From: Flavobacteriales bacterium
GTDB taxonomy: Bacteria > Bacteroidota > Bacteroidia > Flavobacteriales_E > Vicingaceae
Length of the DNA stretch: 64,000 nt
Direction: 5' to 3'
Assembly (NCBI GenBank): GCA_020435335.1
Contig: JAGQZT010000019.1
Span: 1-64,000, forward strand
A program made the position numbers and the translations under genes. The notes beneath the pieces were generated by a model. It had not been told where the DNA came from, searched no databases, and saw only the letters and a list, made by a program, of their open reading frames with translations. This document shows, piece after piece, positions 1-64,000 of this stretch (position 1 is the first letter of the stretch; every line of letters begins with the position of its first letter).

Positions 1-1341
1 ACCTACGGGTTTGATGATGTTAGAAAAAAATTAGCCCTATTCATTATCCCGATTTTCATTTCCGGGTTTTCTGCCCTCGAGAAAAAAGAAGTTCATTTCC
101 TGTTAAAAGCATTTGTAATAGGTGTATTATTTTCCTGTTTTTGGAGTTTTTGTGTGTATTTCGGCGCCTTGGATGAGGTCATTGTTGATAAAAGAGAATA
201 TTCCCGCTTTACTTCACATGTCCGGTTCGGTCTGGAAATAGCGATTGCCGTATTTATTGCAGGCTATTTTTATTCGAAAAGCCTAACCATCACACACAAA
301 GCATTATGGATTGTCATTCTCCTCTTACTGCTGTTTACACTGTATCATTTTAGCTTTATTACAGGAACCGTTGTCGTACTTGTTACGGCAGCCATTCTCA
401 TCCTGGTATTCGGACTGAGATCGGATAAGAAGAAAATTAGAATTCCACTTATTCTGGGTTTATGCTCCATCTTGCTATTCGGAACCTATTTTGTCCACTC
501 CTCTTATCAGGATTTTTATGCAAATGATGGCGTAACGCCAATCAAGGAGCTCGACCGAACACCTCATGGAGGGATTTATGAAAGAACAGAAAGAACAGCG
601 AACAGCAAGATCAAGGAAAATGGATATTTCCTGGAAAAGAATATTTCCTGGAAAGAACTGGAAGCAGCCTGGAATGAAAGAAGTGATCTGAATTTTCAAG
701 GCAACGACCTGAAAGGAAACATCCTGCGCCATACCTTGATTCGGTATATAACCTCTAAAGGGCAGCGGAAAGACAGGCAGGCCATCGAAAGCTTATCCCA
801 AAACGAAATAGAAGCGATAGAAAAAGGAACGCCCAATTATAAGTATTTGGAAATGAATGATTTCAGGATCCGGCTACACAAGATCATCTGGGAATTCGAT
901 GCCTACCAAAACGGACGGAACGTAAATGGCCACTCCATTTTAATGCGCTGGGAATACCTGAAAGTAACCGGACACATCATTAAAAATAACTTTTGGACCG
1001 GAGTCGGTACCGGAGATGTCCAGGATTCCTATAAGAGCTTTTATCGTGAAAATGACTCCGTATTGGAAGAGCACTACCGACGAAGAGGCCATAATCAGTA
1101 TTTAACTTATTTTGTAACCTTGGGAATTGCCGGGTTTCTATGGTTTTTATTCGTGCTTTTATACCCGTTAATAACACAAAAAGCCTACCTCAATTACCTC
1201 TATATTTCTTTTTTCAGCATCCTTGCACTTTCCATGTTTACCGAAGACACGCTGGAAAATCAGGTGGGGATATATTTATTCGTGTTTTTTAATAGTTTAC
1301 TTTTGCTTTCGAACTTTAAATCGGAGAAGATTGCACAATAA
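1..1341 (+). CDS. O-antigen ligase family membrane protein (5' end outside window)
   Basis: The frame is open from the first base, so the gene starts before the window; the GTG at 154 is an internal codon. About 446 codons are visible. The protein is polytopic, with hydrophobic segments at both ends around a long polar, charged loop (about 500-980) that should be periplasmic. The last part carries GVGTGDVQDSY, RGHNQYL and FTEDTLENQ, which are typical of the Wzy_C/O-antigen ligase (WaaL/Wzy) superfamily. Such proteins join or polymerise undecaprenyl-linked glycans at the outer face of the inner membrane. The next gene overlaps its end by 11 bases if it starts at TTG 1331, suggesting an operon of surface-glycan genes. 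Whether it is a ligase or a polymerase cannot be told from sequence. Confidence 0.85.
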   Translation, partial: TYGFDDVRKKLALFIIPIFISGFSALEKKEVHFLLKAFVIGVLFSCFWSFCVYFGALDEVIVDKREYSRFTSHVRFGLEIAIAVFIAGYFYSKSLTITHKALWIVILLLLLFTLYHFSFITGTVVVLVTAAILILVFGLRSDKKKIRIPLILGLCSILLFGTYFVHSSYQDFYANDGVTPIKELDRTPHGGIYERTERTANSKIKENGYFLEKNISWKELEAAWNERSDLNFQGNDLKGNILRHTLIRYITSKGQRKDRQAIESLSQNEIEAIEKGTPNYKYLEMNDFRIRLHKIIWEFDAYQNGRNVNGHSILMRWEYLKVTGHIIKNNFWTGVGTGDVQDSYKSFYRENDSVLEEHYRRRGHNQYLTYFVTLGIAGFLWFLFVLLYPLITQKAYLNYLYISFFSILALSMFTEDTLENQVGIYLFVFFNSLLLLSNFKSEKIAQ

Positions 1342-4318
1342 GCCATTCAAAATTCTATTACCCCTCCTTTTGATTCTGACAACCTTTTTTGTGGGTTGTG
1401 ATGCTAGCGAAGAGAATTCGATAGATCATGATGTGCTTGTAAAAACCTACTACCTGGAGTGTGATGCCGACGATTTTAAGCAGCTCTATGAAAACTTTGA
1501 AGACAACACGTACATTCCGGTCAAAATCTCCTACCTGGGAGATACTGCTCAGGCTAAAATGAGAATTAGGGGTGACACATCCCGTGAAGATCCCAAAAAA
1601 TCACTGAAAATTAAATTCGACTCCACCGGAATCGCCGCATTACCCAAGAAAATCAATCTGAACGCCGAGTATTCGGATAAGACCTACATCCGGCAATACC
1701 TGGCCGCGCTGTTGATGACCAAATCCGGCCAGATCTGTTTTCAGGCCGAATATGCCAAAGTCTATCTGAACGGCCAGTTTTTAGGATTATACCTGCAGGT
1801 TGAAAATATGGATAAAGGTTTCCTGAAACGTAACGGACTGGATACCAAAAGCAACTTGTATAAGGCCACCAGGGATGGGGCCTGTTTAAGCATCTTCGAT
1901 GATTTTGATAAGAAGTGGGAAAAGAAAACCAACAAAAATTCGGATCACAACGACCTGACCGAACTCATTCAACAGATTAATCATACCCCGGATCAGGAGT
2001 TTGAAAGCTTTGTTAAAAAGACTTTTGAATACGATCAACTCGTTAATGTGCTGGCCATGAACATGATGCTGTCTAACAACAGCACCTATTACCACAACTA
2101 CTATTTGTATCACGACCTTTACAAAACCGGGAAATGGCAGTTGCTTCCATGGGATATGGATAAAACCCTATCCTACTACAGTTGGATGCCTTACACCTAC
2201 CACCGGACCTCCAGTGAGTGGGAATCGGACAACCCTTTAGTGGAAAGAGCCTTACTGTGTGAGCCGATTTTTAATGACATCCAAAACAGAATCACGGAAC
2301 TTCACCAGTCCTTTTTGAATGATAAAACCATACAACCACTTATCGATAAATTAAACCTGTCTTTAAAGGAAATCGTGCCGCTGGATACAACAGATCAGAT
2401 TGCCTCTGAAAAGGAATGGGAATCAATGCTCGACCTGGAAAAAAACTATTTTGACAACCAGTATGAACTCCTGCAAAAACAGTTTAAGGAACAGATACAT
2501 AGTTTTTACGTTTACCGGCTCGACCAGATTCAAACGGGACCGGTTACGTTCAGGTGGCAAAAGGCATTTCACCCCTCGAATAAAAAGATCACTTATGTGC
2601 TGTCATACGGAACGGACTTTCTGTTAACAGACAGCAGCAAAACAACCTATGTAACCGCTATTGCGGATACGTTCTTCTCTATGGAAGAGCTGCTTCCGGA
2701 AGGAATTTATTACTGGAAGGTGTCGGCTTTCGACGGGGCGTATTATACGGACGGGTTTAACACCAAAAACAGGTTTGAAGTGAAACGGGGCACCCCTCTT
2801 CCGGCAACCATCTCAGGTGTTACGGTGCTTAGAAAAGAAAAATCGCCTTACCTGGTTTCACAAACAACAACCGTTTTAAAAAATGCTTCTTTAACCATAG
2901 AACAAGGTGTTGAAATACATTTTGCGAAAGAGGCTGCAATTGCCTGTTACGGGTCTTTTGTGGCTCACGGAACAGCCAAAGAACCTGTCTTGCTTATGCC
3001 GCAAAATACAGCAAAGGAATGGGGTCACCTCTATTTTCATAAACCGTCGGAAAAGGCCTACCTAAAACATGTTGTCTTTAAAGAAGGCGTTATCAACTGC
3101 CAGGGGAAATCCCTTATTCTGGATAGCTGCTCCATGTTCATCGACCAAAAAGACATGGGAATGGCAGAAAAACGTAAGGTGCTGATCTATGCCGACGGAA
3201 CCGCGGTTAGTATTTTAAACAGTACATTCAAAAGCAATGGTTACGGAGAAGGTATGGTGTTGTTCCGTTCGGATGCAACCACAGAGAACTGCTACTTCGA
3301 TAATACGCCGGATGCCATTGAGTATATCGGTATGAATAGGGGAATAATCCGTAATAACTATGTCTCCAACGCTCCGGATGACGCCATTGACTTAAACCAG
3401 TGCAACAATGTACTAATAGAGGGAAATATCTTGTTTAACAACCGGGATAAAGCCATCTCGATCGGGACCGAACAATATGGGGCCTCCTTGAGAAACATTC
3501 AAATTAAAAACAACCTGATCGTTGGTAATCACATAGCTATAGCGATTAAAGACAGTTCGGTTGCTACAATGAGTAACAACACCATTTTTAAAAACACAAA
3601 AGGGGTACTTGCGTATAAGAAACGGGAAGATTACCCGGTTGGCGGGTTCGGGCTGGTGAAGAATACCATCTTTGAAAAAAATCAGGAAACCGATGTTAAT
3701 CCGGATCAGTTTTCGAAACTTACGGTTATCCATTCCATTGCCGGGAGTCGTGTTTTACCTGGAGAAAAGAACATGCAGGGCGATCCGATGTTTATTGATG
3801 CGGCCCATCATAATTTCCACCTGAAACAAGAGTCGGTTTGTATTGGTCAGGGCGATGACGGCAGTGATCTGGGTGCATTTCCAAGTTACAGCACAACCGT
3901 TGGATTGGCCCGAGTTCATATAAAATCGGCCAAAGAACAAAACACGGGCGACTACATAGAACTCATCAACCACTATAATATTCCGGTTAATTTATCTTTG
4001 TATCAACTGATCATCACCCAAAACAATGAAACCAAAACCTTTGTTTTTCCAATCGGAACAACCCTGGAACGATCCGGACGGTTGTATGTGGCCGAAAACT
4101 ATTTCGATTTTATGGCTCTTAACAAGCAAGCCACATCCATCGGAGGCCTTCCAAAACTGAATAGTTCCGCAACAATCATTCGGTTGCTCAACGCGCAAGG
4201 GGATGTATTGGACGAATTTTCTTATTCCGAAATTTCCGAAAAGGCAGAAGACTTAACCTTTGTTTCGAACGGGATAAACGATAAGCGGAAGAAAGAATGG
4301 GTTCTTAAAGCGAAGTGA
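1331..4318 (+). CDS. CotH-kinase / right-handed beta-helix / lamin-tail lipoprotein
   Basis: A lipoprotein of about 995 residues. The open frame reaches back to ATG 1223, but TTG 1331 follows a purine-rich GGAGAAGA and places a clean lipoprotein signal at the N-terminus (hydrophobic run, then FFVGC, lipidated Cys23), so I prefer it. Residues about 35-420 resemble the CotH kinase family: MRIRGDTSR followed by KKSLKIKF, and the metal-site motif LPWDMDKT. Residues about 500-850 form a parallel beta-helix of the NosD/pectate-lyase type, with repeated units rich in N, I and G. Residues about 880-990 look like a lamin-tail (LTD) domain. CotH proteins phosphorylate Ser on protein substrates using ATP; where ATP would come from outside the cell is unexplained. 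Overlaps the ligase upstream and shares one base with the second CotH gene. Confidence 0.8.
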   Translation: MHNKPFKILLPLLLILTTFFVGCDASEENSIDHDVLVKTYYLECDADDFKQLYENFEDNTYIPVKISYLGDTAQAKMRIRGDTSREDPKKSLKIKFDSTGIAALPKKINLNAEYSDKTYIRQYLAALLMTKSGQICFQAEYAKVYLNGQFLGLYLQVENMDKGFLKRNGLDTKSNLYKATRDGACLSIFDDFDKKWEKKTNKNSDHNDLTELIQQINHTPDQEFESFVKKTFEYDQLVNVLAMNMMLSNNSTYYHNYYLYHDLYKTGKWQLLPWDMDKTLSYYSWMPYTYHRTSSEWESDNPLVERALLCEPIFNDIQNRITELHQSFLNDKTIQPLIDKLNLSLKEIVPLDTTDQIASEKEWESMLDLEKNYFDNQYELLQKQFKEQIHSFYVYRLDQIQTGPVTFRWQKAFHPSNKKITYVLSYGTDFLLTDSSKTTYVTAIADTFFSMEELLPEGIYYWKVSAFDGAYYTDGFNTKNRFEVKRGTPLPATISGVTVLRKEKSPYLVSQTTTVLKNASLTIEQGVEIHFAKEAAIACYGSFVAHGTAKEPVLLMPQNTAKEWGHLYFHKPSEKAYLKHVVFKEGVINCQGKSLILDSCSMFIDQKDMGMAEKRKVLIYADGTAVSILNSTFKSNGYGEGMVLFRSDATTENCYFDNTPDAIEYIGMNRGIIRNNYVSNAPDDAIDLNQCNNVLIEGNILFNNRDKAISIGTEQYGASLRNIQIKNNLIVGNHIAIAIKDSSVATMSNNTIFKNTKGVLAYKKREDYPVGGFGLVKNTIFEKNQETDVNPDQFSKLTVIHSIAGSRVLPGEKNMQGDPMFIDAAHHNFHLKQESVCIGQGDDGSDLGAFPSYSTTVGLARVHIKSAKEQNTGDYIELINHYNIPVNLSLYQLIITQNNETKTFVFPIGTTLERSGRLYVAENYFDFMALNKQATSIGGLPKLNSSATIIRLLNAQGDVLDEFSYSEISEKAEDLTFVSNGINDKRKKEWVLKAK

Positions 4319-6162
4319 TGTCTCTTAAAATCAAAAAATACCTTGTTTTCCTCCTGGCTGTTTTGGTCCTGTTGCTCACGTATTGGTATTTCTTTTCCCG
4401 CAAATGGGTCGTTGCCATTGGGGAAGATGTGCACTGGGAATACCGTTTTGTAAATGAGCCGTCTGCCGCAGATCAGTCGGATTGGCTCAGCAGGAACGAC
4501 CTGCTTACGCTGAATGATGAGCAGAAATCACAGCATCTGGTGCTGCAACAGCACATCGTGTTAAATGACCCAGAATCTGTTTCGGAAGCGGAGGTGCAAT
4601 ACAGTTATAAATATGCCGCTCAGGTTTATATTAACGGGGTTTTATGTTCGGATTTGGATGAGCACTTAATCTCGCCGACCACGGAAAAAGACAATCCTGC
4701 CAAGATTGAAATTATTGAGCACTGGCGCCCCAGGATCGTCCGGATTGGTCAACCTGCCCTGCAAAAGGCACTCCGGAAAGGAGATAACGTTGTGCAAATA
4801 ATCGTTCGTTCATTGGAGAACATAAAAGATATCCGAACAGATCACCACGTTCTGCTTCTCCTTGAAAAGGGGAGTAAAAACAGCTTTCCACCCTATTTTA
4901 AATTCAGTAAACCGAATAAAGTATTCAGTTCCTCCAAACTTCCGATCTTTAAAATCAACACCTACGGTAAATCCATCCCGGATGAACCGAAAACAGAAGC
5001 TTACCTCGAAATCTCTTCTGAAAATGACGAACTGAATTTGCTAAAAACAACCACCCGGGAACTTAACATCAAAATGGAACGAAGAGGGCATATTGCGCAG
5101 AGTTTTGCCAAAAAATCCTACACCTTTAACACCTATGATCAAAACAAAAAGAAACTCAAAACACAGCTTTTAGATCTTCCGGAATCCAGTAAATGGGTGT
5201 TATATGGTCCTTATGCCGACAAATCACTCATAAGAAATGCATTAACCTACTCCCTGTACGCGCAAATGGGAAATTATGCTCCACGGTTTTGTTTTATCGA
5301 TCTGGTGATCAATACGAATTATCAGGGGATATACATGCTCACTGAAAAAATTCAGGTTGGTTCCGACCACCTCAACCTGAATCCACTTCAATGGGATAAT
5401 AACGACAGCACAAAAATGTCGGGTGGATACTTACTGGAAATAGACAGAAATGAGTGGCAGGCACCATATCCTGTTAAAAGCGACTCGATAGCACATCCGC
5501 TATACTATGGGGTTTATCATCCCAAAAGGAAAAAACTCAAGCCATTAATTGAGCAAAAAATCAGGGATCAATATTTTGAGTTTGAACACCATCTTTACAA
5601 CAAAGACAGCATCTACGATTACGTTGATCTAAACTCTTTTGTTGACTACCTGATCATCACGGAAGTAACTAAGAATATTGACGGATACAGACTAAGCACT
5701 TTCCTGTATAATCCGGATATCAATGCCGCAAAACCTAAGTTTTACATCGGACCGATCTGGGATTATAATTTTGCTTTTGGGTTGTCCAGCACCAAAAACG
5801 GCTATGATCCGGAAGGGTTTGTTTATGATATGGATCGTTACATCCCCTTCTGGTGGCACACCCTGGTTAACGACCCGATTTTTAATAAAAAGCTGACGGA
5901 ACGCTATACTCAATTAAGAAAATCAACTTTATCTGACAAATACATCATGAATCAGATCGACTCCTTAAGTGCTATTTGCCAGCCTTCCGTGAGGTATAAT
6001 TTTTCAAAGTGGACGGTTCTGGGCTCCAGTGATCTGTGGCCGAATTATTTTTTAGGAAAGACCTATGAAGAAGAGATTGATTATTTGAAGAACTGGACCG
6101 AAAAAAGGCTTCATTTTTTGGATCGACAGTTTCTTCGATCGGAGGAAAAAGAAAGCGAATAA
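4318..6162 (+). CDS. CotH kinase family protein, membrane-anchored
   Basis: About 614 residues. The ATG at 4318 overlaps the previous stop by one base (TGATG); a GTG three bases earlier is possible. Residues about 7-24 form one transmembrane anchor ending YWYFFSRKW, with no lipobox, so the rest should be periplasmic. Residues about 65-185 form an unassigned beta-rich region. The CotH domain (about 200-560) shows RRGHIAQSFAKKSYTF, then NYQGIYMLTEKIQ and GGYLLEIDRNE, then GPIWDYNFAFG. The WDYN variant of the usual WDxD motif occurs in Bacteroidota members of the family, as I recall, so I do not call it inactive. It is translationally coupled to the first CotH gene; the two may form a kinase pair acting on surface proteins. 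Confidence 0.8.
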   Translation: MSLKIKKYLVFLLAVLVLLLTYWYFFSRKWVVAIGEDVHWEYRFVNEPSAADQSDWLSRNDLLTLNDEQKSQHLVLQQHIVLNDPESVSEAEVQYSYKYAAQVYINGVLCSDLDEHLISPTTEKDNPAKIEIIEHWRPRIVRIGQPALQKALRKGDNVVQIIVRSLENIKDIRTDHHVLLLLEKGSKNSFPPYFKFSKPNKVFSSSKLPIFKINTYGKSIPDEPKTEAYLEISSENDELNLLKTTTRELNIKMERRGHIAQSFAKKSYTFNTYDQNKKKLKTQLLDLPESSKWVLYGPYADKSLIRNALTYSLYAQMGNYAPRFCFIDLVINTNYQGIYMLTEKIQVGSDHLNLNPLQWDNNDSTKMSGGYLLEIDRNEWQAPYPVKSDSIAHPLYYGVYHPKRKKLKPLIEQKIRDQYFEFEHHLYNKDSIYDYVDLNSFVDYLIITEVTKNIDGYRLSTFLYNPDINAAKPKFYIGPIWDYNFAFGLSSTKNGYDPEGFVYDMDRYIPFWWHTLVNDPIFNKKLTERYTQLRKSTLSDKYIMNQIDSLSAICQPSVRYNFSKWTVLGSSDLWPNYFLGKTYEEEIDYLKNWTEKRLHFLDRQFLRSEEKESE

Positions 6163-6273
6163 GCCTGTAAACAGCCTTGAATGATTTAATTAAAGGCTTT
6201 AATGCGGTGATCGACCCTAAAGAGCGTTTTTAAAAAGTAACTTTACCACGTATAACACTAAAAGATAACCAGA

Positions 6274-8232
6274 ATGAAAAACACGTCCGGAATTTATTTT
6301 GTAGTGACCTTCCTGTCAATACTAGTTCTGCACTCCTGTTCTAACGGCCCGGTTCATATTGAGCTAACGGATAGTAATTTGAACGAAAATCACCAGTACC
6401 TGCTGGACTATACGAATGCTTACGAATATGGCTTTGTGGTTCCCAGCATGAAACAGGACGGTGCGGAATCATTTCAGGTTTCCTTTAAAGTAGATCATTT
6501 TGATGCGGATACCCTGTATTACAAGTTGTTTTACCAAAACGAGACCTACAAATTCCCGGACAGCCTTGAACTGGCCGGAGAAAACTTCTACGGCACGTCC
6601 GAATCAACCCTGGAACACTTCTCCAAAGGGGTCAGACAAGACGATGGCAGTTTTTTGATAGAAGACGAGATCATCATCAGAGGAAACCCGAGAAACGAAG
6701 ATATCTATTTCGGGAAAAACGAACACAACGTAAATCGAAATCAGGATACCTCAGGCCTTGCCAACATGATCTTAAAGATTAAAAATGATCAGAACTGGTA
6801 CGCCGATATTGTTCGGAAAGCAGAAAGCAATGGATTGGATGTGGATATTCAGCTGATGCTGGATGCCAAATGGATCTTGTTCAACTCCAATGGAGAAGGA
6901 GCCAATAACAACCGCTGGAAACGTAACTTACGTGTAGGGAATTACAGCCTGTTACTGGTGGTTACCGACAAAAACGGCCTGGAAAAAACGCCCGATCATG
7001 TTGTGAATACAACCGCTAAAACGGACAAAGGGTTTACCAACCCGTATCATTTTTTTGCGTCCGACAGCAACGAGTTGTACACGTCATTCAGCATCGATTC
7101 GTTCATCAACATCAAAGCTGAAATTCCTCTGGCAAACGGTATTTATGTGCCCTTCAAAAGGCATTATACCAAAGCGTATTTCAACGATTATGTGAACGAT
7201 CACGACGAGCTGTTCATCAATGCGGCAATCGAAATTCAGGAAACGTCCTTACACAGTAAAGAGGTGGAAAATGTGCCGGTTAAAGCCAAATTCATTACCG
7301 GAGATTATACCAAACAGGAATACGCCGATAACAGCACCAAATACGAAAACAACCGGGTGAAGATCAGGTTTACCAATACCCATGAACCCGGTAAGACCTT
7401 TGGTATCGACACCACCAACAATACGTTGTGGTTTAAAAACCCTTACTATGAAGATGAGTTCAGGAAAGAGAACGTAGGTATCCGAACACGTCACGGATTA
7501 ACCTATGGTAAATACACCTTCAAAATAAAGATGGCCAACCTGCTAACCAAAGACAATGTATGGACGGGCCTTACCAACGCCCTGTGGCTGGTGAAAGAAA
7601 GTGATGATCAATGGAACAGCAGAAGAATCTGCCAGGGAGAAGGGTTCATGCCGTTTTACGGTGCCGGAGAGGGAGAGAAAAGAGTGCCACAGATCAGCTA
7701 TTCCGAAATTGATTTTGAGATCTTAAAAACGGCCGAGGTATGGCCCTGGACCTCATACGAAGATAAACAGGAGCGTGACGACCCACCGTCTAACGACGAT
7801 AAGGTGATGGTAACCTGTACCAACTGGGACATGGCTTGCATGCAGCCCAAAAACTTTGGCATCGGGATTCAGAAAACACAATACGACGGGAAAGAATTTC
7901 ATCCGCATCGCTGGAATGAATTCTACAATGCATTAACGGCAAAATGGCCCGAAAAAGATACGGAGCTATTCGGTGGCGAGTACTATTTCTTCCAGATTGA
8001 ATGGAGCCCGACCGAAATTATCTGGAGGCTTGGTCCTTCCAAAGATGATCTGCGGGTAGTTTGCTACATGAACGAAGACATTACAACCATCCCGAACAAC
8101 CAGATGGTGGCCCTGATCACCCAGGAATACCACTTTGCCGAATGGTGGCCGAAATCGCCGTATAAGCAGGGGAATGTGCCTTTTCCGGGGGAAGACCTGA
8201 ACGGAAGGCTATACAGCCTGGAAATCGAATAA
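6274..8232 (+). CDS. GH16-like (concanavalin-A-fold glucanase) lipoprotein
   Basis: 652 residues. The signal peptide ends in the lipobox VLHSC, with Cys22 lipidated. Residues about 395-650 form a concanavalin-like lectin/glucanase domain: RHGLTYGKYTFKIKMA, then SEIDFEIL around residue 478, then FFQIEWSPTEIIWRL. E-x-D-x-E is the GH16 catalytic motif (nucleophile and acid/base Glu), so hydrolysis or transglycosylation of a beta-glycan is plausible. The first 390 residues are not recognised and look beta-rich. It lies 111 bases after the CotH pair with its own spacer, and ends two bases from the convergent gene at 8235. Role inferred: trimming or remodelling the glycan made by this region. Catalytic activity is inferred from the motif only. 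Confidence 0.75.
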   Translation: MKNTSGIYFVVTFLSILVLHSCSNGPVHIELTDSNLNENHQYLLDYTNAYEYGFVVPSMKQDGAESFQVSFKVDHFDADTLYYKLFYQNETYKFPDSLELAGENFYGTSESTLEHFSKGVRQDDGSFLIEDEIIIRGNPRNEDIYFGKNEHNVNRNQDTSGLANMILKIKNDQNWYADIVRKAESNGLDVDIQLMLDAKWILFNSNGEGANNNRWKRNLRVGNYSLLLVVTDKNGLEKTPDHVVNTTAKTDKGFTNPYHFFASDSNELYTSFSIDSFINIKAEIPLANGIYVPFKRHYTKAYFNDYVNDHDELFINAAIEIQETSLHSKEVENVPVKAKFITGDYTKQEYADNSTKYENNRVKIRFTNTHEPGKTFGIDTTNNTLWFKNPYYEDEFRKENVGIRTRHGLTYGKYTFKIKMANLLTKDNVWTGLTNALWLVKESDDQWNSRRICQGEGFMPFYGAGEGEKRVPQISYSEIDFEILKTAEVWPWTSYEDKQERDDPPSNDDKVMVTCTNWDMACMQPKNFGIGIQKTQYDGKEFHPHRWNEFYNALTAKWPEKDTELFGGEYYFFQIEWSPTEIIWRLGPSKDDLRVVCYMNEDITTIPNNQMVALITQEYHFAEWWPKSPYKQGNVPFPGEDLNGRLYSLEIE

Positions 8233-8234
8233 AA

Positions 8235-10277
8235 TCATTGTTTCTGAGCATCTTCTTCGGTCTGAAGGATGTACTCTGCATCGATCTCCATCATTTCTTC
8301 GAGAGTGTGTCCATGCTGACTGGCTTTTTCTTCCAGTTTTTCCAGCCATTCGGATGATGCTTTCATCTCCTGTTTGAGCATGCGTTTTCTCTCGTCGCGC
8401 TGAACCAGCCGTTCCGCCTCAGCCTGTAGCATCTCATTTAATGCTGTTTCAGAATCAGCCCGGAGGGATTGCATAAAGGTTTCATCGGCCTTCAGCACAC
8501 TTATTTTCTCCAGGATTTTATCTTCATAACTCGAATTATTGAGCGACTCATCGAAGGAAACCAATCGGATAATTCCTTTTTCCAGGTTTGCATCTTCTTC
8601 TCTGGCCTCTAGCAATACATGTAATTTCCGGGCATCCCGTAATTTGGACCGGTCTATGGTGAATTGAAATTGAGCTTCCTGTTTCGAGCCTTTTCCACGG
8701 GTTTGGTGATATGTAAAAATCTGATTCCAATACAAGGATTGATCCTCTTCGGTTTTGATCGATACGATGATCTTGGCATTGCCATCCTGATCCGTGATGT
8801 TGCCGCTTACCTCTACCATATCAAACGGTTGATCCAGTATCGCTGGAAGATCGTTCACCTCCAGCAACATCCAGTCGGAACCATCCGGAACGTTCACCTT
8901 TTCGGTAACATGATAGTTGTATATGACCTGCCCTTTGGCATAAGTTTTTTTCTCGTGCCAGAGTACACCCCTGTATTTGTCTTCGGTCTTTAAAAAAGTT
9001 TCCCAATAGGTGTCTTTGTTCATCATGTCCCAATGCAGAATGTAATTTTTATATTGAAAATTTTGGATGACGGTTACAGGAATGGTAACCAGATATACCG
9101 GTAAAAGAAGATACAGGATTTTACGAGGTAACTGATTCAGACCGTAAGCAATAGGGATGGCAAACAAGGCTAAAACATCAATATATGAGCGTTGTCCGTA
9201 GCTCATTCCATACCACCAGCTCCACCAGCAGGAAAGAACGTAGGTAAACACCAAAATGGGGAAAGCAATAGAAAACACGGGGAGGTACTTTTTCTGTTTG
9301 AACGCAAAGTATAGTCCAACGACTATTCCCATCAGCAGAACGGGAGAATACAGAAATAACCCTTTTTTGTAGCTAAACAGGATTGATAAAATATGCGGGT
9401 TACTAAAGTCGAACGTTTCCTGGCCATAAGAATCGAAGAAGATACTACCCTTTTGAATGTACCACAACAAACACTGAACCCCTACAACAAGTCCTCCGAT
9501 CAATACGGTTATGAGCAGAGCCATTTTCTTTTTGTTGGCCAAATAACGGACAAAAACAACGACCTGTCGGAATGATGAGAAGGCAATCAATAATGCAGGA
9601 GCGATCAGGATATTAAATGGCCGGATCAAAAAAGCTAATCCAAGCAAGAATCCTACCAGGTAGAGATGGGTGTTTTTTCGGTTCGAAATGAATAACAAAC
9701 CATAGTACATAAAAGCACTGATGGTAACAAAAGAATAAACATGAGAAAAGGTAGCTTCATAGGTTACGTAATGCAGCAAAGGCGTGGCAAACACCAGCAG
9801 CACCTGGGTAATGAAAATGATGAATCGCCTGATGTTGAAGATCAACAAGAGCCGTTTTACATACAATAAGCCAATCCACAAATAAAATAAAGCCGCGTAC
9901 CACATGGCCTGCTGGTAAGGCAGGGAATAACCGTCTGCCTTGTAATGAAAAACCTTTGCCACAACATGTGCTACGGCAAAAAACGGAGCCATCAGTATGG
10001 CAGTTCCGGCAAAATATTTATTGTGCTGGTCGCTTCCGGAACCGATAATGGCGCCCACTACATATTCGCTATGCTTGTAATATCCGGGCGTGTTGAGGGT
10101 GTCCAGATATTGCCAGCTCAGGTCATGATAGATAAAGATAGCAGGCAGGTACTCGTAATACCCTTTACCATCGGCCTTTATGATGATTTTTTCGGGCTTC
10201 AGGTAGTAATTGCTTACCAGAATCACGGCAAGAACGATGATCAGCTCGGTTACTATGTGTTTGAATTTGATCTTCAC
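8235..10277 (-). CDS. Polytopic membrane protein (GT-C-like) with soluble C-terminal repeat tail
   Basis: 680 residues. Residues 1-410 hold about ten hydrophobic segments with short loops; the first loop carries the acidic KADGKGYYEYLP, reminiscent of GT-C (PMT/GT39-like) glycosyltransferases, which have an acidic residue in the first periplasmic loop. Residues about 430-590 are a soluble beta-rich domain. The tail (597-680) is highly charged and alpha-helical and contains two related units: a degenerate one (597-629) and a clear one (640-676, motif SEWLEKLEEKA then LEEMMEIDAEY). The same unit occurs twice in the next gene. The two genes are two bases apart and must be co-transcribed. The exact sugar or acceptor cannot be named. 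Confidence 0.65.
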   Translation of the reverse strand: MKIKFKHIVTELIIVLAVILVSNYYLKPEKIIIKADGKGYYEYLPAIFIYHDLSWQYLDTLNTPGYYKHSEYVVGAIIGSGSDQHNKYFAGTAILMAPFFAVAHVVAKVFHYKADGYSLPYQQAMWYAALFYLWIGLLYVKRLLLIFNIRRFIIFITQVLLVFATPLLHYVTYEATFSHVYSFVTISAFMYYGLLFISNRKNTHLYLVGFLLGLAFLIRPFNILIAPALLIAFSSFRQVVVFVRYLANKKKMALLITVLIGGLVVGVQCLLWYIQKGSIFFDSYGQETFDFSNPHILSILFSYKKGLFLYSPVLLMGIVVGLYFAFKQKKYLPVFSIAFPILVFTYVLSCWWSWWYGMSYGQRSYIDVLALFAIPIAYGLNQLPRKILYLLLPVYLVTIPVTVIQNFQYKNYILHWDMMNKDTYWETFLKTEDKYRGVLWHEKKTYAKGQVIYNYHVTEKVNVPDGSDWMLLEVNDLPAILDQPFDMVEVSGNITDQDGNAKIIVSIKTEEDQSLYWNQIFTYHQTRGKGSKQEAQFQFTIDRSKLRDARKLHVLLEAREEDANLEKGIIRLVSFDESLNNSSYEDKILEKISVLKADETFMQSLRADSETALNEMLQAEAERLVQRDERKRMLKQEMKASSEWLEKLEEKASQHGHTLEEMMEIDAEYILQTEEDAQKQ
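8248..8486 (-). repeat. C-terminal helical repeat pair in the 680-residue membrane protein
   Basis: Codes for residues 597-676. The second unit reads EWLEKLEEKASQHGHTLEEM then MEIDAEYILQ. The first unit keeps the pattern hydrophobic-x-x-x-L, then LNEMLQAEAERL, with a three-residue gap relative to the second. The distance between the aromatic anchors (F601, W644) is 43 residues. Confidence 0.6.
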
Positions 10278-10279
10278 GC

Positions 10280-12010
10280 TTATTGTTGTTCTTCTTTTAG
10301 AGAGTACACCGCATCAATTTTAATCATTTCTTCCACGGTTATTCCTCTTTCTTCGGCCTTTTTTTCGATCAAAGCCATCCATTCGGGATTGTTTTTGATG
10401 TCCATTATTCTTATTTCCAAAGGTGTTTTTTCTTGTTTCGCTAATTCCTCGTTGGCCATATAATCGGCATGCCTCCACAGGTTTTCTTCTATGCTGATGT
10501 TCTTTTCCCGAGCATCATCTTCAATATTAGCTTTCCATTTGTAGTCGTAGTAAATGCGCTCATAAAAGTAGTAGCGATCGCGTTTTCTTCTAGCCAGGAA
10601 ACCATAATTGGTGGTATCCGGAAGGTTAAATAAAAGCGGGTCAAGGATCTTGGTATTCATCCACCATTTTTGCCAGTGTGCTGCATGCAGTTCGCCTTCC
10701 GGTAAAACCGGATAGACCTTTTCATCATAGGTTGGAACGTAAAATGTAACGGTTTCACCGCCGTCCAGTGAAGATAACATCATGGTTTCTACCGGAACTG
10801 CCCAGCCGGTCCACATGTATCCCCAGTTTAAATCTTCGGGATGAATCACATATTTCTTGTTGTCGTATTGTCGCCCCAATGCACACAATTTATTCAAATA
10901 GGAAATTCTTTTACTGGGAATTTCATGCGCCTTGTAAATCCGAAAAATGCTGAATACCATCAACGGAACAGCAAGCAAAACAACATATTGAAAACGAAAA
11001 TATTCCCGAAGGGCCGTTACCAAGGTAAAAGCAATAAATAATCCCAGAACAATATAATATTGATCATACATGTTAGGAGCTTCTCCCAGGTAATAGGTTA
11101 TCATGATCAATACAAAATAACCGGATACCGCCAGTATGATGTATACCAGTTGAATCCACTTTCTTTTATAGGCAAGCAACAGCAGGCAAATGACAAACAC
11201 GATGCTCACCACGAGGTATTCGGAGACAAAATAATGCCTGAAATACTCAAAACTTTTGATTTCGAACAGGTGTCCAATTTGTTCTTTAAACACATTCCAA
11301 TCCGGAATTTTATCAGACTCATAACTGTTTTTAGGAAGAAGCAGTATTTTCATTCCGAACCAGGCTATTCCAAACAGGACAGGAAGCCATGCTAGGGTAT
11401 TTTTGTAGGCTCGTGCCTTGATTATGGCAAAAGCCATAACAAACGTCAATGGAATGATCAGTAACTGGTGGAAGTAATACAAGGTGTAGATCAACCCAAG
11501 GGAAACACCTAGCAAGATATATTTTTTCTTGTTTTCAGTGTCTATTAGTTTTTCATACAAGGCATAAAACAGCACCACAAGGGCCAATCCCTGTGCAAAT
11601 TCCGAAACGGAAAAATAGAATGTATACCGGCTGAACAAACACAAGGTAAGCAGGTAAATCAATGCCGCTTTGTTATTCTTCAATCCAAGGCTGATAAACA
11701 GAAAACCGATGTAATACAGGATCACAAAATTCAGGGAATAAACTTTTAGAAACGTAGCGAGCGAGCAGCCCGATTTGACAAACAGAAGGGGTAGCAGCTG
11801 CGAAAATGCAGAGCCCCACCTGCCCATCGGGAGGAAAAAAGTCTTGTTTTGGATCAGTTCAACGGAAAAAGCCGCCGAATCGATGGAGAGCGTACGTTCT
11901 TTGTAAAAAATGAGCGCAAGCACGCCAAAACTGAAAAAAAACAGGAAGCCGGTTAGCTGAAGGAGCAGCCCCTGCCGATTATTGTACCAATACGTCTTTA
12001 ATTTTCCCAT
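10280..12010 (-). CDS. Polytopic membrane protein with duplicated C-terminal helical repeat
   Basis: 576 residues from ATG 12010 (start MGKLKTYWYNN); an ATG 60 bases further upstream would extend deep into the neighbour and is less likely. Residues about 14-375 contain about ten transmembrane segments. Residues about 380-480 are soluble. The tail has two copies of a helical unit: 490-522 (YKWKANIEDDA then IEENLWRHADY) and 540-576 (NPEWMALIEKKA then VEEMIKIDAVY). It overlaps the FAD oxidoreductase gene by 32 bases and is two bases from the next membrane protein, so the three probably form one transcript. Likely a glycan or lipid-linked sugar function by context. No catalytic motif was recognised. 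Confidence 0.65.
   Translation of the reverse strand: MGKLKTYWYNNRQGLLLQLTGFLFFFSFGVLALIFYKERTLSIDSAAFSVELIQNKTFFLPMGRWGSAFSQLLPLLFVKSGCSLATFLKVYSLNFVILYYIGFLFISLGLKNNKAALIYLLTLCLFSRYTFYFSVSEFAQGLALVVLFYALYEKLIDTENKKKYILLGVSLGLIYTLYYFHQLLIIPLTFVMAFAIIKARAYKNTLAWLPVLFGIAWFGMKILLLPKNSYESDKIPDWNVFKEQIGHLFEIKSFEYFRHYFVSEYLVVSIVFVICLLLLAYKRKWIQLVYIILAVSGYFVLIMITYYLGEAPNMYDQYYIVLGLFIAFTLVTALREYFRFQYVVLLAVPLMVFSIFRIYKAHEIPSKRISYLNKLCALGRQYDNKKYVIHPEDLNWGYMWTGWAVPVETMMLSSLDGGETVTFYVPTYDEKVYPVLPEGELHAAHWQKWWMNTKILDPLLFNLPDTTNYGFLARRKRDRYYFYERIYYDYKWKANIEDDAREKNISIEENLWRHADYMANEELAKQEKTPLEIRIMDIKNNPEWMALIEKKAEERGITVEEMIKIDAVYSLKEEQQ
10283..10543 (-). repeat. C-terminal helical repeat pair in the 576-residue membrane protein
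   Basis: Codes for residues 490-576. Both units follow W-(K/M)-A-x-I-E-x-x-A-x-E-(K/R)-x-I-(S/T)-(I/V)-E-E, ending in x-A-x-Y. The anchors W492 and W544 are 52 residues apart. The similarity to the neighbouring gene's tail is visible by eye. Confidence 0.7.
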
Positions 12011-13403
12011 CTTCCTGGTATTCGGTATCCGTATTGATCTGCCATAGATCCACCTCTTTCCGGTGTGCAATTTTATCGGCAGCCAATAATCCCATTAATA
12101 TGGAGTGATCCTGGTTGTTGTATTTAAAAGCCCCGTATCGGCCAATTGGGTGGAGGCCTTTGATCGGAGTTAGAAAATCGATGATGGCATTCATGTTCTC
12201 CTGATATCCGGTTTCATAGACCGGGTAACATCGCGGAATTTTGATCACTTTCGTGTTCAGAATTCCAACATCATCCGGAATCAGGTTGATCTCCCGAATC
12301 TCTTTTTTGCCCAAATCAATCAATACCTGTTCATCACCTGTCCATAGTTCATCCTGCTCAAAGCACCAGTATTCCATACAAATAATGGTAGTTTTCTTAT
12401 CGCGGTTCAAGGTTGGGCACCAGTTTCTGAAATTGGTGATCCTTCCATGCTTTACATTGGGGGCATGGATGTAGAGCCAGTTGTCGGTAAACAGATTGTC
12501 AGCATCTACTTCAAGATATACCAGGATGGTGTTTCTGAAGTATAAGGCATTTACGGCCTGTTGAACTTTTGCAGGAACATTTTCGAAGCCCTGGATCAAC
12601 AAGGTTAATGGCATGGTTGAAACAACATGATCGGCATTTTCGATACGGCCGTCGGCGAACTCCACCCCAACGACTCTTTCATGGTTCTCACTTAAAATCA
12701 CGCGCTTGATGGGTGTACTTGTTTGAACATCGCCCCCATGAGCCTGAATAGCCTCAGCTGCCCGCTCATAGAGTGTTCCCGTCCCGTTTTTCGGATAAGC
12801 AAATTGATCCACCAGGGTTTTGTGTTTATTGCCTTTGTTGCCAAACATAGCCGCTTTAACAGCACCGAGTAAGGTCAATGTTTTAATGCGTTGGGCAGCC
12901 CAGTCGGCATCAATTTCCGTACACTTGATCCCCCATAGCTTTTCTGTATAATTCTTGAAGAAAATTTCGAACAACTTCTTGCCAAATTTATTGGTCACCC
13001 ACTCTTCAAAGTTCTTCGGATCTTTGATCGGGTTGATCATCTGCAGGCCATAGTACCACCCTACCTGAAAAATAACCCCGATCGGAAGGTTTTTCATCAC
13101 ATTGCCCAACTTAATCGGGTAGTCAAAAAAGCGATTGCGGTAGTAGATACGTGTTTGCCGGTTAACTAATGTAAAGTCGTCCTTCACCAACTCGGTAAAG
13201 AACTCATTGATTTCTTTTTGTTTGGAGAAAAAACGGTGTGGACCAAGATCAACCCGTTGTCCCCACAACTCAAAGCTTCTCGACATACCACCGATATACG
13301 GACTGGATTCGTATAAGCTAACTTCCTGCTTTCCTTTCGCCAATTCGAAAGCACAACTTAATCCGGCAGGGCCGGCACCTATTACGATCGTTTTTTCAGC
13401 CAT
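11979..13403 (-). CDS. NAD(P)/FAD-dependent oxidoreductase (amine oxidase / UGM-like)
   Basis: 474 residues. The N-terminal Rossmann motif VIGAGPAGLSCAFELA (residues 7-22) binds FAD. It is followed by LYESSPYIGGMSRSFE and DLGPHRFFSK, as in the amine-oxidase/protoporphyrinogen-oxidase-like group that includes UDP-galactopyranose mutase-like enzymes found in polysaccharide clusters. Near the C-terminus, PIGRYGAFKYNNQDHSI supplies the second FAD-contact region. It is the first gene of a three-gene minus-strand run with two membrane proteins, so a role in making or modifying a sugar or lipid precursor is inferred. A TTAATTTG sequence at 13422-13429 (minus) may be its -7 promoter box. Confidence 0.75.
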   Translation of the reverse strand: MAEKTIVIGAGPAGLSCAFELAKGKQEVSLYESSPYIGGMSRSFELWGQRVDLGPHRFFSKQKEINEFFTELVKDDFTLVNRQTRIYYRNRFFDYPIKLGNVMKNLPIGVIFQVGWYYGLQMINPIKDPKNFEEWVTNKFGKKLFEIFFKNYTEKLWGIKCTEIDADWAAQRIKTLTLLGAVKAAMFGNKGNKHKTLVDQFAYPKNGTGTLYERAAEAIQAHGGDVQTSTPIKRVILSENHERVVGVEFADGRIENADHVVSTMPLTLLIQGFENVPAKVQQAVNALYFRNTILVYLEVDADNLFTDNWLYIHAPNVKHGRITNFRNWCPTLNRDKKTTIICMEYWCFEQDELWTGDEQVLIDLGKKEIREINLIPDDVGILNTKVIKIPRCYPVYETGYQENMNAIIDFLTPIKGLHPIGRYGAFKYNNQDHSILMGLLAADKIAHRKEVDLWQINTDTEYQEDGKIKDVLVQ

Positions 13404-13472
13404 TAATCATTTCTAAAGCTGCAAATTAACGCAATTAATGATACAGTATTACCCCAAGAGCTAAGTAATCAG

Positions 13473-14855
13473 CTATTCTTTCAAAAGAATACTGCCTTTG
13501 GGTTTTTCAAAATATAGGGCATACGATTCGTTGATCCAGTGATCGGGATCTTCCGTAATGTCGATGATGTATAGTGATTCGGGCCTTACACTCAATGCTT
13601 TTAAGGGAACGTGCTGACTGGTTTTACCACGCAGGTCACGGTGTCTTTCGGTTAATTCACGGTGGTATGTTTGTGCATCTCCACGTATTAAATCTTCCAA
13701 AACCATACGTTCATTCCCAAAGAATAACAGGGAAATAACCGTTGCAGTTATTATCCGGTAGCTCATCGATTTCTTGATGCTGATGTTTTTTTTCAAATGA
13801 TTCATCCAGATGCTGACGTTGATGAACCATAGCCACAGAAAGAAAAACCAGGCCACATTCATGGTTCTGTGCTGGCCCAGTATACCCGTGGCCCAATAGG
13901 GAGGAAATGCTGCCAGAAAAACAATAAAAAAGAGTAGCGACAAACTGAACCACCGATGCAGGTAAAACGAATTTCTGATCAACCCGCTATGCTGAGCCAA
14001 GCTGTTGTGATTAACAGCGTATAGGATACTCATTAATATAAAGGTTGGGTTGGTTACCCAGTATATGACAAACCGACCCGCCTGCATGAAGCTGTAACCC
14101 GTGGCGTGATAGAATTCGTGAGCATGAGGATATGCAGTTTGTCTTACCGCATTTCCCGGCGAAATAACCATCACGGCGAAGCAACACAGCATCAGGATGA
14201 AAAGCAAGATAAACCGGGGTTTTAATGCCAAATTTCGCCTGATCTGGATGAAAGTCATCACACCGAGCAATACGAGCATAATCAGGCTCATGACTTCGTT
14301 AAAGCCGGCTGTTATGATTAAAAGGATCAGGCTACCGATAAAATAGAAGTTTTGTTTTCTTTTATTGTCGGTCCGGATGAAACTGACCAGAGTTATCATC
14401 CAACAGGTAAAGCTGACCAATCCCCAATGGTAGACAACCGATCCGGTATACCAGTATACTTGTTCTGAAAGACTCGGAAGGTTGTTGAGGTATATCAGGC
14501 TGAGTCCGATTGCTAACAGACCGGCAAATGATTGTGATGCGTTCCGGAATACATTCCGCAACAGGCCGTAAAAAGATAGGGGGATGGCTATAATACTGAT
14601 GAGGGAAAAGAAAGAATAGCCTGAAAATAGTGTTAGGGTTATCGGCACCAAATAAATGAGTGCGTTCGAGAAATACCTTCCCGACCAATGCAAATAAGTT
14701 TCGTGAACTAATTTGATGTAGGAACTGTATTTGAATTGATAAGCGAATGAAAAATCATCGGCGATGGGGCTGCAAAAAAATGAAAGAATCAAATAGGGCG
14801 TCATTAGCAAAATGACAACCAGCAACATGAGCCGATATTTTTTCTCTGAGTTCAA
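13473..14855 (-). CDS. Polytopic membrane protein, DUF6056-like
   Basis: 460 residues from a TTG start at 14855, preceded by AAAAAAGGA. It has about ten transmembrane segments. The first loop carries PIADDFSFAY and then YLHWSGRYFSNALIYL, a pattern I associate with DUF6056-type proteins, which are predicted GT-C-like membrane proteins of unknown substrate. The last 80 residues are soluble. It has its own promoter-like box (14872-14879) and is separated by 69 bases from the FAD oxidoreductase gene upstream of the glycan cluster. Function unknown; sugar transfer is a guess from topology and context. Confidence 0.65.
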   Translation of the reverse strand: MNSEKKYRLMLLVVILLMTPYLILSFFCSPIADDFSFAYQFKYSSYIKLVHETYLHWSGRYFSNALIYLVPITLTLFSGYSFFSLISIIAIPLSFYGLLRNVFRNASQSFAGLLAIGLSLIYLNNLPSLSEQVYWYTGSVVYHWGLVSFTCWMITLVSFIRTDNKRKQNFYFIGSLILLIITAGFNEVMSLIMLVLLGVMTFIQIRRNLALKPRFILLFILMLCCFAVMVISPGNAVRQTAYPHAHEFYHATGYSFMQAGRFVIYWVTNPTFILMSILYAVNHNSLAQHSGLIRNSFYLHRWFSLSLLFFIVFLAAFPPYWATGILGQHRTMNVAWFFFLWLWFINVSIWMNHLKKNISIKKSMSYRIITATVISLLFFGNERMVLEDLIRGDAQTYHRELTERHRDLRGKTSQHVPLKALSVRPESLYIIDITEDPDHWINESYALYFEKPKGSILLKE

Positions 14856-14871
14856 TCCTTTTTTATCCTTG

Positions 14872-14879
14872 CAAAGGTA
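14872..14879 (-). promoter_or_regulatory. -7 promoter box for the DUF6056-like gene
   Basis: TACCTTTG on the minus strand is an exact match to the Bacteroidota -7 consensus TAnnTTTG and lies 16 bases upstream of the TTG start. No clear -33 TTG is seen at the usual distance. Confidence 0.5.
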
Positions 14880-15031
14880 AATATTTCATAAAACCCCATA
14901 AAGCACACATAATCAGCATGTTGCGAAACATTGGATTTAATCGATTTTCTCTTGATTTTAGACATCTAATACTACCCAGGGGTGATGTGCGCTTAAATCG
15001 GCTAAAATAAGCCTGTGTGGTAATTTATTAA

Positions 15032-15047
15032 TGTTCCACGTGAAACA
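15032..15047. promoter_or_regulatory. parS site (ParB-binding), downstream of mnmG
   Basis: TGTTCCACGTGAAACA fits the conserved bacterial parS consensus (TGTTNCACGTGAAACA) at every position. It touches the mnmG stop codon (15048-15050). It is the exact reverse complement of the site at 16913-16928. ParB nucleates here to organise and segregate the origin region. Confidence 0.85.
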
Positions 15048-16910
15048 TTATCTTCCCAGGTAGACCATAAGGACAGAAATGTCCGATGGGGAGATTCCAC
15101 TGATACGGGATGCTTGTCCGACGGTTTTCGGTTTGATCTGAGACAACTTTTCGACCGCCTCGGCAGAAAGTGAACCAAGTGTTTTATAATCGACGTCATC
15201 ATGAATTTTAATGTTCTCCAGGCGCATGATCTTTTCTGCGACTTCTTTTTCCCGTTTGATATACCCGTCGTATTTGATCAGGATCTCTGCACCTTCAATT
15301 TCTTCTTCGTTGTGATTTTTGAGTTCGGAAGCAAGTTTTTTGCTGAGCTGACTCAGTTCCGACAATTTGATGTTTGGCCGGGTCACTACGGAAGAGGCTT
15401 TTACTTTTTGTTTTAGTGGAGCACTATTGTTCTCATTCAAATAATCGTTCACTTCTTTTGGTGAAATGCTTGTTGTGTTGAAGCTGTCAATAATTTGCTG
15501 AATGTTTGCTTTTTTCTGTTCAACGGCACGCATGCGCTCCTCATTCGCTAATCCTAATTGATGGCTTATGGGTGTTAAACGCACATCGGCATTATCCTGG
15601 CGTAACAGAATTCGATATTCGGCCCGTGAAGTAAACATGCGGTAAGGTTCTTTGGTCCCCTTGGTGATCAGATCGTCAATCAATACACCGATGTATGCTT
15701 CGTCCCGTTTTAGGATAAACGGATCCTTTTCATTGATCTTTAAATGAGCATTAATACCGGCCATTAATCCTTGTCCGGCAGCTTCTTCATATCCTGTGGT
15801 TCCGTTAATTTGTCCCGCAAAATATAAGCCGGGCATGATCTTCGTTTCCAGGGTATTTTTCAATTGAGTCGGTTGAAAGAAATCATACTCAATAGCATAT
15901 CCTGGGCGGAACATGCGGGCTTTTTCGAAACCAGGAATTAATCGCATGGCTTCATATTGAACATCTTCGGGCAACGAAGTGGAGAATCCGTTCAGGTAGA
16001 TTTCAACGGTATTCCATCCTTCCGGTTCGACAAAAAGTTGGTGTCTTTCGCGCTCTGAAAAGCGTACAATTTTATCTTCGATCGATGGACAATAACGTGG
16101 GCCAAGGCCCTGAATTCTGCCTGAAAACATCGGTGATTTTTCGAATCCGGTTTCTAAAACCTCATGAACTTTCGGGTTGGTATAGGTGATAAAACAGCTT
16201 CGTTGCCGAACTAATTTTGGGGTATTGGTAAATGAAAAAGTAGTTGGGTTTTCGTCTCCGGGTTGTTCTTCCATTTTGGAATAATCCAGGGTTCTTCCGT
16301 CCACACGCGGAGGGGTTCCGGTTTTCATTCTTCCGGATTCAAAGCCGAACCGAACCAGTTGTTCGGTAATGCCTATGGATGGCCTTGCACCAGCCCTTCC
16401 TCCACCGAATTTTTGTTCTCCGATGTGGATCAAACCGTTTAGGAAAGTTCCGTTGGTAAGGATAACGGCCCCGGCTTTAAATGTAACTCCGATTTGAGTT
16501 TTTACCCCGGTACAGGTTCCGTTTTCCTCGATCAGTTCAACCACCATATCCTGCCAAAAATCCAGGTTTTGAGTCTGCTCTAATTGCAAACGCCACTCCC
16601 TCGAAAATAACATTCTGTCGTTCTGGGTTCTGGGGCTCCACATGGCCGGACCTTTTGACCGGTTCAACATTTTAAACTGGATCGCGCTCTTGTCGCTAAC
16701 GATTCCGGAATATCCTCCTAACGCATCAATCTCACGAACGATTTGCCCTTTCGCTACGCCCCCCATGGCCGGGTTGCACGACATCTGAGCGATCGTATCC
16801 ATATTCATGGTGATCAGCAAGGTCTTGGAGCCTAAATTGGCTGCCGCAGCGGCGGCTTCACAACCGGCATGACCGCCTCCTACTACAATAATATCGTATT
16901 GATTATCCAT
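15048..16910 (-). CDS. mnmG: tRNA uridine-5-carboxymethylaminomethyl(34) synthesis enzyme MnmG (GidA)
   Basis: 620 residues, close to the family's usual length of about 630. With MnmE it uses FAD, NADH and methylene-tetrahydrofolate to install the carboxymethylaminomethyl group on U34 of tRNAs. Visible marks: FAD motif [16 protein letters not shown] (residues 9-24), [43 protein letters not shown], and the C-terminal helical region ending in the short HTH-like [16 protein letters not shown] that contacts tRNA/MnmE. The gaps on both sides of the gene are occupied by parS sites; the upstream one lies 3-18 bases before the start codon, where the ribosome-binding site should be. Confidence 0.97.
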
Positions 16911-16912
16911 GA

Positions 16913-16928
16913 TGTTTCACGTGGAACA
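16913..16928. promoter_or_regulatory. parS site (ParB-binding), between ybeY and mnmG
   Basis: TGTTTCACGTGGAACA is a perfect parS match. It fills nearly the whole 18-base gap between the ybeY stop (16929) and the mnmG start (16910), so ParB binding here would sit on the mnmG translation-start region. Confidence 0.85.
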
Positions 16929-17345
16929 TTAAACCAGGAGCAAAGATAAATAAAAATCCTCCTTGGCTCTCATTTCTTCTTGTTCGACGTCCGTTTTGTC
17001 GTTGTAACCAACCAGATGAAGAATGCCATGAACCATAACACGATGCAATTCGTTTTCGAATGAGGTGTCGAATTCGGTCGCATTTTCACGCACCCGATCC
17101 ACGCTGATGTAGATGTCCGAACTAACAACTTTACCGATGCAATAATTGAATGTAATGATGTCTGTATAGGTATCGTGATGGAGGTATTCCAGGTTTATTT
17201 TATGTAGGTATTCATCAGAACAAAAAATGTAATTGATGTCTCCCGGATCCATATTGGCATCGGAAATAACCTGCTTAATCCATCCTTTTAAAGAAGCGGA
17301 TGATTTGAATTTGAATGAAGTGTCTTCCGTATGAAAATGTATCAC
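16929..17345 (-). CDS. ybeY: rRNA maturation endoribonuclease YbeY
   Basis: 138 residues. A zinc-dependent RNase for 16S rRNA 3'-end processing and ribosome quality control. The signature HGILHLVGYND keeps the first two His zinc ligands, but the third ligand (His in E. coli, GYDH) is Asp, a substitution that I recall as common in Bacteroidota YbeY. FCSDEYLHKINLEYLHHDTY, with TDIITF following, is the conserved first part. Its start is 8 bases after the ATPase gene, and its stop is next to parS. This gene order (ATPase-ybeY-mnmG) is typical of the phylum. Confidence 0.93.
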   Translation of the reverse strand: MIHFHTEDTSFKFKSSASLKGWIKQVISDANMDPGDINYIFCSDEYLHKINLEYLHHDTYTDIITFNYCIGKVVSSDIYISVDRVRENATEFDTSFENELHRVMVHGILHLVGYNDKTDVEQEEMRAKEDFYLSLLLV

Positions 17346-17353
17346 AAGAGTGT

Positions 17354-17773
17354 TTAAATAGCTGGAATAGAGAAGATTAGCTTTATTTTGGTGCCGTTGT
17401 TCTCGAAAAGGACTTCATCAGCCAGATTGCGCATCAGAAAGATTCCCCTTCCGCGGATTTTTTCGAGGTTTTCAGGTAAGGTCGGATCGGGTACGGTATT
17501 TACGTCAAACCCGGGGCCTTCATCTTCAACGATAAATTCCATGCCTTTAGAGTCTCCGTCTACGTTTAAAACAACCTTCTTTTCAGGATTCATTTGGTTC
17601 CCGTGCGTAATGGCGTTATTAACGGCTTCTGTGATCGCGATAAGGATGTTTCCATACTCATCTTCACTAACGGCATAATGCTCGCACAAGTCGTCTACAA
17701 ATGACTCTATTTGAGCTAAACTTTCCAGTTCTGAAGTGAGTTCCAATTTCTGTGAGGTTCGGTCCAGGATCAT
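17354..17773 (-). CDS. Anti-sigma-regulatory-type ATPase (RsbW/SpoIIAB-like HATPase)
   Basis: 139 residues forming a single GHKL ATPase domain. The N-box is EAVNNAITHGN, the G1 box VEDEGPGFD and the G2 region GRGIFLMRNLADEV. No histidine phosphoacceptor or sensor domain is present, so this is the serine-kinase/anti-sigma type (HATPase_c_2), not a full histidine kinase. It overlaps the DUF4175 gene by 4 bases (ATGA) and is followed 8 bases later by ybeY. No sigma-B or anti-sigma antagonist is visible in the window, so its partner is unknown. Confidence 0.85.
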   Translation of the reverse strand: MILDRTSQKLELTSELESLAQIESFVDDLCEHYAVSEDEYGNILIAITEAVNNAITHGNQMNPEKKVVLNVDGDSKGMEFIVEDEGPGFDVNTVPDPTLPENLEKIRGRGIFLMRNLADEVLFENNGTKIKLIFSIPAI

Positions 17774-20700
17774 TGGCTAATGTTTTGAAAGTATTGCGTT
17801 ACCTTATTTTTATAAAAAGTATTGAAATTCGGAGGAGTTGTCTTTAATAAGTCTACCTCTTTTTCTTTCTCTTTGTTGTAATCAAAATACAATTCCGGGT
17901 TACTCGCCTGCTTTGTCACACCTTCTTTCGATTCACGTTTCTCATCCCACTCCCGTTCACGCTCCGCTTTTTCAGACTCGAGTAACCTGGTTAATATCTC
18001 CTTTTGTCTGTTTATGGTCTCTTGGGTAATACGTTTATTTACAATATCGGTTTCATTTTCTTCCATCATTTTAGACATTCCGTCCAATCCCGGTGCTCCC
18101 CCCGATTGTTTCAGCTTGTTCAATTCTTCCCGGATTTTAGCTTGCTGAGCGGCCATTTTTGCCAAAGATTCACTCATGCCGCCTTTACCCATGCCCATAC
18201 CGTCTTTACTTCCTTCTTTCTTACCGCCCGGCATTTTACCTTCCTCCATAGCTTTTTTCATTTGCTCCAGTTGTTTGCTGAGCTGATCCTGCATTTTCTT
18301 GATGTTTCCGAAGCCCGGTTTGGGTTTCCCATTTCCTCCGGGTTTGTCACAGCTTCCTTCTCCGGGTTTTTGTGAACGCATCTGAGCCTGCATTTGCTGT
18401 AAGGCTTCGTCAAACAACAAGGCCAGATTATTTACAGAGGTCATTACGTATTGCTGACGGGCAGAAGCCATCGGATTCTGACGTTCAGCCATGTAGAAAA
18501 TGGTTTTATCCATGTTGCTGTTGATGAGGCTGATCTCTTTATTGATTGTGGATTCCAGCTGAACCACACGCTTGCTTAAGGCAAACAGGGAATCCTCGAT
18601 CATTTCGGCATCATCTTTCAGTTTTTTTTGTTTTTGTGTCAGTGCCACATAATCAGGGCTTTTGTTGTCGATTTTCTTGTAATTTTCCATTAACTCCTCC
18701 TGCTCGAACGACAGGTGAACCAGGTTGTCGAGCAGTTGGCGAAGGGCGTCCATATCTTCTCCCTGATTCTGGGATTGCTGTTGCATGGCTGCCATCTGTT
18801 GCGCCATTTCACTCATTTGATCAGCAGCCTTTTTCTGCGATTCGGACGATTTTTTATTCTTGTTATTCTGCAATTGCTGAGAACTGTTTTCCATTTCTTT
18901 GGAGATCTCTTCCTGTTGGCTTTTGGTGTCTTCCATTCCGTTAGGACGCTCCAGTTCCTGATCCATTTTTTCCAGTTCGTCCAATTCTTTCTTGAGCTCA
19001 TTAAACTCCTGGTTGAGCTCTTCCTGCTTCTTATTCAATTCTTCGTTACTTTCTTTTTTCTGCTCGGTATCCTCCGAAAGTTCTTTTTGTTTGTCGGCCA
19101 GTTCCTCCAGTTTGCTTTTCACTTCATCCAGTTTTTGCTCAAATTCCATCTGTTTGAACAACTCCAGCGAACGATCGAGTTCTTTTTCCAGGTCCTTGTT
19201 CGAGAGCTCCATTTTATCCAGTTCATTCTCGAACATGTTCTTATCCAGCTTGTCCATCATCTCCTGCAGTTTTTCCATCATTTCCTTCATTTCATCACTC
19301 ATGAGTTCATCAAAAAGTTTTTGAAGCTGCTCCTGTTTTTTGAGGATCTCTTCCGAATATTGCTTGTATTCATTTTGTTGCTGGTTGTTCTGTTGGTTCT
19401 CTTTTTGGATCTCGTTCACCATCTTTTCAAGCTCTTTTTGCTTGTCCAGTAATTCCTGCATCTTCTGTTTTTCTTCCCAGCCGATCTCTTTTTTATCGGC
19501 CAGTTTTTTCTTCAATTCTTCCAGGTCCTTTTGAATTTGTTTGGCATCGCTGATGCTTTCACTCAGGTTCTTTTTGATCTCCGAATTGCTTTTGGAGGTT
19601 TCGGTATTGCGTTCTTTAATGGTTTTAGACCGGAAGGTTTTGATATTCGATTTGGTTGGTTTACGACCATTCACCCCATCGTTATCCCAAACCGTAAAGT
19701 AATAACTGATCTCGTCTCCGGGAAGTATATTCAGCTCTTCCAGATTCCAGAAATGAAAGAATTCGTCCATGTTAATAGCGCCGTTGAACGGAATGTTCAC
19801 GGTTTTAACCTGATTTCGCTCCGGAAGAGAGTCGATCTGGGTTAGAATCTGATAATGAAAAGTGAGTCCCGAAAAGCCATAATCATCTGCGATCTCTCCT
19901 TTGAAGTAAAGGCGGTTATCAGTAGTAGAATCGCGTTTTTCCGTCACATTAATTGTTGGGTATTTGTCAGGAATAACCTGCAGGGAATATTGCACCGTGT
20001 CGCCGAATTCCACAAAACTGTTGGAAGGAATAATGGCATAGCCCTGATTTTGCTTAGCCGTTTTACTGAAATTGAATTGAGCGGCGGCGGCCTTTAATTG
20101 AAAGGCACTATCGCTATCGATGAAATATACGTAATCGGCATCTTCCGCATGAATGCTCCAGGTTAATTTCGTTCCTTCCGGTAAGACCAGGTCTCCGGTA
20201 TTGTTTAAGGTTTCGTCGGATTTTTTGAGGTAAGCGGGATAGCGGATCGAAACGGTAAAATCCGTCAGGATCGGATTGGGGATCACTTTCAGCTCATGCT
20301 CCTGCGAATAAAATCCGGAGGCATAGAGTTTAAAATCCTGGTCGTTTTGCACGTTCTTAAATGTGTAGGAATAATTTCTCCGGTCGTTTTTCGAAAGCGG
20401 ATATTTATTCCCGTTATATTCAACGTAAACTTTCTCCGGCAGCTGATCTCCCTGAATAGCAACCTGAAGGTTAAAATCTTTGTTTTTCAAAACTTCGAGT
20501 GAGGCATTCGATACTTCCAGCTGAAATGGTGCAACCGGTGCGATGTAGGTGTTGTGGTTCACCAGGCGATGCGTGCCTTCGGTAAAGATTTTCGGAGCTG
20601 TAATAGCGATTCCGATCATCAACAGGAGGGGAATCAATAAGAATTTGAGGTATTTCTTATTCTCACCCAGGTTGACGGCATTGCTGAAAGGCACCGGTTT

Positions 20701-21114
20701 TAACTCCATGGACTTCTGGTCGATGCTGGCCAGGAGCAACTGGTTGGTACCGGCAGAAGATAAATGCTCCAGCTGAAGCACATTGATGAGTTTATCTTTC
20801 ACCTCCTCAAAGTGGTTGCCGATGATCTGGGCAGCCTGTTTGTGGTTGATTACCTTTCCAAAATGATAAAGTTTTAATAAAGGAATCGCTATGTAATTAA
20901 CTAAAAGATAAGTGGTTATTAAAATAAACGAGTAAAACAAAATGGTCCGGCCTGTGGTGTCGAACTGTCCGAAATACTCGAGGGAGGTAAAGGTGATGTA
21001 GGAAGCCAGCAACAGGGCAGCGCAATAAATACCTCCTCGCAAAAGCATATTCTTGTAATACTTTCGAATGAAAGCATCCAGTTTTTGAATGAGTATTTGG
21101 TAATTGTTGCTCAT
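17770..21114 (-). CDS. DUF4175-type giant membrane/coiled-coil protein
   Basis: 1114 residues. Transmembrane segments lie at about 27-48, 57-80 and 153-172, followed by a periplasmic beta-rich part (about 190-480) and long Glu/Lys/Gln coiled coils (about 505-860) full of heptads such as KMQELLDKQKELEKMVNEIQ. Then comes a Met/Gly/Lys-rich stretch (GMGMGKGGMSES) and a charged C-terminus. It resembles proteins annotated DUF4175 in Bacteroidota. Function unknown; the architecture suggests an envelope structural or tethering role. Translationally coupled (4-base overlap) to the anti-sigma-type ATPase. The long open frames on the opposite strand here come from the Lys/Glu codon bias and are not genes. 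Confidence 0.75.
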   Translation of the reverse strand: MSNNYQILIQKLDAFIRKYYKNMLLRGGIYCAALLLASYITFTSLEYFGQFDTTGRTILFYSFILITTYLLVNYIAIPLLKLYHFGKVINHKQAAQIIGNHFEEVKDKLINVLQLEHLSSAGTNQLLLASIDQKSMELKPVPFSNAVNLGENKKYLKFLLIPLLLMIGIAITAPKIFTEGTHRLVNHNTYIAPVAPFQLEVSNASLEVLKNKDFNLQVAIQGDQLPEKVYVEYNGNKYPLSKNDRRNYSYTFKNVQNDQDFKLYASGFYSQEHELKVIPNPILTDFTVSIRYPAYLKKSDETLNNTGDLVLPEGTKLTWSIHAEDADYVYFIDSDSAFQLKAAAAQFNFSKTAKQNQGYAIIPSNSFVEFGDTVQYSLQVIPDKYPTINVTEKRDSTTDNRLYFKGEIADDYGFSGLTFHYQILTQIDSLPERNQVKTVNIPFNGAINMDEFFHFWNLEELNILPGDEISYYFTVWDNDGVNGRKPTKSNIKTFRSKTIKERNTETSKSNSEIKKNLSESISDAKQIQKDLEELKKKLADKKEIGWEEKQKMQELLDKQKELEKMVNEIQKENQQNNQQQNEYKQYSEEILKKQEQLQKLFDELMSDEMKEMMEKLQEMMDKLDKNMFENELDKMELSNKDLEKELDRSLELFKQMEFEQKLDEVKSKLEELADKQKELSEDTEQKKESNEELNKKQEELNQEFNELKKELDELEKMDQELERPNGMEDTKSQQEEISKEMENSSQQLQNNKNKKSSESQKKAADQMSEMAQQMAAMQQQSQNQGEDMDALRQLLDNLVHLSFEQEELMENYKKIDNKSPDYVALTQKQKKLKDDAEMIEDSLFALSKRVVQLESTINKEISLINSNMDKTIFYMAERQNPMASARQQYVMTSVNNLALLFDEALQQMQAQMRSQKPGEGSCDKPGGNGKPKPGFGNIKKMQDQLSKQLEQMKKAMEEGKMPGGKKEGSKDGMGMGKGGMSESLAKMAAQQAKIREELNKLKQSGGAPGLDGMSKMMEENETDIVNKRITQETINRQKEILTRLLESEKAEREREWDEKRESKEGVTKQASNPELYFDYNKEKEKEVDLLKTTPPNFNTFYKNKVTQYFQNISQ

Positions 21115-21208
21115 GTTTGTTAAACGGCTTCAAGCCTTAAAACGTACGTAATCGATAGCTAAAGTTCGCCTTTTTTTACGAAATTTTCTAAAAGCTGTTA
21201 TAGAGGTG

Positions 21209-22285
21209 CTATACGGAAAGGAATTCCATAAGTTTTCCAAACTGTTTTTGCCGCTCAAAATGATCCTCCACAAAGGTGTACCCGGCTTGTCCCATTTGTT
21301 TTCGGAGAGCAGCGTCACCAATTAATTGTGCAAGCTTTTCGGCAAATGCAGACGTGTTGTTTGGCTGGATTAAAAATCCATTGACGCCATCCTTAACAAG
21401 TTCCGGGTTACTGCTCAGGTCAAAAGCCAGCACAGGCTTCTTAACAGCCATGGCTTCTGCCAAAACAAATCCGAACCCTTCCCAAAGTGCGGTAGAAACA
21501 AAGATATCGATGTGCTGCATGAATGTTTGCATATCCTCCACAAATCCCAATAATTTAACTTGTCCGGTCAGGTTGTTTTGTTCAATAGCTGTTCTGATTT
21601 CGGGTTCCAACGGACCTTCTCCGGCAATATGCATTTCAAAAGGAATGCCTTTTTTGCTTAATTTTTTCGCAACTTCAATCAACAGCAGTTGCCCTTTTTG
21701 CTCCACCAACCGCCCGGCATTTCCAATAATAATTGGGTTATTGGGATGAGATGAGCCGGGTTCGTTTTTCAGTTCGATCGCATTGTAAAGCACCAGTTTT
21801 TTCTTGGTTGCCAGGATGTCCCGGTAATGCTTTTCCACGAGGCTTTTAGTGGCTTCCGAATTAAAGATGAAATGGGTAACGGCATCCCGGAACAGCCTTT
21901 CGGTGAGTGCTTTCGGCTTGACCTCTACAGCAATTCCACGACGATAAACAATGGTCTTAACGCCTGCTTTTTTTGCTGCTTTCGCTCCTATTTTCAGGTC
22001 CTTCGGACTATTAAAAATGACGGTTTCAATTTGGTTATCGGTAAAGAATCGAACCAAAGCATTCACTTTAATCGGGTTCAAAAAGCTGCGGTTGGAAACA
22101 GACAGATGAAACTGTTTTACCGGTAGTGGTTCCAGCTTTTCAGCCAGAGCGCTATGAGCCTGGCACACAAAAAAACAAGGGATTTGCTGTTCGACAGCTA
22201 ATTGAGCAGCTTCAAAGTGCCATTTTTCGCCTCCTCCCCAAAAAGGAGTGGTATTAAAAAAACAGATATTGTTGGGATGATTCAA
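21209..22285 (-). CDS. Glycosyltransferase family 4 protein
   Basis: 358 residues, GT-B fold. N-terminal domain starts CFFNTTPFWGGGEKWHFEAA (a GxGGxE-like acceptor loop). The C-terminal nucleotide-sugar domain shows GNAGRLVEQKGQLLLIE, HIAGEGPLE and EGFGFVLAEAMA (E-x7-E motif of GT4). It transfers a sugar from a nucleotide donor, probably to lipopolysaccharide core or another surface glycan. Its start codon lies one base after the stop of the GT2 gene upstream, so the two are one transcript. Confidence 0.88.
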   Translation of the reverse strand: MNHPNNICFFNTTPFWGGGEKWHFEAAQLAVEQQIPCFFVCQAHSALAEKLEPLPVKQFHLSVSNRSFLNPIKVNALVRFFTDNQIETVIFNSPKDLKIGAKAAKKAGVKTIVYRRGIAVEVKPKALTERLFRDAVTHFIFNSEATKSLVEKHYRDILATKKKLVLYNAIELKNEPGSSHPNNPIIIGNAGRLVEQKGQLLLIEVAKKLSKKGIPFEMHIAGEGPLEPEIRTAIEQNNLTGQVKLLGFVEDMQTFMQHIDIFVSTALWEGFGFVLAEAMAVKKPVLAFDLSSNPELVKDGVNGFLIQPNNTSAFAEKLAQLIGDAALRKQMGQAGYTFVEDHFERQKQFGKLMEFLSV

Positions 22286-22286
22286 A

Positions 22287-23045
22287 TCAATGGTTTCGGT
22301 TAAGGGCTCTAAGTTTACTGTATTTCAGTTTTTTAGCGTAAGCGGAATTCTTGCAAACCACATACCCGTGGTAACCGTCTAAAAACCCGAGTTTCAGGAA
22401 ATAATCGCGGATAAATTTGAAAACGCTCTTGTAAAAGATCTTGAATCCATTGCTGGTCTTTCCTTTTTCAAATGCTGCTTTGGCACTGATGTCTGTAAAG
22501 TATTCGATCTGCTTCAGATGTTGATCAACCGTGTAAAAGGAGTAATGCAGAATATCGAAAGGGATGTGTTTGGTTCTTGCCTCTTTGTCCATGATTACTT
22601 TATCGTGCGGATTTACGCCACCCCACGAGCCTTTGGTGATGTTCCACAAACGCAATTTCTTGTCGGGGTACCAGCCGCAGTGTTTGATCCAGGTGCCGCA
22701 GAAGTTGGTTAACCGGTTAAAGCTGTATCCGTCTGCTTCCCAGTTCGACTTGATCTTTAAAATTTCCTGTTGCAGTTCAGGGGTTAGGGCCTCATCGGCA
22801 TCGAGCGATAGGACATGGTTGAATTTGGCCTGGGTTAACGCCCAGTTCTTTTGCTCAATGTGTCCGTCGAACGGATGTTCCACAAAACGAACGCCTTTTG
22901 AAGTGCAAATGGCTTTTGTTTTATCGGTAGAAAAGGAATCTACAACAACGATATCGTCGGCAATCGGCAATACGGAACCGATACACCGGGCGATGTTTTT
23001 TTCTTCGTTAAAGGTGATGATGACAACGGACAGTTGAATTTGCAT
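22287..23045 (-). CDS. Glycosyltransferase family 2 protein (WaaE/KdtX-like)
   Basis: 252 residues, GT-A fold. VVIITFNEEKNIARCI at the start, VVDSFSTDKTKAI and the DxD-type SLDADEALTPEL. KNWALTQA and the Trp-rich NFCGTWIKHCGWYPDKKLRL are typical of the WaaE/KdtX group, which adds the first sugars to lipopolysaccharide inner core. Its start is preceded on the minus strand by TTATTTTGCAGC, a degenerate -7 promoter box just before the ATG. It probably begins the transcript that continues into the GT4 gene. Confidence 0.88.
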   Translation of the reverse strand: MQIQLSVVIITFNEEKNIARCIGSVLPIADDIVVVDSFSTDKTKAICTSKGVRFVEHPFDGHIEQKNWALTQAKFNHVLSLDADEALTPELQQEILKIKSNWEADGYSFNRLTNFCGTWIKHCGWYPDKKLRLWNITKGSWGGVNPHDKVIMDKEARTKHIPFDILHYSFYTVDQHLKQIEYFTDISAKAAFEKGKTSNGFKIFYKSVFKFIRDYFLKLGFLDGYHGYVVCKNSAYAKKLKYSKLRALNRNH

Positions 23046-23063
23046 GCTGCAAAATAAAGAAAA

Positions 23064-24107
23064 TTACGCTTTTTCGAGCGTAAAAGAGAATGTAGAACCT
23101 ACATCGACCATACTTCGAACGTTAATGGTTTGGTTGTGTGCTTCGAGGATGTGTTTCACGATTGATAGTCCGAGGCCGGTTCCGCCGCTGTCGCGGGCTC
23201 TTCCCTTGTCGGTGCGGTAGAAGCGTTCGAATAGTCGGGGGAGGTGTTCTTCGGCTATTCCGATCCCGTCGTCGGAAACTTCCACCAGAATGTTATCGTG
23301 CATGTCGTAAAAACGAATTTGGGTTTCACCGTTTTCTTTCCCGTAGCGGATGGAATTTACCAGCAGGTTAACGAGTACCTGGTTGATTCGGGTTTGGTCG
23401 GCCTTTACCCAGATCGGTTTGTTGCTTTTGTCGATGATTTTGAGTTTAATGTTCTTTTCTTGAACCCGCATATCCAGCGAAGCGACTACCTCCCGGGTTA
23501 GTGCAACGATATCGAATTTAGCGATGTTCATTTTGATGGTTCCGGATTCCAGCTTGGTGATCTCGTCCAGGTCATCGATCAGGGCAATCATCCGCTCCAC
23601 ACTTTTATTGGCCTTGATCAGGTATTTTTCATTGATTGCAGGATCATCAAGACCACCTTCGAGTAAGGTTAACAGGTAACCCTGAATGTTGAAGATCGGT
23701 GTTTTCAGTTCGTGTGAAACATTGCCGACGAATTCCCGACGGTAGGTTTCGAGTCCTCGCAGCCGGGCGATTTCCTTTTTATTGGTCTTGTCCCAGTCTT
23801 CTACTTCCGATTGGACCTGGCTTAACACATCGGAATTAAAATCGAGGCTGATGGATTTTTCTCCTTTGGCCAGTTTTAATTTATGGATCGTTCGATAGAT
23901 GAGTTTGATCTTCTTGTAAATAAATTTTTCAATGGCCAACCGGAATCCGATGTAGGAGGCAAAAAAAGAGATGGGGAAGAGGATGAGGATCAACAGGTAA
24001 TCCACTTCGTGATAGAAGTAGCTGAACAGGTATTGCACTACGCTTACCACACAGGCTACGAGAAAAGAGATCCGTAAGGCTATACTATTGGGGCTTAGCT
24101 CTTTCAT
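23064..24107 (-). CDS. Sensor histidine kinase, PhoR-like
   Basis: 347 residues. Two transmembrane segments (about 9-30 and 35-56) with almost no periplasmic loop, a cytoplasmic linker without an obvious PAS domain, then HisKA with FVGNVSHELKTPIFNIQG (phosphoacceptor His132) and HATPase with NLLVNSIRYG (N-box), VSDDGIGIAEEHL and GGTGLGLSIVKHI. The lack of a sensing loop fits PhoR-type kinases that sense through a transporter. It follows its response regulator by 51 bases and appears to have its own -7 box (24115-24122). The phosphate assignment is inferred from family resemblance only. Confidence 0.88.
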   Translation of the reverse strand: MKELSPNSIALRISFLVACVVSVVQYLFSYFYHEVDYLLILILFPISFFASYIGFRLAIEKFIYKKIKLIYRTIHKLKLAKGEKSISLDFNSDVLSQVQSEVEDWDKTNKKEIARLRGLETYRREFVGNVSHELKTPIFNIQGYLLTLLEGGLDDPAINEKYLIKANKSVERMIALIDDLDEITKLESGTIKMNIAKFDIVALTREVVASLDMRVQEKNIKLKIIDKSNKPIWVKADQTRINQVLVNLLVNSIRYGKENGETQIRFYDMHDNILVEVSDDGIGIAEEHLPRLFERFYRTDKGRARDSGGTGLGLSIVKHILEAHNQTINVRSMVDVGSTFSFTLEKA

Positions 24108-24114
24108 GCTGCCG

Positions 24115-24122
24115 CAAAGGTA
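24115..24122 (-). promoter_or_regulatory. -7 promoter box upstream of the histidine kinase
   Basis: TACCTTTG on the minus strand, exact TAnnTTTG, ends 8 bases before the kinase ATG. A TTG (complement of 24141-24143) lies 18 bases further upstream. The mRNA leader would be only a few bases. Confidence 0.45.
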
Positions 24123-24158
24123 GGGAATTACTCAATAGCTCAATTGAAGGCCGAAGAA

Positions 24159-24836
24159 TTAGCCTTCAAATTTATAACCGACCCCCTTGATGGTTTTGAT
24201 GTATTCATTGCCGAGTTTTTCGCGTAATTTCCGGATGTGAACATCGATGGTACGGTCGCCAACGATCACTTCTCCTCCCCACACGTTGTCGAGGATGGCT
24301 TCCCGGGTAAACACTTTTCCGGGTTTGGAGATCAGTAGAGCGAGCAGTTCAAATTCTTTTTTGGGTAGGGTAAATTCCTGGTTGTCTTTGTATACCAGAT
24401 ACTTTTCCCGGTCGATGGCAATATCAAGCGAAGTATTGCTCTCTTCGATTTCCTCAACACCGGATTTTCTTCTTAAAATCGCTTTCACGCGGCTGATGAG
24501 GAGGCGGGGTTTAATGGGTTTGGTGATGTAGTCGTCGGCACCGGCATCGAATCCGGCAACTTGAGAGTAATCTTCACCCCGGGCACTTAAAAAGGTGATT
24601 AAAGTGTGTTTTAGATCATCTATTGCCCGGATCTCATGGCAAGTTTCGATACCATCCATTTCAGGCATCATCACATCCAGAATGATCAGGTCGGGCTTAA
24701 TTTTTTTGGCCAGTTGAATGGCTTCTTTTCCATTATTGGCAGTTGTAATGTCAAACCCTTCACGAGTCAGATTATAACCGATAAACTCCAAAATGTCCGG
24801 TTCATCATCAACCAATAATATTTTCTCCTTACTCAT
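24159..24836 (-). CDS. Response regulator, OmpR/PhoB family
   Basis: 225 residues. Receiver domain with VDDEPD (residues 9-14), phosphoacceptor Asp54 in IILDVMMPEMDG and the Lys of ITKPIKPRLL. The C-terminal winged helix (about 130-225) has FELLALLISKPGKVFTRE and VGDRTIDVHIRKLREKLG. It is a transcription factor phosphorylated by the adjacent PhoR-like kinase. Divergent from a lipoprotein/TonB-receptor pair that is a natural candidate target. Confidence 0.92.
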   Translation of the reverse strand: MSKEKILLVDDEPDILEFIGYNLTREGFDITTANNGKEAIQLAKKIKPDLIILDVMMPEMDGIETCHEIRAIDDLKHTLITFLSARGEDYSQVAGFDAGADDYITKPIKPRLLISRVKAILRRKSGVEEIEESNTSLDIAIDREKYLVYKDNQEFTLPKKEFELLALLISKPGKVFTREAILDNVWGGEVIVGDRTIDVHIRKLREKLGNEYIKTIKGVGYKFEG

Positions 24837-25106
24837 AATACCAAATCCTCTATAAATTTATGAAACGAAGTTAACTGAGCACAATTTTAAGGATGTTAAT
24901 TTAATATTAATTAATTGTTTAATCGATTTAACACAAGGGAAAAGTTGAACTCATTTCAAATATCATTTTGGTCTGTCAGGTAATCTTAAGTTAACATCAA
25001 CATAAACTAAGTATAAGATTGAATTTATGCTTGGGTAACAAAACAGCCCTTCCTTTGCCTCAGCATTTGAAATTAAACTGAAATAAAATTTTTAAACTAA
25101 CTTAAA
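24837..25106. promoter_or_regulatory. Divergent regulatory region between response regulator and lipoprotein gene
   Basis: 270 AT-rich bases without a gene, the longest gap in the window. It contains the octamer AAGTTAAC twice (24868-24875 near the regulator gene and 24988-24995), the second followed by ATCAACATAAAC, giving an AAC repeat with a period of six bases. A TTCCTTTG at 25050-25057 could be a -7 box of the lipoprotein gene. The octamers are candidate operators for the adjacent response regulator; this is not proven. Confidence 0.4.
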
Positions 25107-26420
25107 ATGAAAACAAAGAACTTATTATTAGTTACAGCGATTACTCTTGGAGTAGGAAGTGTACTTACTTCTTGTTCAAAGAAAGAAGGATGTACAGACA
25201 TTCTTGCAGACAATTACAACTCTGAAGCAGAGAAAGATGATGGGTCTTGTACCTATACGGACCCGCTTCCAACCCCAGATGATAATTATCCTTCTATTAC
25301 CGTTTCCGGGGATATTACTTCCAACACAACCTGGACAAAAGATAAAATTGTGTTTCTTGACGGACGAGTTATTGTTCAATCAGGTGCCGAGTTAACCATT
25401 CAGGCGGGAACAGTTATTAAAGGTAAAGCCGGTTCCGGATCTAATGCAGCCGTATTGATCGTTGGTGTTGGAGGTAAAATTCACGCCAGTGGTACCAGCA
25501 CAGAGCCTATTGTCTTTACTTCTGCAGACGACCAAATTATTCCCGGACAGATTGCCAGCCCGAACTTAACCGTAAACAACAAAGGTTTATGGGGTGGTGT
25601 GATTATCTTAGGTGATGCGCCGATTTCTCCATCTACCGGAACAACTGCCGAAATCGAAGGAATTCCAGCCGGAACAGCAGGTACTACATACGGTGGTAAC
25701 GATGTTTCCGACAACTCCGGAGAATTTCAATACTGTTCCGTAAGACACGGTGGTGTAATTATCGGAGCGGGTAATGAGATCAACGGATTAACTTTAGGTG
25801 GTGTTGGTAACGGAACGACAATCGATCACGTAGAGATTTATGCTAACCTGGACGATGGTATCGAATTCTTTGGAGGATCTGTTAATGTTTCTGACGCTAT
25901 TGTTGTGAAAATCGATGATGACTGTTACGACATCGACCAGTCATACGACGGAACAATCACCAACTTTATGGCGATCATTGGTCCTAACCAATCCGGGGAT
26001 GCTTTCGAAATCGATGGTCCCGAAGGTTCCAGCAATGCTACAGGGTTGTTTAACATGGATGGTGGCTTGATCTTGGGCTCATCTTCAAACGCAAGTTGCG
26101 ACTTTATGGTGTTCAAATCCAAAGCACAAGGAACATTACAAAATGTATACTTAACCGATTTCAACGCAGCTGCCAGAGTAAAAGTAAACGGTGCCGACGC
26201 ATACGCGAACTACGATGGTACAGGAGTTTCTTCTTTAACGATTACCGGTAACACATTTAATGTGGGTGCAATCACCGGAATCTTTGATTCTGACCAGGCC
26301 GGATTCAACGAATCGTTCTTTACCGGAGCGAACTCAACTGCCACCGGAATCACTAACGGATTCAACCTGTCAGAGTTCGGTCAGTGGACATTCGCTGCTC
26401 ACTCCGGACAGTACAAATAA
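25107..26420 (+). CDS. Secreted beta-rich lipoprotein paired with TonB receptor
   Basis: 437 residues. The signal peptide ends LTSC, with Cys23 as lipidation site. It is followed by GCTDILADNYN and then DDGSCTY, a short acidic Cys-containing motif frequent in secreted proteins of the phylum. The rest (about 60-437) is beta-rich with repeated segments such as LDGRVIVQSGAELTIQ, GTVIKG and VEIYANLDDGIEFFGGSV, suggesting a right-handed beta-helix or solenoid. Gly, Asn and Asp are abundant. It is separated from the TonB receptor by a strong hairpin terminator, so it may be made in excess of the receptor. Substrate unknown; phosphate-related uptake is inferred only from the neighbouring PhoR/PhoB-like pair. 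Confidence 0.75.
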   Translation: MKTKNLLLVTAITLGVGSVLTSCSKKEGCTDILADNYNSEAEKDDGSCTYTDPLPTPDDNYPSITVSGDITSNTTWTKDKIVFLDGRVIVQSGAELTIQAGTVIKGKAGSGSNAAVLIVGVGGKIHASGTSTEPIVFTSADDQIIPGQIASPNLTVNNKGLWGGVIILGDAPISPSTGTTAEIEGIPAGTAGTTYGGNDVSDNSGEFQYCSVRHGGVIIGAGNEINGLTLGGVGNGTTIDHVEIYANLDDGIEFFGGSVNVSDAIVVKIDDDCYDIDQSYDGTITNFMAIIGPNQSGDAFEIDGPEGSSNATGLFNMDGGLILGSSSNASCDFMVFKSKAQGTLQNVYLTDFNAAARVKVNGADAYANYDGTGVSSLTITGNTFNVGAITGIFDSDQAGFNESFFTGANSTATGITNGFNLSEFGQWTFAAHSGQYK

Positions 26421-26473
26421 GCAGTTAACAATTAGATAATGTTAGTTTAATGTTGTCGAATTATAAGAGTCTT

Positions 26474-26506
26474 AAAATTGCCGCAAATTAAAGCGGCAAT
26501 TTTTTA
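26474..26506 (+). terminator. Hairpin with T-tract between lipoprotein and TonB receptor genes
   Basis: AATTGCCGC (26476-26484) pairs with GCGGCAATT (26493-26501) around an eight-base loop, followed by six T. It lies 12 bases before the receptor ATG, so it either ends most lipoprotein transcripts or acts as an attenuator. Confidence 0.8.
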
Positions 26507-26517
26507 TTTAAAGGGAT

Positions 26518-29379
26518 ATGAAAAATTTAATACTTCTAAGTCTGTTGTTCTTCACCCTCCAGGCATTTTCACAAACAGGAAAAATCAGGGGAACGGTCAT
26601 AGACGGCGAAACCGGCGAACCACTTTTCGGAGCTACGGCTCAAATTAAAGGAACGACTACCGGAAGTATTACCGATTTCGATGGTAAATATTCCATTGAT
26701 GCTCAACCGGGAACCTATACCGTGGTGATTTCTTATGTTTCATTTGCCTCACAGGAGATCAGCGGAGTAGTAGTAAAAGCCGGAGGGGTAACGGTTGTGG
26801 ATTCCAAATTGAAAACCCAGGCCATCGAAGGGGAAACGTTTACCGTTACCGCCGAAGCTGCTCGAAATACAGAGGCGGCTATTTCTACCATCAAACGGAA
26901 ATCCGTAAACCTGATCGATGGAATCTCTTCCAAAAAGCTTCAAAAAACCGGAGACAATAACGCTGCACAGGCTTTAAGAAGGGTTACCGGTGTGTCTATC
27001 GAAGGTGGCAAGAATGTATATGTTCGTGGTTTGGGTGATCGCTACACCAAGACCATCCTGAATGGTATTGCCATCCCGGGCCTTGATCCGGATCGAAATG
27101 CCGTACAGGTCGACATCTTCCCAACCAACGTGGTGGATAACCTGATCGTTTACAAAACCTTTTCTCCCGACCTTCCTGGTGATTTTACCGGAGGTATGGT
27201 CGATATCGTTACCAAAGACTTTCCGGAAACCAAACTGTTCAGTGTTTCGGCATCATTCAGTTACAATCCGAGCATGCACTTTAAGAGTGATTTCCTGACC
27301 ATCAACGGGTTCAGCTCCGACATGTGGGGAAATGGGGCCCATGACCGCAGAAACAGGCTGGCCGGAGTACGTGAAATTCCACGGCCGCTGGTAGATGAGT
27401 ATCAGAACAATAACCTGGAAAAATTAACCAAAGGATTCGATCGGCAAATGGCTGCTATTCAAGGCAATAGTTTGCTGAATCAACGGTATTCGATCAGCTA
27501 CGGAAATCAAATTGAACGGGAAAAGAACACCTACGGGTATGTATTCTCCTTCGGATACAATAAAAAATACACTTATTACGATGATTTTCAGTTCAATACT
27601 TACCAGTACAGTGATACTACATCCAAATATGATCTGGAACCTGTTGTAACCAATAATGGAGCTGTTGGAACGGAAGAAGTATTATGGAACGGATTGGCGA
27701 GTTTGTCGCTTAAAAGAGAAAAGAGCAAGTATTTTTTAACCTTTTTCCACACACAAAACGGGATTAAGACAGCAACCCGTGTGATTCAGGAAAACACCGA
27801 CTTTTCTCAAAATGAGGTAACTCTGGATAAAACCAACCTGTATTACAACCAACGAAGCATCACCAATGTATTGCTGGGAAGCAAGCATCAGTTCAATAAA
27901 AAGCTGGAGCTGAATTTAGCGGTGTCTCCCTCCCTGGCGATCAACAAAGAGCCTGACATGAGGCAAACCATTTATTCGGTAAAAGACGACGGAACCTATA
28001 CCTTAGCTTTCGGTGAAGGAGCTTTGGTAAACCGTATCTGGAGAAACCTGGAGGAAACCAACCTGAATGCGAAAGCCGATTTAAAATGGGAATTCAACCA
28101 GTGGTCAGGGTTAAAGAGCTCGATTAAAACGGGGATTTATTACCTGTACAAGAACCGTTCATTCGATGTCGTTGAATACAACTTCAGAAACGTCGGACAA
28201 CCTGCATACAATGGAGATCCGAACCAGCTGTTTACAAACGATTACATTTTCAATGCACAAACATCTCCATCAACCCTGGAAGGGATTTATGTGATCGGTG
28301 AAACGGATTCATCCAACATCTATTCGGCTCAACAAACAGTAACGGCGGCATACATTATGAATGAGTTGCCACTGGATAGTTCGCTGAAAGTCATTTACGG
28401 GGTGAGAATGGAAAAAGCGGAAATGCTTTACACTGGCCAGAAACAAACGGTGATCGATCGAAGAGAAGACGTCTTCAACAACAGAATCGTTCTGGATGAG
28501 ATGGACTTCTTACCAGCCCTGAGTGTGGTTAAAACAATGGGTAAAAAAGAGGACTTTAACATCCGGGCAAACTACAGCCGTACCCTGGCAAGACCTTCTT
28601 TCAAAGAAAAATCAGGGGCACAGATTTATGATGCGATTACCCAAATTACTTTTATCGGTAACCTCGACCTGGTTGAAACACACATCAACAACTACGATTT
28701 AAGGTTTGAAAAATACCTCGAAAAGGCTGATATCGTATCATTGAGCGGTTTTTATAAAGACTTTACCAATCCGATCGAGGTGGTTTCTTACAATGCGACC
28801 AGCGCCGACAACGTAATTCCGAGAAACGTAGACAAAGCAACGGTTCTTGGTGTGGAGTTCGAATTTAAAAAAGGATTGGCCTTTATCACCGAGAAGATCA
28901 AAAATGTAGCGTTAGGAACCAACGTAACGTTTGCCAAGTCGCAAGTTGAAATGAGCGACATTGAATACCAGGCTCGATTAGCAGAGGCAAGAGACGGGGA
29001 AACTGTTGAAAAAACCAGGCAGTTCCAGGGTCAGGCACCTTTCCTGATCAACTCCTACATGAGCTATGAGAATCAGGATCAGGCTATCGATTTTAACCTG
29101 AGCTACAACGTACAGGGAAAGAGCCTGGCCATTGTCGGTATCGGAAGGATTCCGGATGTGTATAACAAACCATTCCACAGTGTTTCCATGAAACTTTCGA
29201 AAGGCTTTGGCGGGGGAGAAGATGCTTTCGTGAAGAAACACAAAGTGAGTTTGAGTGTAAACAACTTACTGAATCAAAAAAGGCAGCGTGTATACCGGTC
29301 TTATCAGACAGATGAGCAGGTATTCTCATCATTCACCGAGGGTAGATTCTTTGGATTAGGGTATTCGTATACGTTCTAA
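26518..29379 (+). CDS. TonB-dependent outer-membrane receptor
   Basis: 953 residues. Signal peptide MKNLILLSLLFFTLQAFSQ, then a carboxypeptidase-regulatory-like beta-sandwich (about 22-100: GKIRGTVIDGETGEPLFGAT). The plug domain has ALRRVTGVSIEGGKNVYVRG and LGDRYTKTILNGIAIPGLDP. The 22-strand barrel fills the rest and ends YSYTF, the usual C-terminal aromatic. It imports a substrate across the outer membrane with energy from TonB-ExbBD. The beta-helical lipoprotein directly upstream is probably its surface partner, and the two-component system next door its regulator. Confidence 0.92.
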   Translation: MKNLILLSLLFFTLQAFSQTGKIRGTVIDGETGEPLFGATAQIKGTTTGSITDFDGKYSIDAQPGTYTVVISYVSFASQEISGVVVKAGGVTVVDSKLKTQAIEGETFTVTAEAARNTEAAISTIKRKSVNLIDGISSKKLQKTGDNNAAQALRRVTGVSIEGGKNVYVRGLGDRYTKTILNGIAIPGLDPDRNAVQVDIFPTNVVDNLIVYKTFSPDLPGDFTGGMVDIVTKDFPETKLFSVSASFSYNPSMHFKSDFLTINGFSSDMWGNGAHDRRNRLAGVREIPRPLVDEYQNNNLEKLTKGFDRQMAAIQGNSLLNQRYSISYGNQIEREKNTYGYVFSFGYNKKYTYYDDFQFNTYQYSDTTSKYDLEPVVTNNGAVGTEEVLWNGLASLSLKREKSKYFLTFFHTQNGIKTATRVIQENTDFSQNEVTLDKTNLYYNQRSITNVLLGSKHQFNKKLELNLAVSPSLAINKEPDMRQTIYSVKDDGTYTLAFGEGALVNRIWRNLEETNLNAKADLKWEFNQWSGLKSSIKTGIYYLYKNRSFDVVEYNFRNVGQPAYNGDPNQLFTNDYIFNAQTSPSTLEGIYVIGETDSSNIYSAQQTVTAAYIMNELPLDSSLKVIYGVRMEKAEMLYTGQKQTVIDRREDVFNNRIVLDEMDFLPALSVVKTMGKKEDFNIRANYSRTLARPSFKEKSGAQIYDAITQITFIGNLDLVETHINNYDLRFEKYLEKADIVSLSGFYKDFTNPIEVVSYNATSADNVIPRNVDKATVLGVEFEFKKGLAFITEKIKNVALGTNVTFAKSQVEMSDIEYQARLAEARDGETVEKTRQFQGQAPFLINSYMSYENQDQAIDFNLSYNVQGKSLAIVGIGRIPDVYNKPFHSVSMKLSKGFGGGEDAFVKKHKVSLSVNNLLNQKRQRVYRSYQTDEQVFSSFTEGRFFGLGYSYTF

Positions 29380-29380
29380 A

Positions 29381-29788
29381 TCACTTCGCAAAAAGCTTCG
29401 AACGATCCTGAAATGCTTTGAATTCCAAGGCATTCCCGGAGGGATCCAGAAAAAACATGGTGGCTTGTTCGCCTACTTCGCCCTTAAAGCGAATATAAGG
29501 TTCAATAATGAAGGCGATCTGATGCTGTTTGAGTTTCTCAGCTAAGGCTTCCCAGCTTTCCATATCGAGCACCACCCCAAAATGCGGCACCGGAACATCG
29601 TGTCCATCTACAGGATTACTCGCTTGTTTGGCTACAGGAGCTTCGTGGATCACCACCTGATGCCCGTAGAAGTTAAAATCGACCCATTTCTCGTCACTTC
29701 TCCCTTCTTCGAAACCCAATACATCCCGATAGAACTTTCGGCACGTTTTCAGGTCATTCACAGGTATGGCTAAGTGGAAAGGGTGCAA
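29381..29788 (-). CDS. VOC family protein (glyoxalase/dioxygenase-like)
   Basis: 135 residues with the vicinal-oxygen-chelate fold. The metal ligand His5 sits in [11 protein letters not shown]; the second half has [15 protein letters not shown] with the Glu ligand. [20 protein letters not shown] is the standard first-module pattern. The family includes dioxygenases, isomerases and resistance proteins; the substrate cannot be predicted. It is two bases downstream of the M42 peptidase gene and its stop is one base from that of the convergent TonB receptor. Confidence 0.85.
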
Positions 29789-29790
29789 TG

Positions 29791-30798
29791 TTATAAGGAA
29801 TTAATATAGGCCATGCACAGGTCAATGGTCGCTTCAATGCCTTTTTTGTGGGTACGTTCCGTACCGTGTGAGGCGGCAACACCCATGCCGATCAAACCAA
29901 CTCTAAAATCGTTTCCGGCACGTAAAGCCGCGGAACCATCCGATCCATAGAAAGGGTAAACATCCACTTTGTAAGGGATATTATTTTGTTCGGCCAGATC
30001 AACCAGTTTTTTCCGGAATTCATAATCGTAAGGCCCGCTGCTGTCTTTCGCGCAGATGGAGCAGCTTACTTCGTTGCCCTGGCAATCATCTCCCAGCACA
30101 CCCATATCGATCACTAATAATTCTTCGATGCTATCGGCATAACCTACAGTACCTCCGTGGCCGACTTCTTCGTAATTGGAGAAGAACAGCTCAACAGGCA
30201 CTTCTTTATTGGCTTCTTTGAGCCTGCGAGCCAGCTCGAACTGTACGTAACAACCGGCTTTATTATCCAGAAAACGTGATTTGATGTAACCACTTTCCAG
30301 TTCCTGATACTTCACATCCACACAGATGATATCGCCGACATGGATGCCTAGTTTTTCGACATCTTCAGCCGTATACACTTCTTCGTCAATGCGGATGTGC
30401 ATGTTTTTGGTTGTCCGGGGCGTTTTTTCTTTTTCGTTATTGGCATGAACCGAAGGGTTATCCAATAATATGGTTCCGGTATAGGTCTTGCCGGAATGGG
30501 TAACTACTTTTACATATTCACCTTCGGCACCGGTTAAAGACAGTCCGCCGAGGAGGGAGAATGCCAGCGTGCCGTTTGATTTTATTTTCGAAACAATGGC
30601 GCCAAGGGTATCGACATGGCCGGCAATGGCCAGTTTCGGATTGGGTCCAAGGGCACATTTTACAGCGCCTTTTTTGGTGTATTCGGGTTGGTAGCCATAG
30701 CTGCTCAACAGGTCATAAATGTATTTACAGGCATTGGTCGTATAGCCTGTCGGGGAATCAATGGCAATAAGCTCTTTAAGCGTTTTGTAGTTGTTCAT
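29791..30798 (-). CDS. M42 family metallo-aminopeptidase
   Basis: 335 residues. A cytosolic di-metal aminopeptidase family that forms tetrahedral dodecamers (TET). Metal-binding and catalytic motifs in order: [13 protein letters not shown] (His-x-Asp), [20 protein letters not shown] (Glu pair), [10 protein letters not shown] and [15 protein letters not shown]. It overlaps asd by 23 bases and is followed after two bases by the VOC gene; all three lie in one minus-strand transcript. Peptide specificity cannot be deduced. Confidence 0.92.
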
Positions 30799-31789
30799 GG
30801 TTTACCAGGTTCTTTTCTACTAAATATTCCGCGATCTGAACAGCGTTGGTTGCCGCACCCTTTCTCAGGTTGTCGGTAACGATCCACATGTTCAGGGTAT
30901 TCGGCTGGGATTCGTCACGCCGGATTCGTCCGACAAAAACATCGTCTTTATTGGCAGCGTATAACGGCATCGGATAGGTATTGGTATCGGTGTTATCCTG
31001 CAACACAATTCCATCGGTTTCTTGTAACAACTTACGTACATCAGATAGTTCAAAGTCGTTCTCAAATTCAATGTTTACCGATTCCGAATGGCCTCCGACA
31101 ACAGGAACACGAACGGCGGTAGCGGTAATTCTTAAGCTATCGTCGCGCATGATCTTTTTAGGTTCTTTAACCAATTTCATTTCTTCTTTGGTGTAACCGT
31201 TATCTTCAAAAACATCGCAGTGAGGCAAGCAGTTCTTGTCAATCGGATAAGGATAAGCCATTTCGCCGGTAATGCCTTTTCGTTCGTTTTCCATTTGTTC
31301 CATGGCTTTTACACCGGTTCCTGTAATGGACTGATAGGTGGAAACGATTACGCGTTTGATCCTGTATTTTTGGTGTAACGGATTCATGACCAACACCATC
31401 TGAATCGTCGAGCAGTTTGGATTGGCAATGATCTTATCGGATGGAGTTAATACATCGGCATTGATCTCCGGAACAACCAATTTATGGTTCGGATTCATTC
31501 TCCAGGCCGAAGAATTATCGATCACTGTCGTTCCTGCTTCCGCAAACTTTGGCGCCCACTCCAGTGACGTGTCGCCACCAGCAGAAAAAATGGCAATATC
31601 CGGTTTGGCATTCACAGCATCCTGTAAGCCGACCACTACATATTCCTGCCCTTTAAAAGTAACTTTATTACCAACAGATTTCTCAGAAGCCACCGGAATA
31701 AGCTCCGTAACCGGGAAATTCCGTTCTTCCAAAACCTGTAACATGACGTTGCCAACCATGCCGGTGGCACCAACTACTGCTATTTTCAT
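30776..31789 (-). CDS. asd: Aspartate-semialdehyde dehydrogenase
   Basis: 337 residues from ATG 31789 (MKIAVVGATGMVGNVMLQVL); the open frame runs 69 bases further upstream but the conserved N-terminus fixes the start. It reduces L-aspartyl phosphate to the semialdehyde with NADPH, for lysine/diaminopimelate, threonine and methionine synthesis. NADP motif GATGMVG, catalytic Cys in ANPNCSTIQMV, and substrate-binding EQMENERKGITGE and GHSESVNIEFE. First gene of the asd-M42-VOC run. Confidence 0.96.
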   Translation of the reverse strand: MKIAVVGATGMVGNVMLQVLEERNFPVTELIPVASEKSVGNKVTFKGQEYVVVGLQDAVNAKPDIAIFSAGGDTSLEWAPKFAEAGTTVIDNSSAWRMNPNHKLVVPEINADVLTPSDKIIANPNCSTIQMVLVMNPLHQKYRIKRVIVSTYQSITGTGVKAMEQMENERKGITGEMAYPYPIDKNCLPHCDVFEDNGYTKEEMKLVKEPKKIMRDDSLRITATAVRVPVVGGHSESVNIEFENDFELSDVRKLLQETDGIVLQDNTDTNTYPMPLYAANKDDVFVGRIRRDESQPNTLNMWIVTDNLRKGAATNAVQIAEYLVEKNLVNHEQLQNA

Positions 31790-31932
31790 GTATTTAAAAT
31801 TTATCGGCCAAAAATAGAATAAAAATTGCGGGTTTTCTAAACTACCGGTAAGAATCAATAAGCAGGTTAAGTTATTTTAACTAAATCAGATGCCCTTGTG
31901 ATAAAAAGAAACATTTTGGCTACTTTTATTGC

Positions 31933-34530
31933 ATGCTTAAGCCACTGATACCATTGCTTACCTTGTTGTGCTCCTTTCAATTGGCACAGGCACAATTTAC
32001 CGATGATTTTACCGACGGCGACTTCACGAATAATCCGGCATGGAGTGGCGACAATGGGCTGTTCACCGTTACGGGAGGCGAACTGAACTCACAAAGTCCC
32101 GGCGCAGCGACTTACTACCTGAGTACGGCTTCTACAACGGCCTTAAATGCGCAGTGGGATTTTTATTTTAATCTGAAATTCAGTACTTCCGGCGCAAATT
32201 ATGTCGATGTGTACCTGATGTCTGATGTGGCGAATGTGACCACACCCAACAATGGCTATTTTGTTCGGATCGGAGGAACCACCGATGAAGTTTCGCTATA
32301 CAAGGTTGTCGCCGGAACGCCAACGATCCTGATAGACGGCCCCGACGGCAGCGTAAACAGCAGTACTAACAACCCTTTTGATGTGCGGGTTACCCGTGAT
32401 GCTGCGAACAACTGGACACTTTATTACGATGATGGCGCTGTGAGCGGACTCACCAACTACGGAACGGTGAATGATAATTCGGTAACAACATCCGGTTTCT
32501 TTGGAATTGCCATTACACAATCGTCGGCAGCAAGTCCGGTAAACAACCACTTCTTCGACAATTTCAGCGTAGGGCCTATTGTGGGCGATACTTCCGCTCC
32601 CCAGGTTGATTCGGTGGTTGTGCTCAATGCCAACAATCTCGATGTTTATTTTAATGAACCGGTTGATCTGACTACCAGCCAGACACTGACAAATTACTCG
32701 GTAGACGGAGGTATCGGAAATCCCACTACTGCCAATCGGGATGCACTGGATTCTTCCATCGTTCATTTAGCATTTGCATCATCATTCTCGAACGGGCAAC
32801 CCTATAACCTGACCATCAACAATGTGGAAGATACAGCATCCAATCCCATCAACACGATCGTAGAGCCGTTTACTTATTTGGTGATCATTCCCCCTGTTTT
32901 CGGTGACGTTATGATCAATGAGATTTTTGCGGATCCCACACCACAGATCGGATTACCCAACGTGGAGTATGTCGAATTGTACAATAACTCTAACAACGCC
33001 TTTGTGTTGAATAACTGGCAATTCGTGAACAGCACCACGGCCAAATCGCTGCCCAATAAAGTGTTAGCGCCGAATAGTTATGTTATTCTTTGCAATTTAA
33101 ACGATACGGCCTTGTTCAGTTCTTACGGTGATGTGATCGGCATCAGTTCCTTTGTAGCACTGACCAATGGCGGTGACAGCCTGACGCTCCTCGACAACAA
33201 CAGCAACATAATCGATATCGTAGTTTATAGTGATTCCTGGTATCAGGATGCCGTAAAAGACGACGGCGGTTGGTCGCTCGAACTGATCAACCCCAAACAT
33301 CCTTGCACCAGTGCCAACAACTGGATTGCTTCGACTCATCCCGACGGAGGAACTCCCGGAACCCAAAATTCCGTTTTCGACACCTTGCCGGATACCCAGG
33401 CTCCCAACCTGACGGCCATCAACACCCTTTCAACCACACAAATCCAGGTAATTTTCAATGAAAAAATGGATAGTGCCAGTCTCGCTTCGGCAGTCTATTC
33501 CATCAGTAACGGCATTGCTGTAACCGGAATAACCGTTCATACGAACCTTTCGGAAATAACGCTGGACCTCAATCCGGCCTTGACAACCTCTATCCTCTAT
33601 ACCCTCAACATAACCGGTGCCGGCGATTGTGCCGGAAATGCGTTGGGAAACAATACCGGCCAATTTGCGTTGCCCGAACAAGGCTTGCCCGGCGATCTGG
33701 TGATCAACGAGATTCTATTCAATCCGTTTACCGGCGGATCGGATTTTGTGGAGATCTACAACAACTCGGGTAAATACATCAGCCTCGAAAACTGGAGCCT
33801 GGCCAACCTCGAAAACGATAGCATCGACAATTACAAGACCATTAGCACCATTCCTAAACTGGTTCTGCCGGGCGAGTTTGTGTTGCTTACAAAAGACCCT
33901 CAAAACATTGAGCAAGAGTATATTAATGCTGCTTTGGCGGCCTTCTTGAAAATGGAAACCTTACCCACTTACAACAACGATGAAGGTGATGTTTACCTCA
34001 TCAGCAACCTGAATGCCGTGATCGATGAGGTGCATTACAACGAAGACATGCATTTTGCCTTGCTGAACAGCGTAGACGGTGTTTCTCTGGAACGGATCGA
34101 CTACAACCGTCCGAGTAACGATGTTACCAACTGGCATTCAGCAGCGGAAGATGTCGGGTTTGCTACGCCGGGCTATGAGAATTCCCAATACATGAATACC
34201 AATACCGATGGAGGCGATATTGTGATTGATCCGGAGTCTTTCTCTCCGGATAATGATGGGGTGGATGATGTCGTGAACATTTCCTACAATTTTCCGGAAC
34301 CGGGTTATGTGGCCAACATTGTGATCTATGATGCCAAAGGAAGATTGGTTAGAAACCTGGTTAAGAATGAGTTATTGGGAACTTCAGGAACCTTTAGTTG
34401 GGACGGAACGGCTGACGATAACGAAAAAGGCCGGATCGGGATTTACATCATCTTTGTGGAAGCCTTCGACCTGCAAGGCAATACCAAACACTTCAAAAAG
34501 ACCTGTGTATTAGCCGGAAGGTTGGATTAA
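31933..34530 (+). CDS. Secreted multidomain protein (lamin-tail, Ig-like, FlgD-like)
   Basis: 865 residues with a signal peptide (MLKPLIPLLTLLCSFQLAQA). Domains in order: a lectin/laminin-like sandwich (about 25-205), an SbsA-type Ig module (about 215-318: VVLNANNLDVYFNEPVDLTT), a lamin-tail domain (about 325-460: GDVMINEIFADPTPQIGLPN), a second Ig module (about 490-580), a second lamin-tail domain (about 585-750: GDLVINEILFNPFTGGSDFV) and a FlgD-like Ig end (about 770-862: SPDNDGVDDVV then FSWDGTADD). The end resembles domains found at the C-terminus of T9SS cargo but is not a clear type A or B signal. Probably a surface adhesin or nuclease-associated scaffold. It ends 26 bases before the sigma gene and may be its co-transcribed target. 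Confidence 0.75.
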   Translation: MLKPLIPLLTLLCSFQLAQAQFTDDFTDGDFTNNPAWSGDNGLFTVTGGELNSQSPGAATYYLSTASTTALNAQWDFYFNLKFSTSGANYVDVYLMSDVANVTTPNNGYFVRIGGTTDEVSLYKVVAGTPTILIDGPDGSVNSSTNNPFDVRVTRDAANNWTLYYDDGAVSGLTNYGTVNDNSVTTSGFFGIAITQSSAASPVNNHFFDNFSVGPIVGDTSAPQVDSVVVLNANNLDVYFNEPVDLTTSQTLTNYSVDGGIGNPTTANRDALDSSIVHLAFASSFSNGQPYNLTINNVEDTASNPINTIVEPFTYLVIIPPVFGDVMINEIFADPTPQIGLPNVEYVELYNNSNNAFVLNNWQFVNSTTAKSLPNKVLAPNSYVILCNLNDTALFSSYGDVIGISSFVALTNGGDSLTLLDNNSNIIDIVVYSDSWYQDAVKDDGGWSLELINPKHPCTSANNWIASTHPDGGTPGTQNSVFDTLPDTQAPNLTAINTLSTTQIQVIFNEKMDSASLASAVYSISNGIAVTGITVHTNLSEITLDLNPALTTSILYTLNITGAGDCAGNALGNNTGQFALPEQGLPGDLVINEILFNPFTGGSDFVEIYNNSGKYISLENWSLANLENDSIDNYKTISTIPKLVLPGEFVLLTKDPQNIEQEYINAALAAFLKMETLPTYNNDEGDVYLISNLNAVIDEVHYNEDMHFALLNSVDGVSLERIDYNRPSNDVTNWHSAAEDVGFATPGYENSQYMNTNTDGGDIVIDPESFSPDNDGVDDVVNISYNFPEPGYVANIVIYDAKGRLVRNLVKNELLGTSGTFSWDGTADDNEKGRIGIYIIFVEAFDLQGNTKHFKKTCVLAGRLD

Positions 34531-34556
34531 TTTTTTACAACATTTCCAACCAATTC

Positions 34557-35150
34557 ATGAATTGGTTAGTCTTAATAGATACTATCAAGAACTGGGACAA
34601 CAATAGCATAATAAAAGGGTGTATTAAATTTAACCCTGAAGCACGAAGAATATTGTATGAAAAATATTCCTCGCAGATGTTTAGTATCTGTTTGCGCTAT
34701 GCTAATAATAACAGTGATGTGGAAGACATATTTCAGGAAGGATTTTTCAAGATTTACCAGAATATCGGGCAAGTGAAAAATCCGGAAGCATTGAGTGGCT
34801 GGATTCGAAAAATATTTGTGAATGTAGCGTTGGAATATAATCGGAAAGGGCACTCGTTGCGTGTAGTTATTGACAATGATGCGATAGAAACCTCGAATGA
34901 AACCACCATTAATTCTGCAATTGATAACCTTTCCCTGGAAGAATTGACTACCCTAATTCAGTCACTTCCTACAGGGTGTAAAACAGTTTTCAACATGTAT
35001 GCGGTTGATGGATATTCACACCAAGAAATAGCGGAAGCCCTCGGTATTTCAATTGGAACATCAAAATCCCAATTGTTTGTGGCCAGGCAGATTTTACAGA
35101 AGAAAATAATTATTCATAATCAACCCGTAAATAAAAAGACAGGTAACTAA
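34557..35150 (+). CDS. RNA polymerase sigma factor, ECF type (sigma-70 family)
   Basis: 197 residues. Region 2 (about 30-98) shows YEKYSSQMFSICLRYANNN, DVEDIFQEGFFKIYQNIG and LSGWIRKIFVNVALEYNR. Region 4 (about 130-185) shows LIQSLPTGCKTVFNMYAVDG and HQEIAEALGISIGTSKSQLF. Sigma-3 is absent, as expected for ECF sigmas. It steers RNA polymerase to its own promoters. One base separates it from the next gene, a predicted trans-envelope anti-sigma factor, so the two form a signalling pair. The ATG at 34557 is used; a few N-terminal residues may be surplus. Confidence 0.92.
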   Translation: MNWLVLIDTIKNWDNNSIIKGCIKFNPEARRILYEKYSSQMFSICLRYANNNSDVEDIFQEGFFKIYQNIGQVKNPEALSGWIRKIFVNVALEYNRKGHSLRVVIDNDAIETSNETTINSAIDNLSLEELTTLIQSLPTGCKTVFNMYAVDGYSHQEIAEALGISIGTSKSQLFVARQILQKKIIIHNQPVNKKTGN

Positions 35151-35151
35151 G

Positions 35152-36804
35152 GTGAGCGAAGAGCATAAGAACATAGAATTTGATCACAAAATAAGAGAAC
35201 AGCTTCAGGGATATCACCCCGAAGTGCCTGAGCATCTTTGGCAGCCGATAGAAAATCGGGCAGCCCTGCTGGAAACAGAGCATTTAAGAAAAAAAGTGGG
35301 CTTTTACAGGTGGGCTAGTGCGATATTGATTCTGATCATTGCCGGTGTAATCACGGTTTATGAATGGCCGGATTCAGGTTTAACAGCCTCTAATCAGCAC
35401 CATGAAACCCCGGTTGTAGAGGAACAACCAACGAGGAATAATGATGTAAAAATCCAGGATGTTGAGGAAAAAGAACCGATGCCCAATTCGGAAGAAGAGC
35501 ACTTCGAATCCGGTGAGGACAACCCTAAAAACGAGGAGACAGAACTCAAAGCATCGATTCCGGCCATAGTGAAATACAAAAAACCGGTACAACAACCGGA
35601 TGATGTGCCACAACCTTCAGACCATGAAACATGGAATGGGATTTCGGCCGTAACAGAAAAAACAACGGAGCCGGTTCCTGAAGAGGAACCTTTATTGGGG
35701 TATAACGAAAACATGCCGACAAATAATCCCACACCAGAAGTTTCTTCCGATAACCGCATTCTTACAGCAGAGAATTTCGAAAAAGAAAAGGAAGGCACCA
35801 GGATTGAAGATGCTCAACCGGTAATAACGGAGCAAATAGAAAATGACTTACCGGCAGAAAGTGAAATCATCGGGAAGCCGGCAGAGCAATTAGTCGACCA
35901 AAAAGAAGGTCCGGAAGAACCGCTTACCCTGGAAGAAGAACAAGTAACAGCTCCAACTGAAGAAGAGATTGTGGAAGATATGGATACCATTCCACCGGAT
36001 GTTGAGGAAACATCGGTTGTTCCTGTTGCTCAAAAACATACCGGGAAACTGGCAGCAGCATTACTAATCTACCCGGTGTTGTTACAGACCAAAATAAATG
36101 AAGGGCCGGATTTTGCAAACACAGCGCTGTACGAGCATTCGGCAAAGAAATCCTTGCAATGGAGTCCTTCGGTTATGCTATCGTATAAATTCTCCAAAGC
36201 ACTATCAATCCATATAGGTGTAAGTCAGAGCTCCATAGAACAAGAATATGAAATGTTAAACGTAAGGCCTGCAGACCTTCCCATTTCCATTGATGCCGAC
36301 AACAAAACACTCGAGGTGTACAGCATGCTGGGAACAACTAAAAAGGAAAGCATAAACACCATTGATTTTGCCGGCGATGATGAGGATGATGAAGACCTTG
36401 ATGATGAGGATGATTTCGCCAACCTGAATTACAAAGAAAGCTACGCCTTTAGCTATATCCATGTGCCCATTACTGTCGGCTATGAATTTGGCCAGGGAAA
36501 ACTGAAAGCCATCGGATTGATTGGGACCAACATGACGTTTGTGAGAAAATCACACTCGATCATTGAGCTGTCAAACGCTTCAAAATCCACCGATATCGCA
36601 ACCATAGAGGATTATCATCAAACTAAATCCACCATGGTGGGGCTTACAATGGGTATAGGACTCAAATACTCCATTAGTAATGCTTTTTCTGCTGTATTTG
36701 TTCCTCAGTACAATTATTCCATTTCCAATATGGTAACGACGGGAAGCTCTTCCATAAAGCCTCATTCGTTGGCATTTCCTTTCGGGGTGCAATATAATTT
36801 TTAA
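35152..36804 (+). CDS. Predicted dual-membrane-spanning anti-sigma factor (anti-sigma + linker + outer-membrane barrel)
   Basis: 550 residues from GTG 35152. Residues 1-45 are cytosolic and contain FDHKIREQLQGYHPEVPEHL followed by W, a short motif seen in anti-sigma-like N-termini of the phylum. Residues about 50-70 form one transmembrane helix (WASAILILIIAGVITVYEW). Residues about 72-310 are a disordered Pro/Glu-rich linker with many E, P and T. Residues about 315-550 are beta-rich with alternating hydrophobics and end FPFGVQYNF, as outer-membrane barrels do. A very acidic loop lies at about 407-423 (GDDEDDEDLDDEDD). This layout matches the dual membrane-spanning anti-sigma factors (Dma) described in Bacteroides. 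The preceding ECF sigma is the expected partner. Spanning both membranes is inferred from sequence. Confidence 0.75.
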   Translation: MSEEHKNIEFDHKIREQLQGYHPEVPEHLWQPIENRAALLETEHLRKKVGFYRWASAILILIIAGVITVYEWPDSGLTASNQHHETPVVEEQPTRNNDVKIQDVEEKEPMPNSEEEHFESGEDNPKNEETELKASIPAIVKYKKPVQQPDDVPQPSDHETWNGISAVTEKTTEPVPEEEPLLGYNENMPTNNPTPEVSSDNRILTAENFEKEKEGTRIEDAQPVITEQIENDLPAESEIIGKPAEQLVDQKEGPEEPLTLEEEQVTAPTEEEIVEDMDTIPPDVEETSVVPVAQKHTGKLAAALLIYPVLLQTKINEGPDFANTALYEHSAKKSLQWSPSVMLSYKFSKALSIHIGVSQSSIEQEYEMLNVRPADLPISIDADNKTLEVYSMLGTTKKESINTIDFAGDDEDDEDLDDEDDFANLNYKESYAFSYIHVPITVGYEFGQGKLKAIGLIGTNMTFVRKSHSIIELSNASKSTDIATIEDYHQTKSTMVGLTMGIGLKYSISNAFSAVFVPQYNYSISNMVTTGSSSIKPHSLAFPFGVQYNF

Positions 36805-36849
36805 TCTCATTCCAACCTTTTTGAAATCGGTTCATCTTACTAGTATAAG

Positions 36850-36924
36850 CCTGAACAACTTTAGTGGTAAATAACAGATTTGTCCCAACAATGTTAAGAT
36901 AGGTTTACCACTAGGTTGTTTAGG
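36850..36924 (+). repeat. Long imperfect inverted repeat (hairpin) upstream of Cys-rich lipoprotein
   Basis: The left arm (36850-36871, ends TAGTGGTAAA) pairs with the right arm (36904-36924, starts TTTACCACTA) over about 20 bases with one bulge and one or two mismatches. Within the 32-base loop, TAAC and GTTA can pair, and so can TTGT and ACAA. There is no T-tract after it. It ends 19 bases before the lipoprotein gene. Possible roles: leader RNA structure, operator or non-canonical terminator. Confidence 0.6.
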
Positions 36925-36943
36925 AATTATTAATTTAAAAAGG

Positions 36944-37150
36944 ATGAATATGAAAAAGATTGTGTTATTGATTATCATTTCGACCGGTGTCTTTATGACT
37001 TCATGCAGTAAAAAGAGCTGTAAAGAATGTTCCGGTTGCAAAACTTTGCAAAGTGCTACTTTATGTGAAGACGATTTCGAAAAAGCCAGCGATTATAACG
37101 ATCAGGTGGATAATTATGTTTCTGACGGTTGTACCTGTTCCGAAAAATAG
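36944..37150 (+). CDS. Small Cys-rich lipoprotein
   Basis: 68 residues from ATG 36944, or 66 from ATG 36950, which sits better after AAAAGGA. The signal ends FMTSC (lipidated Cys). The mature part has six more Cys in SCKECSGC, TLCEDDFE and GCTCSEK, suggesting disulfides or metal binding. It follows the anti-sigma gene by 139 bases containing a long hairpin and is closed by a clear terminator. No function is known to me; it may be part of the sigma regulon. Confidence 0.7.
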   Translation: MNMKKIVLLIIISTGVFMTSCSKKSCKECSGCKTLQSATLCEDDFEKASDYNDQVDNYVSDGCTCSEK

Positions 37151-37172
37151 GTAGTAGTTTCTAATTTACTCT

Positions 37173-37204
37173 AAAATCCCTGAATTTTCGGGGATTTTTT
37201 ATTT
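37173..37204 (+). terminator. Rho-independent terminator after the Cys-rich lipoprotein gene
   Basis: AAAATCCC (37173-37180) pairs with GGGATTTT (37191-37198), extended by TGAA/TTCG, with a T-rich tail. Confidence 0.8.
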
Positions 37205-37281
37205 TAAGAGGATTCACAAGCAAATAAAACCCGTCGGAATATTCACGCTGACTTATGTAGAAGAGTTGTGAAAACAAATTG

Positions 37282-37289
37282 TAACTTTG
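37282..37289 (+). promoter_or_regulatory. -7 promoter box for the VWA gene
   Basis: TAACTTTG matches TAnnTTTG exactly, 27 bases before the ATG at 37317. No -33 TTG at the usual spacing. Confidence 0.35.
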
Positions 37290-37316
37290 GCAATGATTTT
37301 GATTTTACAGCTTCGC

Positions 37317-38648
37317 ATGAAGAACACCGTAATCATATTGTTAGCCTTGTGCTTCAGCTCCAGCCTGATGGGGCAACTGGTGTTCAACACCTCCCACCAC
37401 GATTTGGGGATCGTAAATAAAGAAGACAAGAAATACTTCGATTTTACCCTGACCAATGCCGGACAAGAGAAGGCCATGGTACTCAAGGTGGAAGAACCCT
37501 ACGGGATCGATGTCAAATTCTCCAAAAAAGAAATTTTACCGGATAGTACCATCATCGTTCGGATTAAATACACCCCGAAACGAAAAGGGAAATTCAAAAA
37601 AGACATCCCGGTGTGGGTAAGCGTGAACAATGAGCCGATCACCTTTACCATTGAAGGAGAAGCAGAAACCTTCGATGTGAACGAATCCCTCAATTGTCCC
37701 GATTTCACCCCGGTAAAAAACAACGATGAAAAAAGAACCGCCGTGAACATGACGGTGATCGATAAAGCGACCAAAAAGCCGATCAAGAATGCCAGCATTG
37801 AGATCATCTGGGATGGGCTGGTCTACAAAACACTCACTACTTCCAAAAAGGGAGAAGTGGTTCAAAACCTGAAGTACGACAGTTATTATTTCGTGGTCAA
37901 TGCCGAAGGATATGCCACGGTTGAGACCGATATGGAGATCAACGGAGAAAACGTGAACATCAATTTTGAAATGGGTGAGGGTGCTCCTGAACCGATCATA
38001 GCCGATGTAGATACTGTGGTTGAGGTTGAAGAACCGGTTGTCATTGAAAAAGAAGATACGGTATCTACCAAAGAACTTCCGGTGAATTTGTTTGCGCCGA
38101 ACAACGTCGTGTTCTGTATCGATGTATCTGTTTCCATGAAGCAAAAAGGACGGCTCGACCTGCTTAAAGCATCCATGATCGAATTGTTAAACGGATTGCG
38201 TCCGATCGATAAACTGGCTATCGTTACATATTCTTCTTCAACGGAAATAGTGATGGAGTCGCAATACGTTCGCAACAAAGCCGAAATTCAGCAATTGATC
38301 CAGGATCTGACCGCAGGAGGTTACACAGCAGGCGCTAAAGGGATTAAAAAAGCCTACCAGGTTGCCCGCGAGAACTTCATCGAAGGCGGAAATAACCAGG
38401 TGATCATTTCTACCGATGGTGCTTTTAACCTGGATAAAGGAGACAAAGGCATCCTGGACAACGTGGAAGCGAACTACAAAAAAGGAGTGACCATCTCCGT
38501 GGTAGGGGTGAAGAACGAAAAATGGACTGTTGATTCCATGAAGGAAATAGCCAAAACAGGAGGAGGCAATTACCTGCACATCGAGTCTTACGCCCAGGCG
38601 AAACCACTCCTGATGAACGAAATCAAAACCAACTCACGTAAGAAATAA
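37317..38648 (+). CDS. Secreted DUF1573 / carboxypeptidase-regulatory / VWA protein
   Basis: 443 residues from ATG 37317 (signal MKNTVIILLALCFSSSLMG); the frame opens 30 bases earlier at a TTG. Residues about 20-115 form a DUF1573/HYDIN-like Ig module (FNTSHHDLGIVNKEDKKYFD). Residues about 130-210 form a Cna-B/carboxypeptidase-regulatory beta-sandwich (VIDKATKKPIKNASIEIIWD). A VWA domain (about 262-435) has the complete MIDAS start CIDVSVSMKQKG and STDGAFNL. VWA domains bind metal and mediate protein interaction or adhesion. The location is periplasmic or surface. The gene is three bases upstream of dxr and probably shares its transcript. Confidence 0.85.
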   Translation: MKNTVIILLALCFSSSLMGQLVFNTSHHDLGIVNKEDKKYFDFTLTNAGQEKAMVLKVEEPYGIDVKFSKKEILPDSTIIVRIKYTPKRKGKFKKDIPVWVSVNNEPITFTIEGEAETFDVNESLNCPDFTPVKNNDEKRTAVNMTVIDKATKKPIKNASIEIIWDGLVYKTLTTSKKGEVVQNLKYDSYYFVVNAEGYATVETDMEINGENVNINFEMGEGAPEPIIADVDTVVEVEEPVVIEKEDTVSTKELPVNLFAPNNVVFCIDVSVSMKQKGRLDLLKASMIELLNGLRPIDKLAIVTYSSSTEIVMESQYVRNKAEIQQLIQDLTAGGYTAGAKGIKKAYQVARENFIEGGNNQVIISTDGAFNLDKGDKGILDNVEANYKKGVTISVVGVKNEKWTVDSMKEIAKTGGGNYLHIESYAQAKPLLMNEIKTNSRKK

Positions 38649-38651
38649 GGC

Positions 38652-39809
38652 TTGGAAAAGAAGAAAGTGGCCATACTCGGTTCAACAGGTTCCATCGGTA
38701 CACAAGCCCTGGAAGTGATCGAAGAACATGCCGATAAGTTTCAGGTAGAAGTCCTTACGGCGAACAGGAATGCGGATCTTTTAATCGAGCAGGCGCTTAA
38801 ATTCAAGCCGAACGCCGTAGTTATTGTTGATGAAAGCCGTTTTCAGGAAGTGTCGGAGAAGTTGTGGGAACATGACATCAAAACATTCGCAGGAGAAGAT
38901 GCCGTTGCCCAGGTAGCGGCCATGCAGGAAACGGATATTGTCCTTACCGCTCTGGTAGGTTACGCCGGATTACTCCCTACGATTAAAGCGATTGAAGCCG
39001 GAAAAGATATTGCTCTGGCCAACAAAGAAACGCTGGTTGTTGCCGGTGAGCTTATTACTAAATTGGCTGCTCAATACGGTGTGAACATCTATCCGGTTGA
39101 TTCGGAGCATGGAGCCATTTTTCAATGCCTGGCCGGAGAATTTAATAACAAGATCGAGAAGATTTACCTCACGGCTTCAGGAGGTCCTTTCCGGGGAAAG
39201 AAACGCGAAGAGTTGCGCCACGTTAAGAAAGAGCAAGCCCTTAAACATCCGAACTGGGACATGGGTGCCAAAATCACGATCGATTCGGCAACCCTGATGA
39301 ACAAAGGGCTGGAGGTGATCGAAGCGAAATGGCTTTTTAACCTGAAACCCGAACAGATCGATGTCATCGTTCACCCCCAATCCATCATCCATTCCATCGT
39401 TCAGTTTGAAGATGGAAGCATGAAGGCCCAAATGGGTCTGCCCGACATGAAACACCCGATCCAATATGCCCTGTCGTATCCTTTCCGGTACTCTTCCAAA
39501 TCCGAACGATTCAATTTCCTGGATTATCCCCAACTAACCTTTGAACAACCGGATAAGGAAACGTTTAAAAATCTGGCACTGGCCTATGAGGCACTGGAAA
39601 AAGGAGGGAATATGGCTTGTGTGCTGAACGCAGCCAATGAAGTGGCTGTTGAGGCCTTCCTGAACGACCGGATCGGATTCCTGGATATCGCTGAGATCAA
39701 CCAGGCCTGTATGGAACAAATCCCTTTCATAGCAACACCCCGATACGAGGATTACGTACAGACAAATTCAGAAACCCGCCGATTAGCCAACAGCCTTATT
39801 CAAAAATAA
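38652..39809 (+). CDS. dxr: 1-deoxy-D-xylulose 5-phosphate reductoisomerase
   Basis: 385 residues from a TTG start three bases after the VWA stop; no ATG fits the conserved N-terminus (KKKVAILGSTGSIGTQALEV). It converts DXP to MEP with NADPH and a divalent metal, the committed step of the non-mevalonate isoprenoid pathway. Visible: NADPH motif GSTGSIG, ANKETLVVAGELI, PVDSEHGAIFQCL (metal ligands Asp and Glu), LTASGGPFRG, MGAKITIDSATLMNKGLEVI and HPQSIIHS. Next gene is rseP, a common neighbour. Confidence 0.96.
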   Translation: MEKKKVAILGSTGSIGTQALEVIEEHADKFQVEVLTANRNADLLIEQALKFKPNAVVIVDESRFQEVSEKLWEHDIKTFAGEDAVAQVAAMQETDIVLTALVGYAGLLPTIKAIEAGKDIALANKETLVVAGELITKLAAQYGVNIYPVDSEHGAIFQCLAGEFNNKIEKIYLTASGGPFRGKKREELRHVKKEQALKHPNWDMGAKITIDSATLMNKGLEVIEAKWLFNLKPEQIDVIVHPQSIIHSIVQFEDGSMKAQMGLPDMKHPIQYALSYPFRYSSKSERFNFLDYPQLTFEQPDKETFKNLALAYEALEKGGNMACVLNAANEVAVEAFLNDRIGFLDIAEINQACMEQIPFIATPRYEDYVQTNSETRRLANSLIQK

Positions 39810-39839
39810 GTAACTTCGCTTTCCAAATAAAAAAGATAA

Positions 39840-41174
39840 ATGGACTATTTAATTCAGGGAGGACAACTTTTACTTAGTATTTCGATATTGGTCGTTCTAC
39901 ACGAATTAGGACATTTTTTAGCTGCGAAATACTTCAAAACCAAAGTGGAGAGCTTTTACCTGTTCTTCAATCCCTGGTTTTCCATCTGGAAGAAAAAAAT
40001 CGGAGAAACGACTTATGGTATTGGCTGGTTGCCACTAGGAGGCTATGTGAAGATCGCCGGTATGATCGACGAAAGTATGGACAAAGAGCAAATGGCTCAA
40101 CCTCCGCAACCCTGGGAATTCCGTTCCAAACCGACCTGGCAGCGACTCATCATCATGCTGGGCGGGATTATTGTGAATGTGATCCTGGGCTTCCTGATCT
40201 ATAGTTTAGTGTTATTTGCTTACGGTGAAAAGTACTTACCGGCCAGTGAATTGACAAATGGTGTTTGGGTAACTAATGATGCTCTTGGATCAGCCATCGG
40301 TATTCAAAGTGGGGATCAAATTGTGAAGATCAATGGGACTGCACCGACTACGTTTACAGCCATGCAGGAAGAGATCTTCTATGCACAAACACTTACGGTT
40401 AACCGGGATGGAAAAGAAATCACGCTGAAGGTTCCGGAAAACCTGATCGAAACTCTGGTTGAAAATGAGAGGTCTCCACTGTTTATGCCCCGAATTCCAT
40501 TTACCGTTGGCGGGATAGGGAAAGGATATGCCGCTGAAAAAGCAGGATTTGAAGAGCAGGATATGATCGTTGGGGTGAACGACATTCCGGTAAACTATTA
40601 CGATGAATTTAAAGGGGTTGTGTCGCAATTTACCGGTCAGAAAATTACGGTAAAAGTAAAGCGTGAAGGAGCCATCGTAGATGTGCCTATCGTTGTTCCC
40701 GATTCGAACATTCTTGGGTTGAGGCCTTATGGCTATTCGATTTCCGATCTTGAAAAAACGGGATTGTATCACCTGGAAACCAAAGAATATTCCTTTTTTG
40801 AAGCTTTCCCGGGAGGATTTAATAAAGCTCGCGAGAAACTGGTTAACTACTACAAGCAATTTAAGATCATGTTGAACCCAAGTACCGGAGCTTATAAAGG
40901 TATGGGCGGATTTGTATCCATCAGCAAGCTCTTCGGAACCGAATGGATCTGGCAGAATTTCTGGGAAAAAACAGCCTGGATTTCTTTAGTATTAGCCTTC
41001 ATGAACTTACTGCCTATTCCGGCTCTGGATGGTGGCCACGTGATGTTCCTGCTCTACGAAATGATCACCCGCAGAAAGCCGAACGAAAAGGCGATGGAAT
41101 ACGCCCAGTTTGCCGGGATGATCCTCTTATTGGCTTTCATGCTCTATGCCAACACCGATTTCTTGCGGTTGTGA
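39840..41174 (+). CDS. rseP: RIP metalloprotease RseP (site-2 protease, M50)
   Basis: 444 residues. An intramembrane zinc protease that cuts anti-sigma or signal-peptide segments within the membrane. Zinc motif HELGH (residues 21-25) in the first helix, a PDZ module in the middle (GGIGKGYAAEKAGFEEQDMI) and the third metal ligand in LLPIPALDGGHV in a C-terminal helix. It lies 30 bases after dxr. The predicted anti-sigma factor at 35152, with its single membrane helix, is a natural candidate substrate in this window; this is inference. Confidence 0.95.
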   Translation: MDYLIQGGQLLLSISILVVLHELGHFLAAKYFKTKVESFYLFFNPWFSIWKKKIGETTYGIGWLPLGGYVKIAGMIDESMDKEQMAQPPQPWEFRSKPTWQRLIIMLGGIIVNVILGFLIYSLVLFAYGEKYLPASELTNGVWVTNDALGSAIGIQSGDQIVKINGTAPTTFTAMQEEIFYAQTLTVNRDGKEITLKVPENLIETLVENERSPLFMPRIPFTVGGIGKGYAAEKAGFEEQDMIVGVNDIPVNYYDEFKGVVSQFTGQKITVKVKREGAIVDVPIVVPDSNILGLRPYGYSISDLEKTGLYHLETKEYSFFEAFPGGFNKAREKLVNYYKQFKIMLNPSTGAYKGMGGFVSISKLFGTEWIWQNFWEKTAWISLVLAFMNLLPIPALDGGHVMFLLYEMITRRKPNEKAMEYAQFAGMILLLAFMLYANTDFLRL

Positions 41175-41237
41175 TTTCCATTACCGCAGTTGATTTTGTC
41201 ACCTCGGGTTTCATGCCTCGCAGAAGTATCGAGAAGT

Positions 41238-41284
41238 AAAACAAAATCTTAGTATGTCTTCAATTAAGGCATAAGATTTGTTTT
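41238..41284 (+). terminator. AT-rich inverted repeat after rseP
   Basis: AAAACAAAATCTTAGTATG (from 41238) pairs imperfectly with CATAAGATTTGTTTT (to 41284), ending in a T-run. Probable terminator of the VWA-dxr-rseP transcript. Confidence 0.45.
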
Positions 41285-41363
41285 CTACACATCAGTAATT
41301 AACGCAACCCTGTTTAAAAACGGCGGATGACAGCATTTTAACAAGCCGTTATTGCCGTAGTTT

Positions 41364-41371
41364 TACTTTTG
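41364..41371 (+). promoter_or_regulatory. -7 promoter box for the unknown secreted protein gene
   Basis: TACTTTTG matches TAnnTTTG exactly, 21 bases before ATG 41393. Confidence 0.4.
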
Positions 41372-41392
41372 AGTTGAACTAACCTTTGAGTG

Positions 41393-42217
41393 ATGAAAAA
41401 AATACTGGTAAGCCTGATCACACTGTTTTCTCTGGCTTCGGCACATGCCCAGAATACGACAACCGGAACGACCGATGATGCCGGAAACGGTTACAAATCG
41501 GCTGTTCTGATCATTCCGTTTGAATCGAAAATGTATTTTTCCGATATCGACAGAGATCTGTCGCAAAAAACGGAAATGAACTTCCATGAGATCAAAGCTA
41601 AATTCAAAGCGGCTTTGGATCAAAACATATACATCGCATTGAAGCAATATTATTCGCCACAGTCATTTTACATGATGGAGCAGGATGAAGCGCTGAAGGA
41701 ACTAAGCTACATCTATAACTCCATTGGGTTTAAGTATGAGGTCGTTCCAGAGGAAGAAGTGGTTGAAAAAGAAACTACCGGAAAGAAGCTGCTAGGAAAA
41801 TTTAAGAAAAAGGAGAAAGAAGAAGAGTACATCGATGCAGGGGTTAACAACGGGCAGATCGTTTCTCAGGTCGACAACCGCGAAAAATACATGAAAACCC
41901 AGATCACCAACGAAAATCTGCTACCGAACCTCGATCAGAAATACAAAGCTTCATACTACCTGTTTATTAATCAATTAGACATCAAGCGGTCGGCCGACAT
42001 GGCTTACCTGGCAACGGATGAAGCTTACAAACGGGAGATCAAGGTACATTACACCATCATCGATTCCAAAGGAGAAATAGCTAGCACCGGAGCGATCAAG
42101 TCGCGGTTCTCATCGACTCAAAACGATATTGATAAGATCATTAAGGAGCATTTTCCACTCATTGCGGAACGCATGGTAAACAACCTGTTGGGTCCTGATC
42201 AAGCCCATGTGGAATAA
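41393..42217 (+). CDS. Secreted protein of unknown function
   Basis: 274 residues from ATG 41393 (a GTG lies three bases earlier). Signal peptide MKKILVSLITLFSLASAHA. The mature protein is mixed alpha/beta with a charged insert around residues 125-145 (KKLLGKFKKKEKEEEYID). GYKSAVLIIPFESKMYFSDI near the start and a helix-rich end (IDKIIKEHFPLIAERMVNNL) are the most regular parts. I do not recognise a family with confidence. Its stop shares one base with the next start, so it is translationally coupled to a polysaccharide deacetylase, suggesting envelope or matrix work. Confidence 0.7.
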   Translation: MKKILVSLITLFSLASAHAQNTTTGTTDDAGNGYKSAVLIIPFESKMYFSDIDRDLSQKTEMNFHEIKAKFKAALDQNIYIALKQYYSPQSFYMMEQDEALKELSYIYNSIGFKYEVVPEEEVVEKETTGKKLLGKFKKKEKEEEYIDAGVNNGQIVSQVDNREKYMKTQITNENLLPNLDQKYKASYYLFINQLDIKRSADMAYLATDEAYKREIKVHYTIIDSKGEIASTGAIKSRFSSTQNDIDKIIKEHFPLIAERMVNNLLGPDQAHVE

Positions 42218-42837
42218 TGGTCGTTGCAAAAACACCAGGCATCATTAAAGCGTTGTACTCTCAATTAACCTGGGAGCTTCTTAATCAGGAAAATAAAATC
42301 TACCTGACTTTCGACGATGGGCCCACTCCTGATGTTACGCCCTGGGTATTGGATTTATTACGAAAGCATCACATCAAGGCAACATTCTTTTGTCTGGGTA
42401 AAAATGTGGAAGCTCACCCGGAAATTTATCAGCAAATCCTGGAAGAAGGGCACACTGTCGGGAATCATACGTATGACCATCCAAGTGGCTGGAAAACGGA
42501 AAAAGAACAGTACCTGCAGAACATCAGCCGGGCAGCTGTGCTTATTGAGTCCGGGCTATTCAGACCACCTTACGGCAGGATCACAAAAGCTCAGGCCAAA
42601 CAGTTAAAAGAACAGTATCACATCATCATGTGGAACGTACTTAGCGGGGATTACGATCCGAAGGTTACAGCCGGGAAATGCCTCGAAAATGTGATAAAAA
42701 ATACCGAATCGGGGTCAATTATTGTCTTTCACGATAGCGTGAAAGCCTCGGCAAAATTGAAAACCGTATTGCCTGAAGCTATTGACATATTGATGAAAAA
42801 GGGATTTATCTTCGATCAGATTCCGGCGGGTCATTGA
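42217..42837 (+). CDS. Polysaccharide deacetylase family protein (NodB domain)
   Basis: 206 residues, a NodB-type deacetylase without a signal peptide. The five motifs are partly visible: IYLTFDDGPTPD (catalytic Asp and metal Asp), VGNHTYDHPSG (two His metal ligands), LFRPPYGRI, IIMWNVLSGDYDP and SIIVFHDS. It removes acetyl groups from N-acetylglucosamine polymers or peptidoglycan, or acts on a related substrate. Lack of a signal peptide implies cytosolic location or an unseen export route. Its end overlaps the convergent tag gene by 7 bases. Confidence 0.9.
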   Translation: MVVAKTPGIIKALYSQLTWELLNQENKIYLTFDDGPTPDVTPWVLDLLRKHHIKATFFCLGKNVEAHPEIYQQILEEGHTVGNHTYDHPSGWKTEKEQYLQNISRAAVLIESGLFRPPYGRITKAQAKQLKEQYHIIMWNVLSGDYDPKVTAGKCLENVIKNTESGSIIVFHDSVKASAKLKTVLPEAIDILMKKGFIFDQIPAGH

Positions 42838-43400
42838 TCTTGCATCCATTTAGGCCGCAGCCTGGCAATGGTGTGAAACACTTCACAACTTTCAATATGG
42901 GCACCTTTCAGGTAACCGGTACTCATCAGAAACTCATTCGTAATCTCACCCCCGGTGAATTTAAAGGTCTTTTTAAATAGCTTCACCCATTCGTCTTTGG
43001 TTTTGGGGTGATGATGATCCAGCCATTGCTTGAATGATCCGAACTCCTTTTGAAGCGCTTGGATTTGTTGTGCATTGTGAATGGCGGCATTCACTTTGAG
43101 TTTATTTCTGATGATTCCGGGATCACTGAGCAGCCTGTTGATGTCCTTTTCACCATAGTTTGCAACGGTATCAACATCAAAACCATCGTAGGCCTTGTTG
43201 AAGTTAGCCTGCTTATTCAGGATGGTGGTCCAGGACAAACCGGCCTGATTGATTTCCAGAACAAGCCGTTCGAACAATTCGTTATCCGAATCAATGGGAA
43301 AGCCGTATTGCTTGTCATGATAATGCCGGTGTACATGATCCGAATCAAGCGTGTCAACAAAGCGGCAGTAAGAATTGGGTTGGTCCATACAGGGATTCAA
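42831..43400 (-). CDS. tag: DNA-3-methyladenine glycosylase I
   Basis: 189 residues. Excises 3-methyladenine from alkylated DNA. Family marks: HYHDKQYGFP near residue 25-35, LFERLVLEINQAGLSWTTIL, and near the end FKFTGGEITNEFLMSTGYL with the late ESCEVFH. It has a helix-hairpin-helix-like fold and a structural zinc formed by Cys and His at the two ends (Cys4 or Cys12 and the CEVFH segment are candidates). Single-gene unit, 31 bases after the chitinase gene on the same strand. Confidence 0.92.
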   Translation of the reverse strand: MNPCMDQPNSYCRFVDTLDSDHVHRHYHDKQYGFPIDSDNELFERLVLEINQAGLSWTTILNKQANFNKAYDGFDVDTVANYGEKDINRLLSDPGIIRNKLKVNAAIHNAQQIQALQKEFGSFKQWLDHHHPKTKDEWVKLFKKTFKFTGGEITNEFLMSTGYLKGAHIESCEVFHTIARLRPKWMQDQ

Positions 43401-43431
43401 TTTACTTGTAAAGCTACTCCCTTTCTATGAA

Positions 43432-44940
43432 TTAATCTACCAAAATCAGCTTAAACGATGCCCGCATCTTTCCGGATTCTACGGCTAAAAAATAGAGGCC
43501 TTTGGAAAGTGATGAAAGATCGAGGGTATTGTCGCCCGGTTCAATGTTTCTGCTTATTAGGATGTTACCCGTTACATCAATCAACTGAACGTGAGCAGTT
43601 GTTTGTAAACCCGTTAGTTGAACCTGCCCCCGGCTGGGGTTTGGTGCAACGGAAACAGTTGGATTATCTGCGAATGATTGTTTTTGGCCTGTTGGTGTTC
43701 CGAAATAATTGCAAAACGTGTGATTTAGGGTGTCCGCCAATGGGGTGGATGCAATCACGCCTGATCCGGGTGCCGTTTCGAGATAGTCTCCGGTAATTTC
43801 CCAGATGATGGCTCCCCTTAAGCCATAATCGACAACGTATTCTGCTTTTTTGGCAACCGAAACGGGATCGTCGTACGAAACAAAAGTATTCAATGAACCC
43901 TTCCCGAGTAAATAAGGCACGGCAGCTAGAGGATCCCAGTACCGGTCGAATAAATTCATGTTGGCAATCACATTATAATACAGCGGAGTCCCTTGGTCGG
44001 CTTGAAAAGTGATCATGTCGGCATTTCCGGTTCCGGGAACATGAAGACCGGGAGTTCCGGTAGTCGTGTGAGAACGACCGTAAAAAGGAACGCCTACGGT
44101 GATCTGGTTCGGAGCAACACCGTAGGTATTGATCAGGCGGGTTGCCGATTTATGAATGTTAAACTCGGGGTTTCCTTGTGCGGGAGCGAATAAAGGACTG
44201 TTGTGGTTGGTAATCGGATCAAAAGCACCGAAGAAATCATACGACATGAGGTTGATGATATCCACCACCTGAACGATGTTGTTCCACTCCACATCATCCA
44301 TTTTATCAGGAGCCGCACCTACCGCTATTGTTAACAACATGGTTTTATTGATTGAGGCGCCGTAATTATCGATCGCTGTACGAATTTCCTGAAGCAGTAA
44401 GGTAAAATTGGCTTTATCCTGAGGCGTTCCACCATGTTCGGCAAACCCCGGATATTCCCAATCGAGGTCAATCCCGTCGAACTGATAGGCGCTGATCAGG
44501 TTTACACAAGCTTGCGCGAATGCGCCCCGTTTTGTCGGGTCTGCGGCAATGGAAGGAAAATTATTCGACAAGGTCCAGCCACCGATGGATGGCAACAGCT
44601 TCACACCGTTTTGATGCGCGTGATAAACAATGGTGGTGGTAAAATCCCGGGTGTTGGTAGACCAGTTCATTTCTCCGAGCAACAAGTTCTCATCAGCCCA
44701 GGTATCGGTATTATTGATGGTTCCATCGGGCTGCGGACTAAAAAAAGCATAGTTCAGTATCGTGTATTTCGAGTAATCGATGCTCGCCGGATTGACCAGT
44801 TTGGCGCGGTCGTACCATTGCCAGTTCGGATAATAACCAACCACTTCCTTACAAGGCTGTGCAGCTATAGAAGTTAACGTTCCCCAATACATGGAGAGCA
44901 AGAGGATGGTTTGCAGGATCGGGATGCGTGAAGTTTTCAT
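43432..44940 (-). CDS. GH18 chitinase with T9SS type A sorting domain
   Basis: 502 residues from ATG 44940 (MKTSRIPILQTILLLSMYWG signal); the frame runs 87 bases further without a better start. Residues about 30-400 are a GH18 barrel; the catalytic motif FDGIDLDWEYPG contains the D-x-x-D-x-D-x-E line with the proton-donor Glu. SYDFFGAFDP and AIIWEITGDY are further GH18 motifs. The C-terminus (about 425-502) is a T9SS type A signal (SVAPNPSRGQVQLTG then SKGLYFLAVESG), so the enzyme is secreted or surface-anchored. Degrades chitin or related beta-1,4-GlcNAc polymers. A TPR-AraC regulator lies directly upstream on the same strand. Confidence 0.93.
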   Translation of the reverse strand: MKTSRIPILQTILLLSMYWGTLTSIAAQPCKEVVGYYPNWQWYDRAKLVNPASIDYSKYTILNYAFFSPQPDGTINNTDTWADENLLLGEMNWSTNTRDFTTTIVYHAHQNGVKLLPSIGGWTLSNNFPSIAADPTKRGAFAQACVNLISAYQFDGIDLDWEYPGFAEHGGTPQDKANFTLLLQEIRTAIDNYGASINKTMLLTIAVGAAPDKMDDVEWNNIVQVVDIINLMSYDFFGAFDPITNHNSPLFAPAQGNPEFNIHKSATRLINTYGVAPNQITVGVPFYGRSHTTTGTPGLHVPGTGNADMITFQADQGTPLYYNVIANMNLFDRYWDPLAAVPYLLGKGSLNTFVSYDDPVSVAKKAEYVVDYGLRGAIIWEITGDYLETAPGSGVIASTPLADTLNHTFCNYFGTPTGQKQSFADNPTVSVAPNPSRGQVQLTGLQTTAHVQLIDVTGNILISRNIEPGDNTLDLSSLSKGLYFLAVESGKMRASFKLILVD

Positions 44941-45048
44941 CGTTATTTCAGTTTTTGCTGCAAAAATCCCGATGAACGGACAATCAACCAAAAAACACCC
45001 TGATAAATGGATCAATTTATCAGACAAATAAAACGTGTAACATTCAGA

Positions 45049-46572
45049 TTAAGAAGATGTTCGGAATCGGGAGGGCGTACTTCCTGTTAACCGTTTAAAA
45101 GCCGTATTGAAAGATGATAAATTATGATATCCGACGGTTTGAGCGATGCCTTCGATGCTGTAATTGGAGAATTCTTTGGAAGACAATAGAACACAAGCCT
45201 CATCAATCCGGTGCTGATGGATCAATTCATTGAATGGAAGTTTAAAATAGCTGTTAATCGTTTTGGAGAGGTAGGTCCGGTTACTTCCCAGTTTTTTCGC
45301 CATTCTTTCGAGCGACAATTTCGGATCCAGATATACTTTATCTTCTTTTAACGCTTTCATCACTTTATTGATCAGTTCCCGATCGATGTCTTCGGATGCC
45401 TGATTCAGATTTCGATTATCCTGCTTCGCCCGGGCCAGTTTCGATTGCACCAGGGCTTTGTTTTTTGCAGCTATTTTCAGGTAGGAATACAGCATCAGCA
45501 GCAAAATCAACAAAATTAAAGCACTGGTGATGAAGAGGAACCGGGCTTTCCGCTTTTGGTTTTCCAGTTTTTCTTGCATCAACTCCTGCTCGGACCGATG
45601 TGATTGTTCCTGATGTTCGAGCTCAAGCTCACCTATTTTTTGTTCCAGGTTTGCAGCATGCTGGATGGCCAGCAGGCTATCGTATTTAAAATAATAATTC
45701 AGAGCTCGCTCAAAATGTTGCTTGCTTTGATAGGTCAGAGCTAAATGAAGCAGGGCTTTTTTCATGGCCCAGGGCAGGTTATATTCTTCGGAGAGGTGAA
45801 GGGCCTCACTCAGGTAGAAGGTTGCGGAATCGGATTCAAGATTCTTCTCGAAAGCGATCCCCAGGTTCAACAGGGCATTTACAAGTTTATAACTGTTTTG
45901 TTCCTGTCGAAAGACCGTCACCAGGTGGCGGTAGTAAAATTTAGCAGAGTCGAGCTGCCCGCTTCTCAAATAAGCTTGAGCAATATTGCTTTTTAACGTT
46001 TCGCTGAAAGTAATAACGCCTTTCTGTTCCAGTTTTTGAGCCTCATGATAAAAGTAAAGGGCAGAGTCTGATTTGTTCAGGTCCAGGTAGGTATTTCCCA
46101 GGTTAATGTAGTTTCCTTTCAGGCCGGAGGAATCGGCAGTCGATAGAAAAGACCGGATGGCCAGTTTGTAATTTTCCTGAGCCTCCAGCGGTTTCTCAAA
46201 GTGATACAGGATGCTGCCGTAAACATTGTAATAATATCCGGTAAGGATGTCATTATCCGAAGGAATCTCCCGGTTGTGCAGCTTCTCCAATTGTTCAAGG
46301 GGTTCCACTTTGTTTCCTTGTAGCGACAAGATCTGGATCCGGGCGAGTTCGTTTAAAACATAATTGTGATGAGATTTCGGTTTTAGTTCTTTCGATATGA
46401 ATGAAGCGACACTATCACAAACGGTTAGGTTCTGATAGGTGTTGAGGTAATAATCCCGGACATCACCCAGTACCGGATGATGATTTTTCGCATAAAAGGC
46501 AGGGATTTCCTGAGCAATCCCGTCAAAGCCAAAAAACACAAAAACAATTCCGAAAGCAAAACTTCGCATCAC
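45049..46572 (-). CDS. TPR-transmembrane-AraC transcriptional regulator
   Basis: 507 residues. Signal or anchor at the N-terminus (MMRSFAFGIVFVFFGFDGIA), periplasmic tetratricopeptide repeats (about 40-320, for example NYINLGNTYLDLNKSDSALY), one transmembrane helix (about 345-367, FLFITSALILLILLLMLYSY), then a cytosolic AraC/XylS HTH (about 410-505: YLSKTINSYFKLPFNELIHQ, YSIEGIAQTVGYHNLSSFNT and FKRLTGSTPSRFR). Such one-protein regulators sense in the periplasm and bind DNA from the membrane. Its ligand is unknown. It may control the chitinase gene 108 bases downstream. Confidence 0.88.
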   Translation of the reverse strand: MMRSFAFGIVFVFFGFDGIAQEIPAFYAKNHHPVLGDVRDYYLNTYQNLTVCDSVASFISKELKPKSHHNYVLNELARIQILSLQGNKVEPLEQLEKLHNREIPSDNDILTGYYYNVYGSILYHFEKPLEAQENYKLAIRSFLSTADSSGLKGNYINLGNTYLDLNKSDSALYFYHEAQKLEQKGVITFSETLKSNIAQAYLRSGQLDSAKFYYRHLVTVFRQEQNSYKLVNALLNLGIAFEKNLESDSATFYLSEALHLSEEYNLPWAMKKALLHLALTYQSKQHFERALNYYFKYDSLLAIQHAANLEQKIGELELEHQEQSHRSEQELMQEKLENQKRKARFLFITSALILLILLLMLYSYLKIAAKNKALVQSKLARAKQDNRNLNQASEDIDRELINKVMKALKEDKVYLDPKLSLERMAKKLGSNRTYLSKTINSYFKLPFNELIHQHRIDEACVLLSSKEFSNYSIEGIAQTVGYHNLSSFNTAFKRLTGSTPSRFRTSS

Positions 46573-46642
46573 ACCATTTTAGTGTAAAAGTAGCCGAACG
46601 GAAACAACAGGGGAAGTCTATAAACCGGAAAAGATGGAATTC

Positions 46643-47212
46643 CTAACCTTTCCGGATCAGGTTATCCAGCACTTTCGGGAAATGTTCGTATTCCAGCTCA
46701 TGAATCTTAGAGGCAACATCGGCAGGAGAGTCTGTCGGGAGTACAGGGCATCTGGCCTGGAAGATGATGGCGCCTTCATCATAATGTTCATTTACATAAT
46801 GGATGGTAATGCCACTTTCCTGTTCCTGAGCGGCAACAACTGCCTGGTGCACACGATCGCCGTACATGCCTTTGCCTCCGAATTTAGGCAGTAAAGCCGG
46901 GTGGATGTTGATGATTTTATTCGGATAGGCATCAATCATTTTCTGAGGGATTTTGAGTAAAAAACCAGCTAAAACAACAAGATTTATATTGTTTTTTGTC
47001 AAAAAATGCAAAATATCGTCACTTTTTTCAAAATCCGCTTTAGAAAAAACAGCGGATTCAACACCTAATTTTTTAGCCCGTTCCAGGACAAAAGCGTTTG
47101 AATGATTTGAAATAAAAAGAGCAACGGTTACCTCCGGATCATTTTTGAAATAATCGGCAATGTTTTCGGCGTTGGAGCCACTTCCTGAAGCAAATATTGC
47201 AATTCGTGTCAT
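46643..47212 (-). CDS. purN: Phosphoribosylglycinamide formyltransferase
   Basis: 189 residues. Transfers formyl from 10-formyl-tetrahydrofolate to GAR in purine synthesis. Nucleotide-binding FASGSGSNAENI (residues 6-17), folate/catalytic region LVVLAGFLLKIPQKMI, IINIHPALLPKFGGKGMYGD (catalytic Asn-x-His) and HYVNEHYDEGAII (catalytic Asp). A -7 box TACTTTTG lies at 47235-47242 (minus). In this phylum purN usually lies divergent from acpP; here a nitroreductase gene stands between them. Confidence 0.95.
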   Translation of the reverse strand: MTRIAIFASGSGSNAENIADYFKNDPEVTVALFISNHSNAFVLERAKKLGVESAVFSKADFEKSDDILHFLTKNNINLVVLAGFLLKIPQKMIDAYPNKIINIHPALLPKFGGKGMYGDRVHQAVVAAQEQESGITIHYVNEHYDEGAIIFQARCPVLPTDSPADVASKIHELEYEHFPKVLDNLIRKG

Positions 47213-47234
47213 AGTTTTCTTAACTTCAATGCCT

Positions 47235-47242
47235 CAAAAGTA
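47235..47242 (-). promoter_or_regulatory. -7 promoter box for purN
   Basis: TACTTTTG on the minus strand matches TAnnTTTG exactly and lies 22 bases before the purN ATG. No -33 TTG at the usual distance. Confidence 0.4.
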
Positions 47243-47249
47243 GAGAAAG

Positions 47250-47912
47250 ATGGAGCATAAATTTATTCCTTATCAGCAAAAAGAGTTAACAGCCGATGAA
47301 CAACTGAAGGCCAGTGCGGATTTCTACGAACAAATGGACCAACGAAGAAGTGTGCGTGAGTTCTCAGACAAACCGGTAGACATTCGGGTGATTGAAAACA
47401 TCATTAAAACGGCTTCAACGGCTCCTTCCGGGGCACATAAACAACCGTGGACCTTTTGTGTTGTTTCCAGTAAGGAACTCAAGGCAAAAATCCGTGCTGC
47501 AGCGGAAGAAGAAGAAAAAGTTAATTATTCGGGGCGCATGAGCGAACGTTGGCTGGAAGACCTGGAGCCTTTCGGAACCAACTGGGAAAAGCCGTTTATC
47601 GATATTGCCCCTTATATCATCATTGTTTTTAAAAGAGCTTATGAGCTGATCGATGGTGAAAAACGCAACAATTATTACGTTGGAGAATCAGTAGGCATTG
47701 CCTGTGGCATGCTGATCGCAGCAATCCACAATGCCGGGTTGTGTACGCTTACCCATACTCCCAGTCCCATGAATTTCCTGGCCAAAGTTTTAAACCGCCC
47801 CGATAATGAAAGAGCATTCCTGTTGATGCCTGTTGGTTACCCCGAAACGAATACTCAGGTTCCGGATATTAAAAGAAAAGAATTGGATGAAATCATGGTG
47901 GTGTATAAATAA
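47250..47912 (+). CDS. Nitroreductase family FMN protein
   Basis: 220 residues. FMN-dependent NAD(P)H oxidoreductase fold. QRRSVREFSDKPVDIRVIEN is the FMN-phosphate-binding start, APSGAHKQPWTFCVV the second FMN contact, and GIACGMLIAAIHNAGLCTLT the dimer helix region. Within the superfamily it resembles the IYD/BluB-like branch (deiodinase-like), which often has the RMSERWLEDL type insert, but this is uncertain. Stands alone between purN and acpP. Confidence 0.87.
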   Translation: MEHKFIPYQQKELTADEQLKASADFYEQMDQRRSVREFSDKPVDIRVIENIIKTASTAPSGAHKQPWTFCVVSSKELKAKIRAAAEEEEKVNYSGRMSERWLEDLEPFGTNWEKPFIDIAPYIIIVFKRAYELIDGEKRNNYYVGESVGIACGMLIAAIHNAGLCTLTHTPSPMNFLAKVLNRPDNERAFLLMPVGYPETNTQVPDIKRKELDEIMVVYK

Positions 47913-47923
47913 TCAAAAATTAT

Positions 47924-47954
47924 TTGATTATGTAGTTAGAAATAATTTTCTTTG
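47924..47954 (+). promoter_or_regulatory. Promoter of acpP
   Basis: TTG (47924-47926), 20 bases, then TTTCTTTG (47947-47954): one mismatch to TAnnTTTG with the usual Bacteroidota spacing. About 29 bases of leader before the acpP ATG. Confidence 0.5.
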
Positions 47955-47983
47955 CATCTTGTAAAACAATAAAAAATTATATC

Positions 47984-48220
47984 ATGTCAGATATTACAGC
48001 AAGAGTACAAGCTATCATCGTTGACAAATTAGGAGTTGACGAAAGTGAAGTAACAAATGAAGCGAGCTTTACTAACGATTTAGGAGCGGATTCATTAGAT
48101 ACAGTTGAATTAATTATGGAATTCGAAAAAGAGTTCAATATTGCAATTCCGGACGACCAAGCAGAAAAAATTGCTACAGTTGGAGATGCTGTAAAATACA
48201 TCGAAGATAACGCAAAATAA
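47984..48220 (+). CDS. acpP: Acyl carrier protein
   Basis: 78 residues, very acidic. Carries growing fatty acyl chains on a phosphopantetheine attached to Ser37 in [19 protein letters not shown]. All conserved helices are present. It precedes fabF by 82 bases that contain a strong hairpin, which may limit read-through so that AcpP is made in large excess. Confidence 0.98.
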
Positions 48221-48242
48221 CTGAGCGTTTTATAAGATTTAA

Positions 48243-48280
48243 TTGAAATAGCTTTGAATTCAGATTCAAGGCTATTTCAG
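48243..48280 (+). terminator. Hairpin between acpP and fabF (attenuator?)
   Basis: TTGAAATAGCTTTGAA (48243-48258) pairs with TTCAAGGCTATTTCAG (48265-48280) with few mismatches and a six-base loop. The following T-tract is short (TTTAT), so partial termination or mRNA stabilisation is likely. Confidence 0.55.
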
Positions 48281-48302
48281 TTTATAAACATAAATTTTAT
48301 AT

Positions 48303-49556
48303 ATGGAACTAAGAAGAGTTGTTGTTACAGGGATAGGAGCGATCACTCCTTTAGGGAAAACATTCGAAGAGACCTGGAAAAACCTGATAGCCGGTGTTAG
48401 TGGATGTGCTCCGATTAAAAGGTTCGATGCTTCGAACTTCAAAACGCAATTTGCATGTGAAGTGAAGGATTATGACGTGATGGACTACTTTGACAGAAAG
48501 GAAGCCAGAAAGGTCGATACCTACACACAGTTTGCCATTATTGCTGCCAAAGAAGCCGTAACAAACTCTAAGTTGGATCTTGAAAAACTGGATCTTGACC
48601 GTGTGGGCGTGATTTGGGGCTCAGGTATCGGAGGGTTGAAAACCTTCCAGGATGAGGTAACCAATTTTGCTACCGGCGACGGGACACCACGTTTCAATCC
48701 GTTCTTTATTCCTAAGATGATTGCTGATATTGCTTCAGGGTTAATTTCTATGGAATATGGATTTCGCGGGCCCAACTTTACAACGGTTTCAGCTTGTGCT
48801 TCCTCAACCAATGCGTTGATCGATGCGTTCAACTACATTCGTTTGGGCAAAGCCGATGTAATCGTTTCCGGTGGTTCCGAAGCTTCTGTATTCGAAGCAG
48901 GTATCGGAGGATTCAATGCCATGCATGCATTATCAACCAGAAACGATTCTCCGGAAACGGCGTCCAGACCTTTTGATAAAGACAGAGATGGTTTCGTGAT
49001 GGGCGAAGGTGGAGCTTCTATTATTCTGGAAGATTACGAACACGCTATGGCCAGAGGAGCAACCATCTACGCCGAAATGGTCGGAGGTGGTCTTTCTGCC
49101 GATGCACACCACATGACAGCTCCGCATCCTGAAGGACTGGGAGCTACCAATGTCATGAAAAACGCACTGCAGGATGCCGGCATGCAGCCCGATGAGATCG
49201 ATTACATCAATGTTCACGGAACATCAACACCATTAGGAGATATCGCTGAAAGCCAGGCTATCTTAGCCGTTTTTAAAGACCATGCCTACAACCTGAACAT
49301 CAGTTCTACCAAATCCATGACCGGCCACTTATTGGGTGCTGCCGGAGCACTGGAGGCTATGGCTACGATTATGGCTGTTAAGGAAGACATTGTTCCGCCT
49401 ACCATCAACCACTTTACGGACGATGAGGCATTCGATCCGAAACTGAACTTTACGTTCAACAAAGCACAACAACGTGAAGTTCGTGCAGCGTTAAGTAACA
49501 CCTTCGGATTCGGAGGGCACAATGCATCGGTGATCTTTAAAAAATTCAATGGATAA
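48303..49556 (+). CDS. fabF: Beta-ketoacyl-ACP synthase II
   Basis: 417 residues. Condenses malonyl-ACP with acyl-ACP in fatty-acid elongation. Catalytic Cys165 in TVSACASSTNALI, and two His in NVHGTSTPLGD and SMTGHLLGAAG, with the KS signature complete. Starts RRVVVTGIGAITPLGKTFEE. Ends one base before the rnc start codon; standard acpP-fabF-rnc order. Confidence 0.98.
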   Translation: MELRRVVVTGIGAITPLGKTFEETWKNLIAGVSGCAPIKRFDASNFKTQFACEVKDYDVMDYFDRKEARKVDTYTQFAIIAAKEAVTNSKLDLEKLDLDRVGVIWGSGIGGLKTFQDEVTNFATGDGTPRFNPFFIPKMIADIASGLISMEYGFRGPNFTTVSACASSTNALIDAFNYIRLGKADVIVSGGSEASVFEAGIGGFNAMHALSTRNDSPETASRPFDKDRDGFVMGEGGASIILEDYEHAMARGATIYAEMVGGGLSADAHHMTAPHPEGLGATNVMKNALQDAGMQPDEIDYINVHGTSTPLGDIAESQAILAVFKDHAYNLNISSTKSMTGHLLGAAGALEAMATIMAVKEDIVPPTINHFTDDEAFDPKLNFTFNKAQQREVRAALSNTFGFGGHNASVIFKKFNG

Positions 49557-50255
49557 TTGACCCTGCTTAAAAAGGTTTTCCGGAAGAAAAATGAACTGGC
49601 GCTTGTGTTAGAGCGTATGTTAGGTTTTTATCCCAAGCAATTAAGCCTTTACCAGCAAGCATTCCTGCATAAATCAGTAATTAAGGAAAATGAACTCAAG
49701 CCTTTCGAAAGTAACGAGAGGCTTGAATTTTTAGGTGATGCTATCCTGGATAGTGTGATCTCCCATTATTTATTTGCACGCTTCCCATTTAAAGATGAAG
49801 GTTATTTAACCCAACTCAGGTCGCGGTTGGTGAGTCGGCAAAACCTGAATCAATTGGCTGTTAAACTGGGAATGCCCGAATTAATACAATCCCGCCTGGA
49901 TAAAGAATCCAATTCCATTTATGGCGACGCTTTAGAGGCGTTGATCGGAGCCATATACCTCGACAAGGGCTATGATGTGGCCAGGCAATTCATTGAAACC
50001 CGTTTGTTACACCATCATATTGATATGGAAGAGGTAGTTAAGACCGAAACCGACTTTAAAAGCAGGGTGATCGAATGGTGCCAAAAAGAAAAACAGGAGT
50101 TTGAATTTTTGTTTATTGAGGAAGAAGACGGGGCAGACAAAATCTATAAAACGACTTTTCTGGTAAATGGAGAGATAAAGGGGAAAGGAGCAGCTAAATC
50201 CAAGAAAAAAGCCGAGCAACAGGCCGCCGAAGAGTTTTACAAAACTATTTCCTGA
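49557..50255 (+). CDS. rnc: Ribonuclease III
   Basis: 232 residues from a TTG directly after the fabF stop; the next Met (codon 21) would remove the conserved N-terminal helix. Cleaves double-stranded RNA for rRNA processing and mRNA decay. Signature NERLEFLGDAILDSVISHYL (catalytic Glu and Asp), later YGDALEALIGAIYLDKG, and a C-terminal dsRNA-binding domain (about 158-230) with AKSKKKAEQQAAEEFY. Its last 11 bases overlap the convergent gatC. Confidence 0.96.
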   Translation: MTLLKKVFRKKNELALVLERMLGFYPKQLSLYQQAFLHKSVIKENELKPFESNERLEFLGDAILDSVISHYLFARFPFKDEGYLTQLRSRLVSRQNLNQLAVKLGMPELIQSRLDKESNSIYGDALEALIGAIYLDKGYDVARQFIETRLLHHHIDMEEVVKTETDFKSRVIEWCQKEKQEFEFLFIEEEDGADKIYKTTFLVNGEIKGKGAAKSKKKAEQQAAEEFYKTIS

Positions 50256-50535
50256 TCACTTTTGGTACTTTAATGTAATCGGAATCTTTATTCGGAGCAT
50301 TTTTTAAGGCTTCTTCCTGGGTAACATGACCCGCAACATCGTCAACACGTAATTCCTGTTCTTCATCCAACATGTAAATCAACGGCTCCACACCATCGGT
50401 ATCCAGTTCATTGAGCTTATCCACAAAATCCAACATCTTGTTCAGATCCTGCTTAATCTCTTCTTTTGCCGCATCGGTAAACTGGAGTTTGGCCAGTTCA
50501 GCGATCTTATCTACCGTTTGATTATCTACAGCCAT
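50245..50535 (-). CDS. gatC: Asp/Glu-tRNA amidotransferase subunit C
   Basis: 96 residues. Small subunit that wraps GatA and GatB in the enzyme converting Glu-tRNA(Gln) and Asp-tRNA(Asn) to amidated forms. Conserved ELAKLQFTDAAKEEIKQDLN, DKLNELDTDGVEPL and C-terminal YIKVPKVIRK. gatA and gatB are not in the window. Overlaps plsC by 14 bases (same strand) and rnc by 11 bases (convergent). Confidence 0.93.
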   Translation of the reverse strand: MAVDNQTVDKIAELAKLQFTDAAKEEIKQDLNKMLDFVDKLNELDTDGVEPLIYMLDEEQELRVDDVAGHVTQEEALKNAPNKDSDYIKVPKVIRK

Positions 50536-51274
50536 GTTGTTTTAAGTTATTCAGAATGCATGCATGAACACGCTCCTGCAAAGCTAGTAAATCTTCGTGG
50601 GTTAGCCCTACGGTAGGAATAGGTTTATTTACGATTACTTTCGACCATCCCGGCCCGGCTTTACCGGAAAACAGGCTGCTGCTCAGTTGCAGTCGTTTGT
50701 AATTGGTTAAAAATGTGATCGGAACAATCGGTACCTGGTTCTCAATAGCCAGTTTAAAAGCGCCGAACTTAAAGCGCAGGAGGTTAGGAGCGTCATCGGG
50801 AATCGTACCTTCGGGGAAGATGGTTACGCCATGCCCGCTCTGAAGCTCTTCCGAGCATCGTTCAAGTGCTTGTTTGCCCGATACGCTGCTTTTCCGGTTT
50901 ACAGCGATGTTCATGTCTTTAAAAAAAATATTGAAAATCGGAATGGTTTTCAGCGTGTGTTTGCCCATGAATACGAAATATTCGGGAACCACCCGGTACA
51001 AGATCAGGATATCCAGGTATGAGCTGTGATTCGGCGTAAGTACACATGGCCCCAGGTTCTTTAAGTGTTCTTTTCCTTCAATTTTCAAAAATACCCCAAC
51101 AACACTCAATACGAATAGCGTATGCCCCTGCAAAATCCGGAAAGCATACTTGTAACTACTTCTTTTTCTCAGGAAGAAAGCATAGATCGGATACATCAAC
51201 GTGAGTGTTACACTCAAAATGATCATGGCATAAACCTTCCAGATTCCTCCCAGTATACCTTGTAGTTGTTTCAT
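50522..51274 (-). CDS. plsC: 1-acyl-sn-glycerol-3-phosphate acyltransferase (PlsC-type)
   Basis: 250 residues. Acylates lysophosphatidic acid to phosphatidic acid in membrane lipid synthesis. N-terminal membrane helix (VYAMIILSVTLTLMYPIYAF), catalytic NHSSYLD (H-x4-D) and FPEGTIPDDAP (motif III). A -7 box (TACCTTTG, 51283-51290 minus) lies 8 bases before its ATG. First gene of plsC-gatC, divergent from trpS. Confidence 0.9.
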   Translation of the reverse strand: MKQLQGILGGIWKVYAMIILSVTLTLMYPIYAFFLRKRSSYKYAFRILQGHTLFVLSVVGVFLKIEGKEHLKNLGPCVLTPNHSSYLDILILYRVVPEYFVFMGKHTLKTIPIFNIFFKDMNIAVNRKSSVSGKQALERCSEELQSGHGVTIFPEGTIPDDAPNLLRFKFGAFKLAIENQVPIVPITFLTNYKRLQLSSSLFSGKAGPGWSKVIVNKPIPTVGLTHEDLLALQERVHACILNNLKQHGCR

Positions 51275-51282
51275 TTGCAGCG

Positions 51283-51290
51283 CAAAGGTA
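51283..51290 (-). promoter_or_regulatory. -7 promoter box for plsC
   Basis: TACCTTTG, exact match to TAnnTTTG; a TTG (complement of 51313-51315) lies 22 bases upstream. Leader of only a few bases. Confidence 0.5.
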
Positions 51291-51338
51291 GGAAGAAGTT
51301 ATTCGAAAAAAACAATATGTGCTATGAAAGCAAAATAT

Positions 51339-51346
51339 TACTTTTG
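51339..51346 (+). promoter_or_regulatory. -7 promoter box overlapping the trpS start region
   Basis: TACTTTTG, exact match to TAnnTTTG, ends four bases before ATG 51351. If used, the transcript would start at or next to the ATG, and the upstream ATG at 51324 could not serve. Confidence 0.4.
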
Positions 51347-51350
51347 CGAC

Positions 51351-52319
51351 ATGGCACGAATATTAACAGGAATACAGAGCACAGGAACACCACACCTGGG
51401 TAACTTATTAGGCGCTATCCTGCCGGCAATTGAGATGGGCAAAGATGAAAAGAACGAGTCTTTTCTTTTTATTGCCGATATGCATTCGCTTACGCAAATT
51501 AAAGATGGTGACGAATTACGAATGAACACATACTCTGTTGCCGCAACATGGTTGGCTTGCGGATTGGATGTGAACAAAACCGTTTTTTACCGTCAGTCGG
51601 ATGTTCCGGAAGTAACGGAACTGGCCTGGTACCTGAGTTGTTACTTTCCTTATCAGCGGCTAACACTGGCACATTCGTTCAAGGATAAGGCTGACCGGCT
51701 GGAAGATGTGAATTCAGGGTTGTTTTTCTACCCGATGTTAATGGCTGCCGATATCTTGCTCTATGATGCTGATCTTGTTCCTGTGGGTAAGGATCAGTTA
51801 CAGCACCTTGAAATGACGAGAGATGTTGCCAACCGGTTTAACAATAAAATGGGAGAAACTCTGGTTCCCCCGGCTTCCAAAGTTCAGGAAGATACCATGT
51901 TGATTCCCGGCACGGACGGTGAGAAAATGAGTAAATCGAGAGACAATACCATCAATATTTTCTTGAATGATAAACAATTAAGGAAACAGATCATGGGAAT
52001 TGAAACTGATAGTACACCACTCGAGGCCCCGAAGAACCCCGATACCTGCCATGTGTTTGCTTTGTATCAAATTTTAGCCGGTGCAAGCCAGATTGCCGAA
52101 ATGCGAGCCAATTATGAAGGGGAAAATTATGGCTATGGTCATGCCAAGCAGGCCCTGTTTGAGTTGATCTGTGAGCGCTTTAAAACAGAGCGGGAACGTT
52201 ATAATTACTACATGGAAAACCTTCAGGAATTGGATGAGCAATTAGCCATTGGAGCAGGGAAAGCCCGAGCAGTCGCTAAATCCGTGTTGCAGCGGGTAAG
52301 AAGTAAAACAGGATATTAA
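51351..52319 (+). CDS. trpS: Tryptophan--tRNA ligase
   Basis: 322 residues from ATG 51351 (MARILTGIQSTGTPHLGNLL); an in-frame ATG 27 bases earlier adds a tail not typical of the family. Class I aminoacyl-tRNA synthetase; HIGH-type motif TPHLGN and KMSKS motif GEKMSKSRDN are intact. Other landmarks: DMHSLTQIKD, PVGKDQLQHLEMTRDVANRF. Closed by a strong bidirectional terminator. Confidence 0.96.
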   Translation: MARILTGIQSTGTPHLGNLLGAILPAIEMGKDEKNESFLFIADMHSLTQIKDGDELRMNTYSVAATWLACGLDVNKTVFYRQSDVPEVTELAWYLSCYFPYQRLTLAHSFKDKADRLEDVNSGLFFYPMLMAADILLYDADLVPVGKDQLQHLEMTRDVANRFNNKMGETLVPPASKVQEDTMLIPGTDGEKMSKSRDNTINIFLNDKQLRKQIMGIETDSTPLEAPKNPDTCHVFALYQILAGASQIAEMRANYEGENYGYGHAKQALFELICERFKTERERYNYYMENLQELDEQLAIGAGKARAVAKSVLQRVRSKTGY

Positions 52320-52330
52320 AGAACTTTAGG

Positions 52331-52369
52331 ATCATAAAAAAGCCCGGCAATCGCCGGGCTTTTTATGAT
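52331..52369. terminator. Bidirectional terminator between trpS and the T9SS gene
   Basis: A near-perfect hairpin: AAAAAAGCCCGGC pairs with GCCGGGCTTTTT around an AATC loop; flanking ATCAT/ATGAT extends it. T-tracts on both strands serve the convergent genes. Confidence 0.9.
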
Positions 52370-52380
52370 TACCTTTCAAC

Positions 52381-54009
52381 CTATTCAACAATTATTTTTT
52401 GAGTAACAATACTCTGATTGGTAGTTACCACAACAAAATAGATTCCTTTAGCCTGATCGCTAAGGTCAATGATATTCGTATGGGATTGAATATCCAATTG
52501 TTTGAAGACGACCTGACCCTGTAGGTTCATTACTTTAATTGATAGAGGACTGAAGTTTTCTTCTGAATCACAGATCAAATGGAACAAACCATTGGTTGGA
52601 TTCGGAAAAACGTGAATCGATTGTTTTAAGTCCGGATTCTCATCTACACCGGTAGGATGATCAATTTTAAAATTATCGAAGTGAATATCCGTATTTTTTT
52701 GAGCATAAGCATCATTGTGTGTAGCGAAGAGTGCAAATTGAACATGGGCTCCGGTAGAAGGGATTAAAGCTGAAAATGGCCTTAATACATTGTTGAGCAC
52801 ACTGGCTTTTGAAAAGATAATTAATGGCAGCCAATTTTGTCCGTCTTCCGTGTAAACCACTTTTACCGTATCTCCGCTCCCCATGGATTGATAAGTGCTG
52901 CTGTTGTAAGCTGTTACGGCAGCATCTACGGATACTTCGTAATTGCCGGCAGACAAGTCGATAGGTGGAGTGACTAACCAGTAATTATAGGCACCTAATG
53001 AATATAAACGAACTGCAGCAGTTGTTCCCAAGGTTGTTTTTCCGGTCCATTTACCCGATTCAAACAAGATAGGCCCGGCGGCTAATGTTCCTTCTACGGC
53101 ATCTCGCCAGCAGGTGTTTGGTAAAAAAGTATTGAAGTTCTCTTGAAACGGAGGGATTGCTGCCATGCAAGTGGTTTTGAATGTATAAGGCCCTTGCCAA
53201 TCGCTTGAGGAAGTACCACATGATGATCTTAAGTAATAATCGTAGGTGGTATTTGGTGAAAGACCGTTCAATGGGTAAGGTTTGGAATTTGTGGCACTGA
53301 TGGATGGGATTCCTGAAGGTGTAAATCCACTCACCCCCCATTCAATATCCCAGACCGCTGCCGAACCGTTTTCTTCCCAGTTTAGTATTGCATTGTAGGT
53401 TGAAATATTGGTTGCAGTGAGGTTTGTAGGAATTTGACAAGACGGGATGGTCTCGAAAATAAATTTATCAATTCCGACTATCCATCCCGTATACGCAAAA
53501 TCATTAATATGAAAAGCGATGTTTACGTTCCCGGTATAACCTGAAAGGTCGACGATATACTCTCTGTAATTCGGATTGTCATAAAAGGTCTGCGGGATTA
53601 AGGTATTGGTGAAATTGTTTACAGCAGTCCCGGAAGTGGAAAGCAGAACTTCAAAATCATTAGGAGCAGACATACTTTGAACCCTGCAGGAGAATCGAAT
53701 TTGTTCATTCCCGCTAGCAACGAGTGTGGGTGAGATCAGGTAATCATCGGTAACAGGATCGAATTCAGTTAGCATGGATGCTACCCGATCGCCAATTAAA
53801 GGATCGAAAGAGAAACTGGCAATGATCCAGGAATTGCCGTCGTTATTTTGATCGGTGATAGTCCAGCAACTGCTCGTGGGAGAAGTCGTACTAAATGTTT
53901 CCAGATAGGGAGGAGAAAGGGTACAACCTTGCCCGGATGCATTAAAATTACCGATAAATGCCAGCAGGAAACAAAGTGGCGTTAAGAACTTAATGTATAA
54001 TTTTTTCAT
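52381..54009 (-). CDS. T9SS-secreted protein with two jelly-roll (choice-of-anchor J) modules and Fn3
   Basis: 542 residues. Signal peptide (MKKLYIKFLTPLCFLLAFIG). First jelly-roll/MAM-like module at about 29-195, fibronectin type III at about 195-280 (PTNLTATNISTYNAILNWEE), second jelly-roll module at about 285-455 (SLGAYNYWLVTPPIDLSAGN) and T9SS type A signal at about 465-542 (HVFPNPTNGLFHLICDSEEN). Paralogue of the next gene. No catalytic residue was recognised; an adhesion or sugar-binding role at the cell surface is inferred. Confidence 0.85.
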   Translation of the reverse strand: MKKLYIKFLTPLCFLLAFIGNFNASGQGCTLSPPYLETFSTTSPTSSCWTITDQNNDGNSWIIASFSFDPLIGDRVASMLTEFDPVTDDYLISPTLVASGNEQIRFSCRVQSMSAPNDFEVLLSTSGTAVNNFTNTLIPQTFYDNPNYREYIVDLSGYTGNVNIAFHINDFAYTGWIVGIDKFIFETIPSCQIPTNLTATNISTYNAILNWEENGSAAVWDIEWGVSGFTPSGIPSISATNSKPYPLNGLSPNTTYDYYLRSSCGTSSSDWQGPYTFKTTCMAAIPPFQENFNTFLPNTCWRDAVEGTLAAGPILFESGKWTGKTTLGTTAAVRLYSLGAYNYWLVTPPIDLSAGNYEVSVDAAVTAYNSSTYQSMGSGDTVKVVYTEDGQNWLPLIIFSKASVLNNVLRPFSALIPSTGAHVQFALFATHNDAYAQKNTDIHFDNFKIDHPTGVDENPDLKQSIHVFPNPTNGLFHLICDSEENFSPLSIKVMNLQGQVVFKQLDIQSHTNIIDLSDQAKGIYFVVVTTNQSIVTQKIIVE

Positions 54010-54154
54010 GATGATAAAGTTTGTGGTTAAGAACCAAAGATGAGGGTATTACAGACAAATTAATAACCCTAAAATTTCCTCGAGTAACCCAAAAAATGAC
54101 GACCAACCTTCGGTCATCTTTAGGAGTTATTGTATTGAAAATGAGCAGTTAAAG

Positions 54155-54190
54155 GCAATAAAAACCCGGCACGTTAAGGTGCCGGGCTCT
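54155..54190 (-). terminator. Terminator after the 554-residue T9SS gene
   Basis: On the minus strand CCCGGCAC pairs with GTGCCGGG (54165-54172 with 54179-54186), followed by TTTTTATT. It lies 15 bases after the stop codon. Confidence 0.85.
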
Positions 54191-54204
54191 GATTACTTCG
54201 ATAG

Positions 54205-55869
54205 CTATCGAATAACCAACTTATGGGATGAGGTTGATCGATCAGTAGTGACCACAACAAAATAGATGCCGGGGGCTTGATTACTGAGATCGATGGTTTC
54301 ATGGATTGCGGACAGGGAATCGAAGGCGGATTGCTCAAAAACCACTTGTCCCTGTAAGTTTACGACTTGAATGGAAAGCTGTTTAACAGGTACCGGAGGG
54401 TTGATAACCACTGTAAATTGTCCGTTGTTCGGGTTCGGGAAGATGTTGACATCATGTTGAGTGATCAGCTGGTTAGCTAACCCCGTAGCAGGAAGAATCT
54501 GGAAATTATCAACGTGAAAATCATAATCTTCGGGATTGTCAACAGGTCCGTCGGTAGCCAGGATACCGAATTGCACATGGGTTCCGGTAGAAGGGATGGG
54601 TGTGGAGTATGTGGTTAATGTATTCGGTAAGTTATCCGATACCGTCCACATCATCAGGTTGTTCCAGGTAATCCCGTCTTCAGTGTAGACAACCCGAACG
54701 GTGTCGTCGGCGCCCATGACATCCGGAAGAGAACCCAGGTAGGTTGTTACAGCCACGTCCAGGCTCAGTTCGTAGCTGGTTGCCGATAAGTCGAATTGAG
54801 GGCTTAATATCCAGTCGCTATGACTGGTATTGTATAAATTAATACGAACGCTTGGGTTTCCGCCTACACTACCGGAAGCCCATGGACTTGATCCGGGAGA
54901 TAACGGGCCGGTTAAGATATTTCCTGTATTGGCTTCATCCCAGCAGGTGTTTGGTACGAACGTAGCGAATGTTTCCAGGTATGCGGGGGTGAAAGCTGCG
55001 CATGGAGTGGTAAAGGTGTAAGGGCCGCTCCAGATACTTACGCCGGAGGCTCCGCAATCACTTCTTACATAATAATCATAAGCCGTTGTGGATGATAGGC
55101 CGGATAACGTATAAGGGTATGAGATAACCCCTGTTATCATAGGAGTACCTGTTGGCGTAAAACCGGAAGGACCCCATTCGATGTCCCATTGTGTTCCACT
55201 TGGATCAGTCCAGGTTAAATCAGCAGAAGTTGCTGTAATAGCTGTGGTCGATAATGCTGTTGGGGCAGGGCATGCCGGTGGGGTTTGAATAATGAAATTA
55301 TCGATGTGAAAATCATAATCTTCCAGATCGTTAATCGGTCCGTCGGTAGCCAGGATGCCGAATTGCACATTAGAACCGGTTGAAGGAATAGGGACACTAT
55401 AAGTGATTAAGTTATTGGGGAGGTTATCTTGTACAGTCCAATACATTAAGGTGTTCCAGGTTGTTCCGTTTTCAGTATAAGCTACCCGAACGGTATCATC
55501 GGAGCCCATCGCATCCGGTGCAGAAGACAGCCAATTGGTTACGGCTACATCGATTAGAAGCTCATAACCTCCGGCAGACAGATCAAAAGCAGGTGATAAA
55601 ACCCAGTCACTTCTGGTGGTTGTATACAGATTGATTTTAACGGTGTTTCCAATGGCCGTTCCGGCTCCCCAAGGTCCGGTTCCCAATGAACTGGGCCCCG
55701 TTTGTATACTCCCCGCATCGGCTTCGTTCCAACATACGTTGGGCAAAAAGGTATTAAACGGTTCACTAAAATAAGGTGTAAACGGAGCACAGGGCTGCGC
55801 TTTGGATAACATGCTTGGACCTCCGAAAAACAAAGCCAGAAGCAGTAAAGGTAGATAGATTTTTTTCAT
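54205..55869 (-). CDS. T9SS-secreted protein with tandem-duplicated jelly-roll modules
   Basis: 554 residues. Signal peptide, then a jelly-roll module (about 27-200), Fn3 (about 200-290), a second jelly-roll module (about 290-470) and T9SS type A signal (about 475-554, VNIFPNPNNGQFTVVINPPV). The two jelly-roll modules are close copies: both contain SDDTVRV or ADDTVRV, TYSxPIPSTG and VQFGILATDGP then EDYDFH(I/V)DNF. This is a recent internal duplication. Same family as the 542-residue neighbour. Surface protein with unknown ligand. Confidence 0.87.
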   Translation of the reverse strand: MKKIYLPLLLLALFFGGPSMLSKAQPCAPFTPYFSEPFNTFLPNVCWNEADAGSIQTGPSSLGTGPWGAGTAIGNTVKINLYTTTRSDWVLSPAFDLSAGGYELLIDVAVTNWLSSAPDAMGSDDTVRVAYTENGTTWNTLMYWTVQDNLPNNLITYSVPIPSTGSNVQFGILATDGPINDLEDYDFHIDNFIIQTPPACPAPTALSTTAITATSADLTWTDPSGTQWDIEWGPSGFTPTGTPMITGVISYPYTLSGLSSTTAYDYYVRSDCGASGVSIWSGPYTFTTPCAAFTPAYLETFATFVPNTCWDEANTGNILTGPLSPGSSPWASGSVGGNPSVRINLYNTSHSDWILSPQFDLSATSYELSLDVAVTTYLGSLPDVMGADDTVRVVYTEDGITWNNLMMWTVSDNLPNTLTTYSTPIPSTGTHVQFGILATDGPVDNPEDYDFHVDNFQILPATGLANQLITQHDVNIFPNPNNGQFTVVINPPVPVKQLSIQVVNLQGQVVFEQSAFDSLSAIHETIDLSNQAPGIYFVVVTTDRSTSSHKLVIR

Positions 55870-55872
55870 GAT

Positions 55873-55914
55873 GAGTTTGCTTTAAATGTTAGAAGGTAAA
55901 GGTCTGGCAAACTC
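55873..55914. repeat. Small inverted repeat in the leader of the 554-residue T9SS gene
   Basis: GAGTTTGC (55873-55880) and GCAAACTC (55907-55914) are perfect inverted copies 26 bases apart, just upstream of the start codon. Leader hairpin or chance. Confidence 0.3.
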
Positions 55915-55978
55915 AGGATAGTAAATATCCTTAGACAGTTTAAAGCTGCTCAATACTAATTAGTTAGGCAACCTTGTT

Positions 55979-57082
55979 TTAGGTGTAAAATACCCGTTTT
56001 ACCCGGGGAGAGATGATGGTAAACAGTTCATAGGGAATGGTATGGATGCGGGAGGCCATGTCGGAAATGGTATTTTTCTCTCCAAAAACAATGACTTCAT
56101 CTCCCAGGTCACAATCGATATCCGTTACATCAATGGTAGCCATATCCATGGAAATATTTCCGATTACAGGAGCCTTTTTACCGTTTACGATGACTTCCCA
56201 TTTCCCATTACTGAGTAACCGGTTAAACCCGTCGGCATACCCCATCGGAATGGTGGCAATCATTTTGTTCTCATGGGCTATTCCCATTCGGTTGTATCCA
56301 ACCGTCTCGTTTTTAGGCACTTCGATCAAATGTGAGATTTTGGTCTTCAGGGTACTCACGGTTTTTAATTTTTGCTGTGTGGTTTCATCGTTACAAACAC
56401 CGTACAATCCGATTCCTAAACGAACCATGTCGAAAGCATATTCGGAAAAGCGTATGATGCCATTGGTATTTAAAATGTGTCGGTCGATGTGGTAATTGAA
56501 TTTCTTCCGAAACCGGCTTGACAATTTGTCGAAGAGCTGAATCTGTTGCCTGGTGAATGCATCATGAGCCGGTTCGTCGGTGGCCGCCAGGTGTGAGAAT
56601 ACACTTTCTACCCGAATGAATTGCTCTAAGGCCAGCAGCCAGTCCGCCATTTCATCCAGTTTCTCAGGATTAACGCCTAAACGGTGCATGCCTGTATCGA
56701 TCTTGATGTGAACCGGAAAGGGTATGTTCAGGCCGGCGTCTTTTACGGCTTCTGCGAATAACGCCAAATTCTTAGTCGAAAAGATAACCGGACTTAACTG
56801 GTATTCCACCATGAGGTTAAAACTGGCAGCTTCCGGATTCATAACCATGATCGGGGTTTGAACGCCTTCTTTTCGAATCTCTACGCCCTCTAAAATATTG
56901 GCCACGCCCAGATAATCAACGCCTTCTTTTTCCAGGGCTTCGGCTACTTCGTAAGTGCCCAAACCATAGGAGAAGGCTTTCACCATAACCATCATTTTGG
57001 TAGTTGACGGAACCAACGACTTAAAATACCGGTAATTGGTAACCAGGTTGTTGAGGTCGATCTCGAGGGTGGTATCGTAAAT
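55979..57082 (-). CDS. alr: Alanine racemase with no ordinary start codon
   Basis: PLP enzyme interconverting L- and D-alanine for peptidoglycan. The PLP-lysine is in MVMVKAFSYGLG and the catalytic Tyr in VGYNRMG; also HIKIDTGMHRLGV and FDMVRLGIGLYG. The earliest ATG/GTG/TTG is TTG 57016, which would delete the first strand and helix. Upstream the frame continues as YDTTLEIDLNNLVTNYRYFK, a normal alr N-terminus, back to the stop of tdk at 57098-57100, in the same frame, without ATG, GTG or TTG. ATT at 57080-57082 follows AGGA by four bases and would put the PLP Lys at residue 35, matching E. coli Lys34. I give ATT as the likely start; ATA 57094, CTG and stop-codon read-through are alternatives. 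Confidence 0.85.
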   Translation of the reverse strand: MYDTTLEIDLNNLVTNYRYFKSLVPSTTKMMVMVKAFSYGLGTYEVAEALEKEGVDYLGVANILEGVEIRKEGVQTPIMVMNPEAASFNLMVEYQLSPVIFSTKNLALFAEAVKDAGLNIPFPVHIKIDTGMHRLGVNPEKLDEMADWLLALEQFIRVESVFSHLAATDEPAHDAFTRQQIQLFDKLSSRFRKKFNYHIDRHILNTNGIIRFSEYAFDMVRLGIGLYGVCNDETTQQKLKTVSTLKTKISHLIEVPKNETVGYNRMGIAHENKMIATIPMGYADGFNRLLSNGKWEVIVNGKKAPVIGNISMDMATIDVTDIDCDLGDEVIVFGEKNTISDMASRIHTIPYELFTIISPRVKRVFYT

Positions 57083-57097
57083 TAATTCCTGTATGGC

Positions 57098-57673
57098 TTA
57101 TCTTTTTTGAGCGTTGTAACAATTCCGGCACAAAGGTTCATAGGCATCGGTCTCACCGAGGTGCACCAAGGTATCATTATCTGTGATTCGATGGGAATGA
57201 TTGGCCAGCTCGCCGCACCGCACACAAATCGCATGCACTTTCGTTACATATTCGGCACAAGCCATAATACCGGGCATCGGACCAAACGGATTGCCTTTGA
57301 AGTCCATATCCAACCCCGCCACGATCACCCGAACACCATTGTTGGCCAACTGATTGCATACGGCGATCAAGCCATCATCAAAAAACTGAGCCTCATCAAT
57401 ACCTACAACATCCACGTTGTTGGCCAGAATGGGTATGTTGGAGGAAGAAGGAACCGGTGTGGAATGAATTTCATTCGCATCATGAGAAACAACTTTCTCT
57501 TCATCATATCGCGTGTCTACCTCCGGCTTGAAGATCTCTACATTTTGTTTGGCAAATTGAGCCCGCTTCATTCTCCGGATCAGCTCTTCCGTTTTGCCGG
57601 AAAACATGGATCCGCAGATCACTTCGATCCATCCTTTTCTTTTTGCTGAGCTTTTACTGTTTTCCAAGAACAT
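57098..57673 (-). CDS. tdk: Thymidine kinase
   Basis: 191 residues. Phosphorylates thymidine with ATP for salvage. P-loop [10 protein letters not shown] (residues 21-30), Walker-B-like [12 protein letters not shown] with the catalytic Glu, lasso/zinc region [13 protein letters not shown] and EPLCRNC (four Cys for zinc). Its stop is directly followed, in the same frame, by the alanine racemase reading frame, so both are co-transcribed and possibly translationally linked. Confidence 0.95.
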
Positions 57674-57755
57674 TGCCCGATCCGAGTATTAATTAATAGA
57701 AATTTTATTAGTTTTATCTTGCTTAAAATAGCGAGAACGAATAAGCATCTAAATT

Positions 57756-58478
57756 ATGGAAATTGGCCAATTACGCAAAGAGATAAATGATTTATTAGAG
57801 AACATTGTTGAACATTCGAACAACTACTCCAACAATCGTCCCATCCCTTCTCTGGAAGTGAGCTATGTGTTAAAGAAAGTCAGCAGGATGCAAGAGACGC
57901 TCATTATCCTGAAGCATTTACTGGAACAGGAAGAACTACGTGTTAAACAATCCAGAACGTCGGCATCTCAGGGAACTTCGGATTTAGCGGAAAAGCCGGT
58001 TCCTGTCACAGAGACTCCCGCTGAATCTTCTTCTCCAGAGGTTTTACCGGAAGACAGAGTAGTTCCGGAGGAAACGAAAGCGGAAGAAGTTGCTGCTGAG
58101 CCAACCGAGCCTGAATCCGTTTCACAATCCATTCCGGAAGAATCTCAAATTGAGGAAACATCCCCGGAGGAACCCGTGATCAATACTGTCCATGAAACGG
58201 AACAGCTTACACAAATACCGACAAGAAGCGCCCTGGAAAATCGGCCGATTGCCCGGCTGATCGATGCCCTGACCCTCAACGATCGTTATTTATATGCCAA
58301 TGAGCTGTTCAATAAAGACATGAATGCGTTCAATGCGTTGGTGAAAGCACTCGATAACTGTACAAATAAAGAGGAAGCACAAGGTATTATTGCCCGCTTT
58401 AACGAGGAGTGGGATCAGGAAAATGTCCATGTTCTTTCTTTTTTCGAGCTGGTAGACCGAAGATTTATGGTGTCATGA
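57756..58478 (+). CDS. Acidic protein of unknown function
   Basis: 240 residues without signal peptide or membrane segment. Residues 1-70 are helical (IGQLRKEINDLLENIVEHSN). Residues about 75-155 are a disordered Glu/Pro/Ser/Val-rich linker. Residues about 160-240 form a helical domain (RLIDALTLNDRYLYANELFN, NAFNALVKALDNCTNKEEAQ, LSFFELVDRRF) that I recall as conserved in many Bacteroidota hypotheticals. Start TGA/ATG overlap with the next gene implies co-translation with the M28 peptidase. No function assigned. Confidence 0.7.
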   Translation: MEIGQLRKEINDLLENIVEHSNNYSNNRPIPSLEVSYVLKKVSRMQETLIILKHLLEQEELRVKQSRTSASQGTSDLAEKPVPVTETPAESSSPEVLPEDRVVPEETKAEEVAAEPTEPESVSQSIPEESQIEETSPEEPVINTVHETEQLTQIPTRSALENRPIARLIDALTLNDRYLYANELFNKDMNAFNALVKALDNCTNKEEAQGIIARFNEEWDQENVHVLSFFELVDRRFMVS

Positions 58479-59737
58479 GGCAACTGCTATTTGCCATATT
58501 TTTTACCCTCACGTTTCCTCTTTTCTCCCAGCAATTCGACTATGCCAAGAAAGTAGTCGATACGCTTACATCACCCTTTTTTAGCGGGCGTGGAGCCTTG
58601 AACAACGGCGAGCACAAGGCAGCGGAGTACCTGGCTAAGGAATTTCGACGGCTGGGACTTAAGAACTACGGTGAAGACTACTTTCAGGAATTTTCCTATC
58701 CGATCAATACTTTTCCCGGAAAGGTTGAGCTGAAAGTAGGTGAAAAGCAACTCATTCCGGGTGTCGATTTCATTGTCGGTCCCGCTTCGGGCAGCATCAA
58801 CGGCACTTACGAAACGGTTTGGTACAATGCCAGTAATGCTCCGACAAAAAAGCAATTAAAGAAACTTGCCGGTCGCCGCTTTTTTAGCAAAAAGGTTATT
58901 GTGGTTGATGATGCAGGAGAAGCCGGCGAGGAAGTCAAAGAGGTACTTCATCTGTTGAAAATCAATGTTTATGGTGCTGCAGGAGTGATCATTTTGGACG
59001 ACAAACTGACCCAAAGTTTATCGCCAACATACAACGATTTTGCTATCGTACATGTTAAAAGAGGGGTTATTGAACGGATCGAAAGAAGTATAGCGATCCA
59101 CATCGATCAAGATCGGATCACTAACTACACGTCACAGAATGTGATCGGATACGTACAGGGAACGGACTATCCGGATTCCGTAATCATCCTTTCAGCTCAT
59201 TACGACCACCTGGGCATGATGGGTGATGAGGTTTATTTCCCCGGGGCGAATGACAATGCCAGTGGTATAGCCATGTTACTCAACCTGGCCTACCATTACA
59301 CCCATAAGGAACCGCCAAAAAAAACCCTGGTTTTTATAGCTTTTGGTGGTGAAGAAGCCGGTTTGAGGGGATCCAAATATTATGTAGAACATCCGCTCAT
59401 TCCACTGCGAAGAGTAAATTTTGTCATGAATATGGACCTCATGGGAACCGGCGACGAAGGCGCCATGATCGTGAATGCCAAGGTGTTTCCGAGGCAATTC
59501 CAAGTGTTGGACAGTATTAACAACACCAGCGAGTATTTGGTTCAATTAAAACAACGTGGAAAAGCAGCCAACAGTGATCATTATTGGTTTTCCGAAAAAG
59601 GAGTGCCTGCATTTTTTATTTACACCCTTGGGGGGATTAAAGCCTATCACGATGTGGAGGATGTCGCCCGGACGCTACCATACACCGATTTTGAAGATTG
59701 TTTTCGATTGATTCGCGATTTTGTAGACGAATTGTAA
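58475..59737 (+). CDS. M28 family zinc peptidase, secreted
   Basis: 420 residues from ATG 58475, which overlaps the previous stop (ATGA) and begins with a signal peptide (MRQLLFAIFFTLTFPLFSQ). A PA-like insert lies at about 100-215. Metal and catalytic residues: SAHYDHLGMMG (His-x-Asp), PGANDNASGIAML (Asp), AFGGEEAGLRGSKYY (catalytic Glu and ligand Glu), FVMNMDLMGTGDEG (Asp) and YHDVEDVA (final His). It cleaves N-terminal residues from peptides in the periplasm or outside. Confidence 0.92.
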   Translation: MRQLLFAIFFTLTFPLFSQQFDYAKKVVDTLTSPFFSGRGALNNGEHKAAEYLAKEFRRLGLKNYGEDYFQEFSYPINTFPGKVELKVGEKQLIPGVDFIVGPASGSINGTYETVWYNASNAPTKKQLKKLAGRRFFSKKVIVVDDAGEAGEEVKEVLHLLKINVYGAAGVIILDDKLTQSLSPTYNDFAIVHVKRGVIERIERSIAIHIDQDRITNYTSQNVIGYVQGTDYPDSVIILSAHYDHLGMMGDEVYFPGANDNASGIAMLLNLAYHYTHKEPPKKTLVFIAFGGEEAGLRGSKYYVEHPLIPLRRVNFVMNMDLMGTGDEGAMIVNAKVFPRQFQVLDSINNTSEYLVQLKQRGKAANSDHYWFSEKGVPAFFIYTLGGIKAYHDVEDVARTLPYTDFEDCFRLIRDFVDEL

Positions 59738-59750
59738 CTACTTTTACAGC

Positions 59751-60260
59751 ATGAAAACAAAGACAGCAAAAGAAACACTGGCAGTTATGACTGAGATCGT
59801 ACTGCCGAATGATACCAATACCTTAGGCAATTTAATGGGAGGAAAGCTCCTGCACTGGCTTGATATCTGTGCTGCTATTTCCGCACACCGTTGTTCCAAC
59901 CGGATTGTGGTTACTGCTGCTGTTAATCATGTATCTTTTGCACATCCGATCAAATTAGGCGATATCATTACACTGGAAGCAAAGGTCAGCCGAAGCTTTA
60001 CGTCGTCCATGGAGGTGATCATAGATGTGTTTGTGGAAGACCATCGAACCGGTGCCAAGACCAAATGCAATGATGCCATCTATACCTTTGTAGCGGTCGA
60101 TCAGATGGGGAGCCCGATTAATGTGCCTGAAATCGTGCCTGAATCGGAGCAGGAACACCAACGGTTTGCTGCTGCGCTGAGAAGGCGTGAGTTGAGTTTA
60201 ATTCTGGCCGGTAAGATGAAGGCCGAAGATGCCACGGAACTCAAGAAATTGTTTGATTAA
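59751..60260 (+). CDS. Acyl-CoA thioesterase (hot-dog fold)
   Basis: 169 residues. Hot-dog thioesterase of the YciA/BACH type: IVLPNDTNTLGNLMGGKLLH with the catalytic Asn/Asp region, WLDICAAISAHRCSNRIVVT, and VSFAHPIKLGDIITLEAKVS. Hydrolyses acyl-CoA esters in the cytosol; chain length unknown. TACTTTTA at 59739-59746 lies just before the ATG and may be a -7 box. Its stop overlaps the convergent glycosyltransferase by 4 bases. Confidence 0.9.
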   Translation: MKTKTAKETLAVMTEIVLPNDTNTLGNLMGGKLLHWLDICAAISAHRCSNRIVVTAAVNHVSFAHPIKLGDIITLEAKVSRSFTSSMEVIIDVFVEDHRTGAKTKCNDAIYTFVAVDQMGSPINVPEIVPESEQEHQRFAAALRRRELSLILAGKMKAEDATELKKLFD

Positions 60261-61216
60261 TCCTCTGCTTTCGGAGCATTGATAATATCGTACTGAGTGG
60301 CTTGCAGGATCAATTGAAAGCCCAGGATGATCGTTAACGTGATGATCATGATGGTTCCCGTAGGGGTGAAAATATCGCGGGAAGCGTAATACACCCAGGT
60401 ATAAATCCCGAAAATAAATCCGAACAGAAACATCGGAATTCCCATGATCAGGTAGATGGATCCCGGATTAAAGTCGTAGAGTAAATACCCTTTCACCAGG
60501 CGTTTCAGAAAAGTGCCGATTAGCTTGGGCATAAACACAAAAGGCATTTTCCAGACCTGCATGTTCGATTTCTCATCGCCGTAAATGGCCGGCATGGCCA
60601 CATCCTTGATGCGTGCCCGATGAAAGTATAGTTCGGCCAACAAAGAAGTTTCGAAATAATACCGGTTATCCAGATTTTTGAAGTTCAAACGTTGAAGAAC
60701 CTCTTTCTTCATGGCAAAAAAACCGTTAGTCGGATCAAAATTATGCCAGTATCCGGTAGATGATTTAATGAGTAACGATAAGGCCAGATTGCCCATGCGG
60801 CGGAACAGCGGCATCTTTTTCAGGGCGTCAAAATCCCGGAAACGGTTCCCTTTCGCCACTTCCGCTTTATTTTCCATTAATGGTTCGATCAGTTGGGGGA
60901 GGTAGCTTAAATCCATTTGATCGTCGGCATCAACCTTTACCACAAAATCGGTATCCAGTTCCAAGGCCTTTTTAAATCCGGATTTCGTGGCACCACCCAC
61001 CCCCTGATTCTTTTCGTGGCGAACCACATGAACCTGGATGTTCGGGTTGATCTTTTGTTGAATATCTTCCAGAGGAAGTGCTTCAGGGCTTTTATCATCC
61101 ACAATTACCACCTGATTGATATAATCAGGAAGTTTGGAAACCACTTTCACAATGCCTTTAGCGGCTTTGAAATAAGGGATAATAATAGTAATATGTTGTT
61201 CGTTGAGGTTCTTCAT
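60257..61216 (-). CDS. Glycosyltransferase family 2, dolichol-phosphate-mannose-synthase-like
   Basis: 319 residues. GT-A domain: ITIIIPYFKAAKGIVKVVSK, QVVIVDDKSPEA, HEKNQGVGGATKSGFKKALE and the DxD motif VVKVDADDQMD. Two C-terminal transmembrane segments (about 235-300: YLIMGIPMFLFGFIFGIYTW). Transfers sugar from a nucleotide donor to polyprenyl phosphate, supplying GT-C enzymes at the outer face. It lies 26 bases after the TPR membrane protein gene, a possible user of that sugar. Confidence 0.88.
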   Translation of the reverse strand: MKNLNEQHITIIIPYFKAAKGIVKVVSKLPDYINQVVIVDDKSPEALPLEDIQQKINPNIQVHVVRHEKNQGVGGATKSGFKKALELDTDFVVKVDADDQMDLSYLPQLIEPLMENKAEVAKGNRFRDFDALKKMPLFRRMGNLALSLLIKSSTGYWHNFDPTNGFFAMKKEVLQRLNFKNLDNRYYFETSLLAELYFHRARIKDVAMPAIYGDEKSNMQVWKMPFVFMPKLIGTFLKRLVKGYLLYDFNPGSIYLIMGIPMFLFGFIFGIYTWVYYASRDIFTPTGTIMIITLTIILGFQLILQATQYDIINAPKAED

Positions 61217-61242
61217 CGCGTTAACGCACCACTAATGTAATT

Positions 61243-63567
61243 CTATTTTTTTACTTGCTGAAGTGCGAAGTTCAAATTTCCTTGTGCCAGTTGGTGTGCA
61301 GCATCCAATTCCAGGGCTTTGTTACAGGCTTCAATGGCTTTTTCATATTCCCGCAATTGGTTGTATGCCGTACACATGTTGTTGTATGCGTTGGCATTCG
61401 GATGGAATTCATTTGATTTTTCGGCTGCTTCAATGCATTTTTGGTAAAGCGACCGGTTATAGTATTGTAAGCTTAGGTTGAGGTAATAGTCGGATCGTTC
61501 GGGGTCAGTAGACAGGTTCTCGAAAACAGACTTTTGTTCCTCTGCATTTTTCAGATTGTTTTGGGCTAATTCAAAATCCGGCTGGATGGTCAGTGCTTTT
61601 TGGTAAGCGTCGATGGCCTGATGATAATCAGCCAATTCGTAATAAGCAATGCCGATGTTGTTGTATGCGAGGGCATAATCCGGTTTGAGTTCCAGCGCTT
61701 TTTGGGCGGCCCAGATGCATTTTTCGTAGTTGGTTTGCTGGTAATAACTTAAGCTCAGATCCAGGTATTTTTCGGCGGATGGATCCATAGCAATAGCTTC
61801 TTCTTGTGCAGCAAAGACCGATTTTCTGTTCGTTGCAATATCCAGGTATTGTTTTGCCAGTTGGTTTTGAGGGTTTCTGACAAGCAGTTGTTCTGACCAT
61901 GCTTGTAATGCCGGCCAGTTGTTGAGTTGATGGTAAGCCTGTAACAGGTAAACTTCCGAGTTGATAAAGCCCGGTGAAATTTCCTGTACCTTTTCAAAGC
62001 ATTGAGCTGCTTCGGCATAGCGTTGTTCGTTAAACAGGAACTCACCGAAGTAGTACCAGCAATTGTGCTGGGTGTTTTCCAGCTGGATGGCATACCGGAA
62101 GTTCTGTTCGGCAGCAGCCTTGTCACCAATGGCATTTTTAAGGATGCCGAGGTTAATGTAGATGTAGGAATAAGTGGGGGTGAGTTCGGCTGCTTTGTTA
62201 AAGTAGTTTTCGGCATGGGTATAGTCGCCCCGGCTCATCAGAGCCAATCCGTAATTCATCATGCCTCTCCCGTTTTTCGGGCTTTTGATGGTGACATCTT
62301 TCCAAAGGCTTTCATCGGTACGCCAGACTTTATTCCGTTCGTGAATACCATAAGCATTGGCCCCTAAAAAGCCAAGGATGAGTATTCCGAGAACGATTCG
62401 GCCACCACTAAGGGTTACGACTTTGTCCAATACGAATCTTCCTCCGAAGATCACGGCTATGGTGAGTCCGATGTAAGGAATGAAACTTCGGTGGTCGTTC
62501 AATACCTCCGAAAAGGGGACAACGGAAGAGGTGGGGAGTAAGGAAATGAAGAACCAAAGCATACCGAAAGCAAACAGCCGGGTCTTTTCGTTAGCGGAGG
62601 CTTTCAAAGCCAACCAGATTAGCCCCAGCACGATCACGATTCCTAAAATGGCCCGGTAATCCGTTAACGAACTGAAGGTGGTCCAATCGGTATCTGCCGA
62701 GAGGTTGTATGGATAGAAATAGGTGAGCATGTAGTGGCACATCACCCAGGGTTGTGTGATGAGGTATTCATAGCGGTTTAGTCCTCCGGAAGTAAACGTA
62801 GGCGGAAGCATTTTGGCATAGAATACCAGAAAAGCAGCCGTAAATAAAATAGCGGGCAATGTTTTTTTGAAGGCCTTCCAGCATTTGATGAATTCGGTTT
62901 TACGATAACAATGGAGCAGGTCGACTTGTTCTTCAAAGATCAGGTTGTACAGGAAGAGGAGAGGTGCAAAAACGAAGGCCATTTCTTTCGAAAAGAAGCC
63001 GATGAAGGGGAATAACAGGTACAGGTAAAAGCGTTTGAACACACCTTGTTTGATGTAAAAGATGAGGCCGAGTAACACGAAGATCCCTGAGGTGATCTCG
63101 GCACGTTGAATGATGTAGTTCACTGTTTCGGCATTGGCACAAAGCAGGGTGAAAAAGGCTGTGACCAATACACTATAAAAAGTGTTGGTTGACGAGTACG
63201 AAAGTTTATCCAGAAGCTGTTTGGTAAAGAAGAAGATCAGCAGCCCGATAAAGAGAAAGGAGAGGAAAATGTGGATATGAAAAGGCTTTGGATTTAGTGT
63301 TCCCGTAATGGCATAATCGATCGCATTTTCGAGGGTGGTCAGTGGTCGGTAGGATTGGTTCAGGGGTAAAGCGCTGAAGGTTCGTCCGTCGGTGAAGAAC
63401 CTGACCACATCCAGGTTTCGGATGGCATTGTTTTGCTCAATGGTGTGGGCATCGTCGAACTGAAAGCTGTTTTCGAAATGGTTGGAATAAGCTAAAAAAA
63501 CGACACCGAATAGCAGTAGCGCTAATAGGATGAGTACAGGTTTTTTTTGAAGCAATTCAGTGGACAT
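61243..63567 (-). CDS. TMTC-like membrane protein with TPR tail
   Basis: 774 residues. Residues about 12-390 carry about ten membrane segments; the first loop has FEDAHT-like FQFDDAHTIEQNNAIRNLDV with paired Asp, a GT-C feature. Residues about 400-774 are tetratricopeptide repeats, the last part built from two similar blocks of about 95 residues (each starting KSVF and containing YYL(N/D)LSL, YEKCI-like and ALEL motifs). The design resembles TMTC/PMT-type O-mannosyltransferases with TPRs. Predicted protein or glycan glycosylation at the periplasmic face, with the DPM-like gene as donor source. Confidence 0.75.
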   Translation of the reverse strand: MSTELLQKKPVLILLALLLFGVVFLAYSNHFENSFQFDDAHTIEQNNAIRNLDVVRFFTDGRTFSALPLNQSYRPLTTLENAIDYAITGTLNPKPFHIHIFLSFLFIGLLIFFFTKQLLDKLSYSSTNTFYSVLVTAFFTLLCANAETVNYIIQRAEITSGIFVLLGLIFYIKQGVFKRFYLYLLFPFIGFFSKEMAFVFAPLLFLYNLIFEEQVDLLHCYRKTEFIKCWKAFKKTLPAILFTAAFLVFYAKMLPPTFTSGGLNRYEYLITQPWVMCHYMLTYFYPYNLSADTDWTTFSSLTDYRAILGIVIVLGLIWLALKASANEKTRLFAFGMLWFFISLLPTSSVVPFSEVLNDHRSFIPYIGLTIAVIFGGRFVLDKVVTLSGGRIVLGILILGFLGANAYGIHERNKVWRTDESLWKDVTIKSPKNGRGMMNYGLALMSRGDYTHAENYFNKAAELTPTYSYIYINLGILKNAIGDKAAAEQNFRYAIQLENTQHNCWYYFGEFLFNEQRYAEAAQCFEKVQEISPGFINSEVYLLQAYHQLNNWPALQAWSEQLLVRNPQNQLAKQYLDIATNRKSVFAAQEEAIAMDPSAEKYLDLSLSYYQQTNYEKCIWAAQKALELKPDYALAYNNIGIAYYELADYHQAIDAYQKALTIQPDFELAQNNLKNAEEQKSVFENLSTDPERSDYYLNLSLQYYNRSLYQKCIEAAEKSNEFHPNANAYNNMCTAYNQLREYEKAIEACNKALELDAAHQLAQGNLNFALQQVKK

Positions 63568-63606
63568 CCAACAAATTTTAGTTAAAGATAACTAAAACAA
63601 CACATA

Positions 63607-64000
63607 TTACCGCTCCACCAAAAACCAGCTGTTCAGTAAGTTCGGTTTGTTGTACTCCATTAGTTCTTTCGTGTCCCAGTTGATCACTTTGGCTCCGGAA
63701 GCGGTGGCGATGGCCTGTCCGGCGGCCGTATCCCATTCCATGGTTGGAGCGAAACGGGGATAAGCATCGGCGGCACCTTCGGCTACCATGCAGAGTTTGA
63801 GTGAACTTCCCCTTGACAAGATGTCTACCTCATGGTGTTTGGCTTGTTGTTCAGTGATGAAGGCTTCGGTTTCCTCACTCATGTGAGATCGGCTTCCGAC
63901 CACAACATAGTTGTTTCTGGTTTGTGAAAGCGGCAATTGTTCGGCGTTACCCAGCAAACTGTTAATGGAAATGTCAGAGTCGGTCACTTTGATCTTATAA
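63607..64000 (-). CDS. cysQ: 3'(2'),5'-bisphosphate nucleotidase CysQ (5' end outside window)
   Basis: The C-terminal ~130 codons of an inositol-monophosphatase superfamily member; the frame stays open to the window edge. NNYVVVGSRSHMSEETEAFI, then GSSLKLCMVAEGAADAYPRF and PTMEWDTAAGQAIATASGA give the CysQ-type G-S-S-L-K and W-D-x-A-A-G motifs, including the metal-binding Asp. Removes phosphate from PAP, a by-product of sulfate assimilation. The usual C-terminal LNSWFLV is present, so the gene end is intact. Confidence 0.9.
   Translation of the reverse strand, partial: YKIKVTDSDISINSLLGNAEQLPLSQTRNNYVVVGSRSHMSEETEAFITEQQAKHHEVDILSRGSSLKLCMVAEGAADAYPRFAPTMEWDTAAGQAIATASGAKVINWDTKELMEYNKPNLLNSWFLVER

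Follow-up and report, generated by a model that had tools for sequence, protein, structure and literature searches.

An ECF sigma factor gene and the adjoining gene for an anti-sigma factor that is predicted, from hydropathy and a structural model, to be inserted as one chain in both membranes at once form, in a member of the Flavobacteriales, a pair that belongs to the known Dma/Reo type. We consider it likely that the pair is a cell-envelope switch of this kind, with an autoregulated sigma factor and a lipoprotein as output. This explanation draws on the computed gene pairing, membrane layout, barrel fold prediction, NigD-linked profile homology, repeated promoter-like element and lipoprotein synteny. 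The pair is encoded in a stretch of 64,000 nucleotides, analyzed in full and hereafter called the window (Table 1), from a metagenome-type assembly (3.0 Mb in 147 contigs) whose closest relatives among named records are all Flavobacteriales MAGs. New here are the CCAACC-N17-TCYTW promoter-like element before the sigma factor and lipoprotein genes; a syntenic lipoprotein that, by sequence comparison, is better conserved than the anti-sigma factor; and, as a candidate sensor, an acidic loop that is specific to the clade and placed by prediction on the outer side of the barrel. The firm additions to what is known of the Dma/Reo type are the first two of these, the element and lipoprotein, and the wide occurrence of the family.

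Table 1. Features of the sigma/anti-sigma locus, in window coordinates
Feature	Position	Strand	Basis or remark
Promoter-like element 1, CCAACC-N18-TCTTA, upstream of the sigma factor gene, overlapping ATG 34557	34546..34574	+	
ECF sigma factor gene (probable start)	34584..35150	+	Pfam Sigma70_r2/r4_2; start from 10 aligned loci
Dma/Reo-type anti-sigma factor, 550 aa, GTG start	35152..36804	+	
Residues 1-48, predicted cytosolic anti-sigma head, Trp30 and preceding Pro	35152..35295	+	Alignment, model
Residues 49-67, inner-membrane helix	35296..35352	+	Hydropathy; model helix 27-68
Residues 68-298, disordered Pro/Glu-rich periplasmic tether	35353..36045	+	pLDDT, composition
Residues 299-550, 8-stranded OmpA-like barrel, C-terminal Phe	36046..36801	+	Pfam, AlphaFold2, Foldseek
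Acidic loop FAGDDEDDEDLDDEDDFANL, residues 405-424, extracellular loop 2 by topology	36364..36423	+	13 D/E in 18 residues
Promoter-like element 2, CCAACC-N17-TCTTA, upstream of the lipoprotein gene	36812..36839	+	
Cys-rich lipoprotein, 68 aa, likely regulon member	36944..37150	+	Lipobox FMTSC

Structure and spread of the sigma/anti-sigma pair

The sigma factor is a clear ECF protein (Pfam r4_2, 1e-14; r2, 6e-12), and its TAA stop codon (35148-35150) is separated by a single G (35151) from the GTG of the anti-sigma gene (35152), which confirms the coordinates that an earlier note, made from the letters of this DNA, had given for the second open reading frame. The sigma factor frame in that note is likewise present, with its start in need of correction: the mechanical open reading frame opens at ATG 34557, and comparison with relatives indicates that the true start is probably ATC 34584. 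In all ten aligned loci (window position 34584 and L117, L118, L119, L120, L121, L009, L029, L006 and L018), one aligned position holds an Ile codon, ATT or ATC, and the nine relatives have no in-frame ATG, GTG or TTG before the conserved coding start. The aligned segment is coding, given that the differences on codon positions 1, 2 and 3 number 268, 167 and 652, respectively. Because ATG 34557 sits between both boxes of promoter-like element 1 and the relatives lack ATG, GTG or TTG, a non-standard start appears likely. The implied leader, about 7-17 bases after the -10-like box, is odd.

The layout of the anti-sigma protein is apparent from hydropathy, composition and an AlphaFold2 model that was computed on an alignment of ten relatives. 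The first 48 residues are mostly polar, with helices predicted at 3-18 and from 27 onward and with a nearly invariant W30 (39 class-wide rows); they precede the hydrophobic helix 49-67, besides which hydropathy detects no transmembrane segment in the protein. The tether of about 230-245 residues is composed of 11% Pro and 18% Glu, and its pLDDT stays below 50 over 65-295, in agreement with the single membrane helix and Pro/Glu-rich linker of the earlier note. Between residues 299 and 549, the model contains eight strands (299-315, 335-346, 351-371, 425-446, 451-475, 494-507, 512-526 and 544-549; pLDDT mostly 80-92), the best PDB match to which is the OmpA transmembrane domain (Foldseek, E 3e-9). 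Pfam places OMP_b-brl_2 at residues 415-526 (E 3e-6), and the chain ends in VQYNF. The structure prediction that the earlier note had suggested thus yielded its C-terminal barrel ending in Phe rather than a barrel-less C-terminal half, and the predicted barrel, together with the cognate sigma factor, supports the Dma-like architecture. The sigma factor would be bound by residues 1-48. A fused sigma/anti-sigma model of the relative L116, in which the two genes, lying in frame, were read through the TAG stop, gave confident helices with a pTM of 0.46 and Foldseek matches that define no complex.

An alternative to be weighed is that the barrel belongs to an ordinary outer-membrane protein whose N-terminus is a long signal anchor and whose gene adjoins the sigma factor gene by chance; the genome does encode several standalone barrels that fall into the same Pfam family. 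We rejected this explanation, which we regard as highly improbable, on the strength of an adjacency control. From the matches to a profile of the ten relatives, which hits 149 of the 296 genomes of the class (many of the matches being ordinary barrels) and also other classes of the phylum, 40 long-barrel genes were drawn by open-frame length and not by neighbors. An ECF sigma factor gene lies directly upstream of every one of these (40/40), mostly overlapping or a few bases apart, but of none of 19 standalone barrels taken from the same searches or from the own genome. The conserved 48-residue head ahead of the membrane helix also argues against a chance association. Barrel-less proteins with the same head (244-283 residues) are preceded by a sigma factor gene in 7 of 7 cases, as are, immediately, all 6 Dma-like proteins sampled from other classes of the phylum. 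What the barrel, barrel-less, T9SS-tailed and plug-fused versions have in common is the N-terminal head, and all of them are paired with sigma factors. A search for the same pair in related genomes, as the earlier note had proposed, therefore finds it recurring class-wide. The novelty that the note attached to a similar unit in a different lineage was overstated: the unit is present, with profile matches in about half of the class genomes sampled and in other classes, so that such an occurrence is not news in itself. The counts suggest that the pairing of a sigma factor with a two-membrane anti-sigma factor is common across the phylum.

The published Dma layout comprises an N-terminal anti-sigma domain, a transmembrane helix, a tether and a barrel (PMC13088901), and the cognate sigma factor becomes activated when Dma1, Dma2 or Reo is lost (PMC13088901, PMC9308784). 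The pairs Dma1/Das1 and Dma2/Das2 of Bacteroides thetaiotaomicron share with the window pair the anti-sigma head, the single transmembrane helix, the disordered tether, the barrel and the adjacent ECF sigma factor; they differ in their neighbors, which are DUF4858/DUF4943 or the NigD regulon rather than a Cys-rich lipoprotein. The window pair, in contrast, comes from Flavobacteriales, has an acidic outer loop and is not known to have a vesicle or PUL phenotype. EcfO-Reo of Bacteroides fragilis and Phocaeicola vulgatus has the same layout, with lipoproteins in its regulon. In P. vulgatus, the EcfO regulon includes NigD lipoproteins; in the EcfO-Reo system, the sigma factor gene itself rises on activation (PMC9308784, PMC13114119), a self-induction that matches what the promoter-like element of the window suggests. 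The lipoproteins differ, however, and the sigma factors of the NigD-linked pairs form a separate, well-supported clade. The NigD search returned nine class genomes above the family cut-off, and a class-wide Dma profile (A5), built without the named Bacteroides and Phocaeicola Dma and Reo proteins, detects Dma-like proteins in all nine; in four loci, NigD stands beside a sigma/anti-sigma pair, as in the published EcfO-Reo/NigD regulon. Because the window sigma factor groups apart from the NigD-linked ones, in its own clade with seven close relatives (support 99/97), the window pair is related to EcfO-Reo without being its orthologue. The classical single-pass anti-sigma factors RseA and MucA also bind an ECF sigma factor through a short head in the cytosol and have one transmembrane helix, but they lack an outer-membrane barrel and depend on envelope sensors and proteases that are separate proteins. 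FecIR-type cell-surface signaling likewise carries an outer-membrane signal to an ECF sigma factor, through a separate TonB-dependent receptor and anti-sigma factor, whereas in the window protein both are one chain.

The promoter-like element and the lipoprotein

CCAACC-N17/18-TCTTA occurs in two exact copies in the 64 kb window, against 0.09 expected, one before the sigma factor gene and the other before the Cys-rich lipoprotein gene. In the relatives, CCAACCTTT followed by a 17-base spacer and TCYTW is found at two sites, before the sigma factor gene and in the interval that separates the anti-sigma gene from the lipoprotein gene. The presence of the element at both sites, in the window as well as in the relatives, points to autoregulation and a small local regulon. 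The pattern fits with the paired sigma factor regulating its own gene, whereby it would direct transcription from the element. In the whole own genome, the CCAACCTTT form is confined to two places, the lipoprotein site of the window and C17:1939-1967, and the reversed control contains none. Among 52 more distant loci, CAACC precedes the sigma factor gene in 28 (5.7 expected), and about half of the distant sigma factor genes have no obvious CAACC element.

The second site of the own genome (G000:C17:1939-1967; L127) lies 73 bp before another lipoprotein gene, the product of which resembles the lipoprotein encoded directly upstream of the sigma factor gene in L116; the L127 gene is possibly a second regulon member. 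A genome-wide regulon by loose matching was dropped, given that with two mismatches the element shows no excess across the own genome (9 sites versus 19 in the reversed control). In three relatives, a near-match of 29 bases recurs; being internal to a gene on the opposite strand, it was also dismissed.

The syntenic relatives of the lipoprotein are 55-68% identical; the anti-sigma protein, apart from its acidic stretch, is about 30% identical within the clade. The lipoprotein gene follows the pair, sometimes with one intervening gene, in the window as well as in G002, G007, G009, G013, G029, G039 and G042, and most of the additional lipoprotein copies elsewhere in the syntenic genomes lack the element. 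Given the common promoter-like element and the conserved synteny, the lipoprotein is a likely regulon member, as the earlier note had supposed. The large secreted protein with an LTD domain, which had been assigned to the same regulon, was rejected because the element is missing upstream of its gene; this protein is also absent beside the pair in the sigma clade of the window. The asd gene and the gene for the LTD-domain protein lie beside the pair in the window (30776-34530), and three further genera of the family (L099, L122 and L125) likewise have the two genes next to a sigma/anti-sigma pair, with sigma factors that belong to another clade than that of the window.

A putative mechanism and its signal

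At rest, residues 1-48 would retain the ECF sigma factor at the inner membrane, with the disordered tether linking this head to the 8-stranded barrel folded in the outer membrane. The trigger would be a change at the outer membrane. Such a change could be a defect in barrel assembly or damage to the membrane, the signals proposed for Reo, or else binding to the conserved acidic surface loop. This change would be passed along the tether and free the sigma factor, which, with RNA polymerase, would read CCAACC-N17-TCYTW promoters, so that expression of its own operon and of the Cys-rich lipoprotein encoded downstream would rise.

For the signal, we give roughly even standing to the possibility that it is outer-membrane assembly or integrity stress, whereby the tether slackens or is cut, the sigma factor is freed, and the acidic loop is incidental. 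BcpT and bacteroidetocin A, an inhibitor of BamA, both induce the Reo operon (PMC9308784), which points in this direction, as does the divergence of the loops between clades while barrel and head persist; a stress signal does not explain, however, why the acidic stretch is kept in a protein the rest of which is so variable within the clade. The stretch contains 11-13 D/E among 18 residues within the window's clade (13 in the window protein itself), compared to mostly 8 or fewer elsewhere, and is kept in 8 of 10 aligned rows, being weaker in the sister locus L087. Its placement in outer loop 2 assumes a barrel topology with a periplasmic N-terminus. On account of its conservation in the window's clade, this loop is the best candidate for a sensor, probably clade-specific, on the predicted outer face. 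That it binds a ligand, namely divalent cations or cationic peptides, and thereby sets sigma factor release appears somewhat doubtful: the predicted extracellular position, the acidity and the conservation favor such a sensor, but the loop is clade-specific and the AlphaFold2 model confidence there is only about 55-62.

Single-pass anti-sigma factors are often RseP substrates, and rseP (39840; TIGR00054, E 6e-58) lies 3 kb from the pair, so regulated proteolysis via RseP, the possible protease of the earlier note, has to be considered as the release step. We judge it unlikely: the proximity is not conserved, dxr and rseP being near the pair in no relative examined, and RseP is absent from the Dma2 paper.

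Modular relatives of the anti-sigma head

A second pair in the own genome, on contig 111 (G000:C111:33500-38500; L254:1362-3228), consists of a sigma factor and a 434-residue protein with a similar head and helix, followed by two PKD repeats and a T9SS type B sorting domain (CHU_C match, E 2e-8). This T9SS-tailed anti-sigma protein is possibly a sensor of secretion status. A protein of like build is encoded in another family (L273). In six loci (L261, L262, L263, L270, L271 and L274), all with an ECF sigma factor gene directly upstream, anti-sigma heads are fused to SusC/RagA plug-like regions, with VWA domains in addition in L261-L263 and a T9SS type A tail in L263. A narrow literature search found no paper on anti-sigma factors of the T9SS-tailed or plug-fused build. 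In L092, L124, L268 and L272, the head motif is tandemly duplicated before the membrane helix. A different operon of the own genome (G000:C93; L115:248-3372) encodes a sigma factor, a 347-aa probable anti-sigma factor and a protein combining DUF2807 with a barrel, and resembles a split version of the sigma/anti-sigma-barrel arrangement.

We tentatively suggest, as a conjecture that falls short of an even prospect, that the window protein is one branch of a modular system extending through the phylum: a single short anti-sigma head with its membrane helix would be joined to interchangeable envelope reporters, each watching a different outer-membrane process. The reporters would be an OmpA-like barrel, a SusC-type plug with VWA, and PKD repeats with a type IX sorting domain, and the acidic loop of the window's clade would act as a cation or cationic-peptide sensor driving the Cys-rich lipoprotein.

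Signaling from the cell surface to RNA polymerase through one protein chain is unusual, and work on it has so far been limited to a few Bacteroidales of the gut. The pair described here offers a compact non-gut test case in which the promoter-like element is defined, the output is one conserved small lipoprotein, and one loop is a candidate sensor. The T9SS-tailed relatives would make it testable whether Bacteroidota monitor a secretion system through an anti-sigma factor. Taken together, the data suggest that the two-membrane anti-sigma factor is a general device of the phylum.
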